64,000 bases of DNA from Methylophilus methylotrophus DSM 46235 = ATCC 53528. Lineage in GTDB: Bacteria; Pseudomonadota; Gammaproteobacteria; Burkholderiales; Methylophilaceae. Below are positions 1-64,000 of the stretch, one piece after another. How positions within the stretch are numbered: the stretch's first letter is position 1; the number at the start of each line of letters is the position of its first letter. The DNA lies in the NCBI RefSeq assembly GCF_000378225.1, contig NZ_KB905142.1, forward strand, positions 186,001 through 250,000, given 5' to 3'. The position numbers and the translations under genes were made by a program. The notes below the pieces were generated by a model that was not told the DNA's origin, made no database searches, and saw only the letters and a program-made list of their open reading frames with translations.

Positions 1-255
1 TTTTACCAGGCGTTGAATGTGGTGCTGGAAGTAGAGCTGGATGACGAGTTGCACATGGCGGATTACGAAGCCAACTTCCGCAAGATGTTTGGCGATGCGC
101 GCATGAATGCTGCATTAGGCTCAGTGGATGGCAGCGTGCGCTTCTATGGTTTGACGCCCACCAGCATGAAACTGGAAGGGTTGGACAGGCATCACCGCTT
201 GATAGATAGCTACAGGAAGCTGCATGCGGCGCGGGCCAAGGGGGTTGCAAAATAA
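1..255 (+). CDS. 3' end of an unrecognised protein (partial)
   Basis: The reading frame is open from the first base of the window, so the gene starts outside it and only 84 C-terminal residues are visible. The fragment is soluble-looking and charged, with no membrane segment or signal. It ends in a basic Arg/Lys/Ala-rich tail. It contains the stretch GSVRFYGLTPTSMKLEGLD, which I cannot assign to a family. A TTG at base 13 could act as a start, but the open frame before it makes an internal position more likely. It converges on nadD, and a hairpin lies between the two genes. No function is proposed. Confidence 0.6.
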   Translation, partial: FYQALNVVLEVELDDELHMADYEANFRKMFGDARMNAALGSVDGSVRFYGLTPTSMKLEGLDRHHRLIDSYRKLHAARAKGVAK

Positions 256-289
256 GCGACTTAGTCCAGTCGCCTAGGCTGAATCAACC

Positions 290-320
290 AAAGCCACAGT
301 GTATACGCACTGTGGCTTTT
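290..320 (+). terminator. Rho-independent terminator between the partial gene and nadD
   Basis: A perfect 12-bp inverted repeat (aaagccacagtg / cactgtggcttt) with a 6-nt loop is followed by a T-run on the plus strand. It sits between convergent genes and overlaps the last codon of nadD. It mainly serves the plus-strand gene, since the minus-strand T-run is short. Confidence 0.8.
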
Positions 321-960
321 ATGTTTGGTACAGCCGATTTTCCTGGATGTATTGCCAGACCGCTGGCGGGATTTGGTCGCGCACGGCATTGTCAGCCTGA
401 CAAAGTTGCTCACGGGTGCGGGTGGAGGAAATATCTGGCGGTGCCTCGGTTAAAAAGCTGATTAGCCCATTTGCTTGCGCAGCAAATGCTTGTGGGGCCG
501 TGGCGATATCTACCAGTTTACCTTTGTGCTCTGGAGGCAAGGTTAAGGATTGTTCTTTATCGGCCCGGTGTACCACCAGCAGGTGGCAGTAGTCCAGCAG
601 CTCCAGCCAGCGGTGCCAGGTTGGCAACTTCTGGTAACTGTCCTGGCCCATCATCAGACATAAAGCCTGGTCAGGAAAACGGGTACGCAATAGGTGTAAG
701 GTTTCTATGGTATACGAAGGGCCCTGGCGGTCCAGCTCGCAGGTATCCAGCACAAATTTTGGCTGGCTTTGTATTGCCAGCTTGACCATGGCTGTGCGGT
801 GTTGCGCAGTGACGGCAGGCGTTTCTTTATGTGGTGGCACGGCGGCTGGAATCACACGGATTTGCGTGCAATGCAGGGTGTCTAGCACGGTTTGAGCCAG
901 CACCAAATGCCCGTTGTGGATGGGGTTGAATGTCCCGCCAAAAATCCCTATGAGTTCCAT
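319..960 (-). CDS. nadD: Nicotinate-nucleotide adenylyltransferase
   Basis: This enzyme transfers AMP from ATP to nicotinate mononucleotide, giving deamido-NAD in cytosolic NAD synthesis. The 213-residue protein has the nucleotidyltransferase signature GGTFNPIHNGH at residues 8-18, PPHK at 42-45, and the C-terminal ISSTRTR (about 177-183) matching the family ISSTxIR nucleotide-binding motif. Length fits bacterial NadD. In enterobacteria nadD follows leuS-lptE-holA directly. Here proA and a 220-bp repeat-like spacer come in between, so it may have its own promoter. No strong ribosome-binding site precedes the ATG. Confidence 0.95.
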   Translation of the reverse strand: MELIGIFGGTFNPIHNGHLVLAQTVLDTLHCTQIRVIPAAVPPHKETPAVTAQHRTAMVKLAIQSQPKFVLDTCELDRQGPSYTIETLHLLRTRFPDQALCLMMGQDSYQKLPTWHRWLELLDYCHLLVVHRADKEQSLTLPPEHKGKLVDIATAPQAFAAQANGLISFLTEAPPDISSTRTREQLCQADNAVRDQIPPAVWQYIQENRLYQT

Positions 961-999
961 CTTAATGATTCTTTCGGCGCATCGCAGTAATCATCAAAT

Positions 1000-1180
1000 T
1001 GCATCAATTGTGCGTAAGCACTAGGCGCACGGAGCGCAGAAGCCGGACAACTAACACAGTGTTGCGGTGTAGGCTAACTCGCGTAGCGATGTTAAGCACA
1101 GCGGCCGTAACCAATGTACATGGTAGTACATGAGGATTTCGAGCACCGCGCAACAACGTGATGTGCCCAATTCATGCAAT
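1000..1180. repeat. Putative intergenic repeat element with GTAC palindrome core
   Basis: This non-coding spacer between proA and nadD contains a hairpin core: atgtac at 1114-1119 and gtacat at 1126-1131 around a 6-nt loop. It is followed by a purine-rich segment and a CGCG-containing segment. The plus strand also holds several partial self-complementary stretches (gcgtagcgatgttaagc, gagcaccgcgcaac). A spacer with the same gross architecture, a GTAC palindrome flanked by CGC-rich arms, lies between edd and eda. Low sequence identity makes the relationship tentative. It may be a degenerate dispersed repeat or an operon terminator. Confidence 0.35.
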
Positions 1181-2437
1181 TTATGCTCGAACGTGGCCGT
1201 CACCTAGAACGACATATTTCAGTGACGTCAGCCCTTCCAGGCCAACAGGACCGCGTGCATGCAGTTTGTCGGTAGAAATACCGATTTCTGCACCAAAGCC
1301 GTATTCAAAGCCGTCGGCAAAGCGCGTGGAGGCGTTGACCATGACGCTGCTGGAATCCACTTCGCGCAGGAACTGGCGTGCCTTGGTATAGTTTTCGGTG
1401 ACGATGGCTTCGGTGTGCTGGCTGGAGTATTTGTTGATGTGCTCAATCGCTTCATCCACGCCACTCACTACCTTGCACGAGATAATTGAATCAAGGTATT
1501 CGGTGTAATAGTCTTCCTCGGTCGCCGCTTTGGCTTGTGGCACGATGGCGCGGGTTTCATCACAGCCGCGGATTTCCACGCCTTTGCTCAGCAGCATCTC
1601 TGCCAGTTTAGGCAGGGCGGTTTTGGCAATGCTGCGGGCCACCAGCAGTGATTCTGCAGTGTTGCAGGTGCCCAGGCGCTGGGTTTTGGCATTCTCAAGA
1701 ATGCGCACGGCTTTTTCCAGGTCTGCTTCGTCATCGACATACACATGGCAGTTGCCGTCCAGGTGCTTGATGACTGGAATACGGGCGTCGTTGCTAATGC
1801 GCTCGATCAGGCCTTTGCCACCGCGTGGCACGATCACATCCACATATTGTTTCATGGTGATGATTTCACCCACGGCGGCGCGGTCTGTGGTTTCTACCAC
1901 GAGCACGGCGGCTTGTGGCAAGCCCGCCTGTTGCAGGCCCTGGTGCACGAGTTTGGCCAGCGCCTGGTTGCAGTGGATGGCTTCGGAGCCGCCACGCAAA
2001 ATACAGGCGTTGCCGGATTTAATGCACAGGCCGGCGGCATCTACTGTCACGTTAGGACGGGCTTCGTAAATAATGCCGATCACGCCCAGTGGCACGCGCA
2101 TCTGGCCGATCTGGATACCGGAAGGGCGGTATTTGAAATTGCCCATTTCGCCGATGGGGTCTGGCAGACTGGCGATTTGCTCCAGGCCTTCTGCCATGGT
2201 GGCGACAGATTTTTCGCTCAAGGCCAGGCGGTCGAGCATGGCAGACTCCATACCGTTGGCTTTGGCGGCGTTCATGTCTTGCTGGTTGGCCGCGAGCAGC
2301 GCTTTTTCGTGCTGGCGGATCAGGGCGGCAATATTGCGCAAGGCCTGGTTCTTGGTGTTGGTGTCGGCTTTTGCCATCAAACGGGAAGCGGCACGCGCCT
2401 GCTCACCCAGTTGTTTCATGTAGTGTTGAATGTCCAT
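1181..2437 (-). CDS. proA: Gamma-glutamyl phosphate reductase
   Basis: This enzyme reduces gamma-glutamyl phosphate to glutamate semialdehyde with NADPH in proline synthesis (cytosol). The frame is open from an ATG at 2443, and a second ATG two codons later ([13 protein letters not shown]) fits the usual N-terminus, so I start at 2437 (418 residues). The ALDH-fold catalytic cysteine is in [12 protein letters not shown] near residue 258. Conserved blocks include [20 protein letters not shown] and [14 protein letters not shown]. It lies 23 bp after holA and appears to be the last gene of the leuS-lptE-holA-proA run. The partner kinase proB is not nearby. Confidence 0.95.
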
Positions 2438-2460
2438 AACCATTATTCTATATTAAAACC

Positions 2461-3504
2461 TTAACGAGACCTTGCTGCCGCTGCCCTGGCAGATTTATTG
2501 GCTGCCATGCGCGCAATGCCGCTGCAAAGGCGGGAGAGCTCAAGCCAGGGGTCACCATCCCCTACGCCTTTTGCCATGCGGTCTATGTCTGACAATTTTT
2601 GCAAAGCAGCTTCGATATGTTTTTGCGGTAAAAATTCCAATGCGCGTTTCACCAGTATCTGGCGATCCCCAAATAACCGGGCCTGGCTCATGGCAGTTTG
2701 TGCGGCCTGGCCGTTTTGCATGGCGAGGCGTACCTGCAAGAGCGGGCGGAATAACCAGACCAGCGGATTCATGACGGCGACGGCGGTTTCACCTTCTTCA
2801 CGCAGGCCTTCAATAATGCGCATGACGCGGCTCTGGTCGCCTTGCAGCATGGCTTCTCCCAGCTGCGAGACATCAAAGCGTGCCACATTGAGTACGCATA
2901 GCCTGATGGCGTCTTCGGACAAGGGGCCAGGCGGGTAGAGCAGGCCCAGCTTCTGGATTTCCTGGTGTGCGGCGAGCAAATTGCCTTCTACCTGTTCGGC
3001 AATAAAACGGCGTGAGGCTTCATCGGCCGTTTGTTGCTGCATGGCCAGGCGTTGCGCAATCCACTCCGGTAATTGCGCCAGTGGCACCTGGTTAAGCACC
3101 AGTAACACGCCATGCTGTGACAGCGCTTCATACCAGGCGCTGCTGGTCATGTCGCGGTCTGGCGCGGGCAGGGTGATGATAATGGTGGTATCGGCTGCGG
3201 GTTGCTCGGCTAGTTGCTGCAGGGCCTTAGCGCCTTCTACGCCGGGTTTGCCGGTGGGGATGTTGATTTCGAGGATACGTTGCTCGGCAAACAGCGAAAA
3301 GCTTTGCAGGAACTGGCTGACTTGTCGCCAATTAAAGTAGCGTTCTACCGTAAAGCTGGCGCGTTCCTGAGCGCCATGCTGGCGCGCCGCGGCGCGGATC
3401 TGGTCTAGGGCTTCGGTGATGGAGAGCGGCTCGTCACCCGCCAGCACAAACAAGTGTTGTCTCGGCGGCAGGTGTTGAGCCAGTTGCGCTACCTGGATGC
3501 GCAT
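2461..3504 (-). CDS. holA: DNA polymerase III delta subunit
   Basis: Delta subunit of the clamp loader, which opens the beta sliding clamp during replication. The 347-residue protein has the HolA N-terminus (LFVLAGDEPLSITEALDQIR near residues 18-37), the DPPxxI-like region IEIN...GKPG, and the C-terminal helical domain (RQILVKRALEFLPQKHIEAAL). The start lies 2 bp downstream of the lptE stop, which implies translational coupling. The order leuS-lptE-holA is the one found across gamma- and betaproteobacteria and supports the call. Confidence 0.93.
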   Translation of the reverse strand: MRIQVAQLAQHLPPRQHLFVLAGDEPLSITEALDQIRAAARQHGAQERASFTVERYFNWRQVSQFLQSFSLFAEQRILEINIPTGKPGVEGAKALQQLAEQPAADTTIIITLPAPDRDMTSSAWYEALSQHGVLLVLNQVPLAQLPEWIAQRLAMQQQTADEASRRFIAEQVEGNLLAAHQEIQKLGLLYPPGPLSEDAIRLCVLNVARFDVSQLGEAMLQGDQSRVMRIIEGLREEGETAVAVMNPLVWLFRPLLQVRLAMQNGQAAQTAMSQARLFGDRQILVKRALEFLPQKHIEAALQKLSDIDRMAKGVGDGDPWLELSRLCSGIARMAANKSARAAAARSR

Positions 3505-3506
3505 GT

Positions 3507-4016
3507 TTATTGTGGCGCTTTTTTCAGCGCAGACAGGCGACGCAGAATGCCATTGAGGACATCGGTTTGCATGCTGTCGGTCAGCAGCTTTTGTTCGGCT
3601 TGTTTAGCCAGCAAGTTGGCGTCGTTATAGGTATAGTCACGACGGCCTTCCATAATCAGTGGTAAGGTCCACACGGCTTCTTCAGTCATTTTGGTACGGT
3701 ATTGCACGCGATAGTACAGTTCGTATTCCCGCACCACACCGGTACCGCTCAGAGACAGGATGCGCTGTTCGTTTTCTTCCTTAAGGAGGTCCAGTTGCAG
3801 TTCAGCATCTTGAGGATCGGCAACCACTTTGACGCCTTGCTCGGTCAGTGCAGTTTGGAGTGCCTTGTTGATCTGCGTTGTGCCTTTAATATGAATGGTT
3901 TTAAACGCAATCGGCGAAGGTTGGCGTAAATGGAAACCGCAAGCAGTAAGCATGACTGACAATGCCAGCATGCTCAACCAGACAGTCAGACTCTTATGCT
4001 TGAGTGTTAGCAGCAA
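3507..4016 (-). CDS. lptE: LPS-assembly lipoprotein LptE
   Basis: Outer-membrane lipoprotein that plugs the LptD barrel and helps insert LPS into the outer leaflet. The 169-residue precursor has a signal peptide ending in the lipobox LTAC with the lipidated cysteine at residue 26, followed by GFHLRQ as is typical of LptE. The rest is a small mixed alpha/beta domain. It sits 15 bp downstream of leuS and 2 bp upstream of holA. Its partner lptD is at 13036-15450. Sequence conservation in this family is low, so lipobox, length and position carry the call. Confidence 0.9.
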   Translation of the reverse strand: MLLTLKHKSLTVWLSMLALSVMLTACGFHLRQPSPIAFKTIHIKGTTQINKALQTALTEQGVKVVADPQDAELQLDLLKEENEQRILSLSGTGVVREYELYYRVQYRTKMTEEAVWTLPLIMEGRRDYTYNDANLLAKQAEQKLLTDSMQTDVLNGILRRLSALKKAPQ

Positions 4017-4031
4017 CGTTCGCTCCTTAGG

Positions 4032-6647
4032 TTAAGCCACCACAATATTAATCAGCTTGTTAGGCACCACAATGATTTTTTTCACACTGCCTTCATTGAG
4101 GAATTTCTGTACAAAGTCCTGGTTGACGGCGGTGGCTTCAATCTGTTCCTTGGCCATGCTCTTGGGAATGCTGATGCTGCCACGCAGTTTGCCGTTGACC
4201 TGCACCACGTATTCGACCTCATCTTGTACCAGTGCGGAGTTGGCAGGCTCTGGCCATTTGGCAGTCAGGATATCGGCACCCAATTTGAGACTTTGCCACA
4301 TGACTTGCGTGATATGGGGCGCGATAGGTGACAGCACGCGTAGCAGGATGCTGTAACCTTCAAAGGCGACGGCTTGCCAGTCTTTTTCAGCTTCTTTCTG
4401 CACTTTTTCCAGCGTGTTGAGTATTTTCATACAGGCGGATGCGACCGTATTGAATTGCAGTTTTGCCAGGTCAACATTGGCTTGTTTGAGCACGCTGTGG
4501 ATTTCACGCCTGTGATTGGCGAGTTCGCCAGTCAGCTTGGTTGGCAGGTCGGCTGGTTGGATGTCTGCCAAGGCGTAGCCAAAATTCCATACACGTTTCA
4601 GGAAGCGGTGTGAACCTTCCACGCCACTGTCTGACCATTCCAGGGTTTGCTCTGGCGGCGCAGCAAACATCATGAAGAAGCGCGCAGTATCTGCACCATA
4701 TTGTTCGATCAGGGATTGCGGGTCTACGCCGTTACGCTTGGACTTGGACATGGTGCCTATGCCCTGGTAATCAATGGCTGAGCCATCGGCTACCAGCTTG
4801 GCACCCGTGATTTTGCCGTTTTCGTCTTGTACCAGTTGCACTTCTTCTGGGGCAAAGTATTCAATGCCGCCTTTGGCGGTACGGCGCGAGAAAATATGGT
4901 TGAGCACCATGCCTTGCGTCAGCAGGTTGGCAAACGGCTCGTCGTAATTGACCAGGCCAAGATCGCGCATGACCTTGCTCCAGAAGCGGGAGTAGAGCAG
5001 ATGCAAAATGGCGTGTTCAATACCGCCAATATACTGGTCTACCGGCATCCAGTGGTTGGTTTGTGCATCGACCATGGCAGTGTCGCTAAAGCCTGAGGCA
5101 TAACGTGCGTAGTACCAGCTGGAATCCACAAAGGTATCCATGGTATCGGTTTCGCGTTTGGCTGGTTGGCCGCATTTTGGGCAAGTGCAATTCAAAAAGT
5201 CTTCGCGCTTGTTGAGCGGGTTACCTGAGCCATCCGGCACACAGTCTTCCGGCAGTTTGACCGGTAACTGGTCGTCTGGCACGGGAACGTCACCACAGCT
5301 GTCACAGTGGATGATAGGGATAGGGCAGCCCCAGTAACGCTGACGGGAGACCCCCCAGTCGCGCAGACGCCAGTTGGTCTGCTTACCGCCCAGATTTTTC
5401 TCGGCCAGGTCAGCAGCCACGGCATCCACGGCTTCAGTGTAGCCCATGTCATTGTATTTGCCTGAGTGTATGCACACGCCTTTGGTTTTGTCGCCGTACC
5501 ACTCTTGCCAGCTAGCGAGGTCAAACTCCTGGCCGACCACGCTAATCACTTGTTTGATCGGCAAGTTGTATTTCTTGGCAAAGCCAAAGTCACGCTCATC
5601 GTGTGCAGGCACGGCCATCACGGCACCTTCACCGTAAGTCATCAGCACATAGTTGCCCACCCAGACAGGCACCTGCTCACCTGTGATCGGATGCGTAACG
5701 GTCAGGCCAGTGTCCATGCCTTCTTTTTCCATGGTCGCCATGTCGGCTTCCATCACTGAGCCTTGTTTGCATTTTTCGATAAACGCTTGCAGCGCCGGGT
5801 TGTTTTGCGCCGCATGCGTGGCGAGTGGATGTTCTGCTGCCACAGCACAGAAAGTGACGCCCATGATGGTGTCGGCACGTGTGGTGAATACCCACAGTTT
5901 GCCGCCATCAATTAACTGGTTGTCACTGTTTTTGATATCGTGCGTAAAGGCAAAGCGCACACCAACGCTCTTGCCTATCCAGTTGGCCTGCATGGTTTTC
6001 ACACGCTCTGGCCAACCTGGCAGTTTGTCGAGGTCATCCAGCAGTTGCTGGGCGTAGCCGGTGATGTTGAGATAGTAGCCGGGGATTTCACGTTTCTCGA
6101 CCACGGCGCCCGTACGCCAGCCACGGCCATCAATCACCTGTTCGTTGGCGAGTACGGTCTGGTCAACCGGATCCCAGTTCACCACCTGGGTTTTTTTATA
6201 GGCAATGCCTTTTTCCAGCATGCGTAAAAACAGCCACTGGTTCCATTTGTAATAATCAGGCTGGCAGGTAGCCAGTTCACGGCTCCAGTCGATGGCAAAC
6301 CCCAGCGATTTGAGCTGCTTGCGCATATAGGCAATATTGTCATATGTCCATTGCGCGGGCGGCACGCTGTTCTGGATAGCCGCATTTTCAGCAGGCAGGC
6401 CAAACGCATCCCAGCCCATGGGCTGCAATACATTAAAGCCTTTCATGTGGTGGTAGCGGCTTAACACGTCACCAATGGTGTAGTTGCGTACATGCCCCAT
6501 ATGCAGTTTTCCACTAGGGTAGGGGAACATGGACAGGCAATAGTATTTGGGTTTGTTGCTATCAGTCTTGGCCTGAAAGCTGAGATTGGACTCCCAATGT
6601 TGTTGTGCCTGTTGTTCGACTTCTTTGAATGGATACTGCTGTTGCAT
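4032..6647 (-). CDS. leuS: Leucyl-tRNA synthetase
   Basis: Class I synthetase charging tRNA-Leu. The 871-residue length matches bacterial LeuS. HMGH (HIGH motif) is at residues 49-52. The CP1 editing domain carries [12 protein letters not shown] near 255. A zinc-binding-like insertion has CDSCGD at 448 and CPKCG at 489. The KMSKS loop is present as TMSKS at 632-636, followed by the anticodon-binding domain. It is the first gene of a minus-strand run with lptE, holA and proA. The 300-bp region upstream is shared with the divergent TonB receptor gene. Confidence 0.98.
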
Positions 6648-6780
6648 GTGCTTGGCTTGAACGTAACTAAATAGAAGTGTTGATTATACCCGAGAACGCA
6701 TGGGCATGTTTTGAGTTAACCGCCACTCGGGGAAGGATTCACAAGATTGGTGGTTGATATGCTGCAATCGGCATAAATGT

Positions 6781-6794
6781 GGTTGATATCAACC
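6781..6794. promoter_or_regulatory. Perfect 14-bp palindrome, candidate operator
   Basis: GGTTGATATCAACC is a perfect palindrome about 150 bp upstream of the TonB receptor start. Its left half, tggttgatat, also occurs at 6751-6760, 29 bp earlier. This pattern suggests a dimeric regulator with a second half-site. The regulator is unknown and the site does not match the Fur consensus. Confidence 0.4.
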
Positions 6795-6836
6795 CGCCAT
6801 CAGCTAGCCTTTAGAACTGATTAATATATCAATAAA

Positions 6837-6859
6837 TATAATTTGTTTTAATTAAAACA
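6837..6859 (+). promoter_or_regulatory. Candidate -10 hexamer overlapped downstream by a 16-bp palindrome
   Basis: TATAAT at 6837-6842 is a good -10 hexamer for the downstream receptor gene, but no convincing -35 lies at 16-18 bp. Directly after it, TGTTTTAATTAAAACA (6844-6859) is a perfect 16-bp palindrome that would cover the transcription start. It is a plausible repressor site. The region is very AT-rich, so a chance palindrome is possible. Confidence 0.4.
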
Positions 6860-6946
6860 GTAAGATAAATATTGCTGCGATAGCTTTGGCACCAATGTTG
6901 CTGGTGATTGTTTTTGATAACAACAAGGACAGAAGAGGGTGTACGC

Positions 6947-9145
6947 ATGAAAAAACAAAGCATATTGATGGCAACCGTATTGGCGTTTAATCCAGCCATG
7001 GAAGTGTTTGCCGAGGAAAAAGAGCGGCAGGATGCCACGCTTGATGTACCACCAGTGGTGGTAAAAGGCATTTTGCCAGATAGGTTAGAATCGGTGCCAG
7101 GTTCATACTATCTCGTTGATGAAAAAGTGTTAGAGGAACGTCGCCCGTTTTCTGTACAGGAAGCATTAAACAATGTCCCTGGTGTGAACGTAGTGGGGGA
7201 AAATACATTTGGGCTGGGTGTGAATATTGGTATTCGCGGCCTGAACCCAAGACGGACTGCCCGTACGTTGTTGATGGAAGATGGTATGCCTTTGTTTTTG
7301 GCACCCTATGGCGACCCTGCCGCGCATTACACCACACCACTTGAGCGTGTGCAGCGTATTGAGGTTGTTAAAGGATCTGGCCAGATTTTATACGGCCCGC
7401 AAACGGTAGGCGGTATGATCAATTTTGTGACGCGGCCAGTACCAACGGATGGTCAAGTACATGGCAATGTTCAAGCGACACTTGGTAATAATGACTTTAC
7501 CAGTCTCTATGGCACGATTGGCGCTGGTGACGAGCGCGGTGGCCTGATGATTGATGCCTTGCATAAAAAAGGCGATGGTATTCGTGACAATCACGACTTT
7601 GAGATTCAGGAATACACCGCCAAGGGACAATTAAACCTCTCAGACAGGCATACGTTGATTGCCAAGGCTAGTTATTTCCGCGAGGATTCGCATGTCTCAG
7701 AAACTGGTTTGGGCCTAGTGGAATACAACGAGGACAAGTATCAGGCGCCTACTGGCAATAATGATGTGTTTGAGCATGAGCGCACTACTTTTCAATTGCA
7801 GCATCTGTTTCAGGTCAATGACCAAGTCAAGCTCAGTACACAAGCTTATTATGCAAAATCCGAGCGGGCATCCTTCCGCCAGATCAATGATCCGGGTGGT
7901 TTAGGTGGCCGCTCGGTGATGGACAGGTGTACAGGCCTGGGTGTGGCAACCGAGGCAAATGCTGAATTGTGTGGAGGCCGCTGGCGTCCTCGAGAATTTG
8001 AATACTGGGGCATAGAACCGCGCCTGGATGTGCAACATAGCTTGTTCGGTGTTGAAAGCAATGCCGTGATTGGTTTTCGTTATCATCGTGAGGATATCAA
8101 GCGTAACCAGTTTCGCGGTGCTGACCCCCGCATCCAGAATCAAGGATATGCAGAATCTTTTGGTGATCATCGCGAACAAATTCACAGCAATGTGGAAGCC
8201 AAGTCTTACTACGCACAAAACACGTTCTATATAGGGGATTGGACATTCACTCCTGGTTTACGTATTGAAGATTTGCGTATCAGAACCGATATCCTGCGTG
8301 CTGAAGGTGCTGTGCAGAATAATCCGGAGTCAAAAGATACCAATCATCAAAGTAAGGTGTTGCCAGGATTGGGGATTACCTGGAACGGTGTTGAAAAAAC
8401 TACGCTGTTTGCTGGTGTGCACAAGGGATTTGCTCCACCACGTCCGGACCGTGATATTTTCGCTCCCGGTGGTGCCAACACAGCCACTGTAGTGAATACC
8501 AAACCTGAAGAAAGTACTAATTGGGAACTGGGAATGCGTTCGAATTACATCAAAGGAGTCTCCTTTGAGACCACATTGTTTCATACCGTATTTGACGATA
8601 TTGTGGTGGCAGGTCCAACTTCCGGTTCGTTTATCAATGGCGGCAGGTCACAACAAAGTGGAGTAGAGGTGGGTGGCCGTATCAATTTAGGGCACATATA
8701 CGATACAGTGCATAATTTCTACGTAGCAGGTTCTTATACCAATTTGTTCACTGCCAAGTTCAGGAAAACCAATGCAGCGGCGGATGTATTCAATGGTGAC
8801 CGATTGCCTTATGCCCCCAAGCATCTGGCATCTCTCAGTTTTGGTTATGAACATCCGGTTGGATTTGATGCTCGCATAGGTATTGATTATGTGAGTGAGC
8901 AGCAAGAAGATTTGTCCTATCGCGAAGGCCGTTCGGAAGAAGACATATTGTCTGGACGCACTGGACGTATTCCTGCTTACACTTTGCTCAATGCGACTAT
9001 GAATTACAGGCCTGTGGGTAGTCACCTGTCCTATTTCCTGAGTGCCTATAATCTGGCCGATAAGGAATACCTAGCCAGCCGTGTGGATGGCATGGTGGCA
9101 GGCCGCCAGCGTCAAGTATTTGGCGGCATACGGTACGACTTCTAG
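6947..9145 (+). CDS. TonB-dependent outer-membrane receptor, FecA-like
   Basis: Outer-membrane beta-barrel for energised uptake of a ligand, probably an iron chelate. I start at the ATG at 6947 because AGAGGG precedes it at good spacing and a signal peptide follows at once (MKKQSILMATVLAFNPAM...FAEE). The frame also runs in from a TTG at 6908, which is less likely. The 732-residue protein has a plug domain (VQEALNNVPGVNVVGEN, IRGLNPRRTARTLLMEDG, GPQTVGGMINFVTR) resembling ferric-citrate receptors, and ends in phenylalanine (IRYDF), as barrel proteins do. There is no FecI/FecR-type regulator, TonB system or ABC transporter beside it. The substrate is inferred only from plug similarity. Confidence 0.88.
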   Translation: MKKQSILMATVLAFNPAMEVFAEEKERQDATLDVPPVVVKGILPDRLESVPGSYYLVDEKVLEERRPFSVQEALNNVPGVNVVGENTFGLGVNIGIRGLNPRRTARTLLMEDGMPLFLAPYGDPAAHYTTPLERVQRIEVVKGSGQILYGPQTVGGMINFVTRPVPTDGQVHGNVQATLGNNDFTSLYGTIGAGDERGGLMIDALHKKGDGIRDNHDFEIQEYTAKGQLNLSDRHTLIAKASYFREDSHVSETGLGLVEYNEDKYQAPTGNNDVFEHERTTFQLQHLFQVNDQVKLSTQAYYAKSERASFRQINDPGGLGGRSVMDRCTGLGVATEANAELCGGRWRPREFEYWGIEPRLDVQHSLFGVESNAVIGFRYHREDIKRNQFRGADPRIQNQGYAESFGDHREQIHSNVEAKSYYAQNTFYIGDWTFTPGLRIEDLRIRTDILRAEGAVQNNPESKDTNHQSKVLPGLGITWNGVEKTTLFAGVHKGFAPPRPDRDIFAPGGANTATVVNTKPEESTNWELGMRSNYIKGVSFETTLFHTVFDDIVVAGPTSGSFINGGRSQQSGVEVGGRINLGHIYDTVHNFYVAGSYTNLFTAKFRKTNAAADVFNGDRLPYAPKHLASLSFGYEHPVGFDARIGIDYVSEQQEDLSYREGRSEEDILSGRTGRIPAYTLLNATMNYRPVGSHLSYFLSAYNLADKEYLASRVDGMVAGRQRQVFGGIRYDF

Positions 9146-9164
9146 TACCGTTATCCCCGCGAAT

Positions 9165-9192
9165 AAAAAAGCCCGCAATTGCGGGCTTTTTG
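9165..9192. terminator. Bidirectional terminator between TonB receptor and adk
   Basis: The inverted repeat aaaagcccgcaattgcgggctttt has a GC-rich stem and a T-run on each strand. It lies between the convergent receptor gene and adk and can terminate both. Confidence 0.9.
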
Positions 9193-9211
9193 TTTAATGC
9201 GATACGCGCTG

Positions 9212-9904
<693 letters not shown>

Positions 9905-9950
9905 TTATATCAGGCTAAGCTTTAAATCAGGTAAAGCAGGCTTGCGAGGA

Positions 9951-10724
9951 TTAGGCGTTTTCTGTCAGGTAGTTGCTGATGGCGACAAATTGAGCTACGC
10001 CAAGATTCTCGGCGCGTAACTGTGACTCTATATTCAAGGCGGCAAAGCCAGCGTCATCAAGCAGCCCTTTTAGCGTATTGCGCAAGGTTTTACGCCGTTG
10101 GCCAAATGCAGCCGTGACTACTTTGGCAAACAGGGCTTCATCTTTGGCCGGGTAGGGCAACTTGGCATAAGGCACGCAGCGTACAAAGGCTGACTCGACC
10201 TTGGGCGCCGGATCAAAGGCTTCGGGAGGTACGGTGACCAGATACTCCATTTGCAGGTGGTATTGCAGCATGACGGACAAACGCCCATATTCCGGGCTCG
10301 ACGGTTCTGCCACCATGCGCTCCACCACTTCTTTTTGCAGCATAAAGTGCATGTCTATGATCTGCGCCGTGTTTTCCAGCAGTTTGAACAGGATGGGACT
10401 GGAAATGTTATAAGGTAAATTGCCAACGACGCGTATGCGATCCCCAAGGGTAGCGAAGTCAAACTTCAATACATCCGAATTGTGAATGGTGATTTTCTTG
10501 GGCGGGTAAAATCCTTGCATCCACTGGATAATGTCACGGTCAATTTCAACCACATGCAGATGATCCAGATGTTTAATCAAGGGCTGAGTCATCGCACCGA
10601 GGCCAGGCCCAATTTCCACCATCACGTCATCTGCTTGCGGGTGGATGGCATTAATCAGGCTTTGGATAATACCCTGGTCAATGAGGAAGTTCTGACCAAA
10701 CTTTTTCTTGGCGATATGTTTCAT
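9951..10724 (-). CDS. rsmA: 16S rRNA (adenine1518/1519-N6)-dimethyltransferase
   Basis: Dimethylates two adjacent adenines in the 3' hairpin of 16S rRNA with S-adenosylmethionine, late in small-subunit assembly (also known as ksgA). The 257-residue protein has KKFGQNFL at the N-terminus, the SAM-binding VEIGPGLGAMTQPL near residue 36, and the catalytic motif NLPYNISSP. The C-terminal helical domain follows (FGQRRKTLRNTLKGLL). Its ATG overlaps the pdxA stop by 4 bp, so the two are translationally coupled in the lptD-surA-pdxA-rsmA operon. Confidence 0.97.
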   Translation of the reverse strand: MKHIAKKKFGQNFLIDQGIIQSLINAIHPQADDVMVEIGPGLGAMTQPLIKHLDHLHVVEIDRDIIQWMQGFYPPKKITIHNSDVLKFDFATLGDRIRVVGNLPYNISSPILFKLLENTAQIIDMHFMLQKEVVERMVAEPSSPEYGRLSVMLQYHLQMEYLVTVPPEAFDPAPKVESAFVRCVPYAKLPYPAKDEALFAKVVTAAFGQRRKTLRNTLKGLLDDAGFAALNIESQLRAENLGVAQFVAISNYLTENA

Positions 10725-11719
10725 GAATTCTTTGGATGGCGTGACTCTGACAAATCGATGGCAAGCTGGATGGCGCTGAGCATGCTGCCAATGTCAGCTT
10801 TGCCGCTACCGGCAATATCCAGGGCGGTGCCGTGATCGACGGATGTACGGATAATCGGTAGTCCTAGCGTGACATTGACGCCTTCGCCAAAGCTGGCATG
10901 TTTGAGGACGCTCAAGCCCTGGTCATGGTACATGGCCAGGAAGGCATCGGCTTGCGCCAGGTTCTTTTGCGAAAACATAGTGTCTGCAGGCAGGGCACCG
11001 ATCAGTTGCATCCCTTCTGCACGCAGCTGGTCTAGCACCGGGTTAATCGTTTCAATTTCTTCTATGCCCAGATAGCCATTTTCCCCGGCATGCGGGTTGA
11101 GTCCTGCTACATAGATACGTGGTTGGGTGATACCGAATTTGTGCACCAGGTCGTGATGCAGGATACGTATGGTGGTGGTGAGTGCACTGGCGGTAATGGC
11201 CTGACTGACCTGTGTCAGTGGCAAATGCGTGGTTGCGAGCGCCACCCGCATACCTCCGCCAACCAGCATCATTACCACTTGTTCGGTATGGGTTTTTTCT
11301 GCCAGATATTCTGTGTGGCCAGTAAATGCGATCCCGGCATCGTTAATAATGCCTTTATGCACGGGGGCCGTGACCATGGCATCAAACTCGCCAGCCTGGC
11401 AGCCTGATAACGCGCGATCCAGCATGTTTAATACGGCAATACTGTTATTTTGATTGAGCGCACCTGCGACCACGGGGAGGGCTGTGGCCACTGGTAGCAC
11501 TGTTAAATTACCGTCACCGGCATGCGGTATGAGGTTTTCTGAGTAAGGCGTTATTTTTACAGGTAAGCCCAACTGCGAAGCCCGGGCCTGCAAAGCTTGT
11601 GGATCTGCCAGGACCACCAGGGCCGCAGGCATGGCCGTGTGGGCGAGTTTAACGCAAATATCCAAGCCAACACCGGCGGGTTCGCCAGCAGTAATCGCAA
11701 TGCGCGGTAAGTGGTTCAT
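10721..11719 (-). CDS. pdxA: 4-hydroxythreonine-4-phosphate dehydrogenase
   Basis: NAD-dependent oxidation and decarboxylation step in the DXP-dependent route to pyridoxal 5'-phosphate. The 332-residue protein shows the family blocks ITAGEPAGVG at the N-terminus, FTGHTEYLAEKT, and the metal-binding region with MYHDQGL and FGEGVNVTLGLPIIRTSVDHG. It ends 4 bp inside rsmA and starts 3 bp after the surA stop, within a tight operon of outer-membrane biogenesis and housekeeping genes conserved across proteobacteria. Confidence 0.96.
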   Translation of the reverse strand: MNHLPRIAITAGEPAGVGLDICVKLAHTAMPAALVVLADPQALQARASQLGLPVKITPYSENLIPHAGDGNLTVLPVATALPVVAGALNQNNSIAVLNMLDRALSGCQAGEFDAMVTAPVHKGIINDAGIAFTGHTEYLAEKTHTEQVVMMLVGGGMRVALATTHLPLTQVSQAITASALTTTIRILHHDLVHKFGITQPRIYVAGLNPHAGENGYLGIEEIETINPVLDQLRAEGMQLIGALPADTMFSQKNLAQADAFLAMYHDQGLSVLKHASFGEGVNVTLGLPIIRTSVDHGTALDIAGSGKADIGSMLSAIQLAIDLSESRHPKNS

Positions 11720-11722
11720 GCG

Positions 11723-13039
11723 TTAGAATTTGTCTTCTAACCGCAGCTCGACAAAGGCTTTGTCACGCAGTTCATGTATCCACTCGTTATAGGCTTCTTC
11801 AGCCTTGCGCGCACGGATTTCCTGGCGAGCCTTCAGGCGCTTGGACTCTTTGGACATGTCCTGTTTGCGGCGCTCCAGTACCTGGATCACATGCCAGCCG
11901 AATTGACTGCGGATAGGTGCGCTGACTTCATTAACAGCTAACTCAGCCATGGTTTTCTCGAATACAGGAACCGTGTCACCTGGGCTGATCCAGCCTAAAT
12001 CGCCGCCATTAGAGGCGCTGCCGTCATCAGAATATTGGCGTGCCATATCCTGGAACGGTGTGCCGTGGTCTATACGCTCCTTGATGCCTTCAATTTTCTG
12101 CTTGGCCTCTTTGTCGGACAGCACTTCATTTGGCTTGAGCAGGATATGACGTACATGGGTTTGCTCGACAATCAGGGTGCTGGTGCCGGCGCGTCTCTCA
12201 TTCAGTTTGAGGATATGCACCCCATTACCGCTACGGAACGGGCGTGAGACGCCACCGACTTGCAGCGTTTTGATCAGCTCAAGAAATTCTGGAGGCATTT
12301 GCTGGCCGCTACGCCAGCCCAGTGCGCCGCCATCCAGTGCATTGGGCGCATCTGAAAAGTTGGCAGATGCTTTTTCAAAACTCATGCCTTCAGACAAAGC
12401 CTTAATCACCTGTTCAGTGCGTGTCCTGGCTTTCTGGATATCCTCAGGAGAGCTGTCTTCAGGCAAGCGGATCAATATTTGCGAGATATTGAACTCATCC
12501 AGGTCGCCTTCTTTTTCTTGGGTGCTCAGGTAGTTGTCAATTTCGGCCTCAGAAATATTGACCTTGTTGTCCACGTCGCGCTCCCGCAGGCGTGCCAGGA
12601 TAATATCATTGCGGATATCTTCACGGAATTTGTAAAACTTCATGCCATCCTCTTCCAGCGCTTTTTTAAAGGCTGGCATGGTCATATTGTTTTGTTCGGC
12701 AATCCGTTCTATGGTTTTGTCCAGTTGTGCGTCATCTACCTTGATACCTGTTTGTGCTGCCAGTTGCAGCTGCAGGCTATCCACAATCAGGCGCTCCAGA
12801 ATCTGCTTCTGCAAGATATCGTCCGGTGGTACCTCCACGCCTTTCTTGATCATTTGTGCTTTTACCGATTCCATACGGCCCAGCAGTTCCCTTTCCGTAA
12901 TGACGGATTGGTCAACGACCGCAATAATACGGTCCATCTTCTCAATAGGCGCTTTCTCTGCGGCCAATAACACGGTAGATGTTGCACTCAACGCAAACAC
13001 AATGGTCGATAGCAGGAGGGTAAATAATCTTTTCATCAT
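11723..13039 (-). CDS. surA: Periplasmic chaperone / peptidyl-prolyl isomerase SurA
   Basis: Periplasmic chaperone that escorts unfolded outer-membrane proteins to the Bam complex. The 438-residue precursor has an N-terminal signal peptide (MMKRLFTLLLSTIVFALS) and the SurA N-domain (RIIAVVDQSVITERELLGRM). Two parvulin domains follow, at about residues 170-275 (FNISQILIRLP) and 285-390 (THVRHILLKP, GGDLGWISPGDTVP). The C-terminal helix matches the family. Its start codon overlaps the lptD stop by 4 bp. LptD and other barrel proteins are its expected clients. Confidence 0.96.
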   Translation of the reverse strand: MMKRLFTLLLSTIVFALSATSTVLLAAEKAPIEKMDRIIAVVDQSVITERELLGRMESVKAQMIKKGVEVPPDDILQKQILERLIVDSLQLQLAAQTGIKVDDAQLDKTIERIAEQNNMTMPAFKKALEEDGMKFYKFREDIRNDIILARLRERDVDNKVNISEAEIDNYLSTQEKEGDLDEFNISQILIRLPEDSSPEDIQKARTRTEQVIKALSEGMSFEKASANFSDAPNALDGGALGWRSGQQMPPEFLELIKTLQVGGVSRPFRSGNGVHILKLNERRAGTSTLIVEQTHVRHILLKPNEVLSDKEAKQKIEGIKERIDHGTPFQDMARQYSDDGSASNGGDLGWISPGDTVPVFEKTMAELAVNEVSAPIRSQFGWHVIQVLERRKQDMSKESKRLKARQEIRARKAEEAYNEWIHELRDKAFVELRLEDKF

Positions 13040-15450
13040 TGCGAGTTCTGGTCTCTGTAAATTGATGGTAAGTCATAAGTGCGCATATAACTTGGGATAT
13101 TGCGCTTGATGACATTGAGGGGGTTGGCACCAATAGAAGTTAAACCGCCCAGTTCGAGTTGGAAGAACATGGCGGTGTTGGCATTCGCAGTGGCTGTCTG
13201 AACACGTTGCATGACAGCGCGGGCCTGCCAGCAACCAGCATCATATTCAAGACCACCCAGGAACTGGACGGCATTGGAATCTCGGATCGAGTAGTTCAGG
13301 CGGCCAATACCATACCATCCTGATCCTAACGGCCATTGGGCTGAAGTATCTAGCTGTTCAAGCGTATTTGCGGTGTAGCGATAGCCAAAAGTAAATGATT
13401 TGCCAGGCTCCGGGTTATAACGTAACAGAAAGTTATTACGTTCTGTATTGCTGCGTTCGGGGTCATACTGCCAAAATGTATCCAAATTGAGGCGACTGGA
13501 TAAGCGAGCAGTAAATCCTGCAAGCAGATCAGAAGATTTTCGGGTGTTCACTGATGCATTCGGCAGAGTCACTCTCTGATCTTCAAAGTAAAAGCGCTGA
13601 CCAATGGTTGCGGCTAAACGCTCAATCCCGGTTTCACTATCAATCAGACGACTGGTCAGCGCCATTGTCATCTGATTGGCATTGTTGATACGGTCATCGC
13701 CACTGAACTGGTTTTCATAGAAAATCGAGTTTTGGTTCAGCGTATTGAGTGAAGTATCAAAAATAGGGATTCTGCTTTGATCTTTGTATGGAATATACAC
13801 GTAATAAGCCCTTGGCTCCATGGTCAGCGTATAGTTTTTATCAAGCAGATTGGCGTCTCGGTCAAAGTAAATACCTGAGTCGACACTCACGATAGGAAGT
13901 GTGCGGTTTATCTGATTGAATTCCTGGGAGTATCCCAGAGGGATATTATTGTTCAGACTGTATTGAGTACTCTGCACGCCAACTTTAGGTGTGACATATC
14001 CATATGAATTCTTCATCGGATAAGAGACTGAAGGATACACACTCAGGCGACTCCCCCCAGCAGCATTTAACATTTCGTCCATAGGCTGAAAGTTGACATA
14101 TTGCGCGCCAGTCTGGGTTTTAAATCCTTTCCACTCATCGTTATATGTCAATGTCAGTTGAGGAAGTCTTTGATAAACAAAGGAAATATTGTCCAGGTTT
14201 TGATAACGTTGTATCGTACCGTTGAAAGTAAGATGCTCGCTGTTGTAGTTTGCAAACACACTTTGCGGCAAATTAACACGAGAAGTGACCTGAATTCGTG
14301 TTGCCATTTCAGAGAAGTAGGTGTCATCAGACACTTTTTCAAGATTGTAGCCGCCCGACCAATGCTCACTGAAGCGTTGCAGATGCGACAGTTTTGCGTA
14401 AAAGCGGGTTTGGCCCGTCATGTCATCTTTATCCAGATACTCGAAATTATTAATACCGGAATAGTTTTCATCCAGATAACGGAACTCGCCTTGCAATTGC
14501 AAGCCGCGCTTACTCAAGAAGCGAGTCGCGACTGTGGCGTCCATATCCGGGCGGATATTAATATAGTAAGGCGTCAGCAGTTCAAAACCACTTCTGGAAG
14601 TTGATCCCCACAATGGCGCCAGAAAACCGCTTTTCCGCTGGTTGTTATACGAGAAACTCATCCAGGGTGTGTACAAAATGGGGACACCTTTGAACTCCAC
14701 ATAGGCATTGGTAGCTTCCCCGGTACGCGTGTAGTCATTGAGTTCGAGATTGTTGGTCTTGATGTACCAGTCGTCCACATCGGCAGCGCAGGAGGTATAG
14801 CTGGCTTTTTTCAGCCGTTTGACGTTCTGCCCTTCAAACAGTACTTGTTTGGCTGTCGCGCGGATGTTGTCAAAGGCACTCGTTTTCTGCTGAGCGCTGT
14901 AAGACTGATTATCTTCCAGATATCGTTTGGGGTCGCTGATCAGGATGGCGTCATCATTCAATAGTGCGCTGCTATCCTGGTTGCTGGGCGGTGGCGGACT
15001 GCTTTTGAATTCAATCGAAACATCGCGCATTTCACCTATGCTTTCACTCATGCGCATACGCAACAAGGGACCGGTGATTTTGGTTTCCCCGGCGGTGATC
15101 GTGGCGTTGCCATCTACCTGTAGCTCATCGTTTTGCATGTCATAACGGATTTCATCCCCAGTGACTTGCTGACCGTCTTTACGAATGACCGCGTTACCGA
15201 CGGCGCGCATTTGCCTGTCCATGCGCAATTGCAAACTGTCACCCTCAATTTCAATGGCACCAGGCAAGGTGGCATTTTCAGCGACCATGATGGGCGCTTG
15301 GCCAGCTTCATCATCCGCACGTGCCGAGCCTGACGAAAGCGTACTGATTGCGATCAGCGCAAAAATCAGACGGATGCCACGTTCCTGAGAGATAGATGAG
15401 TAAGCTTGCAAATTATTCAAAGAGTGATCGTTTCGGTCAGGCCTGCTCAT
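13036..15450 (-). CDS. lptD: LPS-assembly protein LptD
   Basis: Outer-membrane barrel that with LptE moves LPS to the cell surface. The 804-residue precursor has a hydrophobic signal near residues 26-45 after an unusually polar N-terminus. An OstA/LptA-like jellyroll follows (about 55-240: GDSLQLRMDRQMRAVGNAVIR), then the large barrel (PWMSFSYNNQRKSGFLAPLWG). Only two cysteines are present, Cys221 and Cys740, in positions matching the periplasmic-domain and barrel cysteines. The E. coli protein has four. It is first in the lptD-surA-pdxA-rsmA operon and divergent from amgK, with a 168-bp shared promoter region. Confidence 0.96.
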   Translation of the reverse strand: MSRPDRNDHSLNNLQAYSSISQERGIRLIFALIAISTLSSGSARADDEAGQAPIMVAENATLPGAIEIEGDSLQLRMDRQMRAVGNAVIRKDGQQVTGDEIRYDMQNDELQVDGNATITAGETKITGPLLRMRMSESIGEMRDVSIEFKSSPPPPSNQDSSALLNDDAILISDPKRYLEDNQSYSAQQKTSAFDNIRATAKQVLFEGQNVKRLKKASYTSCAADVDDWYIKTNNLELNDYTRTGEATNAYVEFKGVPILYTPWMSFSYNNQRKSGFLAPLWGSTSRSGFELLTPYYINIRPDMDATVATRFLSKRGLQLQGEFRYLDENYSGINNFEYLDKDDMTGQTRFYAKLSHLQRFSEHWSGGYNLEKVSDDTYFSEMATRIQVTSRVNLPQSVFANYNSEHLTFNGTIQRYQNLDNISFVYQRLPQLTLTYNDEWKGFKTQTGAQYVNFQPMDEMLNAAGGSRLSVYPSVSYPMKNSYGYVTPKVGVQSTQYSLNNNIPLGYSQEFNQINRTLPIVSVDSGIYFDRDANLLDKNYTLTMEPRAYYVYIPYKDQSRIPIFDTSLNTLNQNSIFYENQFSGDDRINNANQMTMALTSRLIDSETGIERLAATIGQRFYFEDQRVTLPNASVNTRKSSDLLAGFTARLSSRLNLDTFWQYDPERSNTERNNFLLRYNPEPGKSFTFGYRYTANTLEQLDTSAQWPLGSGWYGIGRLNYSIRDSNAVQFLGGLEYDAGCWQARAVMQRVQTATANANTAMFFQLELGGLTSIGANPLNVIKRNIPSYMRTYDLPSIYRDQNSQ

Positions 15451-15618
15451 CGCAGAGTGTTATGTGCACGCATGTCGGGCCGTGCGGCCGGATGCCCCAT
15501 TCAATTGCGCTATATTATTCATTAAAACGCTTAAAAAGTCATTTTTCACTTAAAATAACAGCCGCATTTTAACAGCATTGCCCGAGAGCACGGGCTGATT
15601 CATCATTTGGGAACGTTT

Positions 15619-16590
15619 GTGGATAGAACACAGCAACTTCAACAATGGCTGGCACAGGTCGTGGACCAGCCCTTTACACTGACTACTGCTTCGGCAGATG
15701 CCAGTTTCAGGCGTTATTTTCGCGTGCATTTGCCCACCGGAACCCTGATTGCCATGGATGCGCCACCACCCCAGGAGGACTGTAGACCTTTTGTGCGCGT
15801 GGCTGAACAATTGCTTGCTGCTGGTCTCAATGTACCGAAGATTGTGGCGCAAGATATGACGCAAGGTTTCTTGTTACTGAGTGATCTGGGTAACGATACT
15901 TATTTGTCACAATTGAAGCGAGAGAATGCCAAGGCCTTGTATGGCGATGCTTGCCAGGCACTGATCAAGATGCAACTGGCCACGCAGCCAAATGCATTGC
16001 CTCCTTACGATAGTGCGTTACTAATGCGTGAGCTGCAGTTATTCCCTGAGTGGTATATAGCAAAACATTTGGGTAAAACGTTAACGGTTGAGCAACAGGC
16101 GGTGATGGATAAAACGTTTGCCTTGCTGATAGATAATATCTTGCATCAACCGCAAGTCACTGTGCACCGCGATTATCACTCGCGCAACCTCATGGTCACG
16201 TCGGAAAACAACCCCGGCATCCTGGATTTCCAAGATGCCGTGATTGGTGCGATCACCTATGACCTGGTGTCCTTATTTAAGGATGCCTATATCCGTTGGG
16301 ATGAAGAAGACTTGATGGACTGGGTGGTGCGTTACTGGCAATCAGCAAAAAAAGCCGGTTTGCCTGTGAATGAAGATTTTGGTGAATTTTATAAAGACTT
16401 TGAGTGGATGGGCGTACAGCGGCACATCAAAGTGCTGGGTATTTTTGCCCGTTTATATCATCGTGATGGCAAGGATGGCTACCTGAAGGATATGCCACTC
16501 GTCATGCAGTATTTGCAGGCAGCGTGTGAGCGCTATGTAGAGTTGCGACCATTCCTTAAATTGCTGCTAACGCTGGAAAACGGAGCGTAA
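15619..16590 (+). CDS. amgK: N-acetylmuramate/N-acetylglucosamine kinase AmgK
   Basis: Phosphorylates MurNAc (and GlcNAc) at the anomeric carbon during cell-wall recycling. MurU then makes UDP-MurNAc. The protein is an aminoglycoside phosphotransferase-fold kinase (323 residues) with the catalytic loop VHRDYHSRNL and metal-binding ILDFQDAVIG. I start at a GTG at 15619 because GGGA lies 6 bp upstream. A TTG at 15607 is an alternative. murU begins 3 bp after its stop. The divergent lptD next to amgK-murU recurs in pseudomonads and other species using this recycling shortcut. Confidence 0.92.
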   Translation: MDRTQQLQQWLAQVVDQPFTLTTASADASFRRYFRVHLPTGTLIAMDAPPPQEDCRPFVRVAEQLLAAGLNVPKIVAQDMTQGFLLLSDLGNDTYLSQLKRENAKALYGDACQALIKMQLATQPNALPPYDSALLMRELQLFPEWYIAKHLGKTLTVEQQAVMDKTFALLIDNILHQPQVTVHRDYHSRNLMVTSENNPGILDFQDAVIGAITYDLVSLFKDAYIRWDEEDLMDWVVRYWQSAKKAGLPVNEDFGEFYKDFEWMGVQRHIKVLGIFARLYHRDGKDGYLKDMPLVMQYLQAACERYVELRPFLKLLLTLENGA

Positions 16591-16593
16591 GTC

Positions 16594-17268
16594 GTGCGCG
16601 CAATGATTCTGGCGGCAGGACGAGGCGAGCGCATGCGGCCGTTGACCGACCATACGCCAAAACCTTTATTGCAGGTGGGTGGTAAACCTCTGATCGTCTG
16701 GCATATTGAGCGCCTGGCGCGCGCCGGATTCACCGAGCTGGTGATTAATCATGCGCATTTAGGGCAGCAGATTGAAACTGCTCTGGGTCACGGTGAACAG
16801 GGGGGAATACATATCCGCTACAGTGCCGAACAAGTCGCGCTGGAAACCGCGGGTGGTATCGCAAACGCCTTGCCATTGCTAGGTGACCAGCCTTTTGTGG
16901 TCGTGAACGGTGATGTATTTACCGATATTGATTACGCCAGCCTGGCGCTGCCGGCCGGCAAATTAGCGCATCTGGTCATGGTGGATAACCCACCGCAGCA
17001 TGCCGCTGGGGATTTCGGCCTGAAAGATGGCCTGGTGTTCGAGTCGGCTGACGATCGACTGACCTTTTCAGGTGTGGGCGTTTACCATCCGTCGCTGTTT
17101 GAGTCTGTGGAACGCGGCCAGGCAGCCAAACTGGCACCATTATTAAAAGCAGCCATGCAACAACAACGGGTGACTGGACAACATCACCATGGTTTGTGGC
17201 ATGATATCGGCACGCCAGAACGTTTGGAACAACTGGATGATTGGCTCAATAACAATCAGGGGGAATAA
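16594..17268 (+). CDS. murU: N-acetylmuramate alpha-1-phosphate uridylyltransferase MurU
   Basis: Converts MurNAc-1-phosphate and UTP to UDP-MurNAc, bypassing de novo synthesis. The 224-residue nucleotidyltransferase has the signature MILAAGRGERMRPLTDHTPK at its N-terminus, followed by PLLQVGGKPLI, and an acidic VVNGDVFTDI metal site near residue 107. The start is GTG with GGAG 8 bp upstream. It follows amgK by 3 bp and shares a base with the next gene (TAATG). A mannose-1-phosphate guanylyltransferase-like role is possible from the fold alone, but the amgK context favours MurU. Confidence 0.9.
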   Translation: MRAMILAAGRGERMRPLTDHTPKPLLQVGGKPLIVWHIERLARAGFTELVINHAHLGQQIETALGHGEQGGIHIRYSAEQVALETAGGIANALPLLGDQPFVVVNGDVFTDIDYASLALPAGKLAHLVMVDNPPQHAAGDFGLKDGLVFESADDRLTFSGVGVYHPSLFESVERGQAAKLAPLLKAAMQQQRVTGQHHHGLWHDIGTPERLEQLDDWLNNNQGE

Positions 17269-17696
17269 TGAAGCCACCTTATGAACACCACACCGATAAA
17301 ATAGCGCACCAGGCGTTGATGTGGATAGAACGATTAGGGCTGGGCCTGGTGACCATTGCCACTTTCTTCTCACTGGCACATGAGCTGGCGCGTATGTGGC
17401 ATGCTGGCATGGTCGGGCTGGGCGATCTGTTGCAGCTGTTTTTGTATCTGGAAGTTTTTTCCATGATCAACAGCTACTTTGGCACCGGTAAATTGCCCAT
17501 GCGCTACCCGATTTATATCGCGATGGTGGCGCTGGCGCGTTACTTATTGCTGGACATGAAAGAAATGACCGAAACTCATATGCTGGCGGTATCTGCGGCC
17601 ATCCTCATATTGGCAATTTCGGTATTGGTCATGCGTTTTGGTCATTCACAGTATCCCTATGAGGATATTCCCGAGCAGAAACGCGATTTGCTATAG
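17268..17696 (+). CDS. PsiE-family inner-membrane protein
   Basis: The 142-residue protein is predicted to have four membrane segments (about 22-44, 49-72, 79-96 and 106-124) with charged ends. Pattern and length match the phosphate-starvation-inducible PsiE family, whose biochemical role is unknown. It overlaps murU by one base and is probably in the amgK-murU transcript. It converges on the diguanylate cyclase gene 38 bp downstream, and no clear terminator is visible between them. Confidence 0.8.
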   Translation: MKPPYEHHTDKIAHQALMWIERLGLGLVTIATFFSLAHELARMWHAGMVGLGDLLQLFLYLEVFSMINSYFGTGKLPMRYPIYIAMVALARYLLLDMKEMTETHMLAVSAAILILAISVLVMRFGHSQYPYEDIPEQKRDLL

Positions 17697-17734
17697 GAAC
17701 TTTTGCGCTATGGCTAAGAATGGCGCAGGTCAGG

Positions 17735-18763
17735 TCAGGCGGTCGCAAAGTCCTGCGTGAGCAAGGTCACTTTGTTGCGCCCATGCGCTTTTGATGTGTA
17801 AAGTGCCTGGTCCGCCCTTGCGATAAAACTGTGACTGGTCTCACCAGGCTGGTAAGTGGTCACTCCAAGAGAAATAGTGATGTTTGAGATCAAACGTTGC
17901 GTCACACTATTCTTTATACTGATTGCAGCGACCTGGCGTCGGATATTTTCGGCAATCTCTTTAGCTGCTTCGATTGTCGTATGAGGTAACAATAACACGA
18001 ACTCTTCACCGCCATAGCGGGCTGCAGTATTAAAATCTCCACTTATCTTTTTAAGCACATTTGCTACTGCCTGTATGACTTTATCGCCGAATAAATGCCC
18101 GTAGCTGTCATTCACTTTTTTAAAAAAGTCGATGTCTGCTATGACGAGACAAACATCCTCTTGTGGCTGGTTCTCCAGGCATTCTTTAAGCGTGACATCA
18201 AAGCCTTTACGGTTCATCAGACCGGTCAGTCCATCTGAAATGGCTTCCTGTTTTGCCTTGATAATTTCATGTTTTAACTCGTCAATCTCATGCAAGCTCG
18301 ACTCCAGCTTCTGTTGCAACTGATGCATTGAACTTTGCATATGGACAGTTTCTGAAACAAGGGATCCCAGTTGCGCTCCCAGTCTTGCATCCAGTTGCTG
18401 AATCTCCTCGGACCAGGCGTTTAAGGCTTTGCTGAACTGGGTACTGTCCTGTCCCGCTTTTGCGGTTGAGGTGCTAATATCTGTCACAACCTGATTGAAG
18501 CGTTCTACCAGTACTTTAGCGCTATCGGGGTCGATACTTGCGATATGCTTGTTAAACACATCAGTCGTGCTTTTCTCGTTGAGTTTCTTTTCCTTCTCGA
18601 TGAGCGTATTCACTTCTTCAATCAGTCGCTGATGCTCACCGGACGAGTACTCATACCAGACAGCATAACTGACTGGATGAAAGGCGGCATCTTGCATCGA
18701 CATGTGATGAATGGCTTGTCTGAGATATTCTGCACTTTTTTCTTTACTGATTTCGTATTGCAT
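17735..18763 (-). CDS. Diguanylate cyclase (GGDEF domain)
   Basis: Probably makes cyclic di-GMP from two GTP. The 342-residue soluble protein has an N-terminal helical region, a long coiled coil (about 120-175), then a complete GGDEF domain: DGLTGLMNRKGFD at 177-189, IADIDFFKKVNDSYGHLFGD at 208-227, and the active-site GGEEF at 251-255. The inhibitory RxxD site is absent, since the residues five before GGEEF are GDFN. There is no membrane segment or known sensory domain. The N-terminal part (KSAEYLRQAIHHM) recurs in similar cyclases but has no known ligand. It is monocistronic. Confidence 0.93.
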   Translation of the reverse strand: MQYEISKEKSAEYLRQAIHHMSMQDAAFHPVSYAVWYEYSSGEHQRLIEEVNTLIEKEKKLNEKSTTDVFNKHIASIDPDSAKVLVERFNQVVTDISTSTAKAGQDSTQFSKALNAWSEEIQQLDARLGAQLGSLVSETVHMQSSMHQLQQKLESSLHEIDELKHEIIKAKQEAISDGLTGLMNRKGFDVTLKECLENQPQEDVCLVIADIDFFKKVNDSYGHLFGDKVIQAVANVLKKISGDFNTAARYGGEEFVLLLPHTTIEAAKEIAENIRRQVAAISIKNSVTQRLISNITISLGVTTYQPGETSHSFIARADQALYTSKAHGRNKVTLLTQDFATA

Positions 18764-18937
18764 AATAGTCTTCCGCTATATTAATTCAGTTCAAGGTAGC
18801 TTGTTTCACTAGGCGTATTCTTGCTTACCTGTCAGCTTTAACGGCCAATGAAGTATTTTTTTTAGGGCAAATGGTAAAAATAGTTATCGCGGTAATATAG
18901 TTCCAGCGCTGGATTAACGGATTTGCCTGCCAACTCA

Positions 18938-19168
18938 ATGCAAAAAAACGATTTGATACAACTGGTCACCACAGCGATGCCTTATGGCAAATACAAGGGA
19001 AAACTGATTGCAGACCTCCCAGGCCATTATCTTCACTGGTTCGCCCGTGAAGGGTTCCCGCCAGGAGAGTTGGGTCGGTTGTTGTATTTGATGTCCGAAA
19101 TTGACCATAACGGTTTGTCGTCACTGTTAACCCCCTTGCGCACCGAGGCCGGCAAGCCGCATGATTAA
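18938..19168 (+). CDS. DUF3820-family small protein
   Basis: The 76-residue protein contains MPYGKYKGKLIADLPGHYL and WFAREGFPPGELGRLL, the hallmark of the DUF3820 family, sometimes labelled a quorum-sensing-regulated virulence factor. The molecular function is unknown. I start at the ATG at 18938. A TTG five codons earlier is also in frame, and neither has a strong ribosome-binding site. Its last 8 bp overlap the next gene, so the two are likely cotranscribed. Confidence 0.8.
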   Translation: MQKNDLIQLVTTAMPYGKYKGKLIADLPGHYLHWFAREGFPPGELGRLLYLMSEIDHNGLSSLLTPLRTEAGKPHD

Positions 19169-19940
19169 TCGTTGCTGGAGGATATTTCTATGTTTTCTGG
19201 CAATCTCCTCTGTGGGGGCAGAGGAGGTCTGGCAATCTTCCGCTTATCTGCAGCAGGCATTCTTCGAAGTGGCGTTACACAACGAGTACACTGATCTTGA
19301 GCAGCCGGTACGTAAATGGCAGCAACCCATCAGAGTCTGGTTAGAACATCATGCAGACCAGGCCCAGGCTGAGCAGCACGCCCTGCTGACAAAGTATCAT
19401 ATGCAGCATTTGTCCAGAATCACGGGCCACCCGATTGTTTTTGTCACTTCCCGCCAGCAGGCCAATTTTGTTGTAGTGTTCTCCCATTTACAGCTTTGGC
19501 GAAATGACATCGCTTTGGTCAGCGGCAATTTATTCATCAAGCCACCTGCTGACGCCGCCTGTGTGTTTGGCTTGGATCTTGATGACAAAAAAGCGATTAA
19601 AAAAGCCTGGGTTGTGATCCCTGTTGATCTGGCGCAAGAGCATCGCCAACTCCTGTCTTGCATTGTGGAGGAAACCACGCAGGCCATGGGTTTGCCAAAC
19701 GACTCAGAAAAAGTCTTCCCCTCCATTTTTAATGACAAAACGCCAGAGTCATTGCTGACTGGCCTGGATGCATTGCTGCTGAAAATGCTTTATGCGCCAG
19801 CTGTCAAGCCGGGCATGCGTGCTCACCAGGTACGGCCCGTGCTCGATAAGCTGCTCAAACAGTGGCAAAATGATGGCACTATCCAGGATGCCGAGAGGAA
19901 TGTCAGGCAGTCAGAGTTATATGAAATGATGGGGTTCTGA
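19161..19940 (+). CDS. Secreted DUF2927-family protein
   Basis: The 259-residue protein has a short signal peptide (INRCWRIFLCFLAISSVGA) and a globular domain. The segment CIVEETTQAMGLPNDSE (about residues 174-190) is the conserved core of DUF2927, a family of unknown function. Adjacent LFIKPPADAACVFG fits the same family. It lacks an HExxH zinc-protease motif, so peptidase activity is not supported. It overlaps the DUF3820 gene by 8 bp and precedes pepP by about 90 bp. Confidence 0.75.
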   Translation: MINRCWRIFLCFLAISSVGAEEVWQSSAYLQQAFFEVALHNEYTDLEQPVRKWQQPIRVWLEHHADQAQAEQHALLTKYHMQHLSRITGHPIVFVTSRQQANFVVVFSHLQLWRNDIALVSGNLFIKPPADAACVFGLDLDDKKAIKKAWVVIPVDLAQEHRQLLSCIVEETTQAMGLPNDSEKVFPSIFNDKTPESLLTGLDALLLKMLYAPAVKPGMRAHQVRPVLDKLLKQWQNDGTIQDAERNVRQSELYEMMGF

Positions 19941-20033
19941 CCGGCGTTGCAGGGTGGAACCATTCCAGCAATTGCACACCAAATACGCTACAATGCCCAA
20001 CCGCTTTACCAGATTGATTGCCAAGGATTTGCT

Positions 20034-21344
20034 TTGAGTACCTCCATGCAAGAATTTTCACGTCGCCGCCAGCATCTGATGGACAGCATGCAGGCCGGGA
20101 TTGCCGTGATTCCTACTGCGCCAGAAGTGACGCGTAACCGCGACAGTCATTATCCCTACCGTTTTGACAGCTACTTTTACTACCTGACTGGGTTTAAAGA
20201 GCCGGAAGCCGTGCTGGTTCTGATTGCAGGTGCGCAACCAAGAAGTATTCTGTTTTGCCGCGACAAAGACATCGAAAGTGAAATCTGGGATGGTTTTCGT
20301 TATGGTCCAGAGGCGGCAAAAAAAGAATTTGGTTTTGATGAAGCTTTTTCCATCACGCAACTGGATGAAGAGTTGCCCAAGTTGATGGCAAACCAGCCCG
20401 AACTGTTTTTTAGCCTGGGTGCAGACGCTGGCTGGGATGCCAAAATCAGTGGCTGGTTGAATGCCGTCAAGGCGCAAGCCCGCACTGGCGTGCAGGCGCC
20501 AGGTAAACTGGTTGATGTGCGTCAAGCACTGGATGCCATGCGTCTGCTTAAATCTCCTTATGAAGTCGACCTCATGCGTCGTTCAGCCAGTATTGCCGCC
20601 AGTGCCCATAACCGCGCTATGCAGGCAGTCCAGCCGGGTAAGTGGGAATATGAAATCGAAGCCGAATTTTTGCACGAATTCTACCGGCAAGGTGCACAGG
20701 CACCGGCTTATACGAGTATTGTGGCAGGCGGGGCTAATGCTTGTACTTTGCATTACAACGCGAATAATGCTGAGCTGAAAGCAGGTGATCTGTTACTGAT
20801 TGATGCTGGTTGTGAGCTGGATGGCTATGCTTCCGACATTACCCGTAGTTTTCCTGTCAGTGGCCGCTTCAGTGGTCCGCAAAAGGATTTATATGAACTC
20901 GTGCTCGCAGCCCAGGCTGCTGCGATTGCCAGTGTCAGTCCACAGCATCACTGGAATGCGCCGCATGAGGCTGCGCTGGATGTCCTGGTTGATGGATTTA
21001 TTCATTATGGCTTATGCCAGGGCAGCCGGGAGGCCGTGCTTGAAAGCGGCAGCTACCGTCAGTTTTATATGCATCGCACCGGGCACTGGCTCGGCCTGGA
21101 TGTACATGATGCTGGCGAATACAAAACCCCTGCTGGTGATTGGGTCATGCTGCAGCCAGGCAATATGTTGACGGTAGAGCCAGGATGCTATGTGCGGCCC
21201 GCAGAGAGTGTGCCTGAGCATTTCTGGAATATTGGCATCCGTATTGAAGATGATGTGCTGGTGACAGCTACTGGGCATGAAGTGATCACTTCTGCCGCCA
21301 TAAAAACGGTGGCTGAGATTGAGGCATTCATGCGGCAACAATAA
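20034..21344 (+). CDS. pepP: Xaa-Pro aminopeptidase
   Basis: Cytosolic dimetal peptidase removing N-terminal residues that precede proline. The start is a TTG at 20034 preceded by AAGGA at 6-bp spacing. The ATG four codons later (20046) is a possible alternative, and the frame also stays open further upstream. The resulting 436 residues match the family. The metal ligands are visible in DAGCELDGYASDITRSF, RTGHWLGLDVHD, LTVEPGCYV and GIRIEDDVLV. The order pepP-ubiH-ubiI is conserved in gammaproteobacteria, and its 3' end overlaps the frame upstream of ubiH. Confidence 0.94.
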   Translation: MSTSMQEFSRRRQHLMDSMQAGIAVIPTAPEVTRNRDSHYPYRFDSYFYYLTGFKEPEAVLVLIAGAQPRSILFCRDKDIESEIWDGFRYGPEAAKKEFGFDEAFSITQLDEELPKLMANQPELFFSLGADAGWDAKISGWLNAVKAQARTGVQAPGKLVDVRQALDAMRLLKSPYEVDLMRRSASIAASAHNRAMQAVQPGKWEYEIEAEFLHEFYRQGAQAPAYTSIVAGGANACTLHYNANNAELKAGDLLLIDAGCELDGYASDITRSFPVSGRFSGPQKDLYELVLAAQAAAIASVSPQHHWNAPHEAALDVLVDGFIHYGLCQGSREAVLESGSYRQFYMHRTGHWLGLDVHDAGEYKTPAGDWVMLQPGNMLTVEPGCYVRPAESVPEHFWNIGIRIEDDVLVTATGHEVITSAAIKTVAEIEAFMRQQ

Positions 21345-21360
21345 AGTCGATTGTTTACAC

Positions 21361-22554
21361 ATGGATCAAAAGGCAACAAGCGTCATGCAAACCCTCAGTC
21401 ATCCTGTCGTGATAGGCGGCGGCCCGGTAGGGCTGGTACTCGCGCTATCGTTGCAACAGTCCAGTGTACCTGTGACCGTACTTGAAGCACAGGCACCTGG
21501 TGCGATGTATGGTGATGGCAGGGCGTTGGCCCTCTCTTACGGTACGCGCCAGGTGCTGGAGCAACTGGGTGTTTGGCCAATGCTTGAAGTGGCAGTCACA
21601 GCCATCGAAACAATTCATGTCTCGCAGCAGAAAGGCTTTGGCCGCACCGTGCTCAAAGCGCATGAACACGCATTGCCTGCCTTGGGCTATGTCGTGTCTT
21701 ACGGCGCGTTAATGCAAGCGCTGGATGCCCGCATAGAGCGGTCGTCTATGGGGATCAATATACAATACCAGTCGCCGGTGACAGGGTTGGATGTGCATGC
21801 CACTGCAGCCGACATTCAATATTTGCGTGCCGATGGCTCCTTACAACAATTATCGACGCCCCTGGCGGTGATTGCCGATGGCGGACGTAGCCTGGATGAG
21901 ATCCCCGGCCTGGTGCGGGAAACCAAGCATTACGGGCATGATGCACTGGTTGGCCTGGTGCAAACCGAGCAACCACATCACAATATTGCCTATGAGCGTT
22001 TCACGCCCCGGGGTCCGATGGCATTGTTACCGAACGGGAAACAATTCTCGCTGGTATGGACCGGCGAACAATCATATATAGATGAGATTGCTGCGCTTGA
22101 TGACGCTGCCTTCCTGCAAGCACTGCATACAGCGTTTGGCGATCGTGTTGGAAAATTCTTGCATATCGGCAAGCGATTCAAGTTTCCACTCAAACTGAGT
22201 AAGTTGGACCGGACCTTTGCGGCGCATTGTGTGGTGATAGGCAATGCGGCACAAACCATGCACCCGGTGGCTGGACAGGGCTTTAATGTGGGTATTCGCG
22301 ACGCCGTGGCATTAGCGAAAAATGTCGCTTCTACAGAGGCTGGTGAATGGGGTGCTGCACATAGATTGACTGAATATCATGCGTCACGGCAAAGGGATAC
22401 CGGTCGAGGCCTGCAGTTCACTGATTTCCTGGTGAATGTATTTTCCAATGATTTGGTAGGTGTCGGCTTGTTACGCGGTGCGGGCCTGGGAGCGCTCAGC
22501 ATGTTGCCGATGGCGCGCCGTTTCCTGGTGAACAAGATGAGTTATGGCAGTTAA
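21361..22554 (+). CDS. ubiH: 2-polyprenyl-6-methoxyphenol hydroxylase UbiH
   Basis: FAD monooxygenase of ubiquinone synthesis. The protein has an N-terminal dinucleotide-binding VVIGGGPVGLVLAL, a mid-domain VIADGGRS (DG motif), and GNAAQTMHPVAGQGFNVGIRD. The GNAAQ form instead of GDAAH is typical of UbiH. I start at ATG 21361 (397 residues). An ATG eight codons later (21385) has AAAGG upstream and is also reasonable. It starts 16 bp after pepP and overlaps the next hydroxylase gene by 11 bp. Confidence 0.9.
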   Translation: MDQKATSVMQTLSHPVVIGGGPVGLVLALSLQQSSVPVTVLEAQAPGAMYGDGRALALSYGTRQVLEQLGVWPMLEVAVTAIETIHVSQQKGFGRTVLKAHEHALPALGYVVSYGALMQALDARIERSSMGINIQYQSPVTGLDVHATAADIQYLRADGSLQQLSTPLAVIADGGRSLDEIPGLVRETKHYGHDALVGLVQTEQPHHNIAYERFTPRGPMALLPNGKQFSLVWTGEQSYIDEIAALDDAAFLQALHTAFGDRVGKFLHIGKRFKFPLKLSKLDRTFAAHCVVIGNAAQTMHPVAGQGFNVGIRDAVALAKNVASTEAGEWGAAHRLTEYHASRQRDTGRGLQFTDFLVNVFSNDLVGVGLLRGAGLGALSMLPMARRFLVNKMSYGS

Positions 22555-23752
22555 TCCTCCCTTGATTAAAACCGATGTGGTCATTGTCGGCGCTGGACTG
22601 GTGGGTCTGACCGCGGCGATTGCATTGTCAAGACTGGGCAAAAAAGTCGTGCTGACAGATGCTAAGCCCGCGCAGTCTTTGGTCGAGAACTGGGTCGACG
22701 ATGTGAATCACTGGGATAGCCGTATTTATGCACTAACCAATCAAACGGTGGACTGGTTACGTAGCCTTGGCATATGGGCGCACATGCCTGCAAGCCGGAT
22801 TAATCCGATTTCCGCCATGCATTTATGGTCTCCCACCCACAGTCATGCAATGCCTAGTCTTTGCCTGGATGCGGGCGATGCCCATTTGACCGAAATGGGC
22901 TTTATCGTGGAAAGCCAGGCCTTGATGGATGCCTGCTGGCAAATGCTGAAAGAGTCAGAGGTGACTGTGATCACCGACGCCCCGGCACATGCTTTGCAAT
23001 ATTCCGGTCATGTGGCCCGGTTATCCTTGCCGCAACATGAGATTGAAGCTGCGTTGTTGATAGGGGCCGATGGCGGGCGATCATGGGTACGAAGGCAATG
23101 TGGCGTGAATGTACACAAGGTCGATTTTGCACAGACCGCACTGGTGACCAACTATCGTGCCGAGCGGCCGCACGGCGATATCGCCAGGCAATGGTTTGGT
23201 GCGCACGAAACGCTGGCTTTGTTGCCCATGCCCCGGCAGCAGGTATCGCTGGTTTGGGCGTTGCCGCATGCAGACGCGGCACAAAAACAGGCTTTGTCGG
23301 CAGAGGCATTGGCTGCAGAAGTTGAGGCTCGCAGTGGCAAGGCATTGGGGACATTGACGCCCAATGGCGAGATACTGGCTTTCCCGCTGGTGCAAAATAC
23401 AGCAGACAGCATGGCCTTGCCACATGTGCTGCTATTGGGCGATGCCGCACATCAGGTGCATCCCATGGCTGGGCAAGGTGTTAATCTGGGTTTCCAGGAC
23501 GTGCAGGCGCTTTGTCAGCATATTGCGCAATTGCCTGCTGTCAGGCCGTTGGGTGATGCCAACTTTTTGCGGCATGTAATGCGTACGCGGCAAATGGATA
23601 TTTTGAAAATGCATGCATTGACGCGCGGTCTGGATGGCCTGTTTGCGCGCCCGCAAGCTGCCTGGACACATGCTGCCTTGTTAGGCTTACGAGCGGTGGA
23701 AAACAGTGCTATGCTAAAACGTTTTTTAATTCGTACAGCCACGCAAAATTAA
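22544..23752 (+). CDS. UbiH/UbiF/UbiI-family FAD hydroxylase (ubiquinone pathway)
   Basis: Second aromatic-ring hydroxylase for ubiquinone synthesis, probably acting on C1 or C5. The 402-residue protein has VVIVGAGLVGLTAAIAL at residues 12-28, LIGADGGRSWVR (DG motif), and LLGDAAHQVHPMAGQGVNLG with the usual GDAAH. The start lies 11 bp inside ubiH, implying coupling. Which ring position it hydroxylates cannot be read from sequence alone, because betaproteobacteria use varied sets of these enzymes. In E. coli the gene in this position is ubiI. Confidence 0.88.
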   Translation: MAVNPPLIKTDVVIVGAGLVGLTAAIALSRLGKKVVLTDAKPAQSLVENWVDDVNHWDSRIYALTNQTVDWLRSLGIWAHMPASRINPISAMHLWSPTHSHAMPSLCLDAGDAHLTEMGFIVESQALMDACWQMLKESEVTVITDAPAHALQYSGHVARLSLPQHEIEAALLIGADGGRSWVRRQCGVNVHKVDFAQTALVTNYRAERPHGDIARQWFGAHETLALLPMPRQQVSLVWALPHADAAQKQALSAEALAAEVEARSGKALGTLTPNGEILAFPLVQNTADSMALPHVLLLGDAAHQVHPMAGQGVNLGFQDVQALCQHIAQLPAVRPLGDANFLRHVMRTRQMDILKMHALTRGLDGLFARPQAAWTHAALLGLRAVENSAMLKRFLIRTATQN

Positions 23753-23800
23753 TTGACACTTGATGAGTCAAAGCTGTGCATGTTTGAGAAAGAGTGAGTA

Positions 23801-24541
23801 ATGAAAAAATTTATCGGTCAGTCGGTCATGCTGGGCTTAGCTGCCTTGGCGGCATTGTGGTCATTAAACAGCGTTGCTGACGAAGCCAGCCTGAAAAAAA
23901 CGATAGAAGCTGCCTATCCAAAATTCAAAGTGGATAGCGTGACCAAAACGCCTTATAACGGCTTGTATGAAGTTTTTATGGGTGGGCAGATCATTTATAC
24001 CGATGAAAAATTCAGTTTCTTGATTGCCGAAGGGCGCCTGGTTGATCCAAAAACCAAGAAAGACCTGACAGGTGAGCGCATGGACGAACTCACCAAAATC
24101 GACTTCAATAGTCTGCCCCTGGATCAGGCAATTAAAGTCGTCAAAGGCAATGGCAGCCGCAAGCTGGTGGTGTTCTCTGATGTGGATTGCCCGTTCTGCA
24201 AACGACTGGAGCAGAAAGAGCTGTCCAATATTAATGATGTGACCATTTACACTTTCCTTTACCCGATTGAACAATTGCATCCGGATGCAGCGAATAAGTC
24301 CCGCAGTATCTGGTGTGCCAGCAACCGTGTCAAAGCGTGGCAGGACTGGATTTTGAACAATAAATTACCAACCACCACTGCCAAGTGTGAAGTGCCGCTG
24401 GAAAAAGTCGGTGAACTAGCGCACAGGGTAGGCGTGAATAGTACGCCAACGCTGTTCTTTGAGAATGGCAAACGTATGCTAGGTGCACAGCCATATGATG
24501 AGATTGAAAAATCATTGCAAGCTGCGAAAAAAACCATGTAA
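23801..24541 (+). CDS. dsbC: Periplasmic disulfide isomerase DsbC
   Basis: Rearranges wrong disulfides in periplasmic proteins. The 246-residue precursor has a signal peptide (MKKFIGQSVMLGLAALAALW...VADE), an N-terminal dimerisation domain, and a thioredoxin-fold domain with the redox pair CPFC at residues 130-133 (VFSDVDCPFCKRLEQ). A second cysteine pair (SIWCASN, TAKCEV) fits the structural disulfide of DsbC. The cis-proline loop is NSTPTLFF. The active site is CPFC instead of the CGYC of E. coli. It may be cotranscribed with the ubi genes 48 bp upstream. Confidence 0.93.
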   Translation: MKKFIGQSVMLGLAALAALWSLNSVADEASLKKTIEAAYPKFKVDSVTKTPYNGLYEVFMGGQIIYTDEKFSFLIAEGRLVDPKTKKDLTGERMDELTKIDFNSLPLDQAIKVVKGNGSRKLVVFSDVDCPFCKRLEQKELSNINDVTIYTFLYPIEQLHPDAANKSRSIWCASNRVKAWQDWILNNKLPTTTAKCEVPLEKVGELAHRVGVNSTPTLFFENGKRMLGAQPYDEIEKSLQAAKKTM

Positions 24542-24560
24542 TCCGACAATCTGTGGCATT

Positions 24561-24589
24561 AAAAAAGGCTGTTTGTAACAGCCTTTTTT
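24561..24589. terminator. Bidirectional terminator between dsbC and pilC
   Basis: The inverted repeat aaaaaaggctgtttgtaacagccttttt has a 9-bp-plus stem and T-runs on both strands. It separates the convergent genes dsbC and pilC. Confidence 0.9.
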
Positions 24590-24605
24590 CGTTAGAGGTT
24601 ACCGA

Positions 24606-25829
24606 TTATCCGCCGCCACTGACCACCTTACCCATTTTGAAAATAGGCATATACATGGCAACCACCAGGCCGCCAATCAGTACGCCCAGGACAACCATAA
24701 TCACAGGTTCCATCAAACTAGAGATCGCGGCCACGGCATCATCGACTTCGCCTTCGTAAAAGTCGGCTACTTTGGTCAGCATGCCATCCAAAGAGCCAGA
24801 TTCCTCACCAATGGCCGTCATCTGGATCACCATATTGGGGAACACGTTGGCATTTTGCATGGACACGGTCAAGCTGGTACCGGTGCTGACTTCGCTTTGG
24901 ATTTTCTTGGTGGCATCGAAATAGACTTTGTTACCCGAAGCACCAGCCACAGAATCCAGAGCCTCAACGAGTGGGACACCGGCAGCAAACATGGTGGAGA
25001 GTGTGCGGGCAAAACGCGCGATGGTCGCTTTGCGGATCAGTTCACCAAAAATAGGTAGGCGCAGCATGAGTCTATCCATAGTCGCCTGCATTTTTTCAGA
25101 GCGTTTCCAAGTGTAGAAAAAGAACCATAAACCAAACCCCAGGGTACCAAAAATCGCCCACCACCATTTGACAAAAAAGTCAGAAAGATTAATGACGATA
25201 ACTGTGGGACCTGGCAGGTCTGCACCAAAGCTGCTAAAAAGCTCTTTAAATGCAGGCACCACAAAAATCATGATCACGGCTGTGATGACAAAGGCCACCA
25301 CGATAATCGAGGTAGGATAAACCAGGGCGGATTTGATTTTGCTTTTGATGGCAAGAATCTTTTCTTTATAGGTGGCCAATCGCTCCAGTAAACTGTCCAG
25401 AATGCCGGCCTGTTCACCCGCGCCCACCAAGTTGCAGAACAATTGATCAAAATATAAAGGATATTTACGGAAAGCCGCACTCAGGCTGCTACCGGTTTCG
25501 ACATCGGCTTTAATGTCGCCCAATAGTTTGGATACTGCAGGGTTGTGATGTCCTTTGCCAACAATATCAAAGGCTTGTAATAAAGGCACGCCAGCTTTCA
25601 TCATGGTGGCCAGCTGGCGCGTAAATAAGGTGATATCTTTTTCGGTGACTTTACCTTTGGTGACCAGTGCGCTTTGTTTCTTTACCTTGAGGATGGTAAT
25701 GCCCTGGCGACGCAAAGTGGCATTGACGACCGCTTCGCCATTCGCGCGCATTTCGCCTTTGACCAGCTTGCCTTTACGGTCTTTGCCTTCCCACTGATAG
25801 ACGGATTGTTTGATATTGCTAGTCGCCAT
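24606..25829 (-). CDS. pilC: Type IV pilus inner-membrane platform protein PilC
   Basis: Polytopic platform protein on which PilB drives pilus polymerisation. The 407-residue protein has two T2SF domains, each with the family pattern (FTRQLATMMKAGVPLLQAFD near 70 and FARTLSTMFAAGVPLVEALD near 275). It has three hydrophobic segments, the last one near the C-terminus (PVIMVVLGVLIGGLVVAMYMP). It follows pilB by 37 bp. The prepilin peptidase pilD that usually follows pilC is absent, and the next gene is convergent dsbC. Confidence 0.96.
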   Translation of the reverse strand: MATSNIKQSVYQWEGKDRKGKLVKGEMRANGEAVVNATLRRQGITILKVKKQSALVTKGKVTEKDITLFTRQLATMMKAGVPLLQAFDIVGKGHHNPAVSKLLGDIKADVETGSSLSAAFRKYPLYFDQLFCNLVGAGEQAGILDSLLERLATYKEKILAIKSKIKSALVYPTSIIVVAFVITAVIMIFVVPAFKELFSSFGADLPGPTVIVINLSDFFVKWWWAIFGTLGFGLWFFFYTWKRSEKMQATMDRLMLRLPIFGELIRKATIARFARTLSTMFAAGVPLVEALDSVAGASGNKVYFDATKKIQSEVSTGTSLTVSMQNANVFPNMVIQMTAIGEESGSLDGMLTKVADFYEGEVDDAVAAISSLMEPVIMVVLGVLIGGLVVAMYMPIFKMGKVVSGGG

Positions 25830-25866
25830 AGTGTTTTCTTCAAGAATATTTGATCAGTGACAACAG

Positions 25867-27588
25867 TTATTCATTCGTCACGGCTTCTACTTCCTCAATG
25901 GAGGTTAGCCCTTGTTTTACTTTGAGCAGGCCTGATTCCCTCAGGTCTTTGATACCTTCTTTTTTTGCCTGCGCAGCAATATCCAGCGCATTGCCATTGG
26001 TCATGATAATACGCGTCATTTCCTCGCTAATGGGCATGACCTGGTAAATGCCGACACGACCCTTATAGCCGTTATTACAATGCTCGCAGCCGCCTTCCTT
26101 GGGGCCATATAATTGCCAGCTGCCGTCAAGATCCGTCTCGTTAAAGCCTACATTCAATAATGCTTCCTTCGGTAGATCCAAGGTTACCTTGCAGTGCTTA
26201 CACAAGCGCCTGGCCAGACGTTGTGCCGTAATTAACGTCACCGCCGAGGCAATATTGAAGGGGGCCACGCCCATATTTAATAATCGCGATAAGGTGGTGG
26301 GCGCATCATTGGTATGCAATGTGGATAACACCATGTGCCCGGTAGAGGCCGCCTTGATGGCCATGTCAGCCGTTTCCAGGTCACGGATTTCACCAATCAT
26401 GATAATGTCAGGATCCTGGCGCAGGAAAGACTTTAGCGCTGCAGCAAATGTCAGGCCCTGTTTGTCATTGACGTTCACCTGATTGATGCCAGGTAAGGGG
26501 ATCTCTGCCGGATCTTCTGCAGTGGAAATATTGACTTCGGGGTTATTGAGCAGGTTGAGGCAGGTATACAGTGATACCGTCTTGCCGGAACCGGTCGGCC
26601 CCGTCACTAATACCAATCCATAAGGGCGATGAATCGCTTTAAGCAAGGCATCCTGCTGTTCTGGCTCATAACCTAATGCCTCAATGCCCAATGTCGCGCT
26701 GGTCGGGTCCAGAATCCGCATCACAATTTTCTCACCATGGATTAATGGCAAGGTGCTGACACGAAAGTCGATGGTGCGGGTTTTACTGAGGATCAGTTTC
26801 ATGCGGCCATCTTGCGGGATTCTTTTTTCGGAAATATCCAGGTTGGAGATGACCTTGATGCGCGATGCCAGTTTTTCCTTGATTGCCAACGGGGGCTGTG
26901 ACATGTCTCGCAATACGCCATCTACCCTGAAGCGTATACGGTAAAACTTCTCATAAGGTTCAAAGTGCAAGTCAGATGCGCCCATATTGATGGCATCCAT
27001 TAATACCTTCTGCAGGAATTTGACGACTGGTGCATCGTCTACCTCCTGCTGTATCTCTACTTCCTGCTCCTGGTTAGATTCCTCCAGTCCGAGGTCAAAA
27101 TCGTCCCCACCGCTGTTCAGGCTGGACATGCTGGTGTCTTTGGATTCGACGATTTTATCTATCCATTTACCCAGCTTGTCATCTTCAACCACGATGGGGA
27201 ACAGTGTAGCGCCCATCTGGAACTGGATGGTATCCAGTGAGTGCAGGTTGGTGGGATCAGAGAGGGCGATATAAGCGACGTTGTTTTTTTGCTGTAGCAG
27301 CATCACGCGATGCGATTGCATCAGCTTGATATCTATGGTTTTTTCAGGGAGAGAGTCCTGGTCTAATGCATCCAGATCAAAAAAAGGAAAGCCGAAAGCA
27401 TCTGATGCCGATTGCGCAATGTCTCGGGACGATATCTTCTTTTGGGCTAATGCGGCAGCCAGGAAACTGGTTTTCTGGGCGTGTGATTTTTCTTGCAATG
27501 CTGAGGCGTCTTCTTCACTCATCAGCGAAGATTGCACCAGCATGCGCGCCATACCACCGAGTTTCTTTGTACTTTCCACTGCTGCCAT
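25867..27588 (-). CDS. pilB: Type IV pilus extension ATPase PilB
   Basis: Cytoplasmic hexameric ATPase powering pilus assembly. The 573-residue protein has an N-terminal MshEN-type domain (about 1-160) and then the motor domain with Walker A GPTGSGKTVSLYTCL, Asp box AEDPAEIPLPGINQV, Walker B DPDIIMIGEIRD and His box STLHTNDAPTTL. A tetracysteine zinc site follows (CKHC and CEHC near residues 475-520). It heads the pilB-pilC pair. GAGG lies about 12 bp before the ATG. No pilin gene is nearby. Confidence 0.97.
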   Translation of the reverse strand: MAAVESTKKLGGMARMLVQSSLMSEEDASALQEKSHAQKTSFLAAALAQKKISSRDIAQSASDAFGFPFFDLDALDQDSLPEKTIDIKLMQSHRVMLLQQKNNVAYIALSDPTNLHSLDTIQFQMGATLFPIVVEDDKLGKWIDKIVESKDTSMSSLNSGGDDFDLGLEESNQEQEVEIQQEVDDAPVVKFLQKVLMDAINMGASDLHFEPYEKFYRIRFRVDGVLRDMSQPPLAIKEKLASRIKVISNLDISEKRIPQDGRMKLILSKTRTIDFRVSTLPLIHGEKIVMRILDPTSATLGIEALGYEPEQQDALLKAIHRPYGLVLVTGPTGSGKTVSLYTCLNLLNNPEVNISTAEDPAEIPLPGINQVNVNDKQGLTFAAALKSFLRQDPDIIMIGEIRDLETADMAIKAASTGHMVLSTLHTNDAPTTLSRLLNMGVAPFNIASAVTLITAQRLARRLCKHCKVTLDLPKEALLNVGFNETDLDGSWQLYGPKEGGCEHCNNGYKGRVGIYQVMPISEEMTRIIMTNGNALDIAAQAKKEGIKDLRESGLLKVKQGLTSIEEVEAVTNE

Positions 27589-27934
27589 AAACGTTTCAAA
27601 GGCCTCTGTTAAACCATGAAATAAAAGGGTTAATTAACTGATGAACCATTAGTTTTCCTCTTAGTATACGTTTTTGTCATCAATTCAAATCGTAGAAAAG
27701 ACAGCCCCTGATGCGGCATTTGTACAAATTTTAACAGGATTTTCTGGCTTTCGTAAAAAGATACAAAAATGCACTTGACATTTAAATAATGCTCACTTAT
27801 AAATCCTTAAGGCGTTTGGGTTCAGGTTTTTTGTAGCCGTCTTTAAGTAAAGCAAAGCTTGTTTATTGCGACTGGAGTACTTGAGACAAACTTTTGGGGC
27901 GCCTCCCTGTTAAGTAAAAAAGTAAGGAAGTAAA
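27589..27934 (+). other. Intergenic region pilB-csp with csp promoter and long leader
   Basis: This 346-bp non-coding interval lies between the divergent pilB and csp genes. Its left half should hold the pilB promoter, but no clear hexamer pair was found. Its right half contains a strong sigma-70-type promoter (27775-27803) and about 125 nt of leader before csp. Leaders of this length are common in cold-shock mRNAs, where they fold differently with temperature. No ORF of note is present. Confidence 0.6.
27775..27803 (+). promoter_or_regulatory. Sigma-70 promoter of the cold-shock gene
   Basis: TTGACA (27775-27780) and TATAAA (27798-27803) are separated by 17 bp, a near-consensus promoter. 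The start of transcription is expected near 27810, leaving a leader of about 125 nt. A clear AAGGAA ribosome-binding site sits at 27924-27929. Confidence 0.75.
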
Positions 27935-28138
27935 ATGGCAACAGGTACCGTAAAGTGGTTCAATGATTCTAAGGGCTTTGGGTTTATTACTCCGGATGAT
28001 GGTGGTGATGATTTGTTCGCACACTTTTCCGCAATTGTAGAATCCGGCTACAAAAGCCTCAAAGAAGGCCAGCGCGTGTCTTTCGATGTGACTGAAGGTC
28101 CAAAAGGCAAGCAAGCAAGCAATATCCAAAAAGCATAA
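27935..28138 (+). CDS. CspA-family cold-shock protein
   Basis: Small single-stranded nucleic-acid-binding protein acting as RNA chaperone or transcription antiterminator. The 67-residue protein has the RNA-binding motifs KGFGFI and DLFAHF (a variant of VFVHF) in the five-stranded cold-shock fold, starting [13 protein letters not shown] strong promoter and long leader precede it, and a terminator follows, so it is monocistronic. It is next to icd, as is common for csp genes in betaproteobacteria. Whether it is cold-induced or constitutive cannot be told from the protein. Confidence 0.95.
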
Positions 28139-28164
28139 TGATTGTTTAGGGGCACCAAATGCAC

Positions 28165-28193
28165 AACGGCTCGCAAGCGCGAGCCGTTTTTTT
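28165..28193 (+). terminator. Terminator of the cold-shock gene
   Basis: A perfect 10-bp stem (aacggctcgc / gcgagccgtt) with an aagc loop is followed by seven T on the plus strand, just after csp. Confidence 0.92.
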
Positions 28194-28222
28194 ATGCCAT
28201 CAGCCGAAGGCCCGGCAAGGCA

Positions 28223-29461
28223 TTAAGCCATTTGCTTGATGATCTCGTCACCAAATTCAGCGGTGCCTACTTGCGTGGCGCCTTCCATCTGGCTGCTAAA
28301 ATCGCCGGTCACGCGCTTGCTGGCAATCGCTTTGGCGACGCCATTCAATACCAGGTCTGCGGCTTCAACCCAACCCATGTGGCGCAACATCATTTCAGCT
28401 GACAAAATCAGGGAGCTCGGATTAGCCAGATTTTTACCGGCAATTTTAGGTGCGGTGCCATGGGTGGCTTCAAACATGGCAACGGTATCGCTCAAGTTTG
28501 CACCCGGTGCAATGCCGATGCCACCCACTTGTGCGGCCAATGCGTCGCTCATGTAGTCGCCGTTCAGGTTCAGGGCAGCCACGACATCATAATCTTCTGG
28601 ATGCAATAGGATTTCCTGCAGGAAAGCATCTGCAATGCAATCCTTGATCACGATGCCGTTAGGCAGTTTGCACCATGGGCCGCCATCAATCAGTTTTGCA
28701 CCAAACTCTTCTTTGGCCAGCTGGTATCCCCAGTCACGAAAGCCACCTTCGGTGAACTTCATGATGTTGCCCTTGTGGGTGATGGTGACGGATTTGCGGT
28801 TGTTATCAATCGCGTACTGAATCGCTTTGCGGATCAGGCGCTTGCTGCCGTCGATGGAGACTGGCTTGATGCCGATGGAAGAGGCTTCAGGGAAACGGAT
28901 TTTCTTGCGTACACCCATGTCGCTCAGGAAGTTGATGACTTTTTTCACTTCTTCGGTGCCAGCTGCCCATTCGATGCCAGCATAAATGTCTTCAGTGTTT
29001 TCACGGAAAATCACCATGTCGGTTTTTTCCGGGTGTTTAACCGGGCTGGGAACACCAGTGAAGTACTGAATGGGGCGCAGGCAGACATATAAATCCAGTT
29101 CCTGGCGCAAAGTCACATTCAATGAACGGATGCCGCCGCCGACTGGGGTCGTCAATGGACCTTTAATTGAAATCACATAGTCCTTCAATGCCGCCATGGT
29201 TTCGTCAGACAGCCAGGTATCTTTGTCATAGACTGTCGTCGATTTTTCGCCGGCGTAGACTTCCATCCAGGAAATCTTGCGTTTGCCGCCGTAAGCTTTT
29301 TCAACGGCGGTGTCCACCACTTTGATCATGGGCGGCGTAATGTCAACGCCGATACCATCGCCCTCGATAAACGGGATGATAGGTTGGTCGGGAACATTTA
29401 GGGTATTATCAGCATTGACGGTGATTTTGCTGCCAGTGGCGGGCACCTTGATTTTAGACAT
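28223..29461 (-). CDS. icd: Isocitrate dehydrogenase (NADP)
   Basis: Oxidatively decarboxylates isocitrate to 2-oxoglutarate. I start at the ATG giving [13 protein letters not shown] (412 residues) because GGAAAG precedes it by 4 bp. A longer frame exists upstream. Family hallmarks are [20 protein letters not shown] (with the regulatory serine), [12 protein letters not shown], and [19 protein letters not shown]. The first base of its start codon is only 10 bp from the divergent rluE start codon, so each gene's promoter must lie inside the other's coding sequence. The icd-rluE divergent pairing is also found in E. coli. Confidence 0.97.
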
Positions 29462-29471
29462 AGCACTTTCC

Positions 29472-30023
29472 ATGTTATTACTGTTTAACAAACCCTTTAA
29501 CGTCGTATGCCAGTTTACGGCTCATGAGAAACACGCGACGCTCAAGGACTATATTCCGATTCCCAACGTATATGCTGCCGGGCGGTTAGATACCGATTCT
29601 GAAGGGTTGCTTATTTTAACCGATGACGGCGGATTACAACATCGTTTAAGCCATCCCAAACATAAACAGGTCAAAACCTATTGGGCGCAAGTCGAAGGTG
29701 CTCCTACAGAAGCAGAATTGATGCCATTAAAGCAAGGCGTCGATTTAGGGGATTTTGTCACGCAGCCAGCACAGGTCAAAATCATCGCCGAACCTGACCA
29801 GTTGTGGCAGCGTGAGCCACCCATACGCGAACGCAAAAATATCCCGACGACCTGGCTTGAGATTAAAATCAGTGAAGGCAAGAACCGCCAAGTGCGGCGG
29901 ATGACTGCCCACGTGGGGTTTCCGACCTTGCGCCTGATCCGTTATGCCATTGGGCCTTACACATTGGACGGAATCTTGCTTGGGCAATATCAGGAAGTCA
30001 GTTATAAGAAGGTAATGTCATGA
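29472..30023 (+). CDS. rluE: 23S rRNA pseudouridine synthase, RluE-type
   Basis: Isomerises a uridine in 23S rRNA (U2457 in E. coli). The 183-residue protein begins [15 protein letters not shown] and carries the catalytic-Asp motif [18 protein letters not shown] near residue 36, and [20 protein letters not shown] at the C-terminus, as in the RsuA/RluB/E/F family without an S4 domain. A much longer frame extends upstream over icd, but the KPFNV block sits at the N-terminus of RluE, which supports the ATG at 29472. It overlaps the next gene by 4 bp (ATGA). Confidence 0.9.
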
Positions 30024-30724
30024 AACAGGTGGTGGTATTCAGGCACGCTTGCTGCGAGGGTGCTGGTTATTTGGGCACTTTTTTAGCGCGGCATGCCATT
30101 CCTTGGTGCGAGGTGCGCATTGATAAAGGCGAGGCCGTGCCTGACTCGGTCGAGGCATATAGTGGCATTGTGTTGATGGGCGGCCCCATGAGTGTCAACG
30201 ATGACCTGCCCTGGATTCCGCCCTTGCTGCAATTAATTCGCCAGGCAGTAGAAAAAGATGTCCCTTTGCTTGGGCACTGCCTGGGAGGGCAGTTAATCAG
30301 CAAGGCGTTGGGCGGTGTGGTGAGTAAAAACCCGGTCAAGGAAATAGGCTGGGGGCAAGTGCAAGTGGTCGATCATCCCGCTGCACGTGACTGGTTTGGT
30401 GACTTGCAAGTGTTTAACAGCTTTCACTGGCATGGCGAAACGTTTTCGGTGCCGCCAGGGGCAACGCATGTGTTATCCAGCGCGTATTGCGTCAACCAGG
30501 CTTATGTCATGGGCAAACATATCGGTTTGCAATGCCATATTGAAATGACGCCGGATATGGTCAAAATCTGGACGGAGCAATGGAAGAACGATATTGCCAC
30601 GTCTGCAGCCAGTCCGGCTGTACAGTCTGCGGATACCATGCTGGCAAAAGTGAACGAGGATTGCGATGTGCTACATGCCGTTGCCGATAGGGTCTACAGC
30701 CGCTGGATACAGGGGCTGGCATAA
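30020..30724 (+). CDS. Class I glutamine amidotransferase-like protein
   Basis: The 234-residue protein is a stand-alone GATase1 domain of the type annotated as GMP synthase-like. The nucleophile is in LLGHCLGGQLIS (about residues 88-99), and the His/Glu pair in LQCHIEMTPDM (about 173-183). VLMGGPMSVND is also typical. No synthetase partner domain is attached. Homologues act on glutamate-linked or unknown amides, so the substrate is unassigned. It is coupled to rluE by a 4-bp overlap and converges on the acyltransferase gene. Confidence 0.85.
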   Translation: MKQVVVFRHACCEGAGYLGTFLARHAIPWCEVRIDKGEAVPDSVEAYSGIVLMGGPMSVNDDLPWIPPLLQLIRQAVEKDVPLLGHCLGGQLISKALGGVVSKNPVKEIGWGQVQVVDHPAARDWFGDLQVFNSFHWHGETFSVPPGATHVLSSAYCVNQAYVMGKHIGLQCHIEMTPDMVKIWTEQWKNDIATSAASPAVQSADTMLAKVNEDCDVLHAVADRVYSRWIQGLA

Positions 30725-30748
30725 TCAAGCCCAGCTCACAATCACCGA

Positions 30749-31621
30749 TTAATCCGCGTGTTCGCTTTGGTGAGGTTGCAGTTTATGCATGGCGTAACGC
30801 CTTTTTTTGTAACGGTTGTATTGCCACAAATACTGTACCGGACATTGTGCAATCTGACGTTCAATTGCCTGGTTAAGCAAGCCGGGGGTATGGATATTGT
30901 CCACTTTGGATAGGTGAATGTGAAAGCCTTCGCCTGCGGCTAATCGTTCGCCAAATGCCATAATCACTGTTGCGCCAGATTTAACCGCCAGTTTGCTCGC
31001 TAGCCCCATGGTATAGGCCGGTTTGCCAAAAAAGTCTGCCCATTCGCCTTCGCCTTTTCTGGGAATCTGGTCGGGTAAAATACCAATCGCTTCTCCACGT
31101 TTTAGGGCTTGCAGCAGTTTTTTAACCCCGGCGGCGTTGGCTGGCGCCAGCGAAACATGGCCTTTTTGCCGCCCCTGTTGCAGTAAGTCTTCCAGCCAAG
31201 TCAGTTTGGGGGGGCGATAGAGCACGGTAATCGGATGTTGACTGCCATAATAAATCGAGGTGATCTCAAAACAGCCCAGATGTGGGGTGAGGAAAATCAG
31301 ACCTTTGCCCACACGTTGTGCTTCCTCTACGAGGTGCCAGCCCGTTGTCGCCTTCACCAGGGGCAGCAAGCCAGATTGCGGAGCGCCCCAGATAAACAGC
31401 GATTCCATCAATGATTTACCAGCCTCGATCCGGCTATGTTTGGCGAGTTGATGAATAGCCGTGATATCTTTGCAGAGACCACTCTGGCGGATGTTCTCGA
31501 TGGCTATGCGGGTGCTTTTTTGATCCAGCCACCAATTCAACCTCCCCAACATAGCGCCCAAGCCTTGGATGTAGCCAAGTGGCAATCTGGAAAGCCATTT
31601 GCAAAAAAGTGCCAACATCAA
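30749..31621 (-). CDS. Lipid A biosynthesis acyltransferase (LpxL/HtrB family)
   Basis: Inner-membrane enzyme adding a secondary acyl chain to Kdo-lipid A or its precursor. The 290-residue protein has an N-terminal hydrophobic anchor and the catalytic HX4E motif as HLGCFE near residue 115. Conserved GEAIGILPDQIPRKGEG and FFGKPAYTMGLASKLA follow. Acyl-chain choice (LpxL or LpxM) cannot be read from sequence. It is monocistronic and converges on the amidotransferase gene. With lptD, lptE and the heptose genes it adds to the LPS content of the window. Confidence 0.9.
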   Translation of the reverse strand: MMLALFCKWLSRLPLGYIQGLGAMLGRLNWWLDQKSTRIAIENIRQSGLCKDITAIHQLAKHSRIEAGKSLMESLFIWGAPQSGLLPLVKATTGWHLVEEAQRVGKGLIFLTPHLGCFEITSIYYGSQHPITVLYRPPKLTWLEDLLQQGRQKGHVSLAPANAAGVKKLLQALKRGEAIGILPDQIPRKGEGEWADFFGKPAYTMGLASKLAVKSGATVIMAFGERLAAGEGFHIHLSKVDNIHTPGLLNQAIERQIAQCPVQYLWQYNRYKKRRYAMHKLQPHQSEHAD

Positions 31622-31965
31622 AAATCTGCCTTGTTGAAAATCTTATTTCGGGTGCATTCTGTTAAAATCCACGCCTTAAACGCATCATATTAACAAATCA
31701 TGGTTTGTTAGCCTGCCATTGATTGATTTATTTTGTAAATAAACGCGACTGATCATGGCAAGGTTTATGAGCGATATTGCTTGGATTAATCGATTTTTGA
31801 GTCTATGCATGAACGCTAATCTTGCCTGGTAGCCTCGCGGGCAAAGCATCATCTTACCAAGTAAACATGACTTATTTATTCATCCCTTATGCTTATAAGC
31901 AACAAGCAACGCTGGTATGTTAATACGCAACATGGCTGCAAAAAACCAGGAATCTTGACGCAAGT
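31622..31965 (+). other. 344-bp intergenic region with several inverted repeats
   Basis: This non-coding interval lies between the divergent acyltransferase and tandem-kinase genes. It holds three inverted repeats: taacaaa/tttgtta just after 31690, tttatt/aataaa near 31730, and ggcaag (31757-31762) pairing with cttgcc (31821-31826), with inner gcg/cgc. A 25-codon frame (31755-31832) overlaps the last one but has no ribosome-binding site. It may be a structured leader of the glycan genes. It resembles no riboswitch I know. Confidence 0.35.
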
Positions 31966-33414
31966 ATGATACTGACGCAATTGACATCTCCTGGCCCACT
32001 GCATCTGTCGATCACGCTGGCAGATCACTCAACCCTGTATTTGGATACGCTGGTCCGTGTGCTCAAAAGCCGTCGTCTGGTTTGCAGAGGGCGTTGGAAC
32101 GGTCAGCCTGTTTATGCGAAGCTCTTTATGGGGAAGGATGCTGCACGTTATGCCCGCCGTGATGCAGGCGGTGCTCAGGCCATGGGGCAGGCGGGGATTC
32201 GCACCCCGGACTTGTTATGGCATGGGACTTTTGATCATCAATCCGATCAGGTCTTTGGTCTTTTATACGCGGAAGTAGCCCATGCGATGGATGCTGAAGC
32301 GGCCTATCTGCAATCTGATGGTGCCTCTCGTTGTCATTTGTTGTGTGCGCTGGTGGAAGTGCTTGCGCGTCAGCATGCGGCAAATCTCTGCCAAACAGAC
32401 TTACATCTGAAGAATTTTTTATTGGCGGATGCCTTGGTATGGGCGATTGATGGAGACGGGATACGGCAGCAATCCATCAGCGTGAAGCAGGCACACATGC
32501 AACTTGCAGAATTGATTGCAAAGTTGCATGCGCTGGACCAGATGCAGATGACGGAAATGTTGCTGCAAACCTACCTCAAAGTTCGTGGCTGGACAGAGAC
32601 TTTGCCAGCTACTCAAGTTCTTGCATGGGCTCGGCAGATGAAAACGCATGAAGTCGAGCGGTTTGTGACGCGTAAACTCTTGCGTAACTGCAGTGACGTG
32701 AGCTGGCACCGAGATTCTCAGTCTGCGCAATCAGTGACCACCGCCGGTGGACTTCACATCACCGATCTACCCGCGCTGGAGGTGGCCATGCATTGTGGTC
32801 AGGTGCTCAAGGCGGGTAATACCTGCACCGTTGTCCATACCCAGTTGCAAGACAGAGCAGTCGTCATTAAGCGGTATAATATCAAGCACTGCTGGCATGC
32901 TTTAAGCCGTGCATGGCGTCCTAGTCGAGCAATGTCTTCCTGGCAGAATGCACATCGCCTGCGATACTATGGCATGCTTACTCCGCAACCACTATTGATG
33001 TATGAGCGCCGCTTTTATGGTCTGCGCGGACGGGCCTATTTTGTGTCTGCCTATAGTCCGTGGCCGGATGCGCAGGCTTTTTTCCAGCAGTGCAGTGATC
33101 CAGGTATGCGCCAGCATGTGATCGAGCAACTGGTCACGCTGTGTTACCAGTGGTTTTTGCTCAGGATTTCGCATGGCGATATGAAGGCCAGCAATTTGCA
33201 GGTAACAGATCAGGGCGAAATCGTGGTCATCGATCTCGATAGCATGCAACAGCACCGCCGCACACAAATGGCCTTACGGGCGCATGCCAAAGATATCCGC
33301 CGCCTGCTGCAAAATTGGCAAGCCGATACTTCCCTGTATAATGCGCTGGTGAAGTCGTTTAGCCTGGTTTATCAGGACCATACGCCACTCAAACTGGCAG
33401 GCATTTCCATTTAG
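31966..33414 (+). CDS. Tandem LPS-kinase-like protein (two kinase domains)
   Basis: The 482-residue soluble protein contains two kinase-fold domains of the WaaP/InaA sugar-kinase type. Domain 1 (about 1-225) has ATP-lysine VYAKLFMG (Lys52), catalytic loop TDLHLKNF (144-151) and metal site IDGDG (161-165). Domain 2 (about 260-482) has VIKRYN (Lys302), HGDMKASN (403-410) and IDLDS (422-426). Both domains keep the catalytic Asp and Asn and so could be active. The likely substrate is a heptose of the LPS core. It starts the plus-strand glycan region, 34 bp before the carbamoyltransferase gene. In Pseudomonas, separate core kinases accompany the homologous carbamoyltransferase. Confidence 0.82.
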   Translation: MILTQLTSPGPLHLSITLADHSTLYLDTLVRVLKSRRLVCRGRWNGQPVYAKLFMGKDAARYARRDAGGAQAMGQAGIRTPDLLWHGTFDHQSDQVFGLLYAEVAHAMDAEAAYLQSDGASRCHLLCALVEVLARQHAANLCQTDLHLKNFLLADALVWAIDGDGIRQQSISVKQAHMQLAELIAKLHALDQMQMTEMLLQTYLKVRGWTETLPATQVLAWARQMKTHEVERFVTRKLLRNCSDVSWHRDSQSAQSVTTAGGLHITDLPALEVAMHCGQVLKAGNTCTVVHTQLQDRAVVIKRYNIKHCWHALSRAWRPSRAMSSWQNAHRLRYYGMLTPQPLLMYERRFYGLRGRAYFVSAYSPWPDAQAFFQQCSDPGMRQHVIEQLVTLCYQWFLLRISHGDMKASNLQVTDQGEIVVIDLDSMQQHRRTQMALRAHAKDIRRLLQNWQADTSLYNALVKSFSLVYQDHTPLKLAGISI

Positions 33415-33448
33415 TTGTTTCCATTAAGATCATTACGCGAGTTTCTGC

Positions 33449-35185
33449 ATGATTGTTTTAGGTTTATCCGGTGCCTTGGGGCATGATGCTTCGGCTGCCA
33501 TTCTGGTGGACGGCAAGATTGTCGCTGCGGCGGAAGAAGAACGTTTTATCCGCGACAAGCACGCCAAAAATCACTGGCCTTATGAAGCTGCCAGATTCTG
33601 TTTGAAGCAGGCAGGCATTACGCCAGACCAAGTGGAGATTGTTGCTTTTCCTTATGGTGAAATCCCGCTGACTTCGGCTGCGCGCTGGCATTACGCCAAA
33701 CGCTACTGGTATGCCCCAGACCGTTCACTGGATGCGATCTTTAACGGAAACCGCCGTTTCCGTCGCAACCGTGACAAATCACTCAAACTCATGGAAGAGC
33801 TTGGGCTGACCAAAGCTAAATATGTGCCGGTTGAGCACCATCTGGCGCATGCATCCAGTGCTTACCACCTGAGCGGGTTCAAGGAAAAAACGGCCATTGT
33901 CGGCATTGATGGCAAGGGGGAGTATGCGACCACCTTTTTTGGCTATGGCGAAAACGGCAAGATTCACAAAATAAAGGAATTCTATGACCCGGATTCTCTG
34001 GGCGGCATGTATGGCGCGATCACGGAATACCTGGGTTTTGAGATGCTTGATGGCGAGTTCAAGGTCATGGGCATGGCGCCCTACGGCGACCCGAACAAAT
34101 ACGACTTAAGCCGTCTGGCTAAATTTGAAAACGGTGAATTGATCATCAACACAGACTATGTGAACGTGGTTGGTTTGCGCCGCTACAAAGAAAACGGTCC
34201 TGATGGAAAATCCAAGGGTTACTACTTCACGCCAAAACTGATTGAGTGGCTAGGACCCAAGCGTGAAGGGGATGAAATCGACGATCCTTATATCCACTAC
34301 GCTGCCAGTGTGCAAAAGCTGCTGGAAGACCTAGCTCTGCAGATGATTGAGTATTATCTGGGCGATATCATCCGTGAGACCGGCAAGATTGTGATGGCGG
34401 GCGGGGTGGCGCTGAATGTGAAGCTGAACCAGCGCATCATTGCCTTACCGCACGTGAAAGAGCTATTTGTGCAGCCAGCCTCAGGCGATAATGGCACCAG
34501 CCTGGGCGCAGCCACGTATGCCGCACACCTGGCGGGCGAAACCATCCATAAAATGGAACATGCCTACCTCGGGCCTGCTTTCACAAATGAAGAATGCATT
34601 GCGGCCTGTGAAGCCCATCCGGCCAAACCTGTTTTTACCCGGGTTGAAGATGGCCCGCGTAAAGCAGCCGAGTTATTGGCGGCAGGCAATCCCCTGGCCT
34701 GGTTCCAGGGCCGCATGGAGTTTGGCCCGCGCGCGCTGGGTTGCCGTAGTATCCTTGGCGACCCAAGCTTTCCTGGGGTCGCTGACCGTATCAATGCGCA
34801 GATCAAATACCGTGAACGCTGGCGGCCATTTTGCCCCAGCATGCTGGATCGCGTGGCTGAAGATATTTTGCAAACAGATCATCCTGCGCCTTACATGACT
34901 TTCACGTTTGACGTGAATCCGGCCTGGAAAGCACGTATTCCAGAAGTGGTACATGAAGACGGGACGGCGCGTGCGCAGATTGTCACCAAGGAAACCAATC
35001 CACGTTATTATGCATTGATTGAGCATTTGGAGCAGTTGCGCGGTAATGGCGTAGTGCTCAATACCTCGCTCAACCGGCGTGGTGAGCCCATGATTTGCAG
35101 TCCCACCGATGCCCTGAACATGTTTTATGGCTGCGATCTCGAATATCTTATGATGGAAGATATTTTAGTCACCAAGTCTGCCTGA
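33449..35185 (+). CDS. Carbamoyltransferase (NodU/CmcH family, WapO-like)
   Basis: Transfers a carbamoyl group, via carbamoyl-adenylate, to a sugar hydroxyl. The 578-residue protein begins MIVLGLSGALGHDASAAILV (Kae1-like ATPase domain) and has EEERFIRDKHAKN, VEHHLAHASSAYH (metal-binding histidines), VMAGGVALNVKLNQ, GRMEFGPRALGCRSILGDP and LNTSLNRRGEP. It is very like the core-oligosaccharide carbamoyltransferase of Pseudomonas (WapO), which modifies O7 of heptose. It follows a tandem kinase gene and ends in its own terminator. Carbamoyl phosphate would come from carAB. The target sugar is an inference. Confidence 0.88.
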   Translation: MIVLGLSGALGHDASAAILVDGKIVAAAEEERFIRDKHAKNHWPYEAARFCLKQAGITPDQVEIVAFPYGEIPLTSAARWHYAKRYWYAPDRSLDAIFNGNRRFRRNRDKSLKLMEELGLTKAKYVPVEHHLAHASSAYHLSGFKEKTAIVGIDGKGEYATTFFGYGENGKIHKIKEFYDPDSLGGMYGAITEYLGFEMLDGEFKVMGMAPYGDPNKYDLSRLAKFENGELIINTDYVNVVGLRRYKENGPDGKSKGYYFTPKLIEWLGPKREGDEIDDPYIHYAASVQKLLEDLALQMIEYYLGDIIRETGKIVMAGGVALNVKLNQRIIALPHVKELFVQPASGDNGTSLGAATYAAHLAGETIHKMEHAYLGPAFTNEECIAACEAHPAKPVFTRVEDGPRKAAELLAAGNPLAWFQGRMEFGPRALGCRSILGDPSFPGVADRINAQIKYRERWRPFCPSMLDRVAEDILQTDHPAPYMTFTFDVNPAWKARIPEVVHEDGTARAQIVTKETNPRYYALIEHLEQLRGNGVVLNTSLNRRGEPMICSPTDALNMFYGCDLEYLMMEDILVTKSA

Positions 35186-35186
35186 A

Positions 35187-35221
35187 AACCAGCCTGAAGC
35201 ACACCGCTTCAGGCTGGTTTA
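35187..35221 (+). terminator. Terminator after the carbamoyltransferase gene
   Basis: A perfect 14-bp stem (aaccagcctgaagc / gcttcaggctggtt) with a 5-nt loop starts just after the stop codon. The T-run is short, so termination may be moderate. Confidence 0.75.
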
Positions 35222-35443
35222 CCTAAACAGTGTGTATTGTTTTAAGTCATTGAATCCTCTAAAAAAACAATCAAATCTGGTAATTCAGTTTGACGTCTTG
35301 CACCAGTTTGGCGATAATCGCAGGTAGGGAACCTGTTTGGATTCATATATATTACGACCCTAAACTGTGACTAAATAGCAAGTTCAAAGCAGTTCATCTA
35401 GGATAGTTCATCAGGTAGTTAAAACACAGTTGAGCGATAGTCA

Positions 35444-37258
35444 ATGAAACAATCTCACATTGAAGTAACAGAACGCATCATCGAGCGTAGCCGTCCGACA
35501 CGTAAGGCGTATTTGCAGCGTATTGATGATTACCTGAACCGCGAAAAGGGCCCGGATCGTCTGGGCTGCGCCAACGTGGCGCACGCATTTGCGGCTATGC
35601 CACAGAACGACAAGTTCAAGATTTACGCCGAAAAGCCTACCCATGTGGGTATCGTCACCGCGTACAACGAAATGCTGTCTGCGCATCAGCCATATGTCAA
35701 TTATCCAGACATTATCCGTGATGAAGCACGCAAGCATGGTGCCACTGTGCAGGTTGCTGGTGGTGTGCCAGCCATGTGCGACGGCATTACCCAGGGTGAG
35801 CCAGGCATGGAGTTGAGTCTGTTCAGCCGCGATACCATTGCCATGAGTACTGCTGTGGCTTTATCTCATGATGTATTTGACGCTGCATTACTGTTGGGCG
35901 TGTGTGACAAGATTGTGCCGGGGCTGCTGATTGGTGCCTTGCACTTTGGCCATTTGCCTTGTGTGTTTGTCCCCGCTGGGCCGATGAGCACCGGCATTGA
36001 TAACACCTCCAAATCCAAAGTACGCGAAAAATACGCGCAAGGTCTGTGTGACCGTGATGAATTGCTAGCAAGTGAGTCAGCGGCATATCACGGCGCAGGT
36101 ACTTGCACCTTCTACGGAACAGCCAACAGTAACCAGATGCTGCTGGAAGCCATGGGTCTGCATGTGCCAGGAGCAGCGTTTATTCACCCGCATGATGGCA
36201 TGCGTGAGGACTTGACCCGTGAGGCTGTGCGCTTGGTATTGCAAAATGCCAAGAAAGACAAATTTGTGCCGATTGGCCGACTGGTAGATGAGCACGTGAT
36301 TGTGAATGCCATGGTGGCCTTGCTGGCTACCGGTGGTTCTACCAATCATTTGATCCACTGGGTAGCAGTCGCCCGTGCAGCCGGTATCATCATTGACTGG
36401 ACTGATTTCCACTACCTGGCAAAAGCCACACCGTTACTGGCAAGTGTGTATCCTAACGGTAAGGCTGACGTCAACGAGTTCCAGACCGCTGGAGGTCCTG
36501 GTTTTGTGATCCGTGAACTGATTGAGGGGGGCTACATGTACCCTGATGTCTACACTGTTGATGGTGGCGATTTACGTTCTTATGGCAAAAAACCTGAAAA
36601 AGAAGGTGACAAGCTGGTCTGGAAGGACTACCCGGCAGAAAGCGGTGACGAAACCATCGTCCGTACCGCAGCACATCCGTTCAATGAGTCAGGTGGCCTG
36701 CGTTTGCTTAAAGGTAATTTAGGCCGTAGCGTGATCAAGATTTCTGCGGTGCCAGAAGACCGTCATATTATTGAAGCGCCTGCGATTGTGTTTGATGCAC
36801 AGGAAGAGCTGCTGGCAGCCTTCGACCGTGGTGAGCTGGAAAAAGACTTTGTTGCCGTGGTGCGTTTCCAGGGCCCTAAAGCCAATGGTATGCCAGAGCT
36901 GCATAAACTGACACCACCGCTGGCTGTATTGCAGAACAAGGGTTTCCGCGTAGCGATTGTGACAGATGGACGTATGAGTGGCGCTTCCGGCAAGATCCCG
37001 GCAGCAATTCACTTGAGTCCTGAAGCAAGCGCTGGAGGCCCCATTGCGAAAATCCGCAACGGCGACATTATCCGCTTGAATGGTACCGTCGGTCAGTTGA
37101 ATGTGCTGGTTGATGAAGACACCTGGGCTGAGCGCGAGGCTGAAGAGTTAAGCGATGCCAAGCGTCATTACAACGCACATGGCTTGGGCCGTGAGTTGTT
37201 TGGTGGCATGCGCAGGAATGTGTTGTCAGCCGAAGAGGGCGCAGTTACTTGGCTGTAA
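35444..37258 (+). CDS. edd: Phosphogluconate dehydratase
   Basis: Entner-Doudoroff enzyme converting 6-phosphogluconate to KDPG (cytosol). The 604-residue protein has the iron-sulfur cysteines in [21 protein letters not shown] and [15 protein letters not shown], and the C-terminal [18 protein letters not shown] block of the IlvD/Edd family. The length favours Edd over dihydroxy-acid dehydratase. eda follows 149 bp later. In ribulose-monophosphate methylotrophs the edd-eda pair splits hexose formed from formaldehyde. No strong ribosome-binding site precedes the ATG. The pair splits the glycan region. Confidence 0.97.
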
Positions 37259-37261
37259 ATT

Positions 37262-37350
37262 AAAATGGCGTCGCAATACTGCGTTACAGTTCGCTTGCCG
37301 TACTTAATGTACTGTCTGAGCCCCTGTGCCTTGTCTTGCTTAGCCATTTG
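37262..37350. repeat. Repeat-like element between edd and eda
   Basis: The spacer holds a GTAC palindrome (gtacttaatgtac at 37300-37312) flanked by CGC-rich arms (gtcgcaatactgcgttacagttcgc). It ends with two copies of the sequence around aaatggc in opposite orientation (aaatggc at 37263 and gccattt near 37345), so the whole unit is an imperfect inverted repeat of about 85 bp. This form suggests a small non-autonomous repeat. A distantly similar spacer is at 1000-1180. Confidence 0.45.
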
Positions 37351-37407
37351 AATTTACTGTAAAGGTTTTTTGAACAGATTTTTAATTGTTAGGTTAATAC
37401 TTACAAC

Positions 37408-38037
37408 ATGAGCACATTAGAGTTAGCTAACCATGGCCCGGTGATTCCGGTCATTGTCATCAACAAAGTGGAAGATGCTGTGCCTATGGCAGAAGCCCTG
37501 CTGGAAGGCGGTATAAAGGTGCTGGAAGTGACTTTGCGTTCACCAGTGGCTTTGCATGCCATGGAGGAAATTGCCAAACATGTGCCAGATGCGATTTTAG
37601 GTTCCGGCACCGTGCGTAATCTCAAGGATGCTAAGAACTCAAAAGATGCAGGTTGCCAGTTTGCAGTGAGTCCAGGCTACACCAGCGAGTTGGGTAAATA
37701 TGCCCGTGAAATTGGTTTGCCATTACTGCCAGGCGTGTCTACAGGCTCAGAGATCATGATGGCGAATGCGGATGATTACTACTTCCTGAAACTGTTCCCA
37801 GCCGTAGCGGTGGGTGGCATTAACCTGCTTAAAGGCTTTGCCGGGCCGTTTGCTGATGTGAAATTCTGCCCAACAGGTGGCGTGAGCGTTGAAAGTGCAC
37901 CACAGTTCTTGGCACTGCCAAATGTGGTTGTGTGTGGTGGTACCTGGTTGACGCCTGCAGATGCCGTCGCAAACAAAGATTGGGCGCATATCACCAAGCT
38001 GGCGAAAGAAGCATCGGCGATTGTCGCTGCGAAATAA
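37408..38037 (+). CDS. eda: KDPG aldolase
   Basis: Cleaves 2-keto-3-deoxy-6-phosphogluconate to pyruvate and glyceraldehyde 3-phosphate. The 209-residue protein has VLEVTLRSPVAL (Glu and Arg of the active site), GSGTVRNLKDA, the Schiff-base lysine in YYFLKLFPA, and phosphate-binding FCPTGGVS. It pairs with edd upstream. A strong terminator follows. Both enzymes together complete the Entner-Doudoroff branch. Confidence 0.97.
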   Translation: MSTLELANHGPVIPVIVINKVEDAVPMAEALLEGGIKVLEVTLRSPVALHAMEEIAKHVPDAILGSGTVRNLKDAKNSKDAGCQFAVSPGYTSELGKYAREIGLPLLPGVSTGSEIMMANADDYYFLKLFPAVAVGGINLLKGFAGPFADVKFCPTGGVSVESAPQFLALPNVVVCGGTWLTPADAVANKDWAHITKLAKEASAIVAAK

Positions 38038-38066
38038 GCGACGCATTCAGTCTATCGTTTATAATG

Positions 38067-38094
38067 AAGGCTTGTAGTAATACAAGCCTTTTTT
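38067..38094 (+). terminator. Terminator after eda
   Basis: A perfect 10-bp stem (aaggcttgta / tacaagcctt) with a gtaa loop is followed by a T-run. It lies 30 bp after the eda stop and just before the next gene, so the HAD gene needs its own start signal or readthrough. Confidence 0.92.
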
Positions 38095-38106
38095 ATTATC
38101 CAGCCT

Positions 38107-38790
38107 ATGTCACAGCGCCCAGACCTTTCCCAATACAAAACCATCGTGCTTGATTGCGATGGTGTCGTCCTCAATAGTAATCAGACCAAAGTGGATGCTT
38201 ATTACAATACCGCCAAACGGATGGGTGGGACAGACGAACAGGCGCAAGCGTTTGTCGACTACCATATCAAGCTCGGTAGCATCCCGCGTAATGACAAAAT
38301 CCGCTATTACATTACCGAGATCATCAAGCAGCCGCTGACACCGGAATTGTTCCAGGCCTTCATGGATACCTTCAGCGTGATCCTCGACGAAACCTTGATG
38401 CAATGCGAGGTTGCCCCGGCGTTAAGCCAGCTGAAGCAAAAAACTGCGCAAGCAAAATGGATGCTGATGTCAGGTGGCGACCAGGAAGAGCTCCGGAACA
38501 TTTTTCCACGCCGTGGCTTGGATGGTTTATTCGAACTGGGGATTTATGGTGGCCCCACCAAGAAAAATGAGCATCTAGCAAGCATGATTGCGGATGGCAC
38601 CATCCAGTTTCCTGCCCTTTTTATTGGTGATAGTCGCTTTGATCACCAGGCGTCGACAGGTGCCGGGCTAGATTTTATATTTGTATCGGACTGGACGGAT
38701 ATGCCAGATTGGCAAAGTTACTGCAAACAGCATCACATAGTCGTGTGTCACCAGCTGGAAATGTGCTTGAATAACGACGTTCACCATTAA
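38107..38790 (+). CDS. HAD-superfamily hydrolase
   Basis: Likely a small-molecule phosphatase. The 227-residue protein has the nucleophile motif VLDCDGVVLNSN near residue 15, motif II SGGDQEEL, lysine in GPTKKNEH and acidic motif FIGDSRFDH, with a helical cap between motifs I and II as in phosphoglycolate-phosphatase-like enzymes. It is not GmhB, whose signature is different. It begins the HAD-GT2-WbsX-GT run, so a role in sugar-phosphate supply for the surface glycan is a guess from context. The substrate is unknown. Confidence 0.8.
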   Translation: MSQRPDLSQYKTIVLDCDGVVLNSNQTKVDAYYNTAKRMGGTDEQAQAFVDYHIKLGSIPRNDKIRYYITEIIKQPLTPELFQAFMDTFSVILDETLMQCEVAPALSQLKQKTAQAKWMLMSGGDQEELRNIFPRRGLDGLFELGIYGGPTKKNEHLASMIADGTIQFPALFIGDSRFDHQASTGAGLDFIFVSDWTDMPDWQSYCKQHHIVVCHQLEMCLNNDVHH

Positions 38791-38836
38791 CTGAGCACCT
38801 TTGAGAGGGTGCGTCTACTCAACTATAATACCGAAC

Positions 38837-39652
38837 ATGGCAAAAGAAAAAAAAGTCACCATACTGGTGCCCAACTACAAAACGCCTGAAATCACTAAAA
38901 TCTGTTTGCGCTTGTTGCGTAAATTTACTGATTTCAGTCAAGTTGAAGTGGTGGTGATAGACAACAACTCTCAGGATGCGTCATTGGCATATTTGCGTGG
39001 TTTATCCTGGATTAAGCTGGTTGAGCGTCAACCCGCCCCGGATGATACCGTCCCTTTATCGCACTCGCGTGCGCTGGATCTTGCGCTTGCTGAAGTCAAA
39101 ACGCCATTTGTGTTATCCATCCATACCGATACATTTGTCAAGCGCAGCGACTGGCTGGATGTGCTATTAAAACCATTCGACGGGCAGCCCGCGCTGGCCG
39201 GGGTGGGCTCTTGGAAACTGGAGTCAAAAACGGCATTACAGCGTTGGGGGATACAGTTTGAACAATGCTGGAAAAAGGCCTTGCATCAATGCTTCGGTTA
39301 CCGGGGCTATAATCCAAATCGGCTTGACCAGAGTAAATACTATCTACGCAGCCACTGTGCCATGTATCGTACAGACGTGATTCGTGCATTGAATACCAGT
39401 TTTTCAGATGGTGACCAGACAGCAGGTAAAGTCATGCATGAAAAAATGGTAGCAGCCGGTTATCAGATGCTGTTTCTAGACTCATTGCAATTAGGTGAGT
39501 ACGTAGATCATCTTAATCATGCGACGCTGATTTTTAATCCGCAATTAGGCACCAGCGACAAAAATATGCGCGAAGGCACTAAACGCATTAACGCCAAGCT
39601 ACGCGGGATAGACGGTGAGGCCATTCTCGCCGATAGCCGTCTGGATCAATAA
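38837..39652 (+). CDS. Family 2 glycosyltransferase
   Basis: GT-A fold inverting glycosyltransferase for surface glycan synthesis. I start at the ATG giving MAKEKKVTILVPNYKTPEI (271 residues), because the nucleotide-sugar-binding strand then sits near the N-terminus, as usual. The metal-binding motif appears as HTD (VLSIHTDTFV) in place of DxD. VVVIDNNSQD is the typical GT2 second strand. The C-terminal half mentions no membrane segment. It ends 6 bp before the WbsX-like gene. The sugar donor is unknown. Confidence 0.85.
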   Translation: MAKEKKVTILVPNYKTPEITKICLRLLRKFTDFSQVEVVVIDNNSQDASLAYLRGLSWIKLVERQPAPDDTVPLSHSRALDLALAEVKTPFVLSIHTDTFVKRSDWLDVLLKPFDGQPALAGVGSWKLESKTALQRWGIQFEQCWKKALHQCFGYRGYNPNRLDQSKYYLRSHCAMYRTDVIRALNTSFSDGDQTAGKVMHEKMVAAGYQMLFLDSLQLGEYVDHLNHATLIFNPQLGTSDKNMREGTKRINAKLRGIDGEAILADSRLDQ

Positions 39653-39658
39653 CCTATC

Positions 39659-40735
39659 ATGCGTTCAAACTTATTGAGCCTGGCTTATTATTTGCCGCAA
39701 TTTCACGAGATTGAAGAAAATAACCGCTGGTGGGGACCTGGTTTCACAGAGTGGCAGCAGCTTAATAGCGCCCAGTCATATTTCAGCTGGCAGCACATAC
39801 GCAAGCCGGATACCCCGTTTGGGGACTACGATCTATTAAACCCTGCCGTTTTTGAGTGGCAGCAGGCCATCGCAGAAAAGCACGGCATTGACGGTTTTTT
39901 GGTGTTCGATTACTGGTTTGGCAGAGGCAAAAAGTTACTGGAAAAGCCAATGCAGCTCGTGCTGGAGCAGCGGCTCAATTTTAAATATGCTTTTTGCTGG
40001 GCGAATCACACCTGGTATAACAAGCGGCAACACATTACCTTGCAGGAGCAGTTGTATTTAGGTAAAGAAGACTATTCTGCTTATTTTGAGCAATTGTTAC
40101 CGCACTTTCAGACTGCTAACTATATTAAAGTAGATGGCAAGCCTGTTTTCTCGATTTTTAGCCCGAAGGATATTCCCGATCTTGAGGTGTTTATTGATAC
40201 CTTTGAGCAATGCGCGCAAGCTCATGGCTTGCCTGGGATCTACTGGCTGGCGGACAATACAGAACCGCATCAGCCATGGAAGCGCTATTTCGACGGGTAT
40301 AACAAATCGGGCAGTATTTTTAAATGGCGCAAGCGGGATAACTTGTGGTCCTATTTACGCGAAAAGCTGGCGCGCAACTATCAGTTCAAGAATCTAGGCC
40401 CGTTTGTATACAGTTATGAAGGCCTGGTCATCAACAATGAACCGCTATCAGACGACCCGAAACAAGTGCCGATTATATTTACCGGCTGGGATACCACTCC
40501 CCGGCATTTACGTCGTGGCACTATCCTGCGGGGCTTTGATCCTCATCGCTTTGCAACACATCTTGCAAACATCGCCACGCAGCTTGCGCAGCGTAAACAC
40601 CAACCTTCTACGCAAGTGGTGATTATCAAATCCTGGAACGAGTGGGCAGAAGGCAATGTGATTGAGCCGGATCAACAATGGCGAATGCAGTTGCTTGAAC
40701 AATACTTATTGTTCACCCGGAAGATAAAAGCATGA
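39659..40735 (+). CDS. WbsX-like glycan protein (GH99-like fold)
   Basis: The 358-residue soluble protein shows the WbsX signature at its N-terminus: YYLPQFHEIEENNRWWGPGF, then TEW, followed by GIDGFLVFDYWFGRGKKLLEKP and a C-terminal SWNEWAEGNVIEPD. WbsX proteins belong to a glycoside-hydrolase-99-like TIM-barrel group and are common in O-antigen and capsule clusters, but their reaction is not established. It overlaps the next glycosyltransferase by 4 bp (ATGA), so the two are cotranslated. The match to the family is strong, while the function is unknown. Confidence 0.82.
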   Translation: MRSNLLSLAYYLPQFHEIEENNRWWGPGFTEWQQLNSAQSYFSWQHIRKPDTPFGDYDLLNPAVFEWQQAIAEKHGIDGFLVFDYWFGRGKKLLEKPMQLVLEQRLNFKYAFCWANHTWYNKRQHITLQEQLYLGKEDYSAYFEQLLPHFQTANYIKVDGKPVFSIFSPKDIPDLEVFIDTFEQCAQAHGLPGIYWLADNTEPHQPWKRYFDGYNKSGSIFKWRKRDNLWSYLREKLARNYQFKNLGPFVYSYEGLVINNEPLSDDPKQVPIIFTGWDTTPRHLRRGTILRGFDPHRFATHLANIATQLAQRKHQPSTQVVIIKSWNEWAEGNVIEPDQQWRMQLLEQYLLFTRKIKA

Positions 40736-41781
40736 GTTCCCTCACTCCCAAAGTCCTCAGTCATTTGATTTTCAAACTGCGCAGGTTCAGGTACCGGGCC
40801 AATGTAGCGCCTTGCCCGCATCGCTTGATATTGACTTATCTTTGTCCTAATGCGAAAAGGGCGTCAGGCGGTGTCAAGGTGATTTACAGGCACGTATCGC
40901 AAATTAACCAGATGCAACTGGATTGGGTGAAAGCGCAAATTTTTCATCCCAAGGAGTTGGGTTTTCGTTGTGACCTGCCTTTTGATGATCTGGCCTTTAA
41001 AGAGAGTTTTAGCTTCAATAAAAACAACGAAGTCCTCGTGATTCATGAAATGTGGGCAGCCAGAGAGGCGATGATCGCGCGTGAAAAAGGCATACGCTAC
41101 ATTATTCAAGTACAGAATGGATACGAAATTTTTAGAAAAGCCACGATGGCATCGGTTTATCCAGCTTACGAGCACGCAGAGTTGATTACTTGTGTTTCAG
41201 ATGATATTTATGCCTGTCTGGTCTTTCTGTTTCCTGAGTTTAAGCAGAAAATTGTCAGATTGCATTTATCCGTAGAAAGTGATGTTTTCAAGCCTGCTGG
41301 ACTAAAGCAGAACCTGATTACCTATATGCCACGCAAACTCGAAAAACACTCGAGATTGGTGGTTAACTATCTTGCCAGAAAGCTGCCGGATACTTGGAGT
41401 CTGTTACCCATTCAAAACATGAATCAGAGTGAAGTCGCTCAAGCATTGGCAAAGTCCAGAATTTTCTTGTCTTTTAGCGAGTTGGAAGGTCTAGGATTGC
41501 CGCCACTGGAGGCAGCCTTGGCTGGCAATCTGGTCATTGGTTACACTGGACAGGCGGGCAAAGAATACTGGCTTGAAAATCAGTTTCACGAAGTGCATTG
41601 TGGCGATATCCGACAGTTTGCAACATTGACTCTGGATAAAATCAATGATTTTGATCGCGGATGCATTGATGTAGAAAGCTTTGATCAAAATATTGCCCTG
41701 TTGAAAAATCAATTCAGTCTAGCGCAAGAGCTTGCAGACTTGCGCGACCTGGTTCAACGATTGTCGGCAAGGATTATGTAA
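40732..41781 (+). CDS. Glycosyltransferase, GT4-like (GT-B fold)
   Basis: The 349-residue protein has a two-Rossmann GT-B layout. The donor-binding motif SELEGLGLPPLEAALAG (about residues 247-263) fits the E-x7-E pattern of GT4 retaining enzymes. The N-terminal half carries RASGGVKVIYRH, a glycine-rich loop found in this group, and the middle has the linker MPRKLEKHSRLVVNYL. There is no signal peptide. The gene overlaps the WbsX-like gene by 4 bp. Donor and acceptor are unknown. Confidence 0.78.
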   Translation: MSSLTPKVLSHLIFKLRRFRYRANVAPCPHRLILTYLCPNAKRASGGVKVIYRHVSQINQMQLDWVKAQIFHPKELGFRCDLPFDDLAFKESFSFNKNNEVLVIHEMWAAREAMIAREKGIRYIIQVQNGYEIFRKATMASVYPAYEHAELITCVSDDIYACLVFLFPEFKQKIVRLHLSVESDVFKPAGLKQNLITYMPRKLEKHSRLVVNYLARKLPDTWSLLPIQNMNQSEVAQALAKSRIFLSFSELEGLGLPPLEAALAGNLVIGYTGQAGKEYWLENQFHEVHCGDIRQFATLTLDKINDFDRGCIDVESFDQNIALLKNQFSLAQELADLRDLVQRLSARIM

Positions 41782-41886
41782 ATATCTGAGGTTATAGTTC
41801 TTGTCTGCATGAGTTTCTGACCATAAATTACAAGTGGAAAACATTCGTCAGAGTGTATTGTTATTGCACATAGAATCCATAAAAGA

Positions 41887-43404
41887 ATGACTAGTCACCA
41901 TAAAAATATACCCATTTATCTGGCGTTGACCCTGGCGTTTATCACGTGCGTACGCGTGTTATGGATTCAGCATGGCTGGATTACCAATGACTCCATCTTG
42001 TATTTTGAAATGGCGCGTCACTTTGCTGCTGGCGAGTTCAAACAGGCTTTTGCGGTGGAAAGCTTTAGCTGGGGGTTTTATCCGGGGCTGATTGCGATTG
42101 TTCACTGGTTAACAGGGCTGAGTTTGCAGGCGTCGGCGAATGGATTGATCGTCCTGTTTTTTATGCTATTGGTCTGGGGCCTTGTACGCATGGTGAGTCT
42201 GGCGGGAGGCAACCAGTACACACAAAGTTATGCAGTGCTATTGCTCATCGGAGCTTCTTATATCGTAGGCGATATCCTGCCTATGGCGAGCCGTGATCTT
42301 GGTTATTGGGCGGTCATGATTCATGCAGTAAATCAGTTAATTCTGTTTTATCAGCATGGGCGATGGAAACATGCGATTCACTGGCAATTACTGGGCTTGT
42401 TAGCAACGCTGTTCCGAATTGAAGGGGCCGTGCAGTTGTTGGTTTTGCCATTGGTAGGTTTCATGTTTTCTGCAAAAGCCAGTCGCATGATTAAAGCGTA
42501 TGCCTTGCTGATTGCTGGGATGTTGTGCCTCCCCCTTGTCATGTTATTTTCGTCATTGAATCTGGACGATCTGGGGCGAGTGAAAGAGCTATTCACAGGC
42601 TTACAGGATATCCAGTTGAATGTTAAGCAGAATTTGAGCCAGCGTGTGCAGGTCATGCGAGATCAGGTCATTGGTGAGCCATTCCAAGAATACGCCTGGG
42701 TGACTTTTCTCCTGGCTTATTTTTCAATTGCCACGCTTAAATGCCTTAGCGTTGCAGGTTGGTCACCCACTCTGCTCGCTTTTGCTGAAAGGCATTCGAT
42801 CAAGAAAAGTATGGAGCCAGTAGCCTATAAAATTTTGCTTTTCTGGATCGCACTATCATGGTTAATAGGTTGTTTGATTACTTTTAAAGTCAATCTGCTT
42901 TCAGCGCGTTATGTCGCCTTATTTGGGTTTGCGCTGATTATTTTTGCCAGTTTTGCTCTGCAGCGTTTATTGCATGACAAACGCCCGGTGAAGATGAGCA
43001 GGCAAGCAATACTTGGATTATCGGCCATTATTTTAATGGTGGGTTTTGTCAGTAATGTAAAATCAAAGCCAGAAACGTTTTACTATGAGATTGATGCCGT
43101 CAGTTATGTGAAATCAAGGCTGATGCCAGGTGACCAAGTACTCTACTCCTCAGCCAAGCAAAGATTTTATGCTGGTGCTGCATTTGATACTCGGTTTGAC
43201 TATTCCTGGCAAGCGTTAGACAAACGCATAGCGGCTGGAGAGTTGCAACAGTATGAATATATCTTGCTGAAGTGTGGCGACAGCATTGATGAGCAGAAGA
43301 AGCTTGCCCAGCTACGACGTCAGCTCACAGCATTTAAACTGGAAAAGGTTTTTTATGGCCACAAAAACAAAAAAAGGGTTTTGATCTTTAAAAAAGCCGT
43401 TTAG
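41887..43404 (+). CDS. Polytopic membrane protein, GT-C glycosyltransferase candidate
   Basis: The 505-residue protein has about ten hydrophobic segments, starting at residues 10-28, and a soluble C-terminal tail (about 395-505). The early loop HGWITNDSILYFEMARHFAAG has an acidic residue after the first helix, as in GT39/ArnT-type GT-C enzymes that use polyprenyl-linked sugars. No closer family is recognised. It follows the GT4-like gene by 105 bp. Its stop codon directly abuts the stop codon of the convergent kinase-like gene. An O-antigen polymerase or flippase is less likely from the topology. Confidence 0.6.
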   Translation: MTSHHKNIPIYLALTLAFITCVRVLWIQHGWITNDSILYFEMARHFAAGEFKQAFAVESFSWGFYPGLIAIVHWLTGLSLQASANGLIVLFFMLLVWGLVRMVSLAGGNQYTQSYAVLLLIGASYIVGDILPMASRDLGYWAVMIHAVNQLILFYQHGRWKHAIHWQLLGLLATLFRIEGAVQLLVLPLVGFMFSAKASRMIKAYALLIAGMLCLPLVMLFSSLNLDDLGRVKELFTGLQDIQLNVKQNLSQRVQVMRDQVIGEPFQEYAWVTFLLAYFSIATLKCLSVAGWSPTLLAFAERHSIKKSMEPVAYKILLFWIALSWLIGCLITFKVNLLSARYVALFGFALIIFASFALQRLLHDKRPVKMSRQAILGLSAIILMVGFVSNVKSKPETFYYEIDAVSYVKSRLMPGDQVLYSSAKQRFYAGAAFDTRFDYSWQALDKRIAAGELQQYEYILLKCGDSIDEQKKLAQLRRQLTAFKLEKVFYGHKNKKRVLIFKKAV

Positions 43405-44121
43405 TTAGTGTGGAGGATGCAACAGAAAGTCCTGCATTTTTTTTCTCAGCCAGCGAGATTTCAAGGTACTCAGTTTCGCCTCTGAAATGTAACTCTCTTG
43501 CAAAAGAGACCAGCGAGAGATGCCAAATGACTGATTGAGCGTGGCGTATCGAGTCAGATGCCTGAAACTGCGTAATCGAGTGCTGAACCACAGTTTCCAT
43601 GGATAAATATCCATATCCGCTATATCAATTAACCCTAACTGCCCGTCGGGCGTCAGCACGATGTTCCCAAGATGCAGGGAACGGAAATATATTCCCTTTG
43701 CATGTAATTCTGCAATGAATTTGCCCAGTTGCACTACAAGGGTGTCACTCATCAATTGTTGCTTTAATAAATCCTTTAGCGTCTGTCCGGCCAGTGGTGC
43801 GTATTCAACCACGTAAGTATGCTTGGTCAGCGTTGCTTCTGTGGGGCAGGGGAAGTCAGGTGCTTTCAGCAATTCCGCATTGTCAGCTTTGTAGCATTGT
43901 TTGACTTGTACCGTCGGGATTCCCTTTTGATCTAGTTTCCGTGCATGTTTGCTAAATCGCTGTGCATAGCCATGAAGACGTGCCCACCCGTACTGGTGGC
44001 GCAGGCGGAAAACTTTTAGATAATCCCCACCAGGCAGTTGTAGCACCTTGATGCCACGCGGGTCATATTCTACGATGGTGGCATCTGCGAGATGCGCTCG
44101 TGTGAGTACTGGGTACTTCAT
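43405..44121 (-). CDS. LPS core kinase-like protein lacking the catalytic-loop Asp
   Basis: The 238-residue protein has a protein-kinase-like fold of the InaA/WaaP/RfaP type: ATP-lysine in YLKVFRL (Lys36), HTYVVEYAPLAGQTLKDLL hinge (101-119), loop FRSLHLGNIVL (146-156) and IDIADM (165-170). In the loop the usual HxD is replaced by RSLH, so the base Asp is missing while Asn and the metal-site Asp remain. I start at the ATG overlapping the waaF stop (ATGA), because the longer frame would run far into waaF. It is the last gene of the heptose operon. Activity on heptose is only inferred. Confidence 0.75.
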   Translation of the reverse strand: MKYPVLTRAHLADATIVEYDPRGIKVLQLPGGDYLKVFRLRHQYGWARLHGYAQRFSKHARKLDQKGIPTVQVKQCYKADNAELLKAPDFPCPTEATLTKHTYVVEYAPLAGQTLKDLLKQQLMSDTLVVQLGKFIAELHAKGIYFRSLHLGNIVLTPDGQLGLIDIADMDIYPWKLWFSTRLRSFRHLTRYATLNQSFGISRWSLLQESYISEAKLSTLKSRWLRKKMQDFLLHPPH

Positions 44122-45146
44122 GCAGTCTCTTCTGCCAAAGGAGAGAAGTTGATATGTCTTATCATGCGCTCCGGCAGCATCTGTTTTAAACAATTTAAGT
44201 GTCCCAACGGGCATATTCGTTCAAAACAAGGGCTGCACTCCAAGGCTAGATATTCAATCACAGCTTGCGGGTGCATAGGCGGTGTGTGTTTGGGGTCTGA
44301 CGAACCATAAACCGCAATCAGTTTCTTATCTAGTGCAGCTGCCACATGCATGAGGCCTGAATCGTTACTGATTACGGTATGGCACAATGACATCAAATCA
44401 ATCGCTTCGCCCAATTTCGTACTGCCAGCCAAATCTATGCAGCGTTGCTGCGTGAGATGTTGGATTGTTGTCGTGACCTGTTTGTCTTTTTCAGAACCGA
44501 ATAGCCAGACCTGCCAACCCTGATTGAGGGCATGAGTGGCGACTTCAGCGTAGTATTCTGCAGGCCAGCGCTTGGCTTCACCGTATTCTGCACCTGGGCA
44601 TAGACCTAAGACGGGTTGTTGCGTTTGCGGAATATCGAATTTGGCTAACAGTGCCTGTGCATGTTCGCGGTGTGTCAGCAAGACTGGTTGCGGGAGTTGT
44701 TCAGGCAGCTTCATATTTTTTTGCAGGCCGAGTGCCACAAACCGTTCCACCGTTTTCTTGAGCACGGTTTTATCCAGTTGACGCATGTCGTTGATCAAGC
44801 CATAACGCATTTCACCTTTAAAGCCGGTACGAATGGGTATCTTGGCTGCCCAGGGCAGGATGGCAGACTTCAGGCTGTTAGTGAGCAAAATTGCCTGGGT
44901 AAATCCTTGTTTGGCCAACTCACGCCCTAATTTAAAGCGCTCACGCAAAGCCAGGTCACCATGTTTAAATGGCAAGGCAATGGCATGTGTGACCTCAGGC
45001 ATTCTTTCCAGTAATGGCAAGGTCCATGCAGGTGCGGCGACGGTAATTTCGCAATCGGGTTTATCTGTTTTGAGTTGCTTGAACAGGCTTTGTGCCAGCA
45101 CCATGTCGCCCACCCATGATGGGCCGATTACAAGGATTTTGTTCAT
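44118..45146 (-). CDS. waaF: ADP-heptose:LPS heptosyltransferase II
   Basis: Adds the second L,D-heptose to the LPS inner core. The 342-residue GT9 protein starts MNKILVIGPSWVGDMVLAQS and carries GLCPGAEYGEAKRWPAEYYAEVA (with the substrate-binding region) and SNDSGLMHVAAAL near residue 260, the ADP-heptose-binding part. The order with hldE (4-bp overlap) and the gmhA-hldD pair supports WaaF. Heptosyltransferase I (waaC) is not in the window. WaaF is chosen over WaaC from the GAEYGEAKRWP block. Confidence 0.92.
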   Translation of the reverse strand: MNKILVIGPSWVGDMVLAQSLFKQLKTDKPDCEITVAAPAWTLPLLERMPEVTHAIALPFKHGDLALRERFKLGRELAKQGFTQAILLTNSLKSAILPWAAKIPIRTGFKGEMRYGLINDMRQLDKTVLKKTVERFVALGLQKNMKLPEQLPQPVLLTHREHAQALLAKFDIPQTQQPVLGLCPGAEYGEAKRWPAEYYAEVATHALNQGWQVWLFGSEKDKQVTTTIQHLTQQRCIDLAGSTKLGEAIDLMSLCHTVISNDSGLMHVAAALDKKLIAVYGSSDPKHTPPMHPQAVIEYLALECSPCFERICPLGHLNCLKQMLPERMIRHINFSPLAEETA

Positions 45147-46600
45147 GCGTGCATTTTTTTGATCAGGTTAGTGGTGCTACGGCCTTCTACCAGGTCAATC
45201 AGCGCAATTTCACCCCCCCACGATAACACCTCTTTGCCACCCACTACCTGGTCGGTGGTGTAGTCACTGCCTTTGGCAATCACATCTGGTTTGATGGCAT
45301 TGATCAACTTCAGTGGCGTTTCTTCGTCAAATAAAATCACAGCATCTACAGATTCGAGTGCCGCCAGCACGCGGGCACGGTCTTGCTCGTTGACCACGGG
45401 GCGGGTTGGGCCCTTGAGCGCAGAGACTGAACGATCAGTGTTCAAGCCAAGAATCAGCCTGTCACCTCGTTTTTTGGCACCTTCAAGGTAAGTCACATGC
45501 CCGGCATGCAGCAGGTCAAAGCAGCCATTGGTGAATACGATTTTCTGACCCTGCTGTTTCCAGGTGGCTACTTTATGCAACAGATCGGGTAATTCGCTCA
45601 CCTTATGCGCCTGCTCGCTGCCTTGCTCCGTCGCGATGGCATCTATCAAGTCGGCTTTGGTGATGGGTACTGTACCCACTTTGCCGACAACCACCCCGGC
45701 AGCAATATTCGCCAGTGATAGGCTATCGAGCGCGTTTAAGCCATGCATTAATCCGGCGGCCAATGTGGCAATAACAGTATCACCCGCGCCAGACACATCA
45801 AACACCTGTTTGGCGGTTGCGCTCAGATGGCTGGTTTGGTCTGCAATCAGCGTAATGCCTTCTTCGCCACGCGTGACTGCTAAAAAGTCTAAAGCCAACG
45901 CGGCTTTGAGACTACTGGCCTTGTCTATCAAGCCGGCATCATTTACCTGAGTGTCGCATGCTTCAGCCGTTTCTTTTTTATTTGGGGTCAGGGCAGTCGC
46001 GCCACGGTATTTATCGTAGTTGCGTCCTTTAGGGTCAACCAGTACCGGAATATTGTGTGTGCGGCCATAGGCAATCACTTGTTGGCAGACTGCTTCAGTG
46101 AGCAATCCTTTTGCGTAGTCTGAAAGGATAATGAGCGCAGGCCTTTGTTGTAACGCTGTTTGAATGGTTTGTGTGACTTGTTCGGCTTCAGTTTCAGATA
46201 AGGTGCTGGTGATTTCCTGGTCCAGGCGCATCATTTGCTGATGCCCGCCCAGAATACGGGTTTTTGCAATAGTCGGGCGTACTGGTGTGGTAATCATCGC
46301 CTGTGTATCAATACCATACTCAGCCATCGCTGCCAGCAATCGCTGACCTTCATTATCACTGCCAATCAGGCCTACCATGCGCGTCTGTATCCCTAGCAAT
46401 GCCAGGTTCGCAGCCACATTGGCGGCACCGCCCGCACGTTGTTGTTCTGATTTAATCAGTACCACCGGCACTGGAGCCTCCGGAGAAATCCGGTTCACTT
46501 CACCCATCAGGTAGCGATCCAGCATCACATCGCCAATCACCAGTGCATGCTGTTGGGTTTCACCAAAATGCGGAACAAGTTTAGCAATGATAGGATTCAT
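45143..46600 (-). CDS. hldE: Bifunctional heptose-7-phosphate kinase / heptose-1-phosphate adenylyltransferase
   Basis: Makes ADP-D-glycero-D-manno-heptose in two separated steps. The 485-residue protein has an N-terminal PfkB-type kinase domain (about 1-330; GGAANVAANLALLG, and FDVSGAGDTVIATLAAGL with the catalytic Asp) and a C-terminal cytidylyltransferase-like domain (about 360-485; FTNGCFDLLHAGHVTYLEGA). The domain order is that of E. coli HldE. It overlaps gmhA by one base (TGATG) and waaF by 4 bp. The intermediate phosphatase GmhB must be elsewhere. Confidence 0.96.
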   Translation of the reverse strand: MNPIIAKLVPHFGETQQHALVIGDVMLDRYLMGEVNRISPEAPVPVVLIKSEQQRAGGAANVAANLALLGIQTRMVGLIGSDNEGQRLLAAMAEYGIDTQAMITTPVRPTIAKTRILGGHQQMMRLDQEITSTLSETEAEQVTQTIQTALQQRPALIILSDYAKGLLTEAVCQQVIAYGRTHNIPVLVDPKGRNYDKYRGATALTPNKKETAEACDTQVNDAGLIDKASSLKAALALDFLAVTRGEEGITLIADQTSHLSATAKQVFDVSGAGDTVIATLAAGLMHGLNALDSLSLANIAAGVVVGKVGTVPITKADLIDAIATEQGSEQAHKVSELPDLLHKVATWKQQGQKIVFTNGCFDLLHAGHVTYLEGAKKRGDRLILGLNTDRSVSALKGPTRPVVNEQDRARVLAALESVDAVILFDEETPLKLINAIKPDVIAKGSDYTTDQVVGGKEVLSWGGEIALIDLVEGRSTTNLIKKMHA

Positions 46601-47169
46601 CAGGATTCCAGAATCTCACACAGGCAGTGGCCAATAAAAATATGTGCTTCCTGGATGCGCGCCGTGACGCTGGAAGGGACCACAATATTGTGTTGGCAAA
46701 GGGTATTCATTTTGCCACCGCTGCCACCGGTCATGCCTATGGTGGTTGCGCCGATTTCATTGGCTGTTTCAATCGCGCGCACCACGTTGGCGCTGTTGCC
46801 GCTGGTTGTCAGGCCAATCAGGATATCTTCCGGGCGGCACAGTGCTTCTACCTGACGCGCAAAAATATAGTCATAGCCATAATCATTACCGACTGAGGTA
46901 AGGATAGACGTATCCGTCGTCAGGGCGATAGACGGCAGGCCTCTACGCTCTTTTTTGAAGCGGCCGACAATTTCAGCCGCAATATGCTGGCTATCGGCTG
47001 CACTGCCACCGTTACCGCATAACAGCACCTTGCCGCCACGCTGGATACAGTCGCGCAGTAGGTTGCCAACTTCACTGATCAACGGGAATAAGGATTCCAA
47101 GGCCTGAAACATAGCCATATGGGCAGCATGTTCACCTTTAAGGTATTCAATATTATTCATATCGCTCAC
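46600..47169 (-). CDS. gmhA: Phosphoheptose isomerase
   Basis: Converts sedoheptulose 7-phosphate to D-glycero-D-manno-heptose 7-phosphate, the first step of ADP-heptose synthesis. The 189-residue SIS-domain protein has LLCGNGGSAADSQHIAAEIVGRF near residue 50 and GLTTSGNSANVVRAI near 115. Length and motifs fit GmhA (DiaA homologues are similar, but the operon context decides). It is 15 bp downstream of hldD and overlaps hldE by one base. Confidence 0.93.
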   Translation of the reverse strand: MSDMNNIEYLKGEHAAHMAMFQALESLFPLISEVGNLLRDCIQRGGKVLLCGNGGSAADSQHIAAEIVGRFKKERRGLPSIALTTDTSILTSVGNDYGYDYIFARQVEALCRPEDILIGLTTSGNSANVVRAIETANEIGATTIGMTGGSGGKMNTLCQHNIVVPSSVTARIQEAHIFIGHCLCEILES

Positions 47170-47184
47170 AATCTCTGAAGCCAG

Positions 47185-48174
47185 TTATGCGTAAGGGTCA
47201 TCCTGCAGCAAATAGTTCTGCACGTAGTCCTTCACGCCTTCTTCCAGTGTAGTAAATGGCTTTTTATAACCTGCATCGCGCAGTTTTTTCATCTCTGCCT
47301 GGGTAAAGTACTGATATTTGCCCTGTAGGTCTTGCGGCATGTCAATGTAAGTAATGTTGGGTTCGCGGCCCATGCTGGTCATCACACTGGTTGCCAGGTC
47401 TTTAAAACTGCGTGCCTGACCGGTGCCGATATTGTAAATAGCATTCGCTACAGGTTTGTTTTTTAATGCAGCTTCGAGAAAAAAGCCCATCACATCAGCC
47501 ACATCTTTCACATATACAAAGTCACGCAACTGCATCCCATCTTCCACGCCGGGCTTGGTGCCTTTAAACAGGCGCATGGTGCCGGTTTCGCTAAACTGGT
47601 TAAAGGTGTGATAGGCCACGCTGGCCATGCGCTCTTTATGGTATTCGTTCGGCCCATAGACATTAAAAAACTTGAAGCCTGCCCATGCCGGAGGTGTCGC
47701 CTGTTTTTGTGCCACCTGCTGCATCACCCACTGGTCAAAAAAGTGTTTGGAGTAGCCATAGCCATTCAACGGGCGCAGATTTTCAATGCTGGCATCGTCA
47801 TAACCTTGCTCGCCACCACCATAGGTTGCCGCAGAACTGGCGTAGAAAAATGGCACTTCATACTCAGTACACCACGACCATAAGTCCTGCGAGTAATGCA
47901 TGTTATCGGCCACCAGCTTGTTAAAGTCTCGCTCAGTGGTCGCGCTGATCGCGCCCATATGAATCACCGCCGTGATGTCGTCATTCTCTTCCAGGAATTC
48001 AAACAGCTGGTCTTTATCCAGGTATTCGGCATAGTGGCGGTGCACCAGGTTTTGCCACTGGTTTTCATGCGTGATGCGGTCAACAATCACCAAGTCTTGC
48101 CGACCCAGTTTGTTGTTCAAATGCCAGGCCATAATAGAACCAATCATGCCTGCACCACCGGTGATAACGATCAT
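47185..48174 (-). CDS. hldD: ADP-L-glycero-D-manno-heptose 6-epimerase
   Basis: Last step of ADP-L,D-heptose synthesis. The 329-residue short-chain dehydrogenase-like protein starts MIVITGGAGMIGSIMAWHLN (NADP-binding glycine pattern, with Met where Phe is usual), with YGYSKHFFDQWV (YxxxK) near residue 138 and FFNVYGPNEYHKERMASVAY. It is first in the operon hldD-gmhA-hldE-waaF-kinase. The promoter should lie in 48175-48339, next to the pseudogene remnant. Confidence 0.96.
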   Translation of the reverse strand: MIVITGGAGMIGSIMAWHLNNKLGRQDLVIVDRITHENQWQNLVHRHYAEYLDKDQLFEFLEENDDITAVIHMGAISATTERDFNKLVADNMHYSQDLWSWCTEYEVPFFYASSAATYGGGEQGYDDASIENLRPLNGYGYSKHFFDQWVMQQVAQKQATPPAWAGFKFFNVYGPNEYHKERMASVAYHTFNQFSETGTMRLFKGTKPGVEDGMQLRDFVYVKDVADVMGFFLEAALKNKPVANAIYNIGTGQARSFKDLATSVMTSMGREPNITYIDMPQDLQGKYQYFTQAEMKKLRDAGYKKPFTTLEEGVKDYVQNYLLQDDPYA

Positions 48175-48339
48175 AAGGGAACGATTAAAACGTTAAAACG
48201 CGATTATAACGCGTAATTAGGGAGGGCTGGCATAGGATTCTAAGATGTAGATTTCACTAGTTAATTACATCCACACAAGCTTGATGTAAGTTAAATCAAT
48301 ATCCAGTGATTGCAATTTAAGTTTTGTCATTCGTGAAAC

Positions 48340-48920
48340 TCAAGGTATGAAGTAGTTCTCATCTCCAGATACACGGGACTCGGAAAAAAGTAGTGATGAA
48401 ACTTTGCTCGGACCATATTTACATTTTTCACGAAAGAAGAATTTAAGGAAATTATGGACGCCTTTAGCAACTTTAACTGCATTTTCGCTATCCTAAAATT
48501 TAGGATTGATTGCTATATCGAGAGCTTTTGTTCGCACTGCTTCTGTTGACATCTCAGCTTCGGGGTCGCCATGCCACTCTACCTTGTGAGTTTTGAGATG
48601 TACTAAGCCATCGCGTAGAACTTTTCTTTTATCCATTCAATCTGGTGAGTTCCTCTCTCTAAATTTCTATTTTTGAAGCGCATGCGTAAGTAAAAATCAA
48701 ACTTTCCTAAAACTGGCAATCTATCAATTTCTCCATGAACAGTTTTTTCTAGATTTAGGCTTTCAATACAAGTGTTTGCTGCCGCTTCAAGTAGCAATAG
48801 TGAGAAGACAATTGACGCTCGACTAAGTGGATATACCTTCTCATCAATGGGGTGAAGCTTGCAGGCTTCAACTAAGAAGTTAATACTGTCAAGAAGTAGT
48901 GTGTCAAACATTGCGCTCAT
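48340..48920 (-). pseudogene. Decayed gene with one frameshift and one in-frame stop
   Basis: The minus strand encodes a protein that can be rebuilt to about 193 residues. The 5' part (ATG at 48920) reads MSAMFDTLLLDSINFLVEA and on to HQIEWIKEK. It then shifts frame at an A-run (T-run 48622-48625 on the plus strand). The +1 frame continues VLRDGLVHLKTHKVEWHG up to NPKF, followed by TAG at 48493-48495. Past it the same frame continues DSENAVKVAKGVHNFLKFFF to a final TGA at 48340. One missing A would fuse the first two parts. The intact family is unknown to me. The start at 48920 is chosen over a TTG at 48926. Confidence 0.8.
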
Positions 48921-49061
48921 AGGCAATGTGTATATGATTCATATTGGATTGTCTTATCGCAATTAGCTTGTTTTCTGAAGTCCTAATTCTTTGAAATTTA
49001 TATTAAGTTAGTATTTTTGTCGCCATTAGAACAGTAGATTGCGCTTTAATAACTGCTAAGT

Positions 49062-50168
49062 TTAGTATTTAGCTCCCATCGTAACAGCACGTTGCTTACT
49101 TGCTTGGGTATCAGCTTCAGCTTTCACCGGATCAAACTCACTACTCACCCAACCCTGCAAATGCTCCAGCGCAATATCGCGCATGGCTTCAATCCAAACC
49201 GCTTCACTATTAAGTGCTGGGATGTAGTGATACTCGCCACCGCCCACAGATTGGAACAAATGTTTGCCTTCCATGGCAATTTCTTCCAAAGTCTCCAGGC
49301 AATCGCTGCTAAAACCAGGGCAGACGACGTCTATGCGCTTGAGTTGCTGTTTACCTAAGGCGTCCAGCGTGTTGGCGAGGTAAGGTTGCAGCCATTCCTG
49401 GCGCCCGAAGCGGGATTGAAAGGCGACCTGGTATTGTTCTTTGCTTAAGCCTAAAGCTTCAGCAAGCAGACGTGCGGTTTTGTGGCATTCGCAGTGGTAG
49501 GGGTCACCTTTAAGCAGGTGGAATTTTGGCACGCCGTGAAAGCTCATGACCAGTTTTTCAGGTTTGCCATGTTGCTTCCAGTACGCTTGGATATGGCTGG
49601 CCAGGGCCTGGATATACAAGGGATGATCATGGTAGTGCTTGATGGTGCGGATGGCAGGCACGTTACGCATCTTAAGCAGCACACGCCAAACGGCATCCAG
49701 CGCAGCAGCGGTGCTACTGGCTGCGTATTGCGGATAGAGCGGGAATACCAGGATGCGGTCACAGCCTTGTGTTTTAAGAGACTCAATGGCGCTTTTCATG
49801 CTGGGGTTGCCATAAGTCATACCCAGTTCAACGGCAAAAGGCGAGTTAATTTTTTCTGACAGGTAGCCTTGCAGCAGTTTTTTCTGCTGCTGGGCATAGA
49901 CCATGAGCGGAGAGCCTTCTTTGGCCCAGATGCTGGCGTATTTTTCAGCAGATTTTTTCGGGCGTACTACCAGGATAATGCAATGCAAAATCCAGCACCA
50001 GATAAAGCGCGGGATTTCAACCACGCGCCTGTCCATGAGGAACTGTTGCAAATAAGGGCGTAACGCTTTGGCTGTCGGTGCATCTGGCGTGCCGAGGTTA
50101 GCTAACAGGATTCCCACTTTTGGTTGGCTGCCGTGGGTGTAAGCAGGCTCAGGTTGGTAATAGCTCAT
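49062..50168 (-). CDS. hemH: Ferrochelatase
   Basis: Inserts ferrous iron into protoporphyrin IX, the last step of heme synthesis. The 368-residue protein has VGILLANLGTPDAP at the N-terminus, the metal-site histidine in MSFHGVPKFHLLKGDPYHCE, and FQSRFGRQEWLQPYLANTL and PGFSSDCLETLEEI, as in bacterial HemH. It lies apart from other heme genes. In relatives it precedes hrcA, and here two small genes are in between. Confidence 0.97.
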   Translation of the reverse strand: MSYYQPEPAYTHGSQPKVGILLANLGTPDAPTAKALRPYLQQFLMDRRVVEIPRFIWCWILHCIILVVRPKKSAEKYASIWAKEGSPLMVYAQQQKKLLQGYLSEKINSPFAVELGMTYGNPSMKSAIESLKTQGCDRILVFPLYPQYAASSTAAALDAVWRVLLKMRNVPAIRTIKHYHDHPLYIQALASHIQAYWKQHGKPEKLVMSFHGVPKFHLLKGDPYHCECHKTARLLAEALGLSKEQYQVAFQSRFGRQEWLQPYLANTLDALGKQQLKRIDVVCPGFSSDCLETLEEIAMEGKHLFQSVGGGEYHYIPALNSEAVWIEAMRDIALEHLQGWVSSEFDPVKAEADTQASKQRAVTMGAKY

Positions 50169-50263
50169 ATGGGCATTTTAAGCGAATTAATGCCCATATG
50201 ACGCATGCCATCTAAAAAAGTGCGATACCAGCCAGTTTTGGCCCAGCTGGCGCAAAAAGCAAA

Positions 50264-50482
50264 TTATTTCTTGTTGATCTGGTTGCCGACAACGCCGCCA
50301 ACCGCTGCACCACCTACGGTACCCAGTGCGCTACCGCCGGTTAGAATTGCACCGCCCACAGCACCAATACCTGCACCGATTGCTGTATTTTTACCACGAG
50401 TGCTCATAGAGCCACAGGCAGAAAGACTGAGAAATAATGCTAACAAGATAGACCATGTCATGCCTTTGCGAAAATTATTCAT
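50264..50482 (-). CDS. Small glycine-zipper lipoprotein (OsmB-like)
   Basis: The 72-residue precursor has a signal peptide and lipobox LSAC with Cys23, then a glycine-zipper region (TAIGAGIGAVGGAILTGGSA and VGGAAVGGVVGNQIN) resembling OsmB/SlyB-type envelope proteins. The exact role is unknown. These proteins usually sit in the outer membrane and respond to envelope or osmotic stress. It is short and has its own start with AAGGAG just upstream on the minus strand. Neighbours give no functional hint. Confidence 0.85.
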   Translation of the reverse strand: MNNFRKGMTWSILLALFLSLSACGSMSTRGKNTAIGAGIGAVGGAILTGGSALGTVGGAAVGGVVGNQINKK

Positions 50483-50583
50483 TTTTTTCTCCTTGAGATC
50501 TGGTGGGAGGGATTATGAAAAATCTAGAGTCAAAATGAACAGAGGTATCGTACTGATTCGTTTGTCAGAGGAATCGGACAAGA

Positions 50584-50613
50584 AATAAAAATCCCCGCAG
50601 ACAAGCGGGGATT
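50584..50613 (-). terminator. Terminator of the PEP-CTERM gene
   Basis: A perfect 9-bp stem (aatccccgc / gcggggatt) with a 6-nt loop lies just after the PEP-CTERM gene, with a T-run on the minus strand (tttttattt). Confidence 0.9.
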
Positions 50614-50629
50614 GATTAATAGCGTTCAG

Positions 50630-51127
50630 TTAAACTTTTTCACGCATTTTCCTGCGGCCTGCCACGCCAATTAAGCCCAATCCAGATAGCATTAACGCCA
50701 TGGTCTCAGGCTCTGGAACAGCATTCGCTAAGGTGATCGTACCCGCGTAACTGGCATTTGTACCAGAGCTTTCTCCCACAACCTGCAGATAGTAGCTGCC
50801 TTGTTGAATGCTGTTTGCAAATCCAAAAGAAAGATTGGTAGAGCCTGAATTAAATACACTACCATTCATGACCAGGTTCTTGTTTTCATCCAATAGGTTA
50901 AATTCCTGGAGATTGAAAGTTGCGCCAGTTCCAGAGACGCTGGCGAGCACTTGTTGCAAGCCATCTGTACTAAAGGCAATGTAATCATCGAAGCTTGTGT
51001 TGCCGCTAAATGAATTGCTGAAAACATACCCGCCACCAGCTTGAGTAGCCTCATAGGTTGCAGCATAGGACGGATTAATGAATAAAGTACTTAAACCGAA
51101 AGCTATTAACAACGCAGTTTTTTTCAT
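50630..51127 (-). CDS. PEP-CTERM-sorted secreted protein
   Basis: The 165-residue precursor has a Sec signal peptide (MKKTALLIAFGLSTLFINPSYAA), a beta-rich domain with many Ser/Gly/Asn residues (about 25-135), and a C-terminal PEP-CTERM tail: VPEPETMALMLSGLGLIGVAG at 137-157, then basic RRKMREK. Such tails are processed by exosortase EpsH/XrtA during export of exopolysaccharide-associated proteins. The FDDYIAF segment resembles the FxDxxF proteins loosely, not exactly. No exosortase gene is in the window. It is monocistronic with a terminator. The function is unknown. Confidence 0.88.
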   Translation of the reverse strand: MKKTALLIAFGLSTLFINPSYAATYEATQAGGGYVFSNSFSGNTSFDDYIAFSTDGLQQVLASVSGTGATFNLQEFNLLDENKNLVMNGSVFNSGSTNLSFGFANSIQQGSYYLQVVGESSGTNASYAGTITLANAVPEPETMALMLSGLGLIGVAGRRKMREKV

Positions 51128-51289
51128 GACAAACTCCTGAGTGATTAAAAAGTCGTACTTGTGATGAGCCTTGTGGGCAGATCACTAAGCATCTAGCTCA
51201 GGATTGTGAAAAAAATACAGATTAAGGTTTATCGGCGATTGGCTGATATCTGTGTCGGAATTACTAACCTTAATGCCGTTAGAGCATAT

Positions 51290-52303
51290 CTAATTTGAAA
51301 GCGCGTTAGACAGAAGTTTAGCTGTGATGTCGACAATAGGAATAATCCGCTCATAAGCCATGCGAGTAGGGCCAATAACCCCTAGAGTACCGACGACTTG
51401 TCCATCCACTTCATAGGGGGAAGTGACCAGGCTGCATTCATCCAGTGGCAGGTAACCACTTTCACCGCCGATAAAAATTTGCACGCCGTCTGCACGCTGG
51501 CTGTGGTCGAGTAGTTGCATCAGTGCCGTGCGCCGCTCAAAAATCTCAAACAGCTTGCGCAGGCTGGTCACATTGGTGGAGAGGTCATCCACTTGTAATA
51601 AATTGCGCTCGCCTGAGATGACAACCGTTTCTTTTTCTGAAGACTCTGGCTGGCTGGTCGCCTCCAGGGCTGCCGACATCAGACGATTGATATCTGCCTG
51701 TACTTCTTGCAACTCTTGCTTGAGCTTGGACTGAACTTCTTCCAGTGTTAAGCCCTGGCACTGGCTGTTGACGTAATTGCTGGCAGCGGTGAGTTCGCTG
51801 GCGCTAAAGGTTTTATCTGTGAACAGCATGCGGTTTTGCACTTGTCCATCTTCTGTCACCAGAATCACCAGGATTTTTTTGTCATTTAAATGCAGGAACT
51901 CCAGATGTTTGAGTACATTACGTGTCCGTTTGGGCGTCATGACAAGACCGGCAAATTGCGTCAGTTGCGACAACATGTCGGCAGCACTGTTAATCAACGC
52001 TTGCGGGTTGGGCGAAGTAAGCCCGGTTTTGAGTTGCGTGACCGCGCGCTGGTCCAGTGGTTGTACTGTCATGAGCGAATCGACAAACAGGCGATAGCCT
52101 TTTTTGGTGGGGACGCGGCCAGCAGAGGTATGCGGACTGGTGATAAACCCTAATTGTTCAAGGTCGCTCATGACATTGCGGATAGTCGCCGGGCTGACGT
52201 CCAGGCCTGAATGTTGGAGCAGAGTGCGTGAGCCGATAGGCTGGCCTTCGCTGATGTAATGTTCCACCAGGGTTTTGAGTAAAATTTGCGCGCGTTTGTC
52301 CAC
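51290..52303 (-). CDS. hrcA: Heat-inducible transcription repressor HrcA
   Basis: Represses groE/dnaK-type operons by binding CIRCE. I start at a GTG (VDKRAQILLKTLVEHYISEG; 337 residues) because AAGG lies 9 bp upstream and the winged-helix begins at once. A longer frame from 52342 is also open. Typical blocks are SPATIRNVMSDLEQLGFI and SAGRVPTKKGYRLFVD. The C-terminal region matches the family. It is divergent from nadK with a 102-bp gap. No CIRCE sequence was seen in its upstream region. Confidence 0.95.
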   Translation of the reverse strand: MDKRAQILLKTLVEHYISEGQPIGSRTLLQHSGLDVSPATIRNVMSDLEQLGFITSPHTSAGRVPTKKGYRLFVDSLMTVQPLDQRAVTQLKTGLTSPNPQALINSAADMLSQLTQFAGLVMTPKRTRNVLKHLEFLHLNDKKILVILVTEDGQVQNRMLFTDKTFSASELTAASNYVNSQCQGLTLEEVQSKLKQELQEVQADINRLMSAALEATSQPESSEKETVVISGERNLLQVDDLSTNVTSLRKLFEIFERRTALMQLLDHSQRADGVQIFIGGESGYLPLDECSLVTSPYEVDGQVVGTLGVIGPTRMAYERIIPIVDITAKLLSNALSN

Positions 52304-52405
52304 TTTTAAGCACCTTGTTGCAGTGACTGAATTTTGCACCATTTGTGCCCGCGATAACAGCCCCTTGCGCTTTTCAGTTCGAGGCTTCTATGCTTTAATG
52401 CGGCC

Positions 52406-53275
52406 ATGCAATCTACATTCCGTTCAGTCGCCATTGTTGGAAAATACATGGACGCCATCGCCTTGCAGCAAATGCAAAGTGATTTAACCCGTTTGGCACA
52501 CCATTTATTGTCTCAAGGTTTACACGTTTGTATAGAAGAGCGTACTGCACAGTTTGTGGAGGATAAAGGATTTGAGCTCGCCAGCCTGGATGATATTGGT
52601 AGCAAATCTGACCTGGTGATTGTCATGGGAGGGGACGGCACCATGCTCAGCGTTGGTCGTGCATTGCGGGATACGGGTGTACCACTGATAGGCATTAACC
52701 GGGGTCGTCTGGGATTTCTGACGGATTTGCAAACCGAACATATGCTGGATGATCTGGATAAGATTTTGCAGGGTGAGCATCAACTGGAGTCGCGCATACT
52801 GCTGCAATCTGTGGTGACCCGCGCCGGGCAAGTGATTAAACAAACGGTTGCCTTGAATGATGTGGTGATCAAGAGCGCTTTCCGCCTGATTGAACTGGAA
52901 GTGCATGTCGACGGTCAGTTTGTGTCGCGTCAGCGGTCTGATGGCCTGATTTTAACCACACCGACAGGGACCACCGCATATGGGCTGTCAGCCGGTGGCC
53001 CGATCATGCACCCGGACCTGGAAGCGATTTCTATCGTGCCGATTAGCCCGCATACACTCAGCTACCGGCCGATTACCGTGCCTGCCTGTAGTGTGATTGA
53101 GGTGATTGTGGTGAATGCTGCCGATGCCCAGATCAGTTACGATGGTCAGGGGCAATATCCGCTGGCCGTCGGTGATCATGTGCGGATCGAGCGTGCACCA
53201 CAGGAAATTCGGTTGGTACACCCAAAAGATTACTGTTATTTTGATATGTTGCGCAACAAATTAAACTGGGGCTGA
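52406..53275 (+). CDS. nadK: NAD kinase
   Basis: Phosphorylates NAD to NADP, the sole de novo NADP source. The 289-residue protein has VIVMGGDGTMLSVGRAL (GGDG motif near residue 74), GINRGRLGFLTDL, and the NE/D-type TPTGTTAYGLSAGGPIMHPD. Length and motifs fit bacterial NadK. It is followed by recN 19 bp later, as in E. coli and most relatives. The GGDGT catalytic aspartate is intact. Confidence 0.96.
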   Translation: MQSTFRSVAIVGKYMDAIALQQMQSDLTRLAHHLLSQGLHVCIEERTAQFVEDKGFELASLDDIGSKSDLVIVMGGDGTMLSVGRALRDTGVPLIGINRGRLGFLTDLQTEHMLDDLDKILQGEHQLESRILLQSVVTRAGQVIKQTVALNDVVIKSAFRLIELEVHVDGQFVSRQRSDGLILTTPTGTTAYGLSAGGPIMHPDLEAISIVPISPHTLSYRPITVPACSVIEVIVVNAADAQISYDGQGQYPLAVGDHVRIERAPQEIRLVHPKDYCYFDMLRNKLNWG

Positions 53276-53294
53276 TACAACCCTGCCATTCGCC

Positions 53295-54953
53295 ATGCTA
53301 CAAGCCCTTTCTATCCGAGACTTTGTCATTGTTGATACGCTGGAACTTGAGTTCTCAGCAGGATACACCGCACTCACTGGTGAGACGGGTGCGGGTAAAT
53401 CCATCCTCATTGATGCCCTGTCTTTAAGCCTGGGCGCACGTAACGAGGGGGATGTGACGCGCAAGGGCTGTGAAAAGGCGGAAATCTCAACGACTTTTGA
53501 TATTGCGGATAATCTGGCAGCCCGGGATTGGCTACAGGCACAAGAAATCGATATTGAGGATGCCCTGGTATTGCGCCGTGTGATTTATGCCGATGGCCGT
53601 AGCCGCGCCTTTATTAATGGTGCCTCGGCAACGGTAGGCCAATTGCGCGAAATCGGCGAAACCCTCATTGATATTTATAGCCAGAATGCGCATCACTCCT
53701 TACTCAAAATTGCTACCCAGCGCGAGATCCTGGATGCTTATGCACAAGCGTCACCACTGGCAAAACAAGTTGCCAAGTTATACAACGACTGGTTTCAGCT
53801 ACATCAGCAGCAGCTGGCGTATGAGAAAAATTCCAGCCAGTTTGCAGAAGAGCTGGCTGAGCTACGTGACAGTACAAGAGAATTGAAGCAGTTGGGTTTT
53901 GCCAGTGACGAATGGCAGGCATTACAGCAGGAGCATGTCCGTTTAAGTAACGGTGCCAGTTTGCTCAGTGGCATGGAAGCCAGCCTGCAAATGATGAGTG
54001 AAGGGGATGAAGTCAATGCGCTGGATTTGCTCTCCCAGGCACAAACCAAGCTGGCCGAACTGCAGACGATGGATGCCGGATTGCAAGCGATTGCTGAAAA
54101 CCTTGATTCAGCCGTGGTGCAACTGGAAGAAGCCAGCCGGGCACTGAATCGCTATCTGCAAAAAAGTGAGCTGGATCCTGAACGCCTCGCTGAGGTTGAA
54201 GCGCGTATCCAGGCGATTCATGGCGCCGCACGCAAGTTCCGCATCAAGCCTGATGAGCTGCCTGAATTATTGGCCCAGCAATTGCAGCGGGTGGCTGAGC
54301 TTGAAGGTTTTTCTGATGACGGTGCCTTGGCCAAGCAAGTGCAACTAGCCTGGAAAGCCTACCATGAACAAGCCACCCAGCTTTCGTCAGCCAGGCAGCA
54401 AGCTGCGCAAAGACTGGCTAAAACCATCACTGAGCAAATGCAGGCGTTGTCCTTAAAGGGCGGCCAGTTTGCTGTGGCTTTAACAACCTCCAGTGAGCCC
54501 ACTGCTCATGGATTGGAACAAGTGGAGTTCCTGGTGGCTGGTCATGCCGGCGTTGAGCCCCGTCCGCTCAATAAAGTTGCCTCTGGTGGTGAGTTGTCAC
54601 GCATCAGCCTGGCCTTGCAGGTGACCACCGCTTCATTAGGCACAGTGCCCTGCATGATTTTTGATGAAGTGGATGTTGGCATTGGCGGCGGCGTTGCAGA
54701 AGTGGTGGGCAGATTGTTGAATCAGCTTGGCCAGCATCGGCAGGTACTGGTGATTACCCACCTGGCACAAGTTGCAGCACAGGCGCAGCAGCATTTGCAG
54801 GTTAGCAAATCTGAGCAGCAAGGCGCGACATTAAGCCGTATTCGCGCATTGGACGCAAGCGAGCGAGTAGAAGAGGTGGCACGTATGCTAGGTGGTTTGC
54901 AGATTACTGAGACGACAAGGAATCACGCCCGGGAAATGCTTGGGATAGTCTGA
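53295..54953 (+). CDS. recN: DNA repair ATPase RecN
   Basis: SMC-like protein for double-strand-break repair. The 552-residue protein has Walker A GETGAGKSILIDAL near residue 30, a coiled-coil middle (about 160-380), signature NKVASGGELSRISLAL and Walker B MIFDEVDVGIGGG near 450. Its last 50 bp overlap the convergent DNA glycosylase gene. It is probably in one transcript with nadK. LexA-type regulation is usual in the family, but I see no clear operator. Confidence 0.96.
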   Translation: MLQALSIRDFVIVDTLELEFSAGYTALTGETGAGKSILIDALSLSLGARNEGDVTRKGCEKAEISTTFDIADNLAARDWLQAQEIDIEDALVLRRVIYADGRSRAFINGASATVGQLREIGETLIDIYSQNAHHSLLKIATQREILDAYAQASPLAKQVAKLYNDWFQLHQQQLAYEKNSSQFAEELAELRDSTRELKQLGFASDEWQALQQEHVRLSNGASLLSGMEASLQMMSEGDEVNALDLLSQAQTKLAELQTMDAGLQAIAENLDSAVVQLEEASRALNRYLQKSELDPERLAEVEARIQAIHGAARKFRIKPDELPELLAQQLQRVAELEGFSDDGALAKQVQLAWKAYHEQATQLSSARQQAAQRLAKTITEQMQALSLKGGQFAVALTTSSEPTAHGLEQVEFLVAGHAGVEPRPLNKVASGGELSRISLALQVTTASLGTVPCMIFDEVDVGIGGGVAEVVGRLLNQLGQHRQVLVITHLAQVAAQAQQHLQVSKSEQQGATLSRIRALDASERVEEVARMLGGLQITETTRNHAREMLGIV

Positions 54954-55497
54954 CTTGCAGAATTCGCCAGCGCTCCAGCTTTTCTTCAAAGCGCAGGCTG
55001 GCATGTGCGGGGCTAGTAGACGGTAGCGTCACCGTCTCCGCTAACAGGGATGTTTTGATGTGTTTTTTAAACAAGGTGGCTGCGGTATTGCCATTAAATG
55101 CGATCAACTCTATTTTGGGATAACTCACTAGTAAGCTGGGAATGTCGTTGGCAATCACGGAGTCGGCGTAAATCGCGCTATCCAAACTGCCAGGGCGGCA
55201 GGCCGAGTGGCACACATCCCAGATCGCCAGTTTTGCTTCCTTCACGCTTTCGCAGCGCTCAATATACGGTGCCTTTGCCGGGATATGGAATAAGCGCTCC
55301 AGTATTTTCCAGAAAGCATTTTGCGGGTGTGCGTAGTATTGTTGCTGTTTAAGCGAAGCTGCGCCAGGCAGTGTGCCCAGAATCAGTATGCGCGCAGCAG
55401 GGCCGACGACAGGAGGGAAACCAGCTGAGTAATATTCAGGATTGCTAGAGAGTTCGGACAAATTCTGTATGAGTAGTGAAGGAGTCAATGCCTGCAA
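54904..55497 (-). CDS. Uracil/hypoxanthine-DNA glycosylase (UDG family 6, Hdg-like)
   Basis: Removes hypoxanthine (deaminated adenine) and perhaps uracil from DNA. The 197-residue protein has the UDG-fold motif LILGTLPGAASLKQQQYYAH (about 38-57), then PQNAFWKIL, a match to the hypoxanthine-DNA glycosylase family pattern. The C-terminal LPSTSPAHAS is the second conserved segment. It follows fur by 22 bp and ends 50 bp inside the 3' end of recN. The substrate is inferred from family membership. Confidence 0.82.
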   Translation of the reverse strand: MQALTPSLLIQNLSELSSNPEYYSAGFPPVVGPAARILILGTLPGAASLKQQQYYAHPQNAFWKILERLFHIPAKAPYIERCESVKEAKLAIWDVCHSACRPGSLDSAIYADSVIANDIPSLLVSYPKIELIAFNGNTAATLFKKHIKTSLLAETVTLPSTSPAHASLRFEEKLERWRILQVRLSQAFPGRDSLSSQ

Positions 55498-55519
55498 GAG
55501 TATTGACTCTTGTGAGATG

Positions 55520-55939
55520 TTATTCGGTACAGGGCTGTTTTTTGCATACGCCGTAAATAGTCAATGAATGGTCTTGCATGGTAAAGCCATATTTTTCTGC
55601 GGCGGTTTTTTGTCTTTTCTCGATCTCTTCGTCGTAAAACTCTTCGACACGTCCACATTTGATACACACAATATGATCGTGGTGATTGCCTTCATTTAGC
55701 TCGAACACGGCCTTACCACTTTCAAAGTGGTGACGCACCAATAAGCCAGCCTGTTCAAACTGCGTCAGCACGCGGTAAACAGTGGCCAGGCCAACATCTT
55801 CACCATTGGTAATCATGACTTTATAAATATCTTCGGCCGAGAGGTGGCGTTGCTCGCTGTTCTCGAACAGCTCAAGGATTTTTAGACGTGGCAACGTCGC
55901 TTTTAAGCCTGCATTTTTGAGGTCTTTTGGATCATGCAT
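55520..55939 (-). CDS. fur: Ferric uptake regulator Fur
   Basis: Iron-sensing repressor of uptake genes. The 139-residue protein has the winged-helix KATLPRLKILELFENSEQRH, regulatory metal site HHFESGKAVFELNEGNHHDH and HIVCIKCGRVEEF, and C-terminal CKKQPC. It is the first gene of a short minus-strand run with the DNA glycosylase gene and divergent from bamE, with about 112 bp between them. This fur-bamE-dapB-carAB order recurs in betaproteobacteria. The Fe-box typical of autoregulated fur was not seen. Confidence 0.97.
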   Translation of the reverse strand: MHDPKDLKNAGLKATLPRLKILELFENSEQRHLSAEDIYKVMITNGEDVGLATVYRVLTQFEQAGLLVRHHFESGKAVFELNEGNHHDHIVCIKCGRVEEFYDEEIEKRQKTAAEKYGFTMQDHSLTIYGVCKKQPCTE

Positions 55940-56051
55940 AGGTTTTGTCCATGTTTTGTATATGGGTAAGTCGTGCGGCGTATTTGATTGGCGACACTAC
56001 GTGGTATATTACTCAAAGTTTTCTGAATATACCGATTATAAAGTGAATCCA

Positions 56052-58454
56052 ATGCGTAATTCTATCTTATTTGTGTTGGTTGTCGCATCTCTGGAGAGTG
56101 GGTGCGGTGCCAAGCTTCCTTCAGTCAAGCCTTTCAAGATGGAAGTTCAGCAAGGCAATGTTGTGACTTCCAAGATGTTGCTTCAGCTGCGACCGGGCAT
56201 GACTCGTTCCCAAGTGCGCTATATCATGGGGACACCGCTAGTAGTCGATAGTTTCCGTGACAACCGTTGGGATTATTTTTACGAGCTGCGCAAGGAAGGA
56301 AAAGTGGTTGAAAAGCGCCGCGTGATTCTTGATTTCGACAAGGATAGCCTGGTGTCAGTACGCGGCGATGTGATTCCATCTGCTGAAAATCCTGAGATAA
56401 AAACAATCGCAGAAACACCTCAGAAGAAGGTTGGAGAAGCAAAAGATCAGAGTTGGACGGACAAGCTGAAGTTTTGGGAGTCTGAAGAAGCTGCGGCGAG
56501 TGATAAAGCAGCTGAATCAACTGTAGCCACTGCAGCGACGAATGAAAGCAAAGGCGCTGCACTCGCTAAGGATGAGGCAGCCGAATCTCAGAAAACCACG
56601 TCAGAGCCTGTCAAGGCCGAGCAAGAGGTATTGCCCTCGGCCACTGCAACAAATAATTCAGCTGCTGCAGCGACATTGGCTGAAGAAGAAGTGGTTCCCT
56701 ACATTCCGGAGGGGGAGTATCAGGCTGCACCCACTCCAGAAGAGATGGCCAAGGGTAATCTGGATGTCAGTGAAAACCAGGTTACTGAGGCTAAGGCACA
56801 TCCAGTGAATGAAAAGGAAATGGCTGCCCAAATTGCAGATACGGTTGAGCCACCACCCGTTTTTCAGCAGGAACCGATGGCAGAACCTATTGTAGCGGCT
56901 GAACCCGAACCCGTATTGCCACCGCCCGTAAAAGCCGAACCAGCTGTGAAGAATATCACAGCGCCAGTTGTTGCCGCAGCCACTGTTGCAGCGGCGGCAA
57001 CCAAGACTGCTGAATCTGAGTCAGTTAAATCCAAACCTGTTGATCCTAAGCCTGTGGAAGCAAAAACCGCTGTATCAAAAACTGAAGTACAAACACCCGC
57101 GGCACAGGCACCTGCTGCGGCAGCGGCCGTTGAAGATGACGAGGTCATTCCATATATTCCCGAAGGTGAATATGTGGCTCCTGTCATTCCTAGTGAGGCC
57201 GAAATGGTTAAAGGCAATATGGCGGAGGCAAATGCACCTGCGACTGATGCTCAAGCGCGCCAGGTAACTGAAAAAGGGGTGGCACCCACATCGGATGCGG
57301 CAGCAGAGCCATCACCGACATTTGTCGCTGAGCAATTGCCAGAACCAGAGCCAGAACCTGAATTGCCACCGCCGCCTCCGCCATCCGTCAGCAAGCCTGT
57401 TGTGAGAGAGGTAGCGCCAGTGGCTGCGCTGGCAGCAGAAGAAGAGAAACCAGTCGCTGCGCAGCCTGAGACTGAGCAGCCGGCTGCCAAGGTTGTTGAG
57501 CCTGCATCGGTCGCCTCCCCTGTGGCGACGCCAGAAGCGCCAGCTGGTGATGCTGAAATCAACCAGGCTGTGGCGGCATGGGCACAAGCTTGGCGCAGCA
57601 AGGACATTAAAAACTACCTCGCTGCATATGCCCCTGACTTCATGCCAGAAGGGTTGCCTTCCAGAAAGGCATGGGAGTCGCAACGCAAACAGCGTTTATC
57701 TGCAGGCCAGGGTGCGATTACACTCGTACTAAATAATGTGCAGATTCAGCGTGACGGTACCACTGTCGCCGTGCAGTTTGAGCAAAAATATGCTGCTAAA
57801 GTTTATAAAGATGAATTGGTCAAAACACTGGAAATGCGTTACGAGCCAACGCAGAAACGTTGGTTGATCACACGTGAACGTGTTGCCCCTTTAACCGGTT
57901 TGCCAGTAGCGAGTGTGCCAACGACCCGTCTGCCAGCAGTCGCTGCAGCGTCATCCAATACGGATGTGGTCGAGTCAGCTGTGCCACCGACACAATCGAC
58001 ATCATCTGCGCCTGTAGCGGAAGTGAGTGTTGAATCAGCGATTGACGCCTGGGCACAGGCTTGGCGCAGTAAAAACATCAATGCTTACTTTGCGGCGTAT
58101 TCTCCAGAATTTGTGCCGGAGGGATTGCCAAACAGAGGTGTCTGGGAAGCGCAACGTAAAAAGCGCTTGTCCCCACAGCAGGGCAAGATCAGCCTGGATG
58201 TCACGAATGTAAGCGTGAGCCGCGAAGGAGAAACAGCCGTGGCCACCTTTAGGCAGAAATATGCGTCTAAGGCCTATCGTGATGAAGTAGTGAAGCGTCT
58301 ACAGTTAAAACTGGATGCTGCAAGCAATCGCTGGCTGATTGTGCGTGAAAGTACCGGTAGTGAGGCAGAAGTGCCAATGGGCAAGCAGTCAGTGAGTGCG
58401 CCAGAAGAGAGCTCGGAACATCAGGATGGTGCTCTGGAGCCGATCGGATTTTAA
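56052..58454 (+). CDS. bamE: BamE fused to a duplicated-motif linker and two NTF2-like domains
   Basis: BamE lipoproteins help the Bam complex fold outer-membrane barrels and are usually 110-180 residues. This one is 800. The ATG at 56052 gives a signal peptide with Cys18 (LESGCGAK). The BamE/SmpA domain spans about 30-110 (LRPGMTRSQVRYIMGTPLVV, DNRWDYFYELRK). Then comes a 390-residue Ala/Pro/Glu linker with two copies of a block (PYIPEGEY at 216-223 and 367-374; MxKGN about 15-20 residues later). Two NTF2-like repeats follow, about 501-613 and 657-768 (WAQAWRSK in both). These resemble the Cds6-type domain of L,D-transpeptidase-related proteins. The frame upstream of 56052 is open but not plausible. 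Confidence 0.85.
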   Translation: MRNSILFVLVVASLESGCGAKLPSVKPFKMEVQQGNVVTSKMLLQLRPGMTRSQVRYIMGTPLVVDSFRDNRWDYFYELRKEGKVVEKRRVILDFDKDSLVSVRGDVIPSAENPEIKTIAETPQKKVGEAKDQSWTDKLKFWESEEAAASDKAAESTVATAATNESKGAALAKDEAAESQKTTSEPVKAEQEVLPSATATNNSAAAATLAEEEVVPYIPEGEYQAAPTPEEMAKGNLDVSENQVTEAKAHPVNEKEMAAQIADTVEPPPVFQQEPMAEPIVAAEPEPVLPPPVKAEPAVKNITAPVVAAATVAAAATKTAESESVKSKPVDPKPVEAKTAVSKTEVQTPAAQAPAAAAAVEDDEVIPYIPEGEYVAPVIPSEAEMVKGNMAEANAPATDAQARQVTEKGVAPTSDAAAEPSPTFVAEQLPEPEPEPELPPPPPPSVSKPVVREVAPVAALAAEEEKPVAAQPETEQPAAKVVEPASVASPVATPEAPAGDAEINQAVAAWAQAWRSKDIKNYLAAYAPDFMPEGLPSRKAWESQRKQRLSAGQGAITLVLNNVQIQRDGTTVAVQFEQKYAAKVYKDELVKTLEMRYEPTQKRWLITRERVAPLTGLPVASVPTTRLPAVAAASSNTDVVESAVPPTQSTSSAPVAEVSVESAIDAWAQAWRSKNINAYFAAYSPEFVPEGLPNRGVWEAQRKKRLSPQQGKISLDVTNVSVSREGETAVATFRQKYASKAYRDEVVKRLQLKLDAASNRWLIVRESTGSEAEVPMGKQSVSAPEESSEHQDGALEPIGF

Positions 58455-58502
58455 TGGTCTGCTGATGTCGTGGTTTAAGTATTAAAAATAATTGAGTGAG
58501 TT

Positions 58503-59309
58503 ATGTTGAAAGTAGTGATTGCTGGCGTGTCTGGTCGTATGGGACATGCCTTACTGGATGGAGTTTTTTCTGATAACGGCTTGCAGTTGCACGCGGCACT
58601 CGATCGTGCTGAAAGCGCCATGATAGGGCGGGATGCAGGCGAGCAGTTTGGCAAGGTCAGTGGCGTGAAAATCACGGCTGACATCCATGCCGCATTGGTC
58701 GGTGCCGATGTGCTGGTGGATTTCACGCGGCCGGAAGCCAGTATGCAATATTTACAAGCCTGCCAGCAAGCCAACGTTAAATTAGTGATTGGTACTACCG
58801 GGTTTAGTGAGGCAGAAAAGGCCAGTATTGAGGCTGCGTCCAAAAATATCGGTATCGTATTTGCTCCAAACATGAGCGTAGGGGTCACCCTCTTGATTAA
58901 CCTGGTTGAGCAAGCCGCACGGGTGCTCAATGAAGGCTATGATATTGAGGTGGTTGAAATGCATCACCGCCATAAGGTGGATGCGCCTTCAGGCACGGCT
59001 TTACGGTTGGGTGAGGCTGCGGCAAAAGGGATTGATAAAGCGCTTAAAGATTGTGCTGTGTATGCGCGCGAAGGCGTGACTGGTGAACGCGAAGCGGGCA
59101 CGATTGGTTTTGCAACCTTACGTGGTGGGGATGTGGTCGGTGACCATACGGTGGTTCTGGCTGGTGTGGGTGAGCGAGTAGAGTTAACGCATAAAGCATC
59201 AAGCCGTGCCACATTTGCACAAGGTGCGTTACGTGCGGCTAAATTTCTGGCTGATAAACCCAAGGGATTGTTTGATATGCGTGATGTGTTGGGATTTGAA
59301 AAGAACTGA
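58503..59309 (+). CDS. dapB: 4-hydroxy-tetrahydrodipicolinate reductase
   Basis: NAD(P)H-dependent reductase of the lysine/meso-diaminopimelate pathway. The 268-residue protein has VVIAGVSGRMGHALL at the N-terminus (dinucleotide binding), and EMHHRHKVDAPSGTALRLGE near 160 with the catalytic His and Lys. DVLGFEKN closes the C-terminus. It is 48 bp downstream of the bamE fusion and 230 bp upstream of carA. Length and motifs fit bacterial DapB. Confidence 0.97.
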   Translation: MLKVVIAGVSGRMGHALLDGVFSDNGLQLHAALDRAESAMIGRDAGEQFGKVSGVKITADIHAALVGADVLVDFTRPEASMQYLQACQQANVKLVIGTTGFSEAEKASIEAASKNIGIVFAPNMSVGVTLLINLVEQAARVLNEGYDIEVVEMHHRHKVDAPSGTALRLGEAAAKGIDKALKDCAVYAREGVTGEREAGTIGFATLRGGDVVGDHTVVLAGVGERVELTHKASSRATFAQGALRAAKFLADKPKGLFDMRDVLGFEKN

Positions 59310-59374
59310 TCTTTAGTAGGCGATCCCGTCTGGCTAAGGTCTGGCAGGAATCGTCTGATGCTTCTGAGTTGCCC

Positions 59375-59403
59375 TTGAGTGGGCTGTCAATGTACGCTAT
59401 AAT
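59375..59403 (+). promoter_or_regulatory. Sigma-70 promoter of carAB
   Basis: TTGAGT (59375-59380) and TATAAT (59398-59403) are separated by 17 bp. Transcription should start near 59410 and leave a leader of about 130 nt before the carA GTG. Confidence 0.75.
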
Positions 59404-59415
59404 GCTGTAATTCTG

Positions 59416-59448
59416 AAACGGGAAGAGTCGAACAAGCTTTTCCCGTTT
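59416..59448 (+). promoter_or_regulatory. Hairpin in the carA leader, possible attenuator
   Basis: aaacgggaa (59416-59424) pairs perfectly with ttcccgttt (59440-59448) around a 15-nt loop, and four T overlap the end of the right arm. It would form just after the predicted transcription start of carAB and could act as an attenuator or leader structure. It is not a terminator of dapB, because it lies downstream of the carA promoter. Confidence 0.45.
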
Positions 59449-59539
59449 TGCACATCTATTCACTGCAGCTTGAATTTCACTTCCAGCCATGGTGAACCCT
59501 CTAAAAGATGTGTTTCGTGTCAAACTTAAGGAGCTAAAG

Positions 59540-60679
59540 GTGTCAAAAACAATTCCAGCGATTCTCGTGTTAGCAGATGGAACTGTTTTTAAGGGCATTA
59601 GCATTGGCGCTTCCGGTCATACGGTAGGTGAGGTGGTGTTTAATACCTCCATCACCGGTTATCAGGAGATTCTTACCGATCCTTCCTATACCGAACAAAT
59701 CGTGACACTGACCTATCCGCACATTGGTAACTACGGGACCAATCGTGAAGATGTGGAGTCAGGTAAAGTCTATGCTGCGGGTCTGATCATTCGTGACCTG
59801 CCCTTATTGGAAAGCAATTTCCGCAGTGAACAAAATCTCTCCGATTATCTCAAAGCCAACAACGTGGTGGCAATTGCAGATATCGATACGCGTAAACTGA
59901 CACGCATCCTGCGTGAAAAAGGTGCGCAAGCAGGCTGTATCATGGCCGGTGAGCATGTAGATGAAGCGCAGGCGCTGGTGTATGCCAAGGGCTTCCCGGG
60001 GTTGGCTGGCATGGACCTGGCCAAGGTAGTCAGCTGTACTGAGCCTTACGAGTTTACCGAAGCTGAGTGGCAATTGGGTTCAGGCTACAGCAAAACAGCT
60101 GATTCCCAATACCATGTGGTGGCGTTTGATTATGGCGTGAAACGTAACATTCTGCGTATGCTGGTTTCACGCGGCTGTAAAGTGACGGTATTGCCAGCGC
60201 AAGCCACAGCCGAGCAAGCCTTAGCTTACAAGCCAGACGGCATTTTCCTTTCTAATGGCCCCGGGGACCCGGAGCCATGTGATTACGCGATCAAGGCCAT
60301 TAAAACACTAGTGGATACCGGTATTCCAACCTTTGGGATTTGCCTGGGCCACCAGTTGCTGGCTTTAGCAAGCGGCGCCAAAACACTCAAGATGAAGTTT
60401 GGCCATCATGGTGCCAACCATCCGGTTCAAGATGTGGAAAGCAAGCGCGTTTACATTACCAGCCAAAACCATGGTTTTGCAGCTGATCCGGCAACATTGC
60501 CTGCGAATGTAAAAGTGACGCATGTGTCGCTGTTTGACGGTAGCTTGCAAGGCATTGCACGTACTGACAAACCGGCATTCAGCTTCCAGGGTCACCCTGA
60601 GGCCAGCCCCGGTCCGCAAGAAATGAGCGTGTTGTTTGACCGCTTTATCCAGTTAATGCAAGAAAGAAAGTCCATCTAA
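59540..60679 (+). CDS. carA: Carbamoyl-phosphate synthase small subunit
   Basis: Hydrolyses glutamine and passes ammonia to CarB for carbamoyl phosphate (arginine and pyrimidine synthesis). I start at a GTG ([19 protein letters not shown]; 379 residues), because AAGGAG sits 6 bp upstream. An ATG at 59489 gives a longer, unlikely N-terminus. The glutaminase site is [14 protein letters not shown] with Cys, and [13 protein letters not shown] with His/Glu. It shares one base with carB (TAATG). A sigma-70-like promoter and leader hairpin precede it. Confidence 0.96.
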
Positions 60680-63600
60680 TGGCAAAAAGAACTGACATTA
60701 AAAGTATTCTGATTATCGGTGCCGGTCCAATTGTCATTGGTCAGGCCTGTGAGTTCGATTATTCCGGTGCGCAAGCCTGTAAAGCCCTGCGCGAAGAAGG
60801 TTACCGTGTGATTTTGGTCAACTCCAATCCGGCTACCATCATGACTGACCCGGAAATGGCCGATGCGACCTATATCGAGCCGATTACCTGGCAAATCGTT
60901 GAAAAGATCATTGAAAAAGAACGTCCGGATGCACTGCTGCCAACCATGGGTGGCCAGACGGCACTCAATTGTGCGTTGGATCTGGACAAGCATGGCGTGT
61001 TGCAGAAATATAATGTTGAGCTCATTGGTGCTACCAAAGAAGCGATTGATAAAGCCGAAGACCGCCAGAAGTTTAAAGAAGCCATGACCAAAATTGGCCT
61101 GGGTTCTGCACGTTCAGCCATTGCGCACAGCTTGGAAGAGGCCTTGCAGGTACAAGCGACAATTGGTTACCCAGCGATTATTCGCCCTTCGTTCACCATG
61201 GGCGGCAGCGGTGGTGGGATTGCCTATAACCGCGAAGAGTTTATCGCCATTTGCGAACGCGGCCTGGATGCTTCTCCCACCAATGAATTACTGATTGAAG
61301 AGTCACTGTTGGGTTGGAAAGAGTACGAGATGGAAGTCGTCCGTGACAAAGCGGATAACTGCATCATCATCTGTTCGATTGAAAACCTCGACCCTATGGG
61401 CGTGCATACCGGTGACAGTATTACCGTTGCGCCAGCACAAACCCTGACCGATAAAGAATACCAGATCATGCGTAATGCTTCTTTGGCAGTGTTGCGCGAG
61501 ATCGGTGTCGATACCGGTGGTTCCAACGTTCAGTTTGCCATCAACCCGAACGATGGCCGCATGATTGTGATCGAGATGAACCCGCGTGTGTCGCGCTCCT
61601 CTGCGCTGGCTTCCAAGGCAACCGGTTTCCCGATTGCCAAAGTGGCGGCCAAACTGGCGGTTGGCTTTACGCTGGACGAGTTGCGTAACGAAATTACGGG
61701 TGGTCAGACCCCAGCTTCATTTGAGCCATCGATTGACTATGTGGTCACCAAAGTGCCGCGGTTTGCCTTTGAGAAATTCCCCCAGGCCGATAGCCGCCTG
61801 ACGACACAGATGAAGTCTGTGGGTGAAGTGATGGCCATGGGCCGTAGCTTCCAGGAATCTTTCCAAAAGGCCTTGCGTGGCCTGGAAGTCGGCGTGGATG
61901 GCCTGGATCCGGTGACGGATGACAAAGACCGCATCGTCAAGGAAATGGGCGAGCCTGGTCCTGAACGTATCTGGTACGTGGCAGATGCGTTCCGCCTGGG
62001 CATGAGCGTAGATGAGGTGTTTAATATCACTAAAATCGACCGCTGGTTCTTGGTGCAGATTGAAGAGATCATCAAACTTGAATTATCCCTGTCCAGCAAG
62101 TCCCTGGCAGACCTGAATAAAGAAACCTTGTTCAGGTTGAAGCGCAAAGGCTTCTCTGACCGCCGCCTGGCTAAACTGCTGAACACGGACCAGCATGCAG
62201 TGCGTGCTTTCCGTCAGGCGCTGAATGTTCGTCCGGTCTACAAGCGTGTGGATACCTGTGCGGCTGAATTCGCCACCAATACGGCATATATGTACTCGAC
62301 TTACGAGGAAGAATGCGAATCCAACCCCTCAGACAAGAAAAAAATCATGGTTCTGGGTGGTGGTCCTAACCGCATTGGTCAGGGCATTGAGTTTGACTAC
62401 TGCTGTGTTCATGCCGCGTTTGCAATGCGTGAAGATGGTTACGAAACCATTATGGTTAACTGTAACCCGGAAACCGTGTCTACCGACTACGATACTTCTG
62501 ACCGCTTGTACTTTGAGCCAGTCACCTTGGAAGATGTACTGGAAATCGTCAATATCGAGAAACCGGTTGGTGTGATCGTGCAGTACGGTGGGCAAACGCC
62601 ACTCAAACTGGCACGTGACCTCGAAAAAGCGGGCGTGCCCATTATTGGTACCACGCCTGATGCGATTGACCGGGCTGAAGACCGTGAGCGTTTCCAGCAG
62701 ATGCTGCACAGCCTGAACCTCAAGCAGCCACCAAACCGTACGGCGCGTGCGCCAGAAGAAGCGATCCGCCTGGCGACCGAGATCGGTTATCCATTGGTCG
62801 TGCGTCCTTCTTATGTGCTGGGGGGTCGCGCGATGGAAATCGTGCATGAGCAAAGTCAGCTTGAGCGCTATATGCGTGAGGCGGTAAAAGTGTCCAACGA
62901 ATCCCCAGTCTTGCTGGACCGCTTCCTCAATGATGCAATTGAAGTGGATGTAGATGCTCTGAGCGACGGTGAAGATGTCTTGATCGGCGGCATCATGCAG
63001 CACGTGGAGCAAGCCGGTGTGCACTCCGGTGATTCCGCCTGTTCATTGCCACCTTATAGTCTGAGTGATAGTTTACAAGATGAATTGCGCAGACAAACCG
63101 TGCAAATGGCGAAAGCGCTGGGCGTGAAGGGCCTGATGAACGTACAGTTTGCCGTGCAGAATACCGAGCAGGGTGAAGTAGTGTATGTGCTGGAAGTAAA
63201 CCCGCGTGCCTCGCGTACTGTGCCGTTCGTTTCTAAAGCCTGTGGTTTGCAACTGGCCAAGATTGCTGCGCGTTGTATGGCGGGTCAGACCCTGAAATCA
63301 CAAGGCGTGACCAAGGAAGTGATTCCGCCTTATTACTCTGTCAAGGAAGCCGTGTTCCCGTTCATCAAGTTCCCGGGTGTGGATACTATCCTGGGGCCTG
63401 AAATGAAATCAACTGGTGAAGTGATGGGCGTTGGTAACACTTTTGCAGAAGCATTCGTGAAGTCGCAATTGGGGGCATCTGTCAAAATGCCTACCGGCGG
63501 CAGGGCTTTCATCAGTGTGCGAAATGAAGACCACAAAAAAGTGATCGACATTGCTAAAGACTTGGTAAAGCTTGGCTTTACGCTGGTCGCGACCAAAGGT

Positions 63601-63894
63601 ACCGCACGTGCGCTAGCTGAGAATGGATTGGATGTGACGCCTGTGAACAAGGTTGCCGAAGGTCGTCCGCATATTGTCGATATGATCAAGAACGATGAGA
63701 TCAGTTTGATTGTCAATGTGACAGAAGACAAGAAAGCCATTACCGATTCTTACGAAATCCGTCGTAGCGCCTTGCAAAACAAGGTGACTTACTACACGAC
63801 ATTGGCGGGTGCACGTGCGGCGTGTATCGGTATGGCACAAAGTAAGGACATGGATGTCTACTCTGTGCAAGACTTGCACAAACGCCTTGCTTAA
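60679..63894 (+). CDS. carB: Carbamoyl-phosphate synthase large subunit
   Basis: Makes carbamoyl phosphate from bicarbonate, ammonia and two ATP. The 1071-residue protein has two homologous ATP-grasp halves: [20 protein letters not shown] at the start with [16 protein letters not shown], and [20 protein letters not shown] near 555 with [16 protein letters not shown]. The C-terminal MGS-like regulatory domain follows (from about 940: [20 protein letters not shown]). The length matches the family. It overlaps carA by one base. Carbamoyl phosphate would also feed the surface-glycan carbamoyltransferase at 33449. Confidence 0.98.
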
Positions 63895-63921
63895 CATACA
63901 CTAGGCTTAATTGATATTTGA

Positions 63922-63959
63922 AATAAGCCACGCTCATCCGGGTGTGGTTTATTTTTTTT
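63922..63959 (+). terminator. Terminator after carB
   Basis: ataagccacgc and gtgtggtttat form an 11-bp stem (two G-U pairs) with an 8-nt loop, followed by a long T-run. It ends the car operon before the next gene. Confidence 0.85.
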
Positions 63960-63987
63960 ATACTCATTTTTTTGAAGGTATTTCAAC

Positions 63988-64000
63988 ATGGCAGTACATC
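63988..64000 (+). CDS. First codons of the next gene (partial)
   Basis: An ATG at 63988 with GAAGG at good spacing upstream gives M-A-V-H before the window ends. In many betaproteobacteria carAB is followed by greA, but four codons are not enough to tell. Confidence 0.4.

Follow-up and report, generated by a model that had tools for sequence, protein, structure and literature searches.

The gene at 56052..58454 (+) of the window, the 64,000-nucleotide stretch of Methylophilus methylotrophus DNA analysed here, is a bamE whose 800-residue product also carries two NTF2-like domains, as judged from Pfam matches and the translation. Positions 56052-58451 encode 800 stop-free residues and are followed by a stop codon at 58452-58454; the neighbouring genes resemble fur (on the opposite strand) and dapB, and by eye we take them to be these. 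An earlier note on this DNA had described an unbroken 2.4-kb frame, and the description is accurate: the 800 codons contain no stop, and the frame is likewise open in all 14 aligned two-domain proteins, the window's own counted. A missed stop or a frameshift between BamE and the repeats was considered and ruled out by these 14 open frames together with purifying selection on the codons. Since the frame is open in 14 of 14 and dN/dS per NTF2 copy is 0.00-0.10 (from four close pairs, two others having a dS that was saturated or not computable), a sequencing error or missed stop is excluded in practice.

The protein begins with a signal sequence that extends to Cys18 (56052..56105, +; L-E-S-G-C), assigned from the sequence by the lipobox rule. 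Glu at -3 is unusual in lipoprotein signals. Cys18 is invariant across the 14 two-domain proteins, 12 of which have Glu at -3, one Gly and one Gln; lipidation at Cys18 is putative. Residues 35-103 (56154..56360, +) form the BamE domain, as assigned from Pfam PF04355 and solved BamE chains. The Pfam match (1.1e-24; 86.5 bits against a gathering cut-off of 23.2) covers model positions 1-69 of 71 and upholds the earlier identification of the N-terminal part as BamE. The NCBIfam equivalog PRK11548, a model of 113 positions that is presumably based on short enterobacterial BamE, scored 45 bits, below its cut-off of 93. In the full-length AlphaFold model the BamE part is unfolded, with pLDDT nearly all below 50, in our opinion because the alignment held close relatives only; the model speaks neither for nor against BamE.

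A search of the genome returned one PF04355 match at E <= 0.001. That the window protein might be a paralogue beside a second BamE elsewhere in the genome was rejected, no other PF04355 match being found at that threshold, and if the genome has such a BAM subunit, it is this single-copy BamE. The genome also contains a BamC match and seven OmpA-family matches; Lpp was not found in it at E <= 0.001. Like BamE as known (SmpA/OmlA, PF04355), the window protein has a complete BamE domain and a lipoprotein-like N-terminus, and it differs in some 690 additional residues that include the two NTF2-like domains. The E. coli protein is of about 12 kDa and contacts POTRA5 and BamD (PMC13067283, in excerpt).

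Two NTF2-like domains and their pockets

The first NTF2-like domain occupies residues 503-609 (57558..57878, +; Pfam, genome search and structural model) and the second residues 660-766 (58029..58349, +; genome search and model). Pfam Cds6_C (PF24125) matches in two stretches (4.3e-28 for the whole protein, the best stretch being 503-609), and in the genome search the copies scored 55.1 and 53.5 bits against a Pfam cut-off of 27, in agreement with the earlier description of two C-terminal Cds6-type NTF2-like repeats. 'Cds6' is Pfam's spelling, which we take to mean Csd6 of Helicobacter. The word "near-identical", which had been used of the repeats, overstates their likeness, as they share 61 identities in 123 columns and 58 in the 114 core columns (51%), and are thus about 50% identical. 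In the AlphaFold model of residues 492-800 both NTF2 domains fold confidently, with ten-residue blocks at a pLDDT of about 85-94, and disorder lies between them and after the second.

The top three hits of a sequence-profile search over solved structures were Bd1075 (3.9e-10), Pgp2 (0.0052) and Csd6 (0.0081). With these L,D-carboxypeptidases the window protein has in common the Pfam family, the fold and the pocket residues; it differs from them in that Pfam finds no YkuD catalytic domain in it, in carrying the NTF2 domain in two copies, and in having BamE as the carrier. The best single-domain Foldseek match of the model was the Bd1075 NTF2 domain (7o21; rmsd 2.2, 26% identity) at rank 12, ranks 1-11 being long alignments that span both domains with rmsd > 14. 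Pgp2 (rank 19) and Csd6 (rank 29) stood behind other NTF2-like proteins, and the majority of the best 50 rows were other proteins. Since NTF2-like folds serve many ligands, these rows are a counterpoint to the idea of a wall tether. The domains may bind a periplasmic protein or small molecule instead, such as a chaperone, an envelope enzyme or the protein's own PYIPEGEY blocks, with BamE as a recruitment arm that makes no contact with peptidoglycan. The variety of ligands known for the fold would suit such a role, as would the Bd1075 crystal, in which the pocket is filled by the Pro-Lys loop of a neighbouring molecule (PMC8938487, in excerpt); against this, the nearest relatives studied by experiment have peptidoglycan as the object or the site of their action, and we consider partner binding of this kind rather unlikely.

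Peptidoglycan binding by the NTF2 pocket is documented for Campylobacter Pgp2: NMR shows the pocket to be perturbed by digested peptidoglycan, the K307A variant is pulled down poorly by sacculi, and changes at Y233, F242, K257, K307 and E324 straighten cells to varying degrees (excerpts of PMC8038945). According to the same excerpts tight binding needs the catalytic domain too, active-site-dead variants being likewise pulled down poorly, and the pull-down of the pocket variant Y233F was unimpaired. The Bdellovibrio enzyme Bd1075 is targeted by its NTF2 domain, the floor of whose pocket is Y274, and its localisation required a Bdellovibrio-specific domain end with W303 (PMC8938487, in excerpt). 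The six tested Pgp2/Bd1075 positions map to Y522/Y679, F530/F687, R545/R702, Y580/Y737, K591/K748 and E609/E766 in domains 1 and 2, respectively; the mapping runs through the profile-search alignment, with E324 placed via Bd1075 since the Pgp2 alignment ends before it. Both copies accordingly have the pocket's Y, F, R (for K), K and E and the equivalent of Y274.

Among 47 fused domains the pocket positions hold Y in 47, F in 47, R in 46, Y in 46, K in 47 and E in 47, both exceptions (R and Y) belonging to one genome, G024, and all six positions lie within the 20 near-invariant columns of 114. They are mostly kept in 46 free domains too, and so mark the domain family and not the fusion; moreover, because the Pgp2 sites were picked from conserved residues, conservation of the pocket is no independent test. 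Retention of the Tyr equivalent to Y274 in both copies would also fit a positioning device, by which the NTF2 domains direct BAM to one region of the cell, as in Bd1075, and neither tether nor tune it. W303 is not conserved here, Val (copy 1) and Thr (copy 2) being aligned with it, and we regard a positioning role as distinctly unlikely.

The genome has two other Cds6_C genes, which are adjacent; one product combines the domain with YkuD (L,D-transpeptidase fold), the other with TPR (L083, 3804-6224; contig C8 of G000, the window's genome); these neighbours are perhaps a wall-remodelling pair. Elsewhere, Pfam places a Cds6_C-type NTF2 domain close to the C-terminal end of a TolC-like efflux protein of the outer membrane (L190) and within an HlyD-like protein (L182), and an NTF2 domain matched by the fused-domain profile only ends a large membrane protein (L207). 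As an envelope add-on it is thus not limited to BamE. Since TolC-like and HlyD-like proteins of the family have it as well, Cds6_C could be an all-purpose module of the envelope, a point against the wall tether; such a distribution would suit a general link between envelope and wall, and other roles too.

Linker, duplicated block and C-terminal tail

Between BamE and the NTF2-like domains lies an Ala/Glu/Pro-rich linker, residues 111-500 by composition (56382..57551, +), that is predicted to be disordered (pLDDT mostly < 50); its length of about 390 residues and its richness in Ala, Pro and Glu are as first described. One block occurs in it twice, at residues 206-292 (56667..56927, +; PYIPEGEY...MAKGN) and residues 357-441 (57120..57374, +; PYIPEGEY...MVKGN...VTEKGVA), by repeat alignment over 89 columns with 41 identities (46%). 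The duplication that the earlier note had seen is therefore confirmed, but not its extent, 89 columns being far longer than PYIPEGEY plus MxKGN. The score of the block alignment and that of the NTF2 copies were each reached by none of 2000 residue-shuffled controls.

Across the 14 aligned two-domain proteins the length of the linker varies freely, and IPEGEY is strongly conserved within its otherwise variable sequence. Block copy 2 is better conserved than copy 1 and has many invariant positions; IPEGEY of copy 1 is found in 12 of the 14, and the motif occurs twice in 12 and once in two. It is absent from all 124 complete family members that have a single NTF2 domain or lack it, and it occurs once in G006, whose gene is cut at a contig end. 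The candidate that YIPEGEY is a motif common to other proteins of the genome was rejected, as its two exact matches both lie in this gene; when two mismatches are allowed there is one other place in the genome. A role of the blocks as a ligand of the NTF2 pockets, one form of the partner binding considered above, would be consistent with this conservation, with the absence of exact matches elsewhere in the genome, and with the counts of 14/14 in two-domain proteins and 0/124 in other complete members, which come from one clade and represent few independent cases. It is harder to reconcile with the two proteins of 14 that have only one IPEGEY, and with the full-length AlphaFold model, which gives no confident structure for the blocks.

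The same counts cut both ways for a more elaborate idea, in which BAM would have a built-in sensor of the state of peptidoglycan: the NTF2 pockets would read stem peptides, the PYIPEGEY blocks would compete with the wall, the state of the pocket would pass through BamE to BamA/BamD, and OMP insertion would follow wall growth. The blocks are present in the two-domain clade only, yet two of its 14 proteins have one block, and we find such a sensor quite improbable.

The protein has two further conserved elements, neither of them mentioned in the earlier note: WTDKLKFW just after BamE (residues 135-142; 56454..56477, +) and a C-terminal tail that ends in IGF (residues 783-800; 58398..58451, +). 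LxFW follows the BamE domain in 119/143 family members, and a tail ending in [IV]GF is present in 137 of the 138 complete ones, many of which read PGYFERMLEKIGF; in the two-domain clade the tail is reduced to about LEQIGF. Short tails (EKGFFGRMIEKIGF and similar) end the ordinary-sized BamE of G041, G042 and G050 (three of 24 order-level genes read), and are also found in L225 and L240, two of the 20 long frames read in the wider survey described below. Because some ordinary-sized BamE end in these short forms, the tail appears to predate both the long linker and the added domains, and the NTF2-like domains would therefore have been inserted in the linker between BamE and the tail. By eye the tail looks like an amphipathic helix; purely as conjecture, it might touch BamA, BamD or the membrane. 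Homology of the tail to solved BamE chains was not found in the three alignments shown, all of which stop before the tail. In other families, the BamE tails of L224, L226 and L228 repeat a RSFGERFMRLLGFGKKEE-like or GKTIMEQVREKFGFGDDE-like motif several times, and by eye these repeats look similar to KFW and IGF in the window's family.

Distribution, origin and apparent exchange of the added domains

A BamE match is present in 143 of 150 family genomes, the seven without one all being at most 85% complete. The encoded proteins carry two NTF2-like domains in 14 cases, one in 19 and none in 110, so that 33/143 have Cds6_C. In five of the 143 genomes (G006, G072, G099, G105 and G150) a contig end truncates the gene; G099 is counted among the 19 with one domain and the other four among the 110. 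Since these 110 (four of them cut) show none, the NTF2-like domain is dispensable. The gene is present in 21 genomes of the window's genus: 14 encode two domains, five encode one, G015 encodes none, and G006 is cut ahead of the domain site. The fusion is therefore common to relatives, which the earlier note had named as support. A scan of named genomes gave 14 loci: nine Methylophilus matches and one Methylophilaceae match extended beyond BamE, and the four others covered BamE only. In one relative from the same family (G085; L085) an OmpA domain (PF00691, 1.2e-19) takes the place of NTF2 next to BamE, in a protein without the IGF tail, and this replacement speaks against an NTF2 partner other than peptidoglycan.

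The tree of NTF2 domains (93 rows and 123 columns, few columns for that number of rows) placed the 14 first copies in one group and all 28 copies in a larger group, both at 100/100, which makes it most likely that the tandem duplication happened once in the genus. A single origin of all fusions was not supported, the NTF2 tree needing three changes and the BamE tree four, one of which is due to the cut G006 being scored as domain-less. In the NTF2 tree G024 stands apart, and one free HlyD-like domain (L182) falls inside the fused group. The BamE tree comprises 114 of the 143 proteins on few columns, with g14 and g16 genomes numbered above 100 left out, and G200 and G330, described below, are in neither tree. 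In G160 and G164 (two of 23 g7 genomes) BamE falls among the g7 sequences (SH-aLRT 96), whereas the NTF2 domains are placed with fused domains from the window's genus (89/85, short of the tool's star); between G002 and G020, dS is 1.2 for BamE, 1.06 for the linker, and 0.34 and 0.36 for the NTF2 domains. Because the G160/G164 groupings conflict and dS differs along the G002-G020 pair, the C-terminal half of the protein seems to have been exchanged between lineages.

Such exchange, a linker free to vary in length and the majority of family members without NTF2-like domains are all compatible with additions that are neutral or nearly so, in which case BamE would accommodate inserts between domain and tail, and the NTF2 domains would contribute little. 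We hold this to be very unlikely, given the purifying selection on both copies (dN/dS 0.00-0.10 in the four close pairs), the retention of pocket residues in both, and the presence of the pairing in several lineages.

Outside the family, open frames around BamE were surveyed in 150 genomes of the order, five of them from the own family, and in a class set of 140 genomes, five without a match; G000 and G197 of the latter are also in the order set. The 20 long frames read include every listed frame of at least 306 residues outside the family except G038, which was read separately and is cut in its linker. Two of the 20, from G200 and G330, fuse BamE to Cds6_C. At least two genomes among the matches listed thus have the fusion, a lower bound since G283 is the only one read of the listed frames of about 250-300 residues. 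Judging from their distance, these fusions probably arose independently of those in the family. G039 has an ordinary BamE and a second, BamE-like protein with Cds6_C, and the NTF2 domain of this paralogue lies outside the fused group in the NTF2 tree.

Other large frames suggest a second kind of pairing, of BamE with LptD. In G419 (L239, 1672-4392, +), BamE (1.8e-18) is N-terminal to LptD (4.1e-68) in one 907-residue frame. A frame of G027 (L155) matches BamE at 2.6e-19; it runs off the stretch analysed, and the part inside has no LptD match. The BamE frames of 951-995 residues in G153, G113, G166, G105 and G035 are candidates for the same pairing.

A proposed link between BAM and the cell wall

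By analogy with the characterised relatives, we propose, with a probability of about 0.6, that the protein is a BamE with built-in peptidoglycan-binding modules that would tether BAM to the wall or read the wall. The earlier note had raised a link to the cell wall, and the idea gains support by comparison with Pgp2, whose NTF2 pocket binds peptidoglycan and whose tested pocket residues are kept here. BamE is, moreover, paired repeatedly with domains of wall-binding type: Cds6_C in the family and in G200, G330 and G039, and OmpA in G085. In the proposed arrangement the N-terminal BamE domain would dock on the BAM complex as usual, and on the long disordered arm the pair of Csd6-type NTF2 domains would reach out to the peptidoglycan layer and bind muropeptides in their pockets. 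Tight binding by Pgp2 depends on both of its domains, so one NTF2 domain by itself may bind weakly; avidity could come from the two copies acting together with BamE and an anchor in the membrane, and a membrane-held subunit with two such weak modules would keep BAM near, or responsive to, peptidoglycan. We infer docking on BAM, peptidoglycan binding and an effect on the position or activity of BAM.

Coordination of outer-membrane assembly with growth of the wall is an open question. Here, a recognisable module with wall-binding or wall-located relatives sits on one BAM subunit, twice in some species, and the fusion would put the contact between BAM and the wall within one chain. Close relatives with none, one or two domains form a natural experiment, so that a BAM-wall link could be tested by domain removal. 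A search of one paper library found no publication that combines BamE with NTF2-like, or Cds6 with NTF2, and among the matches listed no title names a BamE-NTF2 fusion.

Coupling of BAM to the wall is a known theme; what is new here is a wall-binding-type module built into BamE. In Caulobacter and Neisseria, comparably to the arrangement proposed here, BAM is joined with a peptidoglycan-binding envelope protein, Pal and RmpM respectively, the latter a protein that binds the cell wall. Pal and RmpM are separate, OmpA-type partners, whereas in the window's protein an NTF2-type module is built into BamE itself. Pal is a component of Caulobacter BAM (PMC2797634, in excerpt), and Neisseria BAM is associated with RmpM (PMC6604945, in excerpt). 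In E. coli, BAM and also BamE alone bind peptidoglycan in vitro, several subunits being involved, and BAM activity is lowered by tetrapeptide-rich, hardly by pentapeptide-rich, peptidoglycan (PMC9242858, in excerpt). In the same excerpts the BamCDE complex did not bind soluble tetrapeptide chains, and in-cell cross-linking names BamA and BamC, not BamE.

A weak TpgA-like stretch was also found (0.0076 with the NCBIfam TpgA model and 0.02 with chain 9vnj), the NCBIfam equivalog AutTranAdhPGAsTpgA scoring 15.5 bits, far below its cut-off of 350. TpgA carries an OmpA-like wall-binding domain and, unlike the window's BamE, serves a trimeric autotransporter. In Acinetobacter TpgA a weakly BamE-like stretch would sit on a peptidoglycan-binding periplasmic protein. 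Excerpts of PMC13082670 and PMC6604945 describe TpgA as peptidoglycan-binding and do not call it BamE-like, and the former contains no mention of BamE.
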